Positions 1-37,226 of a DNA stretch of 37,226 bases are shown here, one piece after another. Position numbers and translations under genes: made by a program. Source of the stretch: Clostridiales bacterium (GTDB taxonomy: Bacteria; Bacillota; Clostridia; Lutisporales; Lutisporaceae); assembly GCA_012521375.1 (NCBI GenBank), contig JAAYMO010000131.1:1-37226 (forward strand). Direction: 5' to 3'. Under the pieces are notes generated by a model. That model saw only the letters and a program-made list of their open reading frames with translations. It had not been told where the DNA came from and did no database searches. Every line of letters starts with the position of its first letter. Positions within the stretch are counted from its first letter, which is position 1.

Positions 1-827
1 GTCAAATCTGCAGTAAAATCCGTATCAAATACTTTATCAAAGCCTAATCTTCTTAAAGCAGAAACCATTTTCCCTTCCACATTTGTTCCTACAGGCATTC
101 CGAACTCTTCACCTAAAGCCACTCTTACTGCCGGAGCCGTTTGTGCAACTACAAATAATTCATCATCGTCTAATGCCTCCCAAACCCTATCTCTATCATC
201 CTTTTCTCTTAAAGCTCCTACAGGGCATACCTTAATACATTGTCCACAATTTATACAAGCCACTTCTGCTATACTTTTATCAAAATATGTTGTTACCGTG
301 GTATCTACCCCTCTTCTTGCGAAATTAATAATTCCAGTTCCTTGTATATTCTTGCAAATGCTGATGCATCTACCACAAAGGATGCATTTATTTTGATCTC
401 TGACTATTGATGGTGAAGCTTCATCAACTGCATAATGTTTTTTTTCACCTTCATAGTCTACTATATCGATTCCCATTTCCTCAGCCAGCTTTTGCAGCTC
501 ACAGTTTAGATTCCTTGAGCACGTTAGACATTCTCTTTCATGTCTTGCCAGCATCAGTTTCAGTATCGTAGTTCTTGCCTCTCTAACGCTTTTGGAGTTA
601 GTTTTGACTTCCATACCCTCTGCAACAGGCAAAGTGCAAGCAGCCTGTAAAGACCTTGCCCCTTTAACCTCAACTACGCACATTCTGCATGCTCCAACTT
701 CATTTATATCCTTAAGATAACAAAGGGTTGGTATATTAATATTTATTGATCGAGCCGCCTCTAAAACTGTCGTGTTCTCTGGAGCTTGAGTCTTAATACC
801 ATCGATTGTCAGATTAACCATTTTCAT
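1..827 (-). CDS. [FeFe] hydrogenase catalytic-type subunit, N-terminal part (runs off the window start)
   Basis: Reverse-strand translation [29 protein letters not shown]...[21 protein letters not shown] (2Fe-2S), [18 protein letters not shown] (NuoG-type His-Cys), [13 protein letters not shown] and [16 protein letters not shown] (4Fe-4S), then [17 protein letters not shown]...[19 protein letters not shown] (start of H-cluster domain). RBS GGAGGATGACCCGATG. Confidence 0.9.
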
Positions 828-866
828 CGGGTCATCCTCCTTATAAGAATTTTCAAAAAAATTATT

Positions 867-889
867 AAACTCCTTTATTCAAGGAGTTT
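867..889 (-). terminator. Intrinsic terminator in the hydrogenase leader
   Basis: Minus strand AAACTCCTT-GAATA-AAGGAGTTT followed by AATAATTTTTTT; lies between the aptamer-like element and the RBS. Confidence 0.75.
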
Positions 890-947
890 TCAGCAAAAAA
901 TCACTATAAATATTCATTATAAATATTTATTTGCATATTTACAGCAA

Positions 948-1062
948 GCTTATAAACTCCTTTCCAAACATGGGAGGCATGAACATTTCTATTCATACCC
1001 ATCGATCTGCAAACCGTAGACAGTTCCTTAGGTTTCCAGATTCGGAGATATTTAGTTATAAG
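948..1062 (-). ncRNA. Structured 5' leader, probable molybdenum-cofactor (Moco) riboswitch-like aptamer
   Basis: Minus strand CTCCGAATCTGGAAACCTAAGGAACTGTCTACGGTTTGCAGATCGATGGGTATGAATAGAAATGTTCATGCCTCCCATGTTTGGAAAGGAG; closing CTCC/GGAG, hairpin ATGAA/TTCAT, and the CUCCGA...GGAAAC...AUGCCUCC...GGAAAGGAG signature I associate with the Moco RNA motif. Confidence 0.55.
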
Positions 1063-1103
1063 TTTATAATGATAGTATAAATATTTAACATTCAATTATA
1101 TTC

Positions 1104-1132
1104 ATTTTATTATATTGTCTATATTTTGTCAA
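1104..1132 (-). promoter_or_regulatory. Sigma-A promoter for the hydrogenase leader
   Basis: Minus strand TTGACA - 17 nt - TAAAAT, just upstream of the aptamer-like element. Confidence 0.7.
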
Positions 1133-1165
1133 TATATTGTCGAAAAAACCAAAATAATGCCAAAA

Positions 1166-1197
1166 TAAAAAGCTGCGTCAAATAACGCAGCTTTTTA
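1166..1197 (-). terminator. groEL terminator
   Basis: AAAAAGCTGCGT-CAAATA-ACGCAGCTTTTT directly after the groEL stop. Confidence 0.85.
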
Positions 1198-1203
1198 TCT
1201 ATC

Positions 1204-2832
<1,629 letters not shown>

Positions 2833-2849
2833 TTATATACCCTCCCTTA

Positions 2850-3134
<285 letters not shown>

Positions 3135-3184
3135 TTATAACCCTCCTTAAGTTTTTTTTACAAACTTGGTATGTATCCTTTTTA

Positions 3185-3211
3185 TTAGCACTCACTCAAG
3201 ATGAGTGCTAA
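3185..3211 (-). promoter_or_regulatory. CIRCE element (HrcA operator)
   Basis: TTAGCACTC-N9-GAGTGCTAA, perfect 9-bp inverted repeat upstream of groES. Confidence 0.97.
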
Positions 3212-3368
3212 TCACAATATAATAATAAATAATGGTTTAAAACTGCGCAAATTACTAATTTGCCATTTTATTGGGTTTTTTGGTCGTTTTTTAATAATAC
3301 TTCAATTTATCTCTCGTTTGCATTATTTTACTTAAAATATATGCTGTTTTCTCTGTCATGCAAAAAAT

Positions 3369-3391
3369 AAAGGCTTTAATAAGCCTTTTTA
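3369..3391 (-). terminator. Terminator of the ABC/ModE operon
   Basis: AAAGGCTT-TAAT-AAGCCTTTTT hairpin after the ModE-like gene. Confidence 0.75.
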
Positions 3392-3421
3392 TTATAGCCA
3401 ATATAGTCTTATTCATACATT

Positions 3422-3754
3422 TTAAGCAAAATATTTCTCATATATCCTTTCAATCTCTTCGGCAGCATCATTTCTGAATCTCTCATATTTCTCCATCAAG
3501 TCCTTGGCTTCTTGGGTCAGTTTAGAACCTCCTCCTTTAACTCCTCCTATTTCTCTTTCAAGAAGTTCTATCTTTAACTCTCTTTCTGCATTTTTTAATA
3601 TATTCAATGCTTTGGAATAAGCCATCCCCATTTCACTTGCAGCTTTATTGAGAGAACCCAACTTGTCTACCAGAACCAATAGCCTATAAGGTCCCTGTCC
3701 GAATACTTTGGTACCATCATCGCTTTTTATCCATAGACTATATCCAGCTTTCAT
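3422..3754 (-). CDS. ModE-type winged-helix regulator (DNA-binding domain only)
   Basis: GPYRLLVLVDKLGSLNKAASEMGMAYSKALNILKNAERELKIELLEREIGGVKGGGSKLTQEAKDLMEKYERF: LysR/ModE-like N-terminal domain; 110 aa, no MOP/TOBE domain. Confidence 0.85.
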   Translation of the reverse strand: MKAGYSLWIKSDDGTKVFGQGPYRLLVLVDKLGSLNKAASEMGMAYSKALNILKNAERELKIELLEREIGGVKGGGSKLTQEAKDLMEKYERFRNDAAEEIERIYEKYFA

Positions 3755-4530
3755 GCATTTAACCTCACCATCACATATTTTTCTCTATGCCTTATTATAT
3801 CAATTTTACCATATATCCTGGTAAAGATTTTCTTCAAAAATACATTATCTACATCTCTTGTATCAAATTCTGCCAATATCCTTCCATCTTCAAGGAATAT
3901 TATTCTATCACAATAATTGAGTGCATAATTAGGATCGTGCAAGGTTATAAGTCCTCCACGTCTTTCTGTTTTTATCAATTCACTTATTCTTGTAAGCACC
4001 ATATGTCTGTTATTATAGTCCAATGCACTGTCGGGCTCATCAAAAAGCATTATTTCTGCATTCTGCATAAGACTTCTGCATATGATTATCAGTTGCTTTT
4101 GCCCTTCACTTAGATGGAGGAAGTTTTCATAGGCATATCTCTCCATCCCCATCTTTTCCAGCATATCATAGGCCAATTTTTTATGAATTTTATTAGGAGA
4201 GCTGAATATACCCAGATAAGGGGTTATTCCCATCAGAACCACATCTATTACGCGAGTGTTGTATATTATGCTGTTCCTTTGGGGCATAAAGCTTATATGT
4301 CTAGCCCTCTCTTTTTCATTTAAATCAAAACTATTCTTTTCATTTATATAGCATTTTCCCGATATAGGTTTTAGAAGGCCGCTTATTGTCTTCAAAAGAG
4401 TGGTTTTCCCGGTCCCATTAAGACCCAAAAGTGCCACCAGTTCGCCTTCTCTTAATGAAAAGCTTATATCCTCCAATATTATATTATCTCCATAACCAGC
4501 TTTTATGTTTTCCATTCTCAATATTTCCAT
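3751..4530 (-). CDS. ABC transporter ATP-binding protein (FecE/BtuD/MolC-type)
   Basis: Walker A GLNGTGKTT, signature LSEGQKQLI, Walker B IMLFDEPDSALD. Confidence 0.95.
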   Translation of the reverse strand: MEILRMENIKAGYGDNIILEDISFSLREGELVALLGLNGTGKTTLLKTISGLLKPISGKCYINEKNSFDLNEKERARHISFMPQRNSIIYNTRVIDVVLMGITPYLGIFSSPNKIHKKLAYDMLEKMGMERYAYENFLHLSEGQKQLIIICRSLMQNAEIMLFDEPDSALDYNNRHMVLTRISELIKTERRGGLITLHDPNYALNYCDRIIFLEDGRILAEFDTRDVDNVFLKKIFTRIYGKIDIIRHREKYVMVRLNA

Positions 4531-4540
4531 AATAACCCTC

Positions 4541-5548
4541 CTAATAACGACTCATGAGATATGCCAGATACGGGGCTCCGATAAAGGTAGTGAGAATGCT
4601 TATGGGCAGCTCACTTACGCTTATGCTCCTTACCAAACAATCTGCAACTGTTAGGATAATGGCTCCTATAAACCCGCTTAATATAACGGCAGCAAAATCA
4701 TTTCTCCTCCTTATCATCCTGGCTATATGGGGTGCTATAAGCCCAATAAAACTTATGAGTCCGGTTAAACATATGATGCTAGCAACAATCAGTGTAGAAC
4801 AGATTATGACCGCCCAGCGGGTTGACTCTACCTTCACTCCTAAACTTTTGGCCTCCTCGTCATTGAGAGATAATATGTTGATTTGCCATCTTAATAAAAT
4901 AATTCCAATAATGCCGATGAAAAATAGAGGAAGCATGGTCATAACTTTTGAGGAGGTGACAGATGCAAAACTGCCCATAGCCCAGAATTCCATAGCTGCC
5001 AGCTCTTTTTCCGGATCTGCAACATATTTCATCATCATTATGATCCCTTGAGCGATAGAGCCGATGACAAGACCTGAAAGGACGAAGGCTACAACTCCCT
5101 TTTCCTTTGCTATTTTTGTGAGGCCTAGAGCGATAAATACCGCTGCTATACCACCTATAAATGCATTCATGGCTATGGTCAAGGTGCCTCCTGAAAAGAA
5201 AACTATGGCTATAGCTGCTCCAAGATTAGCTCCAGATGCCACACCTATTATATCAGGACTTGCCAGTGGGTTCTTGAAGATTATCTGATATATGCTGCCA
5301 GAAACACTCAGCCCCATTCCTGCAACGATTACCATTATGGTTCTAGGAAGGCGGAGAGTGTAAAAAACAGTTTTAACCATATCATTCACTTCTCCGCCTG
5401 TTGCAATATTGAAAATATCATCTAAGGTTATAGGATATTTGCCTGTAACTATGGACAGAAATATGACCAGCACAAACAGTCCAAGAATTATCACATATTT
5501 GCCAAGTTCTTTATCTTGTATATTCCGACTCGCATCCACATTTTTCAT
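4541..5548 (-). CDS. FecCD-family ABC transporter permease
   Basis: RLPRTIMVIVAGMGLSVSGSIYQIIFKNPLASPDIIGVASGANLGA...; hydrophobic; operon with ATPase and binding protein. Confidence 0.95.
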   Translation of the reverse strand: MKNVDASRNIQDKELGKYVIILGLFVLVIFLSIVTGKYPITLDDIFNIATGGEVNDMVKTVFYTLRLPRTIMVIVAGMGLSVSGSIYQIIFKNPLASPDIIGVASGANLGAAIAIVFFSGGTLTIAMNAFIGGIAAVFIALGLTKIAKEKGVVAFVLSGLVIGSIAQGIIMMMKYVADPEKELAAMEFWAMGSFASVTSSKVMTMLPLFFIGIIGIILLRWQINILSLNDEEAKSLGVKVESTRWAVIICSTLIVASIICLTGLISFIGLIAPHIARMIRRRNDFAAVILSGFIGAIILTVADCLVRSISVSELPISILTTFIGAPYLAYLMSRY

Positions 5549-6624
5549 TATTTTGTCAATTCCTCTTTATTTATCTCTATATCATAAAACTCCTTATAAA
5601 ACTCTACTGCCTCATCCTTGAATTTATCATAAGGGTATTTGTCCTCATTTAAAATGCTTGAAAGCCACATAGTACCAAGAATGCTGGATGGTACAGGTGA
5701 ATCCCAGGCTTCGAAAGCATCGGGCATAGTATATACATCTCCGTTCTTTATTGCAGTGATGGATTTCAGTTTTTCATCATTTAAAATATCTTCTTTTGAG
5801 TAGACAGCAGAAGGTACGATTATAATCACATCAGGATTATAGTTTAAAAGCTGCTCATAGGAAATAACTGCCCAATATGTGTCATCTATATCAGAAGTAA
5901 CATTAAAGCCGCCTGCATCCTCTATCATATAATTTTGGAACATATTCTTTGATGGGGTTGAAAGAAAATCACTGTTTCCGCCCATGTAAACCCTTTTCTT
6001 TTCACTATCTCCTACCATCTCTTTCATTTCAGCAAGCTTGCTGTCGTAATAAGATTTTAATCTTTCTCCTCTGTCTTCTGTTCCTGTCGCTTTGCTTACC
6101 ATATCAATGGTTTCCTTCAGCAAATCCATATTCTCCGGATTCACTGCGATCACATTTATTCCTAATTTTTCAAGATTCTCTACAGCTTCTCTCAATCTTA
6201 TTGGTAATACTACCAAATCCGGTTCTAAGGCAGCACAGCCCTCCAAATCAAAATTCTTTGCACTGCCAACATTAGGAAGATCTATAAATTGGGGAGCTGC
6301 CAATAAATAAATAGGCCTTTTATCTGCTCCAACCTCTATACCGACTACATTGTCTTCCAAACCTAAAGCTATCAACAGTGAAGTAGTTATGTAATAACCG
6401 CTGACGATTCTCTTGGGTTTTTCTTTAAAAACCACTTCTCTTCCAAGATGATCTGTTATTTTAATTTCAGTAATTTCATTTACTTCCTGTTCATTTTTGC
6501 TTTCTTCATTGTCCCCTACAGAATTATTTCCTACATTATTTGTAGAACAACCAATTAAAGATAGGAACATAGAAATAACTAATAATAGCCCTATGATTCT
6601 TTTAAAAGATTTTGATGATAGCAT
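5548..6624 (-). CDS. ABC transporter substrate-binding lipoprotein, probable molybdate/tungstate (MolA-like)
   Basis: Lipobox SLIGC, ITDHLGREVVFKEKPKRIVSGYY...LEPDLVVLP periplasmic-binding fold; specificity inferred from ModE neighbour and ModE-like operator. Confidence 0.8.
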   Translation of the reverse strand: MLSSKSFKRIIGLLLVISMFLSLIGCSTNNVGNNSVGDNEESKNEQEVNEITEIKITDHLGREVVFKEKPKRIVSGYYITTSLLIALGLEDNVVGIEVGADKRPIYLLAAPQFIDLPNVGSAKNFDLEGCAALEPDLVVLPIRLREAVENLEKLGINVIAVNPENMDLLKETIDMVSKATGTEDRGERLKSYYDSKLAEMKEMVGDSEKKRVYMGGNSDFLSTPSKNMFQNYMIEDAGGFNVTSDIDDTYWAVISYEQLLNYNPDVIIIVPSAVYSKEDILNDEKLKSITAIKNGDVYTMPDAFEAWDSPVPSSILGTMWLSSILNEDKYPYDKFKDEAVEFYKEFYDIEINKEELTK

Positions 6625-6646
6625 AAAATCACCTCTTAGCTTTAAT

Positions 6647-6670
6647 CGTTATACTTTTGTTTAAATAACG
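6647..6670 (-). promoter_or_regulatory. ModE-box-like operator upstream of the ABC transporter operon
   Basis: CGTTATACTTTTGTTTAAATAACG: inverted half-sites CGTTAT...ATAACG, 24 nt end to end, 22 bp upstream of the binding-protein start. Confidence 0.6.
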
Positions 6671-6736
6671 CTTAATTATATATTACCATTCTTTTCGAAA
6701 AATTCAAGCAAAAGTTATATAAGATAAATTAGTTTG

Positions 6737-6765
6737 TTGAACCTTACATGGTTTTCCAGTATAAT
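6737..6765 (+). promoter_or_regulatory. Sigma-A promoter for the ytxH-like gene
   Basis: TTGAAC - 17 nt - TATAAT. Confidence 0.65.
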
Positions 6766-6805
6766 TAAACACAATAATCAATATTTAGTATAAGGAGGGG
6801 TTTCA

Positions 6806-7210
6806 ATGTCATTAAAGGAAATATTGACTAAATCAAAAAAGGAAAAGAAAAAAGCTAAAGCTGTCGATACTGCAAAAAAAGTTGGAGTAGGCCTAGGTAT
6901 AGGTGCTGCTTTAGGTGCCGTTAGTGGTATTTTGTTTGCTCCAAAATCCGGAGAAGAGACCAGAAAAGATATTGCAAATGCTGCTAAAAATGCAGCTGAT
7001 ACCGTAAAAAAGAATGTTGAAGAAGCAGGAGATAAGATATCTAAGATTGTAGAAGAAGGAAAAGAAAGAATCGTTAGTATCAGAAATAGCAAAGAGGAAG
7101 TAGAAGAAGGAAAAGAAGAAGCTGCAGCAGAAGGAGAAGAATGCTGCGAAGACACCGAATGTTGCTGCGAAGGCTGTAGTGATGAAAGCGATACTAAAGA
7201 GGAGGCCTAG
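6806..7210 (+). CDS. YtxH domain-containing protein with Cys-rich acidic tail
   Basis: GVGLGIGAALGAVSGILFAPKSGEETRKDIANAAKNAADTVKKNVEEAG (YtxH); tail ECCEDTECCCEGCSDESDTKEEA; RBS AAGGAGGGG. Confidence 0.85.
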   Translation: MSLKEILTKSKKEKKKAKAVDTAKKVGVGLGIGAALGAVSGILFAPKSGEETRKDIANAAKNAADTVKKNVEEAGDKISKIVEEGKERIVSIRNSKEEVEEGKEEAAAEGEECCEDTECCCEGCSDESDTKEEA

Positions 7211-7212
7211 TT

Positions 7213-7581
7213 ATGATCTCCTATAGAGATTTGGCTTTTGCCATACTGTTCGTGATAGCGGTGGCTTTAGGGATATACTTATTTATGGTGTTGAATCATC
7301 TGTCTCATTTACTTAAAAGATTAAGAGAATTATCAGACAAGTACAGTTCTCATATAGAAAAGACCATAGACAGATTGCCTTCAATAGCTGCCAACATCGA
7401 TGAAACAGCAGAAAACATGAAACAGGGAATAGAAAAAGCTGCGGCTACGGTAGATACTGTGGGAGACACCATTACTGAAACGGTTGCCGCTGTAAATACC
7501 GGGACTCAGGAAGTTGTTGAATATGTAAAGATCATCGCAGATATTATAAAAGTATTGATAAATACTTTTGGGAAAAAATAG
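7213..7581 (+). CDS. DUF948-like membrane protein
   Basis: N-terminal TM segment then amphipathic helix; directly follows the YtxH gene. Confidence 0.7.
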   Translation: MISYRDLAFAILFVIAVALGIYLFMVLNHLSHLLKRLRELSDKYSSHIEKTIDRLPSIAANIDETAENMKQGIEKAAATVDTVGDTITETVAAVNTGTQEVVEYVKIIADIIKVLINTFGKK

Positions 7582-7587
7582 TATTTT

Positions 7588-7860
7588 TGAAACCACTAAA
7601 AACACTGAACACACGGCTTTATGTCTATTGCCTAGATGACTAAAGTAAACTAGAATAATCATATTCGATATTAGATTCAATAGCCAGGAAATCCTTTTAA
7701 GTTGGATACCATTCTCAGGTCGCCAGTATCCTGTCTATGGTGTTAGGGTATTCTTTTGGCTCTTAACTTTATAGCTGTGCTAAGAAAGCTACATTTGTAT
7801 GCATATTAAATATGCACATAATGTAGCTCTCTTAGTTTGGCCATAAAGACCCAAGAGAAA
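7588..7860. repeat. Intergenic repeat region R1 (dispersed motif plus long palindrome)
   Basis: TGAAACCACTAAAAACACT at 7588-7606 shared with R2/R3; near-perfect inverted repeat CTAAGAAAGCTACATT...AATGTAGCTCTCTTAG at 7780-7835. Confidence 0.6.
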
Positions 7861-7930
7861 TATCTAAACTCACATAGCCCGCAGCAAGTAAAAAGACGGA
7901 ATAGGAATACCTTGACGGCGCAATCAATAA

Positions 7931-8704
7931 TCAATCTATCTTTAGCTTACTTTCAATATAATCTACCGCTTGTGAAAGATAATCCTTATCCAGCTTTTCT
8001 ACCTCGCCTTTATCACAGGCTTCTGCCAAAATAGGATCTATAGGCATCCTTCCTAGCACTTCTATATCAAGAGTTTTCGCAATACCTTCAATATGACTTT
8101 CTCCAAACACATTTATCCTTTCGTTGCAATGAGGACACTCCACATAGCTCATATTCTCCACAATACCCAGAACAGGCACCCTCATCGACTTTGCCATATT
8201 GTATGCCTTTCGAACAATCATATGAACCAGATCCTGAGGGGTTGTAACAACTATAATCCCATCTAAGGGTATCGTTTGGAATACAGTCAACACCACATCG
8301 CTGGTTCCCGGAGGCATATCTATGAACAAATAATCTATATCTTCCCAAATTACATCAGTCCAAAACTGTTTTACAACACCGGATACAAGAGGACCTCTCC
8401 AAATTACCGGCGAGTCTTCCTCTTCTAATAGTAAATTGATAGACATTATCTTGATATCGTTTTGAGTTTTCTCTGGCAAAATACCTTCTTCCGAAGCTAA
8501 AGCTTTGTTGCTTATACCGAACATTTTAGGAATTGATGGACCTGTTATATCCGCATCCAAGATTCCAACCTTATAACCCTTTCTTCTTGTAAGAACTGCC
8601 AATGAGGAAGTCACCAAGGATTTTCCAACTCCGCCTTTCCCGCTTACAACTCCAATTATTTTTTTAATGGCGTTTTTACCATTATTTTGACTCATTTTGG
8701 TCAT
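7931..8704 (-). CDS. mrp: Mrp/NBP35-family Fe-S cluster carrier ATPase
   Basis: GVVSGKGGVGKSLVTSSLAV, DIDYLFIDMPPGTSDVVLTVFQ, CPHCNERINVFG CxxC motif. Confidence 0.95.
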   Translation of the reverse strand: MTKMSQNNGKNAIKKIIGVVSGKGGVGKSLVTSSLAVLTRRKGYKVGILDADITGPSIPKMFGISNKALASEEGILPEKTQNDIKIMSINLLLEEEDSPVIWRGPLVSGVVKQFWTDVIWEDIDYLFIDMPPGTSDVVLTVFQTIPLDGIIVVTTPQDLVHMIVRKAYNMAKSMRVPVLGIVENMSYVECPHCNERINVFGESHIEGIAKTLDIEVLGRMPIDPILAEACDKGEVEKLDKDYLSQAVDYIESKLKID

Positions 8705-8764
8705 CTCCTAACTAAATATAAAAATTCTTAACATTTATTATTTGAGATTTTTATTTAAATAATC

Positions 8765-9196
8765 TCAACTATTTCTGCAACCATCACAATTTGTACAATT
8801 TCTATAAAACTCACAGGTATTGCAGACCTCGGCTTTATCTAAAGCAATCATACAGTATGTACCTTCAAGCTTCCAACAAGGTTTGGTTTCATTGATTGGC
8901 ACAGGACTATTTTTTCTTGCTCCACCTTTGCAGTTCTTTTTAGTCCAACAGGGGTACATGGAAATAATATGCTTAACACCTGCAATATTTAAACCCTTTT
9001 CATCTATCAAATACTTTATAAATTTCAGCCTTTTCAAATCTTCATTGGAGTACCTTCTTTGATAACCTTGTCTATTAGGTTGTATAAGACCTTTTCTTTC
9101 CCATACCCGTAAAGTTTCCGGATGCTCACCTATAAACTTTGCAGCAGTTCCGATGGTATAAACCCCAGTATACTCATCAAACATATCAATCACCAT
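8765..9196 (-). CDS. MerR-family regulator with Cys-rich C-terminus
   Basis: YTIGTAAKFIGEHPETLRVWERKGLIQPNRQGYQRRYSNEDLKRL HTH; C-terminal ...VCNTCEFYRNCTNCDGCRNS. Confidence 0.9.
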   Translation of the reverse strand: MVIDMFDEYTGVYTIGTAAKFIGEHPETLRVWERKGLIQPNRQGYQRRYSNEDLKRLKFIKYLIDEKGLNIAGVKHIISMYPCWTKKNCKGGARKNSPVPINETKPCWKLEGTYCMIALDKAEVCNTCEFYRNCTNCDGCRNS

Positions 9197-9288
9197 TTAT
9201 CCTTTTATTGTATATTCATATAATGTGTTAACAATAAAATTTGGGATCTTTCTTTTAAAATAATTATATCATATAACAATTTCATCCA

Positions 9289-10842
9289 TTAAATCAACTC
9301 TTTTATCATGTCTTTATAATCCATAACAGTAGATATACCAGATATTTCTCCAGCTTCTTTTGTTAGTGCTATTATATCAGTCCTGTCGATTTTATTTAAA
9401 GTGAATTTACGATTTAAAGCCATCAATTGTCGAAGACCAGTAGAAACCCTATTGATGTAAGAGAATAATCCCAAAGCTCCCGGTGAAAAACTATCAGCTT
9501 CTGAACCATATATATCCCTTACAAGTCTTATATCTCTATATATTTCTTCAATAGAACCTCCATATTTCTGAAGTTCTTTTGGTATCTGTCCCTGGTCAAT
9601 AAGTTCTCCAACTTTTTTACCTGCCATCGCTGCAGCCATAGCAGCCCTTCCTATAGCTATCATAGAGATATATGGTGCTCCTAAAGAAAGACCTTTAAAT
9701 ATCTGATCTTCCATAGCAAAGCCCCCTGCTACAGCTACTTTTGGAAGTTCATATCCTTTATTATTCATCTCATACAATATGTCATATAGTATGCTTTCCA
9801 TATAAACAATAGGTAATCCCCATTCATTCATCATCTTACATGGACTGTTGCCGCTTCCGCCTCCTGCAGCATCAAAGGTTACCAAGTCAATTCTGTTGTT
9901 TGATGCTATTTTCAGCACTCTTATCATATCTTTTGGGTCAAAGGCTGCCATCTTGAATAATATTCGCTTAACACCCAGGCTTCTCAATTCTCCGATCCTT
10001 TGAGTCAGTGTTTCTTCATCCCACATGGGAAGTTTGCCTATTCTTTGAAAATGAGGGCCTATTCCTTTTTTATGTTTTTCCTGAACTATAGGGTCTGAAG
10101 GATCAGGAATAACAAGATATCCTTTTTTCTGAAATTCCAAAGCATCCTCCAGATTATATACAAAGCCCATACCTTGTATACCCTTTGCTGCCTGACCGAA
10201 TTTCAATTCTACTGTAGTTGTTCCCAACTCACTTATTGCATAATCCAAAACATTTATATGCTCATCATCGTAATTTGCCTGAAGAACAATATCTCCATAG
10301 CCATGATTATACCTATTAAAACTGTCTAACATCTTTTTTAGCAAAGGAGATTTTGTCACCCTGTTGTTTTTCATTCCCAGCTCTTTATCTTTTACTACTG
10401 CATCCTCACCGATTACTACCATTATTCCTGCAAGAGCAGCTCCTGCATAGTAATCTGGCCAATTAAGCTTAGCAATAGCGGGAAGGATGAATGGTGCCTT
10501 TAATTTGATAGGATTATCAATTCCCACCATAGTGCTGATATCAACATTGGGAAAACTGGCTTTATATGTATCTGCTTCTATACCCTCTGCACCAAACACA
10601 CGACCATTGATGTTGAAATGAGATAAATCTATGGGATAATCTTTTTCCGAAGCAAATTGACTTTTATCAGCCCCGCTAGGATATAATGCTTCTTCTCCTC
10701 TGATTGCAGAATAACCTATTTCACAACTACCAATACAATCTGCAGTGCATACGGAACACATTCCCGAAAAGGGTGAAATCCTATCAGGTGTCCTCATCCT
10801 GGTATTGGTAATAGTAGTTCCTAAAGATGGACTAAACGACAT
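9289..10842 (-). CDS. FMN-binding glutamate synthase family protein
   Basis: GltB-like TIM barrel: VTFDAAGGGSGNSPCKMMNEWGLPIVYM, VAVAGGFAMEDQIFKGLSLGAPYISMIAIGRAAMAAAMAG; N-terminal CSVCTADCIGSCEIG. Confidence 0.9.
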   Translation of the reverse strand: MSFSPSLGTTITNTRMRTPDRISPFSGMCSVCTADCIGSCEIGYSAIRGEEALYPSGADKSQFASEKDYPIDLSHFNINGRVFGAEGIEADTYKASFPNVDISTMVGIDNPIKLKAPFILPAIAKLNWPDYYAGAALAGIMVVIGEDAVVKDKELGMKNNRVTKSPLLKKMLDSFNRYNHGYGDIVLQANYDDEHINVLDYAISELGTTTVELKFGQAAKGIQGMGFVYNLEDALEFQKKGYLVIPDPSDPIVQEKHKKGIGPHFQRIGKLPMWDEETLTQRIGELRSLGVKRILFKMAAFDPKDMIRVLKIASNNRIDLVTFDAAGGGSGNSPCKMMNEWGLPIVYMESILYDILYEMNNKGYELPKVAVAGGFAMEDQIFKGLSLGAPYISMIAIGRAAMAAAMAGKKVGELIDQGQIPKELQKYGGSIEEIYRDIRLVRDIYGSEADSFSPGALGLFSYINRVSTGLRQLMALNRKFTLNKIDRTDIIALTKEAGEISGISTVMDYKDMIKELI

Positions 10843-10950
10843 TAAAACCCCTCCTAATAATATTAATTTTAAAAAAGCACATGCATCTCTTTAAATTATA
10901 TGATTTCTTTTAATTTTATTCAATAAAATTTTTGAAGTTTTGATTATAAT

Positions 10951-11223
10951 TTAATCTTCGTCTTCTTCTTTTTCAATTTCTTTAATCCTTTTATTAACTT
11001 GTTCCAATTGGTTTTTTAAATACTCTGCAGCATTCTTTAGATACTCCATCTCACTCGTCATATAGTTATTGGCACCGCCTGGAAAATACCCTGTCACGAA
11101 TCTCCTGGATGGCATCATAGGATTACATCTACAAAAAGGATAAGGATTTGGGCCTCTCCATCCCATCATATTCCACCTTCTCATATCTACACCTCCTATT
11201 GTCAAGAGATGCATGTGTTCCAT
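10951..11223 (-). CDS. DUF5320-like small protein
   Basis: Gly/Pro/Met-rich N-terminus followed by coiled coil EYLKNAAEYLKNQLEQVNKRIKEIEKEEDED; adjacent to DUF134. Confidence 0.65.
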   Translation of the reverse strand: MEHMHLLTIGGVDMRRWNMMGWRGPNPYPFCRCNPMMPSRRFVTGYFPGGANNYMTSEMEYLKNAAEYLKNQLEQVNKRIKEIEKEEDED

Positions 11224-11225
11224 AA

Positions 11226-11564
11226 TTAACCCCTTCCGCCTCTATGTCTTCTACAATGCCTCATGCCGCCAGTGCTTTTCCTTACAAATTCATAATCTCC
11301 GCCTTTGATACAGATGGCTTTACCATTTATTAATGCATCTGCAATTTTATATCTTGCAGCGTTAAGTATTCTCTGAAAAGTACCTCTGGAGATATTCATA
11401 TTTTCTGCTGCATTTTCCTGTTCCAAAGCTTCATAATCAGAAAGCCTTATAGCTTCAACTTCATCAAAGGTCAGCACAACTTCTTGAAAATCCTCCCTTT
11501 GAGGATAAAAGTATTGATTTTCAGGCATAAACTCAATTCTTCTACATTTTCTAGGTCTAGGCAT
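11226..11564 (-). CDS. DUF134-family HTH protein
   Basis: MPRPRKCRRIEFMPENQYFYPQ...LTFDEVEAIRLSDYEALEQENAAENMNISRGTFQRILNAARYKIADALINGKAICIKGG. Confidence 0.95.
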   Translation of the reverse strand: MPRPRKCRRIEFMPENQYFYPQREDFQEVVLTFDEVEAIRLSDYEALEQENAAENMNISRGTFQRILNAARYKIADALINGKAICIKGGDYEFVRKSTGGMRHCRRHRGGRG

Positions 11565-11584
11565 TTTATCACCTCAAATTGTTT

Positions 11585-11598
11585 TGTGCATATGCACA
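11585..11598. promoter_or_regulatory. Perfect 14-bp palindrome upstream of DUF134 gene (candidate operator)
   Basis: TGTGCATATGCACA, self-complementary, about 20 bp upstream of the start codon. Confidence 0.55.
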
Positions 11599-11672
11599 TT
11601 ATTATAATACATCTTATTTTTAGTTATGTCAATACTATAAAAAATTTTCAATAACTAAAAGCACTTTTATTA

Positions 11673-11931
11673 TGAAACCACTAAAAACACTGATTCTATA
11701 TAGTTCTTAGTTACTATAGTAAAATAGAATAATCATATGTGCAGTTCACTTGCTCATATGATTATTCTTGAGTCACTGTAGTTTCTTAGATACGGTGAAA
11801 TCAATAGTGCAGGAGAACGCTATTGTAACTGCATATTAGATATGTGCTGAAGATATGTTGTGAGCTTTGTTAGCAGTTCTTAGCGAAGAACGAACAAAAA
11901 AACCGTGTTTTTAGTGTTTTCAGTGGTTTCA
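11673..11931. mobile_element. MITE-like non-coding element R2 with terminal inverted repeats
   Basis: TGAAACCACTAAAAACACT (11673-11691) versus AGTGTTTTCAGTGGTTTCA (11913-11931), 18/19 inverted match; internal perfect 14-bp palindrome AGAATAATCATATG...CATATGATTATTCT (11726-11768); no ORF. Confidence 0.55.
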
Positions 11932-11989
11932 AAAAAGCACCCAAAAGGAATACCCTAGTTTCTGAGCTCAGATTTCCGAGTTCTGAGCT

Positions 11990-12673
11990 CTATTTAATGA
12001 ACATCATTATGATTATGGGTAAAAATATGCCTGGAATCATGTTGCCTACCCTGACCTTCTTTATATCCAATATTGCTAAAGCTAGTCCAATAAGCAGGAC
12101 TCCCCCTACAGCTGTCATCTCCTTTACTACTACATCACCTAAGTATGGCGCCACCGCCGATGCTGCCAATACCAAGCTGCCTTGATATAACAAAACCGGT
12201 ACGGCAGCCAGTGCCACACCGAAGCCCATAGCAGCTGAAAATATTACAGCAGAAACAGTGTCCATGACGGTTTTGGCAAAAAGCACTTGGTGATTTCCCG
12301 TCAGGCCGCTTTGTAGAGAGCCCATTATAGCCATAGAACCTACACAAAACAATAAACTGGCTGTCACAAAGCCTTCGGAAAACCTGCCTTTTGCTCCTTT
12401 AAATTTTGACTGCAAAGAATTGCCCAAATTCTCCAATCTTTTTTCTATATCTATTAGTTCACCTATAAGAGTTCCAAGCACTAAGCTTAATATGAGCACT
12501 ATTATCTCCTGAGACTGAATAAAAAATACGATTCCCAAGCCAAAAGTAAAAAGCCCCAGAGCATACATTATAGAATCACCGAATCTCTTAGGCAAACCCT
12601 TTTTCATAAAAATACCTATAATTCCACCTGCAAATACTCCCAATGCATTTACAATAGCCCCTAATAATATCAT
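11990..12673 (-). CDS. DUF554 membrane protein
   Basis: MILLGAIVNALGVFAGGIIGIFMKKGLPKRFGDSIMYALGLFTFGLGI...ATLIGELIDIEKRLENLG; multi-TM. Confidence 0.9.
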   Translation of the reverse strand: MILLGAIVNALGVFAGGIIGIFMKKGLPKRFGDSIMYALGLFTFGLGIVFFIQSQEIIVLILSLVLGTLIGELIDIEKRLENLGNSLQSKFKGAKGRFSEGFVTASLLFCVGSMAIMGSLQSGLTGNHQVLFAKTVMDTVSAVIFSAAMGFGVALAAVPVLLYQGSLVLAASAVAPYLGDVVVKEMTAVGGVLLIGLALAILDIKKVRVGNMIPGIFLPIIIMMFIK

Positions 12674-13563
12674 TCTTTTTCCCCCTTTTTACTACCTATT
12701 TTCATCTCTCTAGCATAGTAAAACAAGTATTCCTGAGCAAACCCTGCCAATGAGCCAAACTTCTCTTTGGCAAAAAGTCTAATATCTTTAACAGATACAT
12801 CATCATGCAAATAAAAATGCTCTGTTATTCTCTTTATCCACACATCTACAGGATATGTGCCGTATTTCTCCATAGAAAAAAGCATTATACAATCTGCAAC
12901 CTTTAAACCTACTCCCGGAATCTTCATCAGCTCTTTCCTAGCCTCTTCTTCATCAAGGGTCTTTATATATTCCAGGTCTATAATGCCCTCTGACACCATT
13001 TTTACTGCTTCAAAAATATATTTGCACCTAAAGCCAGCCTTACATTCTTTTATATCTTCCAATTCTGCCTGTGCCAATTCTTGAACACTAGGAAAAGAAT
13101 AATATGTTTTCCCATTATATTCAATAGGCTTGCCGTACATCTGAGACAACAATCCTATGCTTCTGGCTATCATGGGAATCCTATTGTTTGCCGATATTAT
13201 AAAAGATAGCAAGGTCTCCCATGGATCCTGTTTCAGTATCCTAATGCCGCTTCCATATTCTATGGCAGTTCTCATAACCCTATCCTTTGATAGTTCTCTT
13301 TTAATCTCTCCATAATCTCTTCCTAGATCAAAATACTCAAACCAAATATCATAAAACTCTTGAATATTTGTATTTAGTATCTGTACTTCCTTTTTCTCCT
13401 CCCAGGACTTTACATTTATTACCTTTCCAAAGGCAACTCCCGTATAGCTGCCATCGGATTCTCTAGCCCATCTAAAGCACTGCCCGCATTCAAATATGTG
13501 CATTGCATTAAAATTATCGATATTTTTTAATATTAAACCATTATCTATAACCTTAATCTCCAT
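12670..13563 (-). CDS. OGG1/AlkA-type 8-oxoguanine DNA glycosylase
   Basis: FECGQCFRWARESDGSYTGVAFGKVI; HhH-GPD MKIPGVGLKVADCIMLFSMEKYGTYPVDVWIKRI. Confidence 0.95.
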   Translation of the reverse strand: MEIKVIDNGLILKNIDNFNAMHIFECGQCFRWARESDGSYTGVAFGKVINVKSWEEKKEVQILNTNIQEFYDIWFEYFDLGRDYGEIKRELSKDRVMRTAIEYGSGIRILKQDPWETLLSFIISANNRIPMIARSIGLLSQMYGKPIEYNGKTYYSFPSVQELAQAELEDIKECKAGFRCKYIFEAVKMVSEGIIDLEYIKTLDEEEARKELMKIPGVGLKVADCIMLFSMEKYGTYPVDVWIKRITEHFYLHDDVSVKDIRLFAKEKFGSLAGFAQEYLFYYAREMKIGSKKGEKE

Positions 13564-13593
13564 ATCAATACCTCTAGTCTGTTACTTTATCTC

Positions 13594-14430
13594 TTATGCA
13601 TCTCCGATATATAATCCTTTATCAGAAATCACCAATCCGACAGTGAAAATATTTATAGCTATAACATTTAAGCCTGTGGCATATTCCAGCTTTTCTTTAA
13701 CCAATGCTTGTATATCCTTCATCATCAGGTCTAATCTTTTCACAAGCCTCAGAGAAACCTCCACATCTATAATCACGCCTTCTGGCCTACTATCTATTCT
13801 TACTTTGTTTACTTTATTTACTCCATCTGATTTTAGTGCAGTAATCTCAACAAACTGTATCAGTGCATTTCTAGATATCTCATATTTACCCAAATAGCTG
13901 AAAGTAGGTCTTATTATTGTTTTTTCAGCTATATCATCACTTCTCTCTTTTTTTCTAAATATTTTCAATGAATCTATAAAATATCCGGAAAAATCTTTCT
14001 TTATCTCTACAGTAGGTACGGGAATTACATGTTTACCCTCTTTTTTTCTTGATTTTACAGCGGTTTTTATTTCTCCATAAGTAGATATATCATTGATGTA
14101 TATTATCTCACAGGGTTTGGGAATCTCCAAAGCCTTTGTAATCAGCTCCACCATTTTTTCCGATGTGCCCAAAACAAGTATTTTTTTCGGAGATAGTTCT
14201 TTTATGGCAGTCTTAACCTCTTCCCTATGTTTATCATCCTTAAATAAAGCTCTGCGGACTGCAGCCAGCTTGGTCTTCTCCTTCTTGGCTGAGCTTCCAC
14301 TTATAACCCTGGTGCCCCCAATCAAAAGACCATCATCTATTATATACTCAATATCTCTATCCTTAGCTACCATAAAAGCTTTGTAGCTTTTTCCCGTACC
14401 ACTTTGACCTACGAGGGCATATATTTCCAC
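13594..14430 (-). CDS. P-loop domain fused to Asp23/Gls24 (DUF322)-like C-terminus
   Basis: Walker A LVGQSGTGKS at N-terminus; C-terminal YEISRNALIQFVEITALKSDGVNKV...VIDVEVSLRLVKRLDLMMKDIQALVKEKLEYATGLNVIAINIFTVGL. Confidence 0.75.
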   Translation of the reverse strand: MEIYALVGQSGTGKSYKAFMVAKDRDIEYIIDDGLLIGGTRVISGSSAKKEKTKLAAVRRALFKDDKHREEVKTAIKELSPKKILVLGTSEKMVELITKALEIPKPCEIIYINDISTYGEIKTAVKSRKKEGKHVIPVPTVEIKKDFSGYFIDSLKIFRKKERSDDIAEKTIIRPTFSYLGKYEISRNALIQFVEITALKSDGVNKVNKVRIDSRPEGVIIDVEVSLRLVKRLDLMMKDIQALVKEKLEYATGLNVIAINIFTVGLVISDKGLYIGDA

Positions 14431-14717
14431 TAGATACTTCTCCTTTCGATAAATGAGATATATTGCAAACTAAATAGGCAATGGGGACAACCGAATGCCC
14501 CCATATGTAATGTAACTATTATTTTATCATATATATTTATTTTTGAAATATATTAATTATCTTTTTCCATGAAATGTCTATCAGTATTGTTATGATCAAT
14601 TAGTTAGTGCTCTGATTACAGGTGGTTGAATTCTTGGTACCAGAAATATATACCAATAAACTGCTACATTTTTAGGTGCCGACATATGCTTGCAAATTTG
14701 GTGGCTACATATATGGC

Positions 14718-14759
14718 AAAAACTCTTGACATAGTATTGATACTATGTCAAGAGTTTTT
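14718..14759 (-). terminator. Very long perfect hairpin downstream of rex
   Basis: AAAAACTCTTGACATAGTAT-TG-ATACTATGTCAAGAGTTTTT, 20-bp perfect arms. Confidence 0.8.
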
Positions 14760-14790
14760 CAATTTTCCATTAATAAATGCTTAATAAATG

Positions 14791-15447
14791 CTATAACTTC
14801 TTTGCCTTTAGAACTTCTTCTTTTTCTTTAAGTAGATAGGATATGGTAAATAGGCTTTCACTTAAATGAACATTTTCAACTATGATATCATCAGATACAG
14901 TTATATCAGAGGGCGCAAAATTCCAAATAGCTTTTATTCCTGCTCTTGCTAAAGTTTCTGCTACTTTCTGACACTGGTTCTTGGGTGTACATATTATTCC
15001 TATCTCTATATCATTATCCCTTACAAAGCTCTCTAGCTCTTCCACATCGTATACTTTGATATCATTTATTCTTAGCCCAATCAGCTTAGGATTAATATCA
15101 AACAAAGCTTCAGGTATAAAACCGCTTTTGGCGAAGAAAGTATAATTAGCTATAGCTTGACCTAGATTTCCAGCTCCTACAATTACAGTTTTATAAACCT
15201 TATCAAGACCCAATATACTGCCAATATTTTGATGCAGATCATCTACATTATAGCCGTAGCCCTGCTGACCAAATCCACCAAAGCAATTTAAGTCCTGTCT
15301 AATCTGAGAAGCGGTAAACCCCGTAATCCTACTTAGCTCTTGAGAAGATACTCTCTTAACATCGTTTTTCTTTAATTCCCCAAGATACCTGTAGTATTTT
15401 GGTAATCTCCTGACTACAGCCATAGATATACTGCTAAATCTTTCCAC
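14791..15447 (-). CDS. rex: Redox-sensing transcriptional repressor Rex
   Basis: AVVRRLPKYYRYLGELKKNDVKRVSSQELSRITGFTASQIRQDLNCFGGFGQQGYGYNV; Rossmann VIVGAGNLGQAIANY. Confidence 0.98.
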   Translation of the reverse strand: MERFSSISMAVVRRLPKYYRYLGELKKNDVKRVSSQELSRITGFTASQIRQDLNCFGGFGQQGYGYNVDDLHQNIGSILGLDKVYKTVIVGAGNLGQAIANYTFFAKSGFIPEALFDINPKLIGLRINDIKVYDVEELESFVRDNDIEIGIICTPKNQCQKVAETLARAGIKAIWNFAPSDITVSDDIIVENVHLSESLFTISYLLKEKEEVLKAKKL

Positions 15448-15716
15448 AATATCAACTCCTATTCAAAGGTATATAAACGATAAACTTATATTAACACGTT
15501 GCTATAACACGTTATTTTATTATATAGTATATTGTTAATATTTTATTATAAGTTTTTTTAAAAGTCAATTATTAGCATTAAAATATTTTGTAATCAAAAT
15601 ATTTTCCTTTCTATACATTACTTATTCTTTCTATTTCTACCTGTTAATATTTATATATTTCTGTTTTTCTGATAAAATTAACTATAGTATTTACAAGAGC
15701 CTTATGGGAGGTAAAA

Positions 15717-17627
15717 ATGATTATTCTATCGGCAAAAGAAATTCAAAAATCCTATGGCGCAGATGTAATCATAAAAGATGTATCCTTCTCTTTGCAGGAA
15801 AAAGATAAGGTAGGCATCATAGGTATCAATGGAGCTGGTAAGTCCACTTTATTTAAGATAATAGCAGGAATAGAAGATAAAGACAAGGGTCAATTATATA
15901 TTGGTAGGAATACAAGCATAGGATATATGCCCCAATTTCTTGAATTTAGTCAAGATAGAACTTTGTGGGATGAAATGTTAAGAGTTTTTAACAATTTTAT
16001 AGAAATAGAAAAAAAGATGAAACAACTGGAAAAAGAAATGAGTAGCTTAAACCCGGAAAAAGAAACAGACAGAATGAATTCCCTCATGATGACCTATTCC
16101 AAACTGCAACAGGAATATGAAAGCAATGAAGGCTTCGCTTATGAAAGTAAAATCCGCGGCGTATTAAAAGGACTCGGATTTTCTCCTCAGGATTATAATA
16201 AAAAGATTTCTCTATTTAGTGGAGGTCAGAAGACAAGAGTTGCTCTAGCCAAGGTATTATTAGAAAAAAGTGATTTACTGCTTTTGGATGAGCCAACAAA
16301 TTATCTGGATATTGAATCAGTAGAATGGCTGGAAGGCTTCCTTAAAGATTATAAAGGTGCCTTGATGATCATATCCCACGATAGATATTTATTAGATGCA
16401 GTCACCAATAGAACCTTTGAAATAGAAAACGGAAAACTCACTGAGTATGAGGGCAATTATACTTACTATACCGCTAAGAAAAAAGAACTTAGAGAACAGC
16501 AAATGAAAGAGTATGAAAACCAACAGATGGAAATCGAGAGGCAAAAGGCTATAATAGCCAGATATAGACAATATAATAGAGAAAAGAGTATAAGGCAGGC
16601 TGAAAGCAGAGAAAAAATGCTTGAAAAAATGGAAGTAATCGAAAAGCCTGAAGCTTTGCCGAAGAAAACATATTTTAAATTTGAACCAAAATTTAGAAGC
16701 GGTAAAGATGTTCTTAAGCTATATAATATTTCTAAGTCTTTTGATAGGCCTTTATTTAGAAAACTAAGCTTTGAAGTAAAAAGAGGGGACAAAATAGCCT
16801 TGTTAGGATCTAACGGCATAGGCAAAACCACATTGCTTAAAATCATAGCAGGAAAGCTTAAACCTGATGAGGGAAACATAGTATATGGAACATCAGTATT
16901 TCCTGCCTATTATGAGCAGGAACAAGAAAGTTTGGATATGAACAAAATGGTAATAGATGAGGTTTGGGATGCTTATCCAGAACTAAATCAAACTGCTGTT
17001 AGAAATGCACTGGCAGCCTTTTTGTTTCAGGGAGAAGATGTTTTTAAGGAAACATCTGTTTTGAGCGGAGGAGAAAAGAGCAGAATATCTCTTTTAAAAC
17101 TTATGCTTTCAAAATCCAACTTTCTTCTCCTTGACGAACCTACAAATCATCTTGACATGGCATCAAAAGAAGTGTTGGAAGAAGCTTTATCTACCTATAC
17201 AGGTACAGTTCTATTCGTTTCTCACGATAGATATTTTATCAATAAAGTGGCAAATAAAGTAATAGAGCTTACTGCTGAAGGAGTTAAAGTGTATCATGGG
17301 GGTTATGATTATTATCTTAAAAAAAGAGATTTATTTAATAGCTCATCAGCAGATAACAAAGGAAAGACTGAAGATGTTGACAGTATGAAAAATGAATGGT
17401 TAAAGCAAAAAGAAGAAAAGGCAAGAGTAAGAAAACAACAAAAAAGATTGGAAACCATTGAAAAAGAAATTGAAGAGGCAGAAGAAAGAATAAAAGAAAT
17501 TGATGTTCTAATGGAACAACCAGATATATACACAGACCATATAAAATGTAGTGAATTAAATCAAGAGAGAGAAGCATTACAAGATAAGATAGATGACTTG
17601 TTTGAAGAATGGGCCTCCCTGCAATAG
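15717..17627 (+). CDS. ABC-F family ATPase
   Basis: Two ABC domains (GINGAGKST / GSNGIGKTT; LSGGQKTR-like FSGGQKTRVALAK / LSGGEKSRISLLK), linker and C-terminal coiled coil, no TM. Confidence 0.97.
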   Translation: MIILSAKEIQKSYGADVIIKDVSFSLQEKDKVGIIGINGAGKSTLFKIIAGIEDKDKGQLYIGRNTSIGYMPQFLEFSQDRTLWDEMLRVFNNFIEIEKKMKQLEKEMSSLNPEKETDRMNSLMMTYSKLQQEYESNEGFAYESKIRGVLKGLGFSPQDYNKKISLFSGGQKTRVALAKVLLEKSDLLLLDEPTNYLDIESVEWLEGFLKDYKGALMIISHDRYLLDAVTNRTFEIENGKLTEYEGNYTYYTAKKKELREQQMKEYENQQMEIERQKAIIARYRQYNREKSIRQAESREKMLEKMEVIEKPEALPKKTYFKFEPKFRSGKDVLKLYNISKSFDRPLFRKLSFEVKRGDKIALLGSNGIGKTTLLKIIAGKLKPDEGNIVYGTSVFPAYYEQEQESLDMNKMVIDEVWDAYPELNQTAVRNALAAFLFQGEDVFKETSVLSGGEKSRISLLKLMLSKSNFLLLDEPTNHLDMASKEVLEEALSTYTGTVLFVSHDRYFINKVANKVIELTAEGVKVYHGGYDYYLKKRDLFNSSSADNKGKTEDVDSMKNEWLKQKEEKARVRKQQKRLETIEKEIEEAEERIKEIDVLMEQPDIYTDHIKCSELNQEREALQDKIDDLFEEWASLQ

Positions 17628-17633
17628 GAGGCC
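17612..17633 (+). terminator. Hairpin overlapping the ABC-F stop codon in the convergent junction
   Basis: GGCCTCC-CTGCAATA-GGAGGCC then TATTTCTT. Confidence 0.6.
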
Positions 17634-17652
17634 TATTTCTTCATCTTTCCCT

Positions 17653-18648
17653 CTATAAATTATCTATCACTGCCTTTGTCATATCCATAGTAGAATAAGA
17701 ACCGCCTAAATCTCTAGTTACATATTTACCTTCTTTAATAACATGTCTTACACTATTATAAATTCTGTCTGCTGCTTCTTTTTCTCCTATATGCTCAAGA
17801 AGCATTACTCCACATAGTATTGCAGCTGTGGGATTTGCTATGCCTTGACCTGCTATATCGGGAGCGGTTCCATGGGTAGGTTCAAATACAGCTGCTTCCA
17901 CTCCTATATTCACTCCCGGTACCAGTCCAAGACCTCCTACCAATCCTGCACACATCTCAGCCAACAAATCACCATAAAGATTAGGCAATACTATTACATC
18001 AAATTTTTCGGGATTCATCACCATTTTCATAAAGAGGCTTTCCATAATCACTTCCTCATATTCTATATCCGGATATTTGCTTGCTATATTTTTCACGCTT
18101 GATAAGAAAAGCCCATCGCTTAGCTTCATTATATTTGCTTTATGGCCGCAAGTAACTTTTTTTCTATTTTCCTTTAAAGCATAATTAAATGCCATAGAGG
18201 CTATTCTTTCGGACGCATCTCTTGTTATTATCTTTATGGATTCGGCTGCATCTTTACCTACCATGTGTTCTACACCCATATATAAATCCTCTGTATTTTC
18301 CCTAAATATAATCAAATCTATATCTTTGTATTTTGTATTTGCTCCTTCTATGGTTTTAATAGGCCTTATATTGGCATACAGATTCAGTCTTTGTCTCAAA
18401 CTTACATTGGCACTCCTGAAACCTTTTCCAACCTCTGTGGTACTAGGTCCTTTCAAAGCAATTCTGTTAGTCTTTATGGAACTGATAGTATCTTCAGGTA
18501 AAGGATTATTGTGTTTTGCCATAGCACTTTGCCCTATCGGCTTCTCATCCCATGAAATTTTAACTCCTGCCGCCTCAATTACTGTAGTTGCAGCCTTTAT
18601 GACCTCCGGACCAATGCCGTCACCGGGTATCAAAGTAGCCTTATACAT
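17653..18648 (-). CDS. Isocitrate/isopropylmalate dehydrogenase family protein
   Basis: MYKATLIPGDGIGPEVIKAATTVIEAAG...NLYGDLLAEMCAGLVGGLGLVPG...EPTHGTAPDIAGQGIANPTAAI. Confidence 0.95.
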   Translation of the reverse strand: MYKATLIPGDGIGPEVIKAATTVIEAAGVKISWDEKPIGQSAMAKHNNPLPEDTISSIKTNRIALKGPSTTEVGKGFRSANVSLRQRLNLYANIRPIKTIEGANTKYKDIDLIIFRENTEDLYMGVEHMVGKDAAESIKIITRDASERIASMAFNYALKENRKKVTCGHKANIMKLSDGLFLSSVKNIASKYPDIEYEEVIMESLFMKMVMNPEKFDVIVLPNLYGDLLAEMCAGLVGGLGLVPGVNIGVEAAVFEPTHGTAPDIAGQGIANPTAAILCGVMLLEHIGEKEAADRIYNSVRHVIKEGKYVTRDLGGSYSTMDMTKAVIDNL

Positions 18649-18688
18649 AGAATAACCTCCTGTAAATTAATTTGAAATTTTGCATACA

Positions 18689-18717
18689 ATTATACAAATT
18701 GCAATGACATTTGTCAA
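18689..18717 (-). promoter_or_regulatory. Consensus sigma-A promoter of the dehydrogenase gene
   Basis: TTGACA - 17 nt - TATAAT on the minus strand. Confidence 0.8.
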
Positions 18718-18767
18718 TAAAAATGTTAATATTTATACATATTGCATGATAAATTGCAAAAGAAAAT

Positions 18768-18816
18768 AAAAAAGCTGCAACACTTTCATCGCTGATTATA
18801 TTTGCGTGCAGCTTTT
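18768..18816 (-). terminator. Terminator of the radical SAM gene
   Basis: Minus strand AAAAGCTGCA...TGCAGCTTTTTTATTTTC. Confidence 0.7.
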
Positions 18817-18830
18817 AATCCCATATTCAG

Positions 18831-20159
18831 TTAATTTATATTTAATCTATAACTTGTATATATGCGTAATTCTTCTTCTAAATCTTTATAATGCTTGCCT
18901 GTAAGGTCCCTTCCTCTGCTATCAAACATGACGGCAGGAAGTATAATCGCGTCATACTCATAATTTTTCTCTGTAAGTTTCTGTTTTACATCTTCCAATA
19001 CCAATAGACCACTACAGCCGATATTTCCTCCAAAATAATTGTTTTCTATAACTTCTATATCTACAGCTTCATTTTTGAAGCATTCTTTTATAACCCAATA
19101 GCCAAACTTTGAAACTCCCAACATACATCTTTTACCTTTATTTTTCTCAATAACCGCGTTTATAGCTTCCACAGTCTCTTTGTCAATATCATAGCTAAAA
19201 ACAAGTCCGCTTCTTTCACCAGAGTCCTTTCTTAGAATTGTCTTTTCAATTACTCCATCGGCTAAGTATTCTATACTAGGATTGACTGATGCCAATATGG
19301 TGTAATATGCATCTGCTCTGGAAAATACAGCTTCTTCATTTATTTTGGTGATTATTTCTACCCCTTTGAATCCAGCTTTATGGGCAGGAGAATTAGGAAC
19401 AACTCCTTCTACTGCAGGAGTCAGATTCTTTAGTACATTTGGTTCCAGAATCAGTGGTGTTTTGATTTCCTGTTTCATTTTCCTTACTATACCCCTGAGT
19501 ATATCATCGATATTGTCTGGAGGAGTAGGAATCTTACTGTATCTGGTATATCCGGGCATGAATATTCTGATTGTTTCAGCACCCCACCGTGACAAGAATC
19601 TTATAGTATCTTCTATATCCCTTTCCCCTACCAAATAGGGCATGGCAACAATGCTTCCGCTGAAAGCTATCCCATAGGAAGCTATATTCTTTACTGCTTC
19701 CACAGATTCCATAAGGTTTCTTCCTTTATAGAGCTTTTCACGGCCTTCTTTGGTGCAGCTGTTCAGAGATATGTTAAGTTCTATGCTTCCAATGGATTTC
19801 AATGTCATCAATGTTTCCCGGTCTAAATAAACTCCACTGGTGGTTATCTGTATAGGAGCGGTTTTATACTTTTCTCTCAGCAGCCTCAGTATTTTGATGA
19901 AATCCTTATGTATAAAAGGCTCTCCTTCGCATAACCTAGTGGCTGACTCCCCTATAATTATTTTTTTATCCTCATCTAAGAATTCCATTGCCGTGACGGC
20001 TTCATCCAGTGTCAAATCTGATACAAAAAATGCTTCAACTTCCGGCGGGTTCTGATGATGGCTGCAAAACACACAAGAAGTGGCACACCGGCTAGTCAAA
20101 GCCATTATGTTATATTTGCTGGCGGTTTCATATATCATATGTAATGGAGCTTTTTGCAT
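18831..20159 (-). CDS. Radical SAM protein with PDZ-like and DUF512-like C-terminal regions
   Basis: CATSCVFC (CxxxCxxC); PDZ-like EGVVPNSPAHKAGFKGVEIITKINEEAV; ENNYFGGNIGCSGLLVLEDV resembles the FGG...SGLLTG motif of DUF512. Confidence 0.8.
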   Translation of the reverse strand: MQKAPLHMIYETASKYNIMALTSRCATSCVFCSHHQNPPEVEAFFVSDLTLDEAVTAMEFLDEDKKIIIGESATRLCEGEPFIHKDFIKILRLLREKYKTAPIQITTSGVYLDRETLMTLKSIGSIELNISLNSCTKEGREKLYKGRNLMESVEAVKNIASYGIAFSGSIVAMPYLVGERDIEDTIRFLSRWGAETIRIFMPGYTRYSKIPTPPDNIDDILRGIVRKMKQEIKTPLILEPNVLKNLTPAVEGVVPNSPAHKAGFKGVEIITKINEEAVFSRADAYYTILASVNPSIEYLADGVIEKTILRKDSGERSGLVFSYDIDKETVEAINAVIEKNKGKRCMLGVSKFGYWVIKECFKNEAVDIEVIENNYFGGNIGCSGLLVLEDVKQKLTEKNYEYDAIILPAVMFDSRGRDLTGKHYKDLEEELRIYTSYRLNIN

Positions 20160-20164
20160 AGAAC

Positions 20165-20656
20165 TTACTCCTTTCAGGTATTAGTGTGACTCAAGAATAA
20201 GCATATATTCAGCATGTAGCCCGCATATCTAATATGCAGTTACAGTAGCGTTCTCCTATACTATAGTTTTTACTATACTTATAAAGCTATTATGCCTCAA
20301 GAATAAGCATATGTGCAGTTCCCAAAGGAATTGATTTTGGTAACTCTATAGCTCATATCTTTAGAAAAATCTAAAATAGAGAATTCGTAAGCGCCACATG
20401 GATGTGGCGCTAGGCGCAAACAGCGAAGCGTAGGGCATGGATGCCCGTTTTGCGACGTTAGAATTCTCTTTTAGATGAGCAATAGAGTCACCAAAGTTAA
20501 TATTTTATGCGATATTATATATCCTTAGATTGGCTATAGAGAACAATAGTGTCAAAGCACAAATTATAAAAAATCCGTGCCCTTTAGTGTTTTTAGTGGT
20601 TTGAAAAAACCCAAAAGGAATACCCGCATTCTGAGTTCTGAAATCTGAGTTCAGAG
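20165..20656. repeat. Composite palindromic repeat region R3
   Basis: Contains the shared terminal motif (20575-20603), CCCAAAAGGAATACCC (20610-20625), inverted copy of an R2 segment (20224-20257) and a nested about 176-nt inverted-repeat element (20329-20504). Confidence 0.65.
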
Positions 20657-20663
20657 CTCTAAT

Positions 20664-21677
20664 TTACAACGCCAGATTAGGTATTGCGTTAAGGCTCATG
20701 TCCGAAACTTCGCCTCTCATTAGCTTATAGTAGCCTGCGCTTCCTATCATAGCTGCATTATCGGTACAGAGTATAGGATCTGGATACAATACTTGGATCC
20801 CCTTTTTTGCTCCTTTATTTCTAAGCTCTTCCCTCAATTTGCTGTTGGCGGCTACACCTCCTGCCAGCACTGCATAAGGTGAATTTTTCTCCTCCGCTGC
20901 CGCAATCAATTTATCTGACAGTACATCAACTACAGCCTGTTGAAAGCTAGCAGCCACATCCGGAATATTTGGCTTTATTCCTTTCATTTTTAAACTGTTG
21001 AGATAATTTAGTACGGCAGATTTTAATCCGCTAAAACTGAAATCATAGCTTCCTTCTTCCAGATAAGCTCTTGGAAAATCTATAGCAGTTGGATCTCCTT
21101 CTTTAGCAATATTATCCACCAGAGGGCCTCCCGGATAGCCTAACCCCAGTGCTCTAGCTATTTTATCAAAAGCTTCCCCTGCAGCATCATCTCTTGTCAT
21201 ACCCATAATCTCATATTTTCCGTAATCAAGCATATTCACTATATGGCTATGTCCTCCAGACGCTACCAAGCACACAAAGGGCGGTTCTAGCTCTTTGTAC
21301 TGAATAAAATTAGCATAAATATGACCTTCTATATGATTCACACCTATTAAAGATAATTTTCTTGCATAGGCCAAAGCTTTTGCAGTAGTCAAACCTATGA
21401 GTAAAGCTCCCACCAATCCAGGTCCATAGGTTACAGCAATACCATCTAAATCATCAAAGCTTAACTCTGCTTCATTTAACGCTGTATCTATCACATGACT
21501 TATATTTTCTATATGCTTCCTCGATGCAACCTCAGGCACCACACCGCCAAATTTCTTATGATCTTTTATCTGACTTGATATTATATTTGAAAGGATGTGT
21601 CTTCCATTCTTTATAACAGCCGCAGAGGTCTCATCACATGAGCTCTCTATAGCTAGGATAATTGTATCTTTTCCCAC
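20664..21677 (-). CDS. tsaD: tRNA N6-adenosine threonylcarbamoyltransferase TsaD
   Basis: [25 protein letters not shown]...[34 protein letters not shown] track start at 21737 but GTG at 21677 has RBS GGAGAGATGAAAAA. Confidence 0.95.
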
Positions 21678-21764
21678 TTTTTCATCTCTCCTATAAGCAA
21701 GGCATTTGAAGTTTATTTCATACATTAGCATGCACAAAAGGCAGGATAATATCCTGCCTCGATG

Positions 21765-21992
21765 CTATGATTTTGTGTTCTCTAAAATCTCTAAAACTCT
21801 ATCAATACCTATTTTTTCAGCTTCATACTCTTCAATAATCTGGTTGAAGCTATCTTTTATAGGCTCATAATCTGAAAACTCACGATATAACAGCTTTTCT
21901 CCATCATTATTTGCCACCTCAGCTACAAAATTATTATCTATTTCACTGAGACGAATAACATGGCTGTCTATCACAAATTCACGAAGCAGCAA
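21765..21992 (-). CDS. Small uncharacterised protein (75 aa)
   Basis: Intact ORF in minus-strand gene series between tsaD and the bactofilin-like gene. Confidence 0.55.
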   Translation of the reverse strand: MLLREFVIDSHVIRLSEIDNNFVAEVANNDGEKLLYREFSDYEPIKDSFNQIIEEYEAEKIGIDRVLEILENTKS

Positions 21993-22100
21993 TTATATTC
22001 CCCCTATAAAGCAAATATTGTAATGGTATTTATATTGTCACAACACTAATATATTATACCACAATAATTTTAACATACAAAATAAATTTGTATTTATCTA

Positions 22101-22979
22101 CTATATAGTCTTGGTATTTGGTTTACCAAATCTGGTATCTAAAACGATTCCCAATGCCAATGAAGCTGCAAACATATACACAATCCATCCTAAAATCGGT
22201 ATAAAAGGAAGCACAAATACTAGGATTGAACCTACCAATAAGTAAATATAGGGAGCCCCTCTGCCATCTAGCTTGCCTGTTATTCTTCTTCCTATTGCTA
22301 TCTTTAAAGAAGCCATGCCAATAAAAGCTGTTAAGAAAAAAACTGCAATAAATAAAGGGATCAGGAAAACACCTATTATAGTAATCGCCAATGCAATAAT
22401 TGCAGGTATAAACATAAGATAAGATGCAATACCGATCCCAAATCTTCTCCAAATCTTTACCGGTGCGTTCTCTGCCATAATCATCATTCTATCCGGAATC
22501 AGCACCAATAGCAATGACGATATGCCAAAAAACACCATAAGACCAACTATTGAAGTAATAGTCAACAAGGGTATAAAGTCAGCATGGTTTATATTAAAAG
22601 GCCCATCAATACTGGCTATCTCACCTTCAATAACAGAACCTGGTAATCTTTCCACCTCACCTACTACTGCTGCTGCACTGCCCTCTATAACCCCATTGCT
22701 TTCTACCGTTATATCACCCAATATTGCAGCTACATTGCCGTCAACAGTGCCGTTTATGGTTACATCTCCAAATATAGCTGCCAAATCTCCTTCTATTCTC
22801 CCGTTTACAACAACATCTCCAAATAATACAGCTGTAGAACCACGGATTATTTCATCTTCACTTACTATTAAATCTTCACCCATAATGAATGTACCGGAAT
22901 TACCTTCCTTTATGGAAAAAGCAGTTGTGAGTAAAACAATCAGAATCAACGTTATAGTGAGAAAACACTTCTTATTCAA
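22101..22979 (-). CDS. Membrane protein with bactofilin-like (polymer-forming) repeats
   Basis: VLFGDVVVNGRIEGDLAAIFGDVTINGTVDGNVAAILGDITVESNGVIEGSAAAVVGEV beta-helix repeats plus C-terminal TM segments. Confidence 0.85.
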   Translation of the reverse strand: MNKKCFLTITLILIVLLTTAFSIKEGNSGTFIMGEDLIVSEDEIIRGSTAVLFGDVVVNGRIEGDLAAIFGDVTINGTVDGNVAAILGDITVESNGVIEGSAAAVVGEVERLPGSVIEGEIASIDGPFNINHADFIPLLTITSIVGLMVFFGISSLLLVLIPDRMMIMAENAPVKIWRRFGIGIASYLMFIPAIIALAITIIGVFLIPLFIAVFFLTAFIGMASLKIAIGRRITGKLDGRGAPYIYLLVGSILVFVLPFIPILGWIVYMFAASLALGIVLDTRFGKPNTKTI

Positions 22980-22992
22980 CTCTCGCTCCCCC

Positions 22993-23538
22993 TTATTCTT
23001 GTTGGAAGTTAATTATCCTAATAAGCCCTAAGTTCAACACCGCTACTACCGCTGCAACAAACAACATAATATGCATATAATCCTTTATCAAAATATTTCT
23101 CAATACTAGCAAATTATCAATGATAATAGGTAAATTAACAACTATACTCATTAAATGCTTTCCAACAACATCTAAAGCAAAATAACCATAACCTAGTATC
23201 TTTTGTAGTAAATTTATATCCTGGATATAAGGAAGTATGACAAAGATGGTCATATAATATGCAAATGCAAACATACCAGCAACACCCACCAGCATGCTGA
23301 ACATGCTGCTGGCAGACCTTTTCATCCTAATTCTTTTCATCACTTTTTCCTCTAAATCATAAGGCGGAGAAATTTCAGGCAGTTCATTTATATATTTAAT
23401 TATTTCTGTCATCATTTCGAATTCTTCATTGCATTCCCAGCAATTAAGCCTATGTCTGTTTAAAAGCTTTAACTCTACTTCACTTATGCTCCCGTCTAAA
23501 TATTTCATAATTAAATTATTTACTTCACTGCATTCCAT
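22993..23538 (-). CDS. Anti-sigma factor with ZAS-type zinc finger
   Basis: LLNRHRLNCWECNEEFEMM (HxxxCxxC) then TM segments; overlaps ECF sigma gene. Confidence 0.85.
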   Translation of the reverse strand: MECSEVNNLIMKYLDGSISEVELKLLNRHRLNCWECNEEFEMMTEIIKYINELPEISPPYDLEEKVMKRIRMKRSASSMFSMLVGVAGMFAFAYYMTIFVILPYIQDINLLQKILGYGYFALDVVGKHLMSIVVNLPIIIDNLLVLRNILIKDYMHIMLFVAAVVAVLNLGLIRIINFQQE

Positions 23539-24104
23539 AATTTCTCACCCTCCTTATCCATATCCTTCAGTAATTCCTTCAACATTTGCCGTGCTCTGTA
23601 TAGCCTATTTTTTACTATTGTCAATGATTCTCCAGTAACCTCCATCATTTCTGAATAAGATAAACCTCTATTATGAAACAGTATTATCAGTTCTTTGTAC
23701 TTTGGCGGTAAGCTTTCCACAGCCATTCTGACCCTCTTCTGCCTTTCATTCCTGATATACTCTTCTTCTGGAGTTAAGCCTTCATCTCTTAAATCGTACT
23801 GTTCCTCTATAGGAACCATATCGCCTTTTCTCTTTCTCAATATATCAAGACAGTAATTAGTAGTAATCCTAATAGCCCAGGTGGAGAATTTGTATTGGGG
23901 ATTATATCTTTTCAAAGATTTATATATTCGTATGAAAGCCTCCTGGGATGCATCCTCTGCTTCCTCATAACTACCTAGCATTCTGTAAGAAGTATTAAAT
24001 ACCATATTTTTATATCTTCTCACCAGCTCTTCAAAAGCAGAGTCATCGCCTTCCATACATTTATTTATTATATCTATATCTGTCCCTTCCAAATCAACAC
24101 CCAC
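23520..24104 (-). CDS. ECF RNA polymerase sigma factor
   Basis: FEELVRRYKNMVFNTSYRMLGSYEEAEDASQEAFIRIYKSLKRYNPQYKFSTWAIRITTNYCLDILRKRK...; sigma-4 GLSYSEMMEVTGESLTIVKNRLYRARQML. Confidence 0.97.
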   Translation of the reverse strand: MGVDLEGTDIDIINKCMEGDDSAFEELVRRYKNMVFNTSYRMLGSYEEAEDASQEAFIRIYKSLKRYNPQYKFSTWAIRITTNYCLDILRKRKGDMVPIEEQYDLRDEGLTPEEEYIRNERQKRVRMAVESLPPKYKELIILFHNRGLSYSEMMEVTGESLTIVKNRLYRARQMLKELLKDMDKEGEKLWNAVK

Positions 24105-24218
24105 CTCTATGCATCTACATATGGATCTGGAGTATATAAGAAATATAGTTCTTAAATATATACGAAGCTTTTTATAAAAAAGTCTGAATTATAGAACTAT
24201 GAACTATGAAATTAGGAC

Positions 24219-25352
24219 TCAGAGCTCCAACCACATTATTAATGCATCTTCTCCTGAATCTTCATAATAGCCTCTTCTCACTCCGTACTCATTAAAACCA
24301 TATTTTTTATATAGATTGATGGCAGCCCAATTGGATGGCCTCACCTCTAAGGTCATTCTTTTTACATTATTATCTTTGGCAGTTTTTATCATAGCATTCA
24401 CTAAAGCATCTCCGATTTTTTTACCTCGATGTTCAGGATGTACTGCTATATTTGTTATATGTCCTTCATCCAGTACAATCCACATTCCAGCATAACCTAC
24501 AACCTTATCCTCCAATTTTGCCACCAAGTATTTTGCTGCAGTATTCTTATATATTTCTGTTTTAAAAGATTCCAAAGACCAGGGAGTATTAAAACTTAAA
24601 CATTCAATATCATAAACAGCTTCAATATCTTCACCTGTCATAGGTGAAATATCGATTTTTAGCTTCTTTTCGTATTCCACTTCTGCTTGAGATTTTCTTA
24701 TATAGTAAAGCTTTAATTCATCGTATTTTAATGCCTTGCCTTCTTTATATAACTTTTCTGCCAAGAGGGCCACAGATGAAGCTCTTGGATATAAATTTCC
24801 TGAAGAGGATTCTATAATATTAGGAAGAGCCGCCTTTAGCTTTTTTCCAAAAATACTCACAGCATCCCCTAGTATTACAATCCTTCCATTGAATTCCCCA
24901 AGTCTATCTATTAAATTATCAATCTCTATAGCCCTGTACTCTTCCAGTTTTTTTAATTCATTATCCCTTGTTGTGTATAGAGATGAGTATACCATATTTC
25001 TCTGGGCATCTAACATCGGACATATAAGTCCATGAAAGGGATAAACATTAAATGCTAATGCATCTAAAGTAGGCACAGCTATAACAGGTTTGTTTAAAGC
25101 CTGCCCGAATCCCTTTACGGCAGCAGCCCCAAGCCTTAAGCCTGTGAAAGAACCTGGCCCTATAGAACATGCAAAAGCATCTATGCTGTTGATTTCAATA
25201 CCGCTGTTTTCTAACGCAATGTTTACAATGTTTATCATCTTCTCTGAATGTTTTTTGCCATCGTTTATTGTAAATTCACATAGCAGTGAACCATTTTCTA
25301 CTATAGCTGAAGAAGCAGCTGCTGTGGAAGTATCAATGGCCAATATTCTCAC
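24219..25352 (-). CDS. TsaB fused to RimI-type GNAT acetyltransferase
   Basis: MRILAIDTSTAAASSAIVENG...GPGSFTGLRLGAAAVKGFGQALNKPVIAVPTLDALA, then SPMTGEDIEAVYDIECLSFNTPWSLESF...NIAVHPEHRGKKIGDALVNAMI...EVRPSNWAAINLYKKYGF. Confidence 0.95.
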   Translation of the reverse strand: MRILAIDTSTAAASSAIVENGSLLCEFTINDGKKHSEKMINIVNIALENSGIEINSIDAFACSIGPGSFTGLRLGAAAVKGFGQALNKPVIAVPTLDALAFNVYPFHGLICPMLDAQRNMVYSSLYTTRDNELKKLEEYRAIEIDNLIDRLGEFNGRIVILGDAVSIFGKKLKAALPNIIESSSGNLYPRASSVALLAEKLYKEGKALKYDELKLYYIRKSQAEVEYEKKLKIDISPMTGEDIEAVYDIECLSFNTPWSLESFKTEIYKNTAAKYLVAKLEDKVVGYAGMWIVLDEGHITNIAVHPEHRGKKIGDALVNAMIKTAKDNNVKRMTLEVRPSNWAAINLYKKYGFNEYGVRRGYYEDSGEDALIMWLEL

Positions 25353-25812
25353 TTTTCTCCATCTCCTTCAATAACTTCTCATAGATTAAACCTGAAGCCT
25401 CCATTATTATTTCTCGTTGATCAGGCTCTTCCAACTTATTTATGGTAATCCACAACCTCTCCTCTGGTATCACATCTTCTACGCTATCTGCCCATTCCAA
25501 AACTGTTGCCCCATCTCCATAAAAATATTCATCGCAGCCTAATTCATACATCTCGTCAGAACTGCCTAATCTATAAACATCAAAATGATACAAGGGAATC
25601 CTTCCTGAAGTATATTCATTTATTATGGTATAGGTAGGACTTACTACATGTTCCGTTACACCTAATCCTTTTCCTATACCTTGTGTAAAGGCAGTCTTCC
25701 CTGTTCCTAAATCTCCAGTTAAGCATACTATGCTTCCGGGAAAAAGTAACTTTCCTAATTTTTCGCCTATATTATATGTATCTTTAGCATTTTTTGAAAT
25801 AAATCTCACCAT
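25333..25812 (-). CDS. tsaE: tRNA threonylcarbamoyladenosine biosynthesis ATPase TsaE
   Basis: GDLGTGKTAFTQGIGKGLGV...SPTYTIINEY...LYHFDVYRL. Confidence 0.97.
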   Translation of the reverse strand: MVRFISKNAKDTYNIGEKLGKLLFPGSIVCLTGDLGTGKTAFTQGIGKGLGVTEHVVSPTYTIINEYTSGRIPLYHFDVYRLGSSDEMYELGCDEYFYGDGATVLEWADSVEDVIPEERLWITINKLEEPDQREIIMEASGLIYEKLLKEMEKSENIGH

Positions 25813-25838
25813 AACAAACCTCCGACATAACGCAAATA

Positions 25839-25860
25839 CCGGAGCAATGTTTTGCTCCGG
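25839..25860 (-). terminator. Hairpin between ribU and tsaE
   Basis: CCGGAGCA-ATGTTT-TGCTCCGG, 8-bp GC-rich arms; only a weak T tract follows. Confidence 0.5.
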
Positions 25861-25929
25861 ATATGCTTCATCTAAAACTATTATATTTCATTTTTCAATA
25901 AAAGTATACATCAATTGGAAAGGTTTATA

Positions 25930-26505
25930 TCATCTTGCACGCTTATGAGCAAATTCTGTGTAGATATCTGCGTGTAAAACAGGGGATAATTTCTTATATA
26001 ACAACAATGTAACTACTGACAACATCACGCCTTTTATGAAATTAAAAGGCAGTATGGCCGTTAATATAAGAGGTAAATTATCAACTGATACTGGAGAACC
26101 GGTAAATGCTGGTATCAGTATGAAGAAATTGAAAAAGCCCATGGCTAAAGTCATAATAATGGTTCCTGCTATCAATCCTATAACAGCATTTTTCTTTGTC
26201 TTATGCCTTACATAGATATATCCTGCAGCCAAAACATAGGCTGAGCCTGTGAGGAAATTTCCCAATTCTCCGATGCCTCCTGTTTCAGAACGAAAAATCA
26301 AATGGAGTATATTCTTTATCAGTTCTATGGCAACTCCTACCCAAGGACCTAATGCAAAAGCCCCTATTAATGCTGGCAAATCGCCCAAATCAATCTTTAG
26401 AAATGAAGGGAACAAAGGTAACGGGAACTCAATTAAGTACAATAGGAATGCAAGGGCTGACAATATTCCGATTTTTGTTAATAATTGCAGTTTAGGATTT
26501 CTCAT
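25930..26505 (-). CDS. ribU: Riboflavin ECF transporter S component RibU
   Basis: FLLYLIEFPLPLFPSFLKIDLGDLPALIGAFALGPWVGVAIELIKNILH; downstream of FMN riboswitch. Confidence 0.95.
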   Translation of the reverse strand: MRNPKLQLLTKIGILSALAFLLYLIEFPLPLFPSFLKIDLGDLPALIGAFALGPWVGVAIELIKNILHLIFRSETGGIGELGNFLTGSAYVLAAGYIYVRHKTKKNAVIGLIAGTIIMTLAMGFFNFFILIPAFTGSPVSVDNLPLILTAILPFNFIKGVMLSVVTLLLYKKLSPVLHADIYTEFAHKRAR

Positions 26506-26545
26506 CTTTACTACCTCCGCTATTTTATAATAGTATAAAAACCAA

Positions 26546-26570
26546 AAGTCCCTGATTACATCAGGGACTT
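26546..26570 (-). terminator. Riboswitch expression-platform terminator
   Basis: Minus strand AAGTCCCTGATGTAATCAGGGACTTTTGG. Confidence 0.85.
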
Positions 26571-26599
26571 ATTTTTAAAATAACTCATAAAAATAAATC

Positions 26600-26700
26600 T
26601 TCTTCCATCCAGACTATACTGTCGGCTCCGGAATCTAACCGGATCTGCCTTTCGGCTCGCGGGCTATACCGCCGGTAGGGAATTGCACCCGTCCCTGAAG
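26600..26700 (-). ncRNA. FMN riboswitch (RFN element)
   Basis: Minus strand CTTCAGGGACGGGTGCAATTCCCTACCGGCGGTATAGCCCGCGAGCCGAAAGGCAGATCCGGTTAGATTCCGGAGCCGACAGTATAGTCTGGATGGAAGA. Confidence 0.97.
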
Positions 26701-26743
26701 ATTGTAATCGGTCTTTAGTTTTCAAATATATTATATATTAACT

Positions 26744-28411
26744 TTAACTGCTTTGCAATACAGTTTTATCGCTAATATCCTGTTCAGCTATGAGTAATTC
26801 TTCAATCCTTTCTTTTTCTGTAACTACTCTATTGAGTTTTTTGGAATAAGCTATACATTTTCCATCTACAATCCTTGTCTCCAAAGCACCTTTAGCATTT
26901 GGATTTCCTCTTAGATGAGGAGCATCGATAATTCCTCTTCTTATAATATCTTCTAAAACTTTTGGATCGCTCCATGGATCTTCGCTTTCTTTATACAGGT
27001 TTTTAATGGTATTCAATAAAAATTTTGATTCTTCTATCAGCTCATGCTTTCTTTCCTGAACTTCTGAATCCTTGGTCATATCAACCATGCCATCTAATGT
27101 TGAACGGATAACTCCTCTTACAATTTTTGTGCTTTCAATGATTTCTTCTGGTTTGGCAGCATGATCTGCTTCGCAATATCCTACTACATGGACAATATGA
27201 GGCTTTAAGCTCATAGCTAAATATGTGGATGCGGCAAGTTGTCCTTTTGCAACATCCAAATCTGAGCTTAGACTTGCCAATCCGGCTCTTACTTGCCTAT
27301 AGGTTTTAAAATCATCATCCTCTAATGATTCAATAAGCTCAACCTTGGCCAACATTTTTGCCAAATCCATTTTATGATGCATTGCTGGAGGCACATTAAA
27401 CATATATTGGGCAATATAATTCTTTACTCCCATTTTTTTCGCATTGTATGCAGCTAAAAAGGCCGTCACAACACCTATAGTATCATGAGCATCTCTTAGA
27501 CTCCAATGATGAGCCTCATTTACTTCCACAGGTATATTCCATTCTGCATGCTGCTTCATCAGATTTTGGCTTTCTGCTATGGATTCGCTTAAAGACCTTG
27601 TACCCCTTCCGTCCAGCACATTGTACCAGCATAAAGGTACAGCACACCATGCATTTTTTATGGTGTCTTTCAGCATTTCTGCAAATTTGAATACATCTGC
27701 CGTTCCACTATAGCATCTGAGGAGAGGATAATTGCCCCGCTTTGAAGCTTTATAAAGCTCAATGAAATCATCTGGGCTCCGTAATGGCACTCCTCCTGCT
27801 CCATCCAAGTCCTTATTCAGCTTATCCTGTGAGAAAAAGAACTGTTGTGTATTTTGATCAGGTCCAATAGAAATAACATCTAAAACCTTTGCCTCAGCTA
27901 TCTTTTTGATTCCTTCAATGGTATCCTCCAAAGAAGGAAGGCCAAAATGATGTCTCAATACTGGGTAAGGATATTTACTGTTTATTCTATCAATAATATT
28001 ATCAGGATAAGATATTTTTATTTCTTTCAGATGTTTACCTCTTATATAATTTATCACATCATCTATGTCTTCCGTTCCATCAAATATGGTAGAAAAATAT
28101 GAGAAATTTTTTGCAACCTCAGCTACTGGCTTTGTACCTCCAAATATCCATTCTATATTATCTAATTTTTTAGATTTTATATGCCCTTCCAATTCCCTGA
28201 ACAATGGTTCAGCATTTTTGGGAGTAAGCCTGAATCCTATAGCCACTACATCCGGTTTTATTTCTAATATTTTTTCTACAAGCCTATCTATGCTTACCGC
28301 AGCACCGAGAAAATATGTTTCGTGACCTTCCTGTTCCACAAGACGGAAAAAATTTACTATCCCACCTACATGAACACAATTTCCTATGGCAGCTCCTAAA
28401 TACTTTTTCAT
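26744..28411 (-). CDS. Cobalamin-binding, mutase-like protein (N-terminal B12-binding fold; remainder resembles methylaspartate-mutase-E-type barrel)
   Basis: N-term CVHVGGIVNFFRLVEQEGHETYFLGAAVSIDRLVEKILEIKPDVVAIGFRLTP...FGG; downstream DGRGTRSLSESI...VEVNEAHHWSLRDAHDT...EADHAAKPEEIIESTKIV...DAPHLRGNPNAKGALETRIVDGKC. Confidence 0.65.
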   Translation of the reverse strand: MKKYLGAAIGNCVHVGGIVNFFRLVEQEGHETYFLGAAVSIDRLVEKILEIKPDVVAIGFRLTPKNAEPLFRELEGHIKSKKLDNIEWIFGGTKPVAEVAKNFSYFSTIFDGTEDIDDVINYIRGKHLKEIKISYPDNIIDRINSKYPYPVLRHHFGLPSLEDTIEGIKKIAEAKVLDVISIGPDQNTQQFFFSQDKLNKDLDGAGGVPLRSPDDFIELYKASKRGNYPLLRCYSGTADVFKFAEMLKDTIKNAWCAVPLCWYNVLDGRGTRSLSESIAESQNLMKQHAEWNIPVEVNEAHHWSLRDAHDTIGVVTAFLAAYNAKKMGVKNYIAQYMFNVPPAMHHKMDLAKMLAKVELIESLEDDDFKTYRQVRAGLASLSSDLDVAKGQLAASTYLAMSLKPHIVHVVGYCEADHAAKPEEIIESTKIVRGVIRSTLDGMVDMTKDSEVQERKHELIEESKFLLNTIKNLYKESEDPWSDPKVLEDIIRRGIIDAPHLRGNPNAKGALETRIVDGKCIAYSKKLNRVVTEKERIEELLIAEQDISDKTVLQSS

Positions 28412-29526
28412 TAAGCCACCACCTCCCTTGTTATTTCTCCATTAATTACATAGTTCATTATCTCTTCTGCTTCTAATCCAACAAGTCCCATATCCTCAAC
28501 TTTTCTGCCAATCTTATAATAATCCTTATCATGTATGATAGATGCCATATGGATTATTGAATTTATAGTGGGAGTTTCAATCCCTAAATGCATTCCCATA
28601 TCTGCAATGGGTACAAGGCTTTGAGGAACATCTTCAAATATATATCTTGTGTCCAAAGTATTCGGCGCCTTTATCCCCTTATACCCTTTGACATTTTGTA
28701 GTGCCTCGCATACTGTTTTGCCATAAGCATTGTAGGTGTAACCTAACCATTCCATTAAAGATATAGGTTTAGCACCGAGTGCTTCTGCTACTTTCATCCT
28801 CTCACAATCCGCTTCTTTCATTATCCTAGCCACTGATGGAGTTACCCCTTCAATATAGTGCAAGAAATTTCCATCGGTGCTTTCAATCCTTCCGCAATTG
28901 AGAATAGTAGGAATAGGATGTAGTATAGCTCCAACATTATTAAAACTGGTATCCAATACACTACAAGTTTGGATGAATTCTGGTATGACATGATGGATTT
29001 TATCAACAAATTCTCTGGTCCTAACCGCAGGCAATGCAGCTACCTTAACATGATTCTTCTTTCCATATATGGCCACCTTGCCTTCTTCAACAATTCTGCA
29101 GGCAAACAACAATGTTTGTGCTTCAACTATACATGGATTTTTTTCAGGATTAATATTTTTTATAATATTGAAAAATTCCAATGCGCCTCCCGTTCTGCCC
29201 GGGTTTAATACAATGTACTGTTCATCTGAAGTATATGGAGCTATAAGGCTGGCAACTTGTTTATGAGCACTGGCAGGTACTGCCACCATCACGATATGGG
29301 TATCTCTGATTGCTTCTTGTATATCATCTGTTACTAGATTCATGTAACCTTTACCTGATATACAACCTTCCATATCAATAAAACCCTGCTCTGATATCTT
29401 TTTTATTTTTGCTATAGTACGATTGTATAGATTAACATTATGTCCCAAATAGGCTAAGTAAGCTGCTAAAGCCTGCCCTCCGCTTCCGCCTCCTATGACA
29501 GCAAAATTCAAAACTCTCTTCTGCAT
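28411..29526 (-). CDS. NAD/NADP octopine/nopaline dehydrogenase family protein
   Basis: FAVIGGGSGGQALAAYLAYLGHNVNLYNRT Rossmann; VLNPGRTGGALEFFNII; HPIPTILNCGRIE. MQKR start preceded by AAAGGAGGTTGT RBS. Confidence 0.88.
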   Translation of the reverse strand: MQKRVLNFAVIGGGSGGQALAAYLAYLGHNVNLYNRTIAKIKKISEQGFIDMEGCISGKGYMNLVTDDIQEAIRDTHIVMVAVPASAHKQVASLIAPYTSDEQYIVLNPGRTGGALEFFNIIKNINPEKNPCIVEAQTLLFACRIVEEGKVAIYGKKNHVKVAALPAVRTREFVDKIHHVIPEFIQTCSVLDTSFNNVGAILHPIPTILNCGRIESTDGNFLHYIEGVTPSVARIMKEADCERMKVAEALGAKPISLMEWLGYTYNAYGKTVCEALQNVKGYKGIKAPNTLDTRYIFEDVPQSLVPIADMGMHLGIETPTINSIIHMASIIHDKDYYKIGRKVEDMGLVGLEAEEIMNYVINGEITREVVA

Positions 29527-29539
29527 ATAACAACCTCCT

Positions 29540-30541
29540 TTAACCACTTGATTTTCTGTTATTCTCAACTCTTTTTATAGCCTCATCCAATATCTGCATA
29601 ACCAACTCATCATACGACATGCCTGCTGCATCAGCCATCTTTGTTAAATCACTATACACCGGTTTAAGGCCTGGTAAACTGTTTATTTCTATAATATAGG
29701 GCACATCACCCTTGAGTCTTACATCCACTCTAGCTAAATCCCTGCAACCTAACACATCAAATGCTTTAGAAGCTTCTGCTTTTATTTTCTTTTCTAATTC
29801 AGTACTCAAAGGCGCAGGACAATAAAAATGAGTTTTATGTGCAAAATCGTTTTTTACTTTAAAGCTATAAATCTTGCCATATTCCTCAGGAATATCCTTA
29901 AAGTCAATCTCCAATATAGGTAAAATTGTTTTATTCTCACCATTACCGATAATCCCTACAGTAAACTCCCGGCCTTCTATAAATTCCTCCACTAAAACCG
30001 GTGGTTGATACTGTTTCAAAAGTTGTGAAACTTTTTTAGACAAAGCTTCCTCATTGTAAACTACACTATCTTCATCTATTCCAAAACCAGAGCCTTCGCA
30101 GGCGGGTTTTACAATAAGGGGAAATTCTAGTTCAGGATCCAATTTTTCATCTTCATTACGGAATATTTGAAAATTTGCTGTAGTCACATTATGATACTTA
30201 AAAATCTGCTTTGCCACTGATTTATCTAAAGCTATGGCATGGGCAAGGACACCAGAACCTACATAGGGTATGCGCAACATTTCCAATATGGCAGGAATCT
30301 GAGACTGTCTGCTCTCTCCTCTAATTCCTGTACTAAGATTAAAAACTATATCTACATTGCTATTTTTTAATTTTTCCATTGTCTTTATATCTGCGACAAT
30401 GTTTACTACTTCATATTTTTTAGAGAGAACCTCATATATTTTCTCTGCAGTTACTTTTTTTTGCTCATCAGCAGAACGAGACTCCTCTGTATTCATCTGG
30501 AAATTTTGCTCATCTACTACTAAACCGATCTTTAATCTCAC
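29540..30541 (-). CDS. D-alanine-D-alanine ligase-like ATP-grasp protein
   Basis: VDIVFNLSTGIRGESRQSQIPAILEMLRIPYVGSG...LIVKPACEGSGFGIDEDSVV...VEEFIEGREFTVGIIGNG...ARVDVRLKGDVPYIIEINSLPGL. Confidence 0.93.
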   Translation of the reverse strand: MRLKIGLVVDEQNFQMNTEESRSADEQKKVTAEKIYEVLSKKYEVVNIVADIKTMEKLKNSNVDIVFNLSTGIRGESRQSQIPAILEMLRIPYVGSGVLAHAIALDKSVAKQIFKYHNVTTANFQIFRNEDEKLDPELEFPLIVKPACEGSGFGIDEDSVVYNEEALSKKVSQLLKQYQPPVLVEEFIEGREFTVGIIGNGENKTILPILEIDFKDIPEEYGKIYSFKVKNDFAHKTHFYCPAPLSTELEKKIKAEASKAFDVLGCRDLARVDVRLKGDVPYIIEINSLPGLKPVYSDLTKMADAAGMSYDELVMQILDEAIKRVENNRKSSG

Positions 30542-31015
30542 GCAAATCCCTCCTGTAAATCTATAAATCTACTTTTGTGATAACAGAGACAACATTAAAT
30601 AAACCTCCTATCAAATAGACACGAAGTTCCAAAAAATTATTGTTTTCTCTGTAAAGGTAAAGATTATATTCTGATTCTGTAGCATTTAGTAATAGAGATG
30701 CAAAATCTTGTCTTATTAATTTGCAAAGCCATGTGACTTTTTATTGAGATCAGAATTTGTTGTAATAATATGATTGTTAAAAATGTATATATGGAAAGGA
30801 GCTAATATTAAATCACTTTATTAATCATTATCTCGTTTGGTGATAACATCAGCCTTTATGTCCTTGACCATCTTTAACCCTGCTTTTTATTATAACTATT
30901 TTTGTTAAAATAGCAAGTATTTTTTAATATTATTTTTTCCCAAATCATTGTAATAAAGCCATTACGGAAAGTTTATATTAAGGTGGAATTATACTTTCCT
31001 GTGGCTTATAAAATG

Positions 31016-31052
31016 AAAAGCTACCGCAGAGATTAACTCTGCAATAGCTTTT
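31016..31052 (-). terminator. Terminator downstream of the amidohydrolase
   Basis: AAAAGCTACCGCAGAG-ATTAA-CTCTGCAATAGCTTTT. Confidence 0.75.
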
Positions 31053-31061
31053 GCAATAATA

Positions 31062-32219
31062 TTATCTTCTATAAACTACTTCACCATTTATCAGTACAAC
31101 TTCTGTCTTAGATGTGGTGTTAAAAGGATGTCCATCAAATATGACTATATCTGCATCCTTGCCTACCTCAATGCTGCCTACTCTGTCATCTATTTTCAAT
31201 ATCTCTGCTGGATAGATGGTTATGGCTTTTAATGCTTCCATTTCATCTAAACCTTCCTTTGCTACAAGTCCGGCGCATATGGGCAGATGCTGTATAGGTA
31301 TTACAGGATGATCTGTCATAATACAGAATTTTACTCCAGCTTTCCACAAAGCTACAGGAGATTCGTAGGTCTTGTGTTTCAATTCCGGCTTTGATCTTTC
31401 CGTAAAATGAGGACCGCTGATAACCGGTTTACCCTCTTTTGCCAATTCATCTGCTATAAGATGTCCTTCTGTACAGTGGTCCAATGTTATATCCACATCA
31501 AATTCCTTTGCAATCCTGATGGCAGTAAATACATCATCTGCCCTATGGGCATGGGCCTTCAGAGGTATTTCTTTATTAATAACCTTGAGTAAAGCTTCCA
31601 TCTTAATATCAAAATCCGGTTTCTTATCAGGATCTTCCTTGGCATTCTCCAGCTTCTCCTTATAGACTTTCGCTTTCATAAGTTGCTCTCTCAGTATGGC
31701 TGCGGTAGCCATCCTTGTAGAAGGCATCTGTTTTTTCTCGTTATAAACGGTTTTAGGGTTTTCACCAAAGGCTATCTTCATAGCTGCAGGTTCTCTGACA
31801 ATCATATCATCTATTCTTTTTCCATAGGTCTTGATGATGGTAAAGGTTCCTCCTATTACATTGGCACTACCGGGACCAGTGCATACTGTTGTAATACCTC
31901 CCTCTCTGGCTTCTTCAAAGGTTCGATCCATAGGATTTATCCCATCAATAGCTCTGAGATGAGGTGTCACAGGATCTGTAGCCTCATTACCATCAGAACC
32001 TTCAAATCCTATGGAGTCTTCCCACATACCTAGATGACAATGAGCATCGATTATACCCGGCATTACTATTTTGCCTTCTGCATCTATTACCATAGCATCT
32101 GCCGGTGCCTCAACTTCCTAGCCCACAGCTATTATCTTGCCCTTATCTATTAATACGCTTCCTTTTTCGTAGTTCTTATCAGCCATTGTAAGTATCTTAC
32201 CGTTTTTTATAAGTATCAT
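31062..32219 (-). pseudogene. Amidohydrolase (imidazolonepropionase/dihydroorotase-like) interrupted by one in-frame TAG
   Basis: Full frame MILIKNGKILTMADKNYEKGSVLIDKGKIIAVG*EVEAPADAMVIDAEGKIVMPGIIDAHCHLG...; TAG at 32118-32120 (codon 34); the rest of the frame is open to the stop. Confidence 0.75.
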
Positions 32220-32312
32220 GCTTTAACCCCCTATATGTATTTCATTTTAATTTATAATTTATCACACTGGTTTAATATTTTCTATATCAATATACATAAA
32301 GATTTTTCCATA

Positions 32313-32351
32313 AAATTAAAGGCTGGTACATTATGCATCAGCCCTTAATTT
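32313..32351 (-). terminator. Terminator of the surface-protein operon
   Basis: Minus strand AAATTAAGGGCTG...CAGCCTTTAATTTT. Confidence 0.7.
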
Positions 32352-32354
32352 CCA

Positions 32355-33653
32355 TTATACATACATTTTCAATTTATAGGCCATGTCTTTGATTGACCCG
32401 GACACAATATTTTCCACTACTTGAGGTTCCTTCTGGCTGGAATTATCATCACCGTTATCATCAGCCATTCCTTCGTCCCCATCATCTTCATCCCTATTGT
32501 TATCAATTACATCAATATTGTCAGATTTTGAAGCAGGTTCTTCTGGCTCTGGACTAGGTTGCTCCGGCTCTTCTGGCTCTGATTCCCATGGGTCATCATC
32601 GGGTTCTTCAGGTTCTGGCTCTGTCGGCTCTGGAACAGTAGGCTCCGGTTCTGTCGGTTCTGGACTCGTGGGCTCAGAATCACCAGGTTCCGGTTCTGTT
32701 GGAGTCGGCTCCGTAGGTGTTGGTTCTGCCGGTGTCGGTTGAACCGGTGATGCTGAACCTCCTGATGGTGGACTGGGGCATCTATGATTTCTTAGTCTCT
32801 CCACTTCTTCATATAAAGAGTTATAAGATTGGGTTAGTCCATCCTTTTCTTTTTGTATCGTTTCAATCTCTTCTTGGAGTTTTTCTATTTCAGTGGATAA
32901 AGCTTCATTGTTCTTTAAAAGTTCTTCCTTTTCCAGAAGCAGGTTCTCTTTTTCAAGAAGCAAAGAATCATACGTTTTCTGAAGCTCATTATGCTGTTCT
33001 TCTAATATTTCAAAATTCCTGATAAAAGCAGCCATATCTTCATAAGTGTTGATATTATACTTGCTCAATATATCAATTAGCATGATGTCGTCGCTGTCTA
33101 TACCCATTAAAGCTACACTATTTCCGCCATAGGGCCATTGATTTTCTCTGATAGCAAGAATATCATTGCCTTCCACCTTTGGAATTTCTATCTCCAAATC
33201 GTTTATATAATCATTAAAGGCCCTTACTTTTATAGTACCTGTATAAGTATTATCTCTGATTTCAAATAAGCTTATATCCCTTATGGGCATGACAAGCTCC
33301 TCACCTTTTTCATCGGGATATATTACCATGGGATTTATGCCGCCTACTAAATCACTTATGCTGCCTATGACTTCAAAATATACTACAATAGGTTTCCCGT
33401 CATCTCTGGCATTAATTATATAAATATTTGTAGCACCGGTTTGAATCCATTTCCTTATATCAAAGTCTTCTGCATTGATTTTAATGATACTCTCTGATTT
33501 TAGTGTGCTTATTGACGCATTTACCTTACCGCTTGCACTGAAATATGACTTGGTAGATATAAGATTGTCTGGCAGCAATGCTACAAAGGAGGATGTTACA
33601 GTATATACTAAAGCAATTCCCAATATATTAACAGCTTTTTTACTAACCTTCAT
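32355..33653 (-). CDS. Secreted/surface protein with coiled coil and Pro/Glu/Thr-rich repeats
   Basis: Start MKVSKKAVNILGIALVYTVTSSF (signal-like), RBS GGGAGGCG; coiled coil LLEKENLLLEKEELLKNNEALSTEIEKLQEEIETI; TPAEPTPTEPTPTEPEPGDSEPTSPEPTEPEP repeat. Confidence 0.75.
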   Translation of the reverse strand: MKVSKKAVNILGIALVYTVTSSFVALLPDNLISTKSYFSASGKVNASISTLKSESIIKINAEDFDIRKWIQTGATNIYIINARDDGKPIVVYFEVIGSISDLVGGINPMVIYPDEKGEELVMPIRDISLFEIRDNTYTGTIKVRAFNDYINDLEIEIPKVEGNDILAIRENQWPYGGNSVALMGIDSDDIMLIDILSKYNINTYEDMAAFIRNFEILEEQHNELQKTYDSLLLEKENLLLEKEELLKNNEALSTEIEKLQEEIETIQKEKDGLTQSYNSLYEEVERLRNHRCPSPPSGGSASPVQPTPAEPTPTEPTPTEPEPGDSEPTSPEPTEPEPTVPEPTEPEPEEPDDDPWESEPEEPEQPSPEPEEPASKSDNIDVIDNNRDEDDGDEGMADDNGDDNSSQKEPQVVENIVSGSIKDMAYKLKMYV

Positions 33654-33672
33654 ATAATCTCGCCTCCCTTCA

Positions 33673-34869
33673 TTACTCATTATTCAGGTATCTTACAATA
33701 ATCGATACAAATTCTGCTCTTGTTATTCTGCCTAGAGGTTTAAAACTACCGTCAGGATAGCCATTGATTATCTTTTCTTTATAGGCTTTGGCCAGATAAC
33801 CTTTGCTCCAGATCGGAAAAGTCTTCTCATCTGTGAATATTCCTTCCAGAATTTTTGGGTCTTCTTCTTCGTCCTCATAAAAAGCTCTTACTATCATAGC
33901 AACAGCCTCATCTTTGGCAATCTCCCTATATGGCTTGAATCTCTTATCCGGATATCCCTTTACTATGCCATGTTTGGTAGCTGTGTATATATAGGGTTTT
34001 GACCAGTTTGGGAAAAATAATCTGTCTTTATAATCTGTCTTGCCGTTTTCCAGCTTCAATTGCTTTACATTAACGATAATTTTTGTAGCTTCGGCTCTTG
34101 TGATATCCCTGTCCGGTCTGAAAGTTCCGTCTCCATATCCATTTACATATCCTAGCTCACAGCCAAGTATATGAATATAATCTTCAGCCCAATGACCATC
34201 TATATCGTTAAAAATATGAACATGCTTGGGCTTTTCAGGTTCCTTAGCCGCTGATGCAGTTCTGTCACGGTCATCATCTCTATCTCTTGGAGGCTTAACT
34301 GGAGGGTTCACATCCGTATCTCCGGCTAATACTGCTACAATATCGGTTTTTACGGATACTCCCTGTGCTGCATTACCTGCACCACCTAGCATGCTTACAG
34401 TAAAACTTATATCCACAGACTGGTTATTTTTTATTTTAGTACTGCCAAGTCCAAGCTCCAAAGGTTTCTCAAGCCACTCATTGAGAATCACTTTTTTACT
34501 GTAAGGTATCAGTCCAGCAAACTTCACTTTTATGTCAAACTCCACATTATCTGTAAAAGCTTTATAGGCTTCATTATCCTTATCCGTAATAACATTGCCT
34601 TCTTTGTCCCTTACTTCTGCTCCTGATAGAGCAAGGCTTCTCACCGTAACTGTCTGACCTGCTTGGTTGTTTATCCTAATAACACCATTTTGGGATACTC
34701 CTGGAGCCAATAACATGCTGTTATTGAATAAAGCTCCTGATCTGCCACCGCTTGAGGTCAGGTTTATGTTTATCACATTTCCTCCATCTCCCAAAACTGT
34801 GCTAAGTCCCAATGAACAAAATATAAGAATAAACATTAACGAAAATAAATAGGATTTTTTATTTAACAA
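33673..34869 (-). CDS. S-layer homology (SLH) domain protein with TasA/camelysin-like N-terminal region
   Basis: Three SLH repeats: FNDIDGHWAEDYIHILGCELGYVNGYGDGTFRPDRDITRAEATKII; WSKPYIYTATKHGIVKGYPDKRFKPYREIAKDEAVAMIV; WSKGYLAKAYKEKIINGYPDGSFKPLGRITRAEFVSIIV. Confidence 0.92.
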   Translation of the reverse strand: MLNKKSYLFSLMFILIFCSLGLSTVLGDGGNVININLTSSGGRSGALFNNSMLLAPGVSQNGVIRINNQAGQTVTVRSLALSGAEVRDKEGNVITDKDNEAYKAFTDNVEFDIKVKFAGLIPYSKKVILNEWLEKPLELGLGSTKIKNNQSVDISFTVSMLGGAGNAAQGVSVKTDIVAVLAGDTDVNPPVKPPRDRDDDRDRTASAAKEPEKPKHVHIFNDIDGHWAEDYIHILGCELGYVNGYGDGTFRPDRDITRAEATKIIVNVKQLKLENGKTDYKDRLFFPNWSKPYIYTATKHGIVKGYPDKRFKPYREIAKDEAVAMIVRAFYEDEEEDPKILEGIFTDEKTFPIWSKGYLAKAYKEKIINGYPDGSFKPLGRITRAEFVSIIVRYLNNE

Positions 34870-34888
34870 AATTCATCACCTTCTCTCG

Positions 34889-35953
34889 CTAAGATTGAGG
34901 TGGTTTGTATATTTCGCCATCGATGAATATTATATTGTTTCGCCCTACAATCTCTATGTGTCCTGGATTGGCCTTCCCCTCAAATTCTCCGTTTAGATAG
35001 GTATTCACTTGATTAAAGTCTCCATCAATATATAGAGGCTTTTTAGGCTTTGGCCCTTGACTATTGGTTTCAATAGAATATGTTTTGTTATCCATGTAAT
35101 ATCCAAGGGCTATACTTCTCATGATAATTCCACTGCAATCATTAAAACTTAAGAAATACTGATTTGGATTGCCCTTTTTATTATTATTCTTCTCCTCTGT
35201 ATATCGAAATTCGGGTATATTTTCCTCTCCAACACCTACTATTGATACATTCTCTTTATTGTTTAAGGTCAATCTGTCGCATTGATATTCATTTGCTCCA
35301 ACTATAAGCACATCCGCATCCCAAATATTATTCAATGCTTCCTGTACGCTTTGGTAATTTTCTAATAATTTATAGCGTTCCGATAGCTCATCAAGTGGAG
35401 TGTCTATTTGAGCAGCTAATATTTCAAAATCTAATATGCTATCTTCTGCCTTGCTGTGTTCTTCCCCTATCTGCAACTGATCTAACTCTGCTCTGAATAC
35501 CATGATTATTTCATCCCCAGCTTCAACTATAATAGGATAAAATATTACGTGATCATCTAATATGGTATTCACATAGTTATAGAATACAGGTATGTCTGAA
35601 GTACTTATCTCATTTCCTTCATCCTTAGTGAAATAGATATGAAAGTTTAAGCTGTCACCTATGTCACTTAAACTTCCAAGACTGTTAAATCTTATGCCAT
35701 ATAACTTGCAGTCTAATGTACCTTTATTCCTTATCTTTATCCTTTGTGCAATTACCCTATCCGGAGCAAGCCCTCCAAGATCAATTTGTCCTGAACCATC
35801 TTCCCCTTCTCCGATACCTATATCCATAGTGCCCACTGTAAAGGCATTGTCTCCGCTTGCGGCACTACTTATGAACCAGGACACCGAGTTGCTGCCAAAT
35901 GTGTACATCATAATGCTTAGTATTAATATTATATAGATAAATCTTCTCTTCAT
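34889..35953 (-). CDS. TasA/camelysin (CalY)-like secreted protein
   Basis: SipW-type signal region SNSVSWFISSAASGDNAFTVGTMDIGIGEG; RIKIRNKGTLDCKLYGIRF. Confidence 0.75.
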   Translation of the reverse strand: MKRRFIYIILILSIMMYTFGSNSVSWFISSAASGDNAFTVGTMDIGIGEGEDGSGQIDLGGLAPDRVIAQRIKIRNKGTLDCKLYGIRFNSLGSLSDIGDSLNFHIYFTKDEGNEISTSDIPVFYNYVNTILDDHVIFYPIIVEAGDEIIMVFRAELDQLQIGEEHSKAEDSILDFEILAAQIDTPLDELSERYKLLENYQSVQEALNNIWDADVLIVGANEYQCDRLTLNNKENVSIVGVGEENIPEFRYTEEKNNNKKGNPNQYFLSFNDCSGIIMRSIALGYYMDNKTYSIETNSQGPKPKKPLYIDGDFNQVNTYLNGEFEGKANPGHIEIVGRNNIIFIDGEIYKPPQS

Positions 35954-36004
35954 GAAAACACCTCTCTTTTATCTACCTCCTTGGGCTAAACGCTTAAAGG
36001 TATT

Positions 36005-36036
36005 TATCCGCAGCCGGCATAATGCTGGCTGCGGAT
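36005..36036 (-). terminator. Strong stem-loop between the two CalY-like genes (attenuator or processing/stability hairpin)
   Basis: ATCCGCAGCCGGCAT/ATGCTGGCTGCGGAT, 15-bp arms with one mismatch; no clear T tract. Confidence 0.6.
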
Positions 36037-36047
36037 AGGGAGCACTA

Positions 36048-37136
36048 TTACTGATTAATTGAATACGGTAGCCAACCCGTATCAATTACTGAATCATCAC
36101 CATTTGTATATCTTGCTCTAACATTTATTAATTTCCAATCAGATCCTAAAGCATTTTTTCTCACATATATATATTTGCTGTTAGAACCTAGAACCTCTTT
36201 ATAATCTACATCTTTTTTGCTCAAACCTTCTAATTCTGTTAGCTTGTCAAACACTAACAGTACTCTTGTTACTTTCATTTCATTATTGTTATCTGATTCA
36301 TGACGCAGTTCTAATTCCATAGACTTAAATGTCTTTTTTGTTTCATTAAATTGGAATGTATATCCGTATCCTGTAAAACCTACATCAGGATCTAGAGAAT
36401 TATAAACGTCATAGTGGTATTCTTCTCTTGCCCTTAAAGTAAAGTTCTGTCCACTATACAATTCAACATATTCTGTCGGATTTTCTTCTCCCGGCAAAGG
36501 TTCTTCTACCTGCATAGCATGTATAGTGAAATCAGCCATTAATCCCATATTTTGGAATCTATTATCAGCATTTTTGTGAAGAGCTACAGCAAACTCTACC
36601 TTTCTGCTATCTCCAGGATTTATAAATATGAACGGATCGAAATACCCTCCATTATCATAAGCCATATTATATACTGAGCCTACATATAATATATCGTCAG
36701 GGTGTCCGGCCCCTTCCTTTGCTGTAACTACTACATAAAGTTTTCTTAAGAACTCATTGAATAGATTATTATCTACTACTTCTTCAGTTAGATTATGCTG
36801 TCTTATGTTTTCTACAGTTAGTCTATAAACTTTTGATGGTAATGTACCAACGTTTGTTAAATCAAAATGTCCTTTTTCCGGTGGATATGCAAAATGTATG
36901 GGATCTGATGGCTCTTCATCTTCATCTTCATCTGGATAATTGAAGGATGGCTGTAAATTCTGTATGATAAAGTTTTCAATTGTTCCTTCTCCACCACCTG
37001 CTACTATCTCTAATGTACCTGCTTGGAACTCAGCAACACTAGTTGCTTGACTTGTAAACCAGGCCATGGTACCTACTCCTATCATGCTGAATGTTATTGC
37101 TACAATCAGCATCAGGGCTATATATTTTTTCTTCAT
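36048..37136 (-). CDS. TasA/camelysin (CalY)-like secreted protein
   Basis: MKKKYIALMLIVAITFSMIGVGTMAWFTSQATSVAEFQAGTLEIVAGG; FDLTNVGTLPSKVYRLTVENI; RBS AGGAGGAAAGG. Confidence 0.8.
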   Translation of the reverse strand: MKKKYIALMLIVAITFSMIGVGTMAWFTSQATSVAEFQAGTLEIVAGGGEGTIENFIIQNLQPSFNYPDEDEDEEPSDPIHFAYPPEKGHFDLTNVGTLPSKVYRLTVENIRQHNLTEEVVDNNLFNEFLRKLYVVVTAKEGAGHPDDILYVGSVYNMAYDNGGYFDPFIFINPGDSRKVEFAVALHKNADNRFQNMGLMADFTIHAMQVEEPLPGEENPTEYVELYSGQNFTLRAREEYHYDVYNSLDPDVGFTGYGYTFQFNETKKTFKSMELELRHESDNNNEMKVTRVLLVFDKLTELEGLSKKDVDYKEVLGSNSKYIYVRKNALGSDWKLINVRARYTNGDDSVIDTGWLPYSINQ

Positions 37137-37226
37137 ATCCTTTCCTCCTATTCTCTTAATACGTATTGTAAAGTTAAATGAAAGTTGAGGACCCGTCAGC
37201 CTTTCTGGTACAATAGTTTCACCACA

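Follow-up and report, generated by a model that had tools for sequence, protein, structure and literature searches.

In the window (the whole 37,226-nucleotide stretch of DNA that was analyzed), three consecutive genes encode a Ddl-like ATP-grasp ligase, an opine dehydrogenase, and a B12-binding protein of the adenosylcobalamin (AdoCbl) mutase type. The conserved unit is the pair formed by the mutase and the opine dehydrogenase, with the Ddl-like ligase as a frequent third partner. The parts come from known superfamilies, and the pathway is unnamed in the open-licence literature searched. With somewhat more doubt than confidence, we suggest that this is a widespread B12 pathway of anaerobes, in which a new AdoCbl mutase and an opine dehydrogenase would build a rearranged opine-type amino acid and interchangeable ATP-dependent enzymes would amide-link it to peptides or surface sugars.

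Gene organization and conservation of the pair

The three minus-strand genes are tightly packed, as the earlier note had described them (open reading frames at 26744-28411, 28411-29568, and 29540-30541). The ligase gene (29540-30541, minus strand; 333 amino acids [aa]) begins with GTG and is preceded by a predicted Shine-Dalgarno sequence, AGGAGGG (30548-30554, minus strand). The dehydrogenase frame as listed (28411-29568, minus strand) opens with TTG at 29568. Its start is most likely the ATG at 29526 (28411-29526, minus strand; 371 aa), since a putative Shine-Dalgarno sequence, AGGAGG (29534-29539, minus strand), directly follows the ligase stop codon (29540-29542); with this start, the gap between ligase and dehydrogenase is 13 nucleotides. 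The dehydrogenase and the mutase gene (26744-28411, minus strand; 555 aa) overlap at TAATG (28409-28413, minus strand). Base 28411 is common to the TAA stop (28411-28413) and the ATG start (28409-28411), in agreement with the coupling that had been proposed for these two genes.

The upstream boundary of the three-gene unit is the intrinsic terminator of an amidohydrolase gene (31016-31052, minus strand). The FMN riboswitch on the downstream side (26593-26706) is that of the neighboring gene, which encodes a RibU-like ECF transporter; a link between the unit and this gene was considered and ruled out, because RibU is served by this riboswitch and by a terminator of its own. No glycan genes lie beside the operon in the window.

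At a threshold of about E 1e-100 or better, full-length homologues of the mutase were counted in about 86 (∼22%) of the 399 genomes sampled from the phylum. Carriers include Lutispora, Sedimentibacter, Bittarella, and Oscillospiraceae, and also Thermotogota; plasmid and phage records contained no homologue. A dehydrogenase gene lies beside the mutase gene on the same strand in 92 of 97 loci (79 upstream and 13 downstream), with other genes in between in three of these pairs, and two of the five loci without the pairing are at contig ends. Genes in high-GC loci were located by six-frame HMM searches. This adjacency is far beyond chance. Distant 630-aa homologues with a canonical DAHTLG motif also adjoin an opine dehydrogenase, which marks the pairing as old. 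Conservation of the trio, on which the earlier note had made its reading depend, extends to the pair and not to the ligase: among the 97 loci, 16 have a gene for a Ddl-like ATP-grasp enzyme no more than 4 kb from the pair, with the window's group and Thermotogota among them, and elsewhere other amide-forming enzymes take part.

The family assignments first made without database searches were upheld by profile comparison for the ligase (PF07478, E 1e-40), the dehydrogenase (Octopine_DH, PF02317, E 7e-45), and the mutase-like protein (PF02310 together with its fold). The dehydrogenase aligned over its full length with N-(1-D-carboxyethyl)-L-norvaline dehydrogenase (CENDH, 1bg6; E 2.4e-78, about 40% identity), and in the alignment its catalytic His is conserved, as is the Arg/Asp segment; we take the His and Asp of 1bg6 to be catalytic and the Arg to contact the substrate. 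By family, it is a CENDH-type opine dehydrogenase.

Fold and substrate site of the B12-binding protein

Within the 555-aa protein, Pfam recognized the B12-binding domain alone (PF02310, residues 5 to 94, E 1.7e-7, slightly under the Pfam cutoff). NCBIfam holds no model for the chain, and PF06368 (glutamate mutase) did not match the window's protein at the curated cutoff or below; weak, sub-cutoff PF06368 matches were seen in two relatives (loci L018 and L034). An AF2 model built with a 29-row alignment (28 relatives) was confident (pLDDT, 89.3) and comprised two domains, whereas prediction from the single sequence alone was unusable (pLDDT, 39). In the predicted architecture, an N-terminal Rossmann-like B12-binding domain (residues about 1 to 125; 28037-28411, minus strand) is fused to a C-terminal TIM barrel related to MutE (residues about 140 to 510; 26882-27994, minus strand). 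A Foldseek search, which the earlier note had named as a check, returned the glutamate mutase epsilon subunit as the best solved fold (6h9e_B, E 9e-16; 1cb7_B, E 1e-15; probability, 1.00), followed by lysine 5,6-aminomutase, ornithine 4,5-aminomutase, and methylmalonyl-CoA-type mutases. When compared by hhalign with a reference profile of four or five real MutE proteins, mostly from MutL-MutE-methylaspartase operons, the whole barrel aligned (E 9e-6; E 6e-9 with 121 relatives). Judged from its modeled fold, the protein is an AdoCbl-mutase-type enzyme whose reaction would depend on AdoCbl, and, within its known superfamily, it represents a new branch of the glutamate-mutase fold that has no curated family and whose substrate site is altered.

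The predicted cobalamin-ligand motif, CxHxxG, reads CVHVGG at residues 12 to 17 (28361-28378, minus strand). Among homologous loci, the motif is CxHxxG in 81 and DxHxxG in 13, with the His and Gly kept; the latter form fixes the register. A reading of the N-terminal motif as NxVxxG, without a histidine, was rejected, as DVHVAG in relatives sets the register as CxHxxG.

By sequence, the B12 domain is most like those of corrinoid proteins and methionine synthase, as would be expected if the protein were a B12-dependent methyltransferase or sensor and not a mutase. We regard this as extremely improbable, given that the whole-chain fold and the profile comparison match mutases and that the mutase is fused to MutL in two genomes (loci L081 and L082; PF13941, E 7.5e-82 in L082). 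MutL adjoins the mutase in six further loci, and these fusions and adjacencies connect the family with those AdoCbl mutases that require a reactivating protein. A single MutL is encoded in the window's genome, within the ornithine-aminomutase operon; MutE was not found in this genome. E330 of glutamate mutase, which contacts the adenosine ribose, is kept as E414.

Of the arginines of glutamate mutase, R66 and R149 bind the glycyl moiety together with E171, and R100 binds the acrylate moiety together with Y177 (PMC9545868). The columns of this arginine claw (R66/R100/R149) are occupied here by H155, Q189, and Y234, which do not vary across 29 relatives, the 630-aa group among them, in a register that comes from the hhalign profile alignment (95% probability; moderate) and not from superposition on a crystal structure. 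With the claw replaced, the substrate probably differs from glutamate and is without a distal carboxylate. Invariant R153 and R232 stand two residues ahead of H155 and Y234, respectively, and could thus point to the side of the barrel that these two residues face. No invariant Lys is present in the B12 domain (residues 1 to 130 of the 29-row alignment), which argues against pyridoxal phosphate (PLP)-dependent aminomutase chemistry. Glutamate and ornithine, offered earlier as candidate substrates, are accordingly not supported. These replacements also bear on the idea that the 555-aa chain is a fused form of a true glutamate mutase or of a PLP-dependent aminomutase. The shared fold and the association with MutL would suit a true glutamate mutase; the invariant H155, Q189, and Y234, together with the lack of a methylaspartase alongside, unlike the true MutL-MutE operons in this analysis, make that identity highly improbable, and the missing Lys weighs in the same direction for an aminomutase. 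We disfavor both.

Amide-forming partners and a candidate pathway

The ligase scores under the curated Ddl cutoffs (209.8 versus 243 and 189.8 versus 245.65), and its clade lies apart from canonical Ddl in a tree (support, 100/100). Alignment with the canonical Ddl of relatives revealed that it has no counterpart of the Ddl GGxSxExEVS motif at the N terminus and that its C-terminal substrate loop is altered and one residue longer. A canonical Ddl was not found in the window's incomplete assembly; the idea that the operon ligase is the cell's only Ddl was nonetheless ruled out, as close relatives carry the ligase and a separate canonical Ddl. Twelve of the 16 neighboring Ddl-like genes are codirectional with the pair and four are divergent; roughly one such gene would be expected by chance near 97 loci (a rough estimate that assumes three per 3-Mb genome).

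Because the ligase matches Van/Ddl models and has a dehydrogenase as its neighbor, an arrangement reminiscent of VanHA, the unit might act in vancomycin resistance-like or other peptidoglycan tailoring, with the ligase joining D-Ala to an opine-like or rearranged acid that replaces D-Ala (compare VanH-VanA). The missing motif and altered loop argue against this, as do the optional nature of the ligase and the absence of any recurrent VanX, VanS/VanR, or Mur genes at the loci, and we consider it improbable.

Amide-forming enzymes of unrelated families take the place of the Ddl-like ligase elsewhere. An ATP-grasp enzyme of the PylC/LAL type adjoins the pair in two loci (L009 and L090), where genes for a DegT aminotransferase and for glycan biosynthesis are close by. 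In a third (L104), an ATPgrasp_Ter protein is encoded between the dehydrogenase and the mutase, in a cluster that also encodes Wzx-like, Wzy_C, glycosyltransferase, and hexapeptide proteins. In all, ATP-grasp enzymes of three types occur near the pair in 19 of 97 loci. AsnB-type synthetases abut the mutase in four loci (L131, L133, L145, and L095; the first three Pfam confirmed), an adjacency that is compatible with chance in some loci. The occurrence of three ATP-grasp types and AsnB points to independent recruitment of carboxylate-activating enzymes. A FastTree phylogeny gave 7 to 10 label changes for ATP-grasp, a count that is indicative only because of a long-branch warning. In roughly three of every four pairs, no amide-forming gene is linked; the pair may therefore have a function of its own, and the ligases may be add-ons.

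Our preferred reading, in which we place about even confidence, is a B12-dependent biosynthetic module that makes a skeleton-rearranged, opine-like acid and then amide-links it. The 555-aa protein, with AdoCbl, would isomerize the carbon skeleton of an amino-acid-type substrate other than glutamate. Either before this rearrangement or after it, the CENDH-type dehydrogenase would carry out an NAD(P)H-dependent reductive amination that joins a 2-oxo acid to an amine, or might instead oxidize a compound of this kind. The window's Ddl-like ligase would then activate the resulting carboxylate and amide-link it to an amino acid or another amine. In other genomes, the PylC/LAL-type or ATPgrasp_Ter enzyme would probably attach the product to a surface glycan at one of its amino sugars, and the AsnB-type enzyme would amidate it. 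MutL, where present, would reactivate the mutase.

The earlier note had left undecided whether the unit makes or degrades its metabolite; the recurrent ATP-consuming, amide-forming partners and the three glycan-cluster contexts favor making. Anaerobes ferment glutamate, lysine, and ornithine via mutase pathways, and the unit could likewise be catabolic, with the dehydrogenase cleaving an opine or oxidizing an amino acid, the mutase rearranging the amino acid so released for fermentation, and the ligase being incidental or serving salvage. The pairing of mutase and dehydrogenase does follow the logic of the ornithine route (OraSE plus Ord), which is found in the same genome (contig C208), many carriers are amino acid fermenters (Lutispora and Sedimentibacter), and most pairs are without the ligase. 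Against this, no thiolase, coenzyme A (CoA)-transferase, deaminase, or dedicated amino acid transporter recurs beside the pair; its commonest recurring neighbors are the ATP-consuming amide-forming enzymes; and copies within glycan clusters would make little sense. We consider the catabolic reading unlikely.

The statement that no named pathway contains the trio stood, with none matched in the literature searched, and open-licence papers held nothing relevant that paired opine or octopine dehydrogenases with B12 mutases. The list of known AdoCbl mutase reactions is short, and every addition to it has opened a pathway. The mutase described here would give many anaerobes of the gut and the environment a further B12-dependent function, and it would suggest that opine-like metabolites or decorations on glycans exist that form an uncharacterized class. 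The pairing makes the function directly testable with two soluble enzymes.

Comparison with known systems

The dehydrogenase shares full-length homology and the catalytic H and R/D residues with CENDH (1bg6) and octopine dehydrogenase; unlike these, it has a fixed genomic pairing with a B12 mutase. The ligase has the ATP-grasp domain of the D-Ala-D-Ala ligase (Ddl/Van) family (PF07478) and differs in forming a separate clade without the N-terminal motif, in its altered loop, and in coexisting with a canonical Ddl.

Like glutamate mutase (GlmS/MutS plus GlmE/MutE, with MutL; EC 5.4.99.1), the 555-aa protein combines a B12 Rossmann domain with a TIM barrel, has MutL as a partner or fused domain in some genomes, and keeps E330 (as E414) and several barrel residues. 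It differs from glutamate mutase in being a single fused chain, in having mostly CxHxxG in place of DxHxxG, in its replaced claw, and in its pairing with an opine dehydrogenase and not with methylaspartase. Ornithine 4,5- and lysine 5,6-aminomutases, the second-best fold matches, likewise combine a TIM barrel with a B12 domain, and their pathways share the logic of a mutase next to a dehydrogenase. In contrast to them, the 555-aa protein has no invariant PLP Lys, belongs to a distinct sequence family, and carries its B12 domain at the N terminus.

The O-antigens of Providencia contain alanopine amide-linked to Qui4N and also carboxyethyl-lysine (PMC10609480). In the part of that source at hand, no B12 mutase is reported with either decoration (alanopine on Qui4N or N-epsilon-carboxyethyl-lysine), which sets these systems apart from the pair described here. 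These opine-decorated O-antigens set a precedent for an opine joined through an amide to an amino sugar; three of our loci (L009, L090, and L104) bring together an ATP-grasp enzyme, an opine dehydrogenase, and glycan genes.

Variant forms of the mutase

At two of the homologous loci examined in other genomes (L081:1739-5383 and L082:2306-6007), the mutase is fused with the reactivation protein MutL, yielding polypeptides of ∼1,215 to 1,235 aa. Mutase and reactivase are contained in one natural protein at these loci. A distant branch of 630-aa mutases (loci L037 to L041 and L111), which no curated family covers, is likewise paired with an opine dehydrogenase and possesses a longer B12 domain. 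Its members carry the canonical DAHTLG motif, as opposed to CxHxxG in the mutase of the window.

Genes flanking the mutase unit

The gene upstream of the three-gene unit (31062-32219, minus strand) encodes an amidohydrolase. An in-frame TAG is present at 32118-32120 on the minus strand, close to the 5′ end of this gene, and its homologue in Lutispora thermophila is intact. The stop codon reflects either a fault in the assembly or a nonsense mutation that arose recently. In four related genomes (loci L087, L134, L135, and L136), visual inspection identified an N-acetylmuramoyl-L-alanine-amidase-like gene and a small membrane protein gene downstream beside the mutase, possibly a prophage remnant or wall-related genes.

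Riboswitches, TsaD, and Tsa-like ORFs in the window

An FMN riboswitch (26593-26706, minus strand), followed by a terminator, lies upstream of a RibU-like ECF transporter gene. A chaperonin-like gene on the minus strand is directly followed by a Moco (molybdenum/tungsten) riboswitch aptamer (941-1059, minus strand; 81.3 bits). TsaD is encoded at 20664-21737. Read by eye, a minus-strand open reading frame (ORF) at 24219-25352 resembles a fusion of a TsaB-like domain with a RimI-like acetyltransferase, and a TsaE-like ORF adjoins it.
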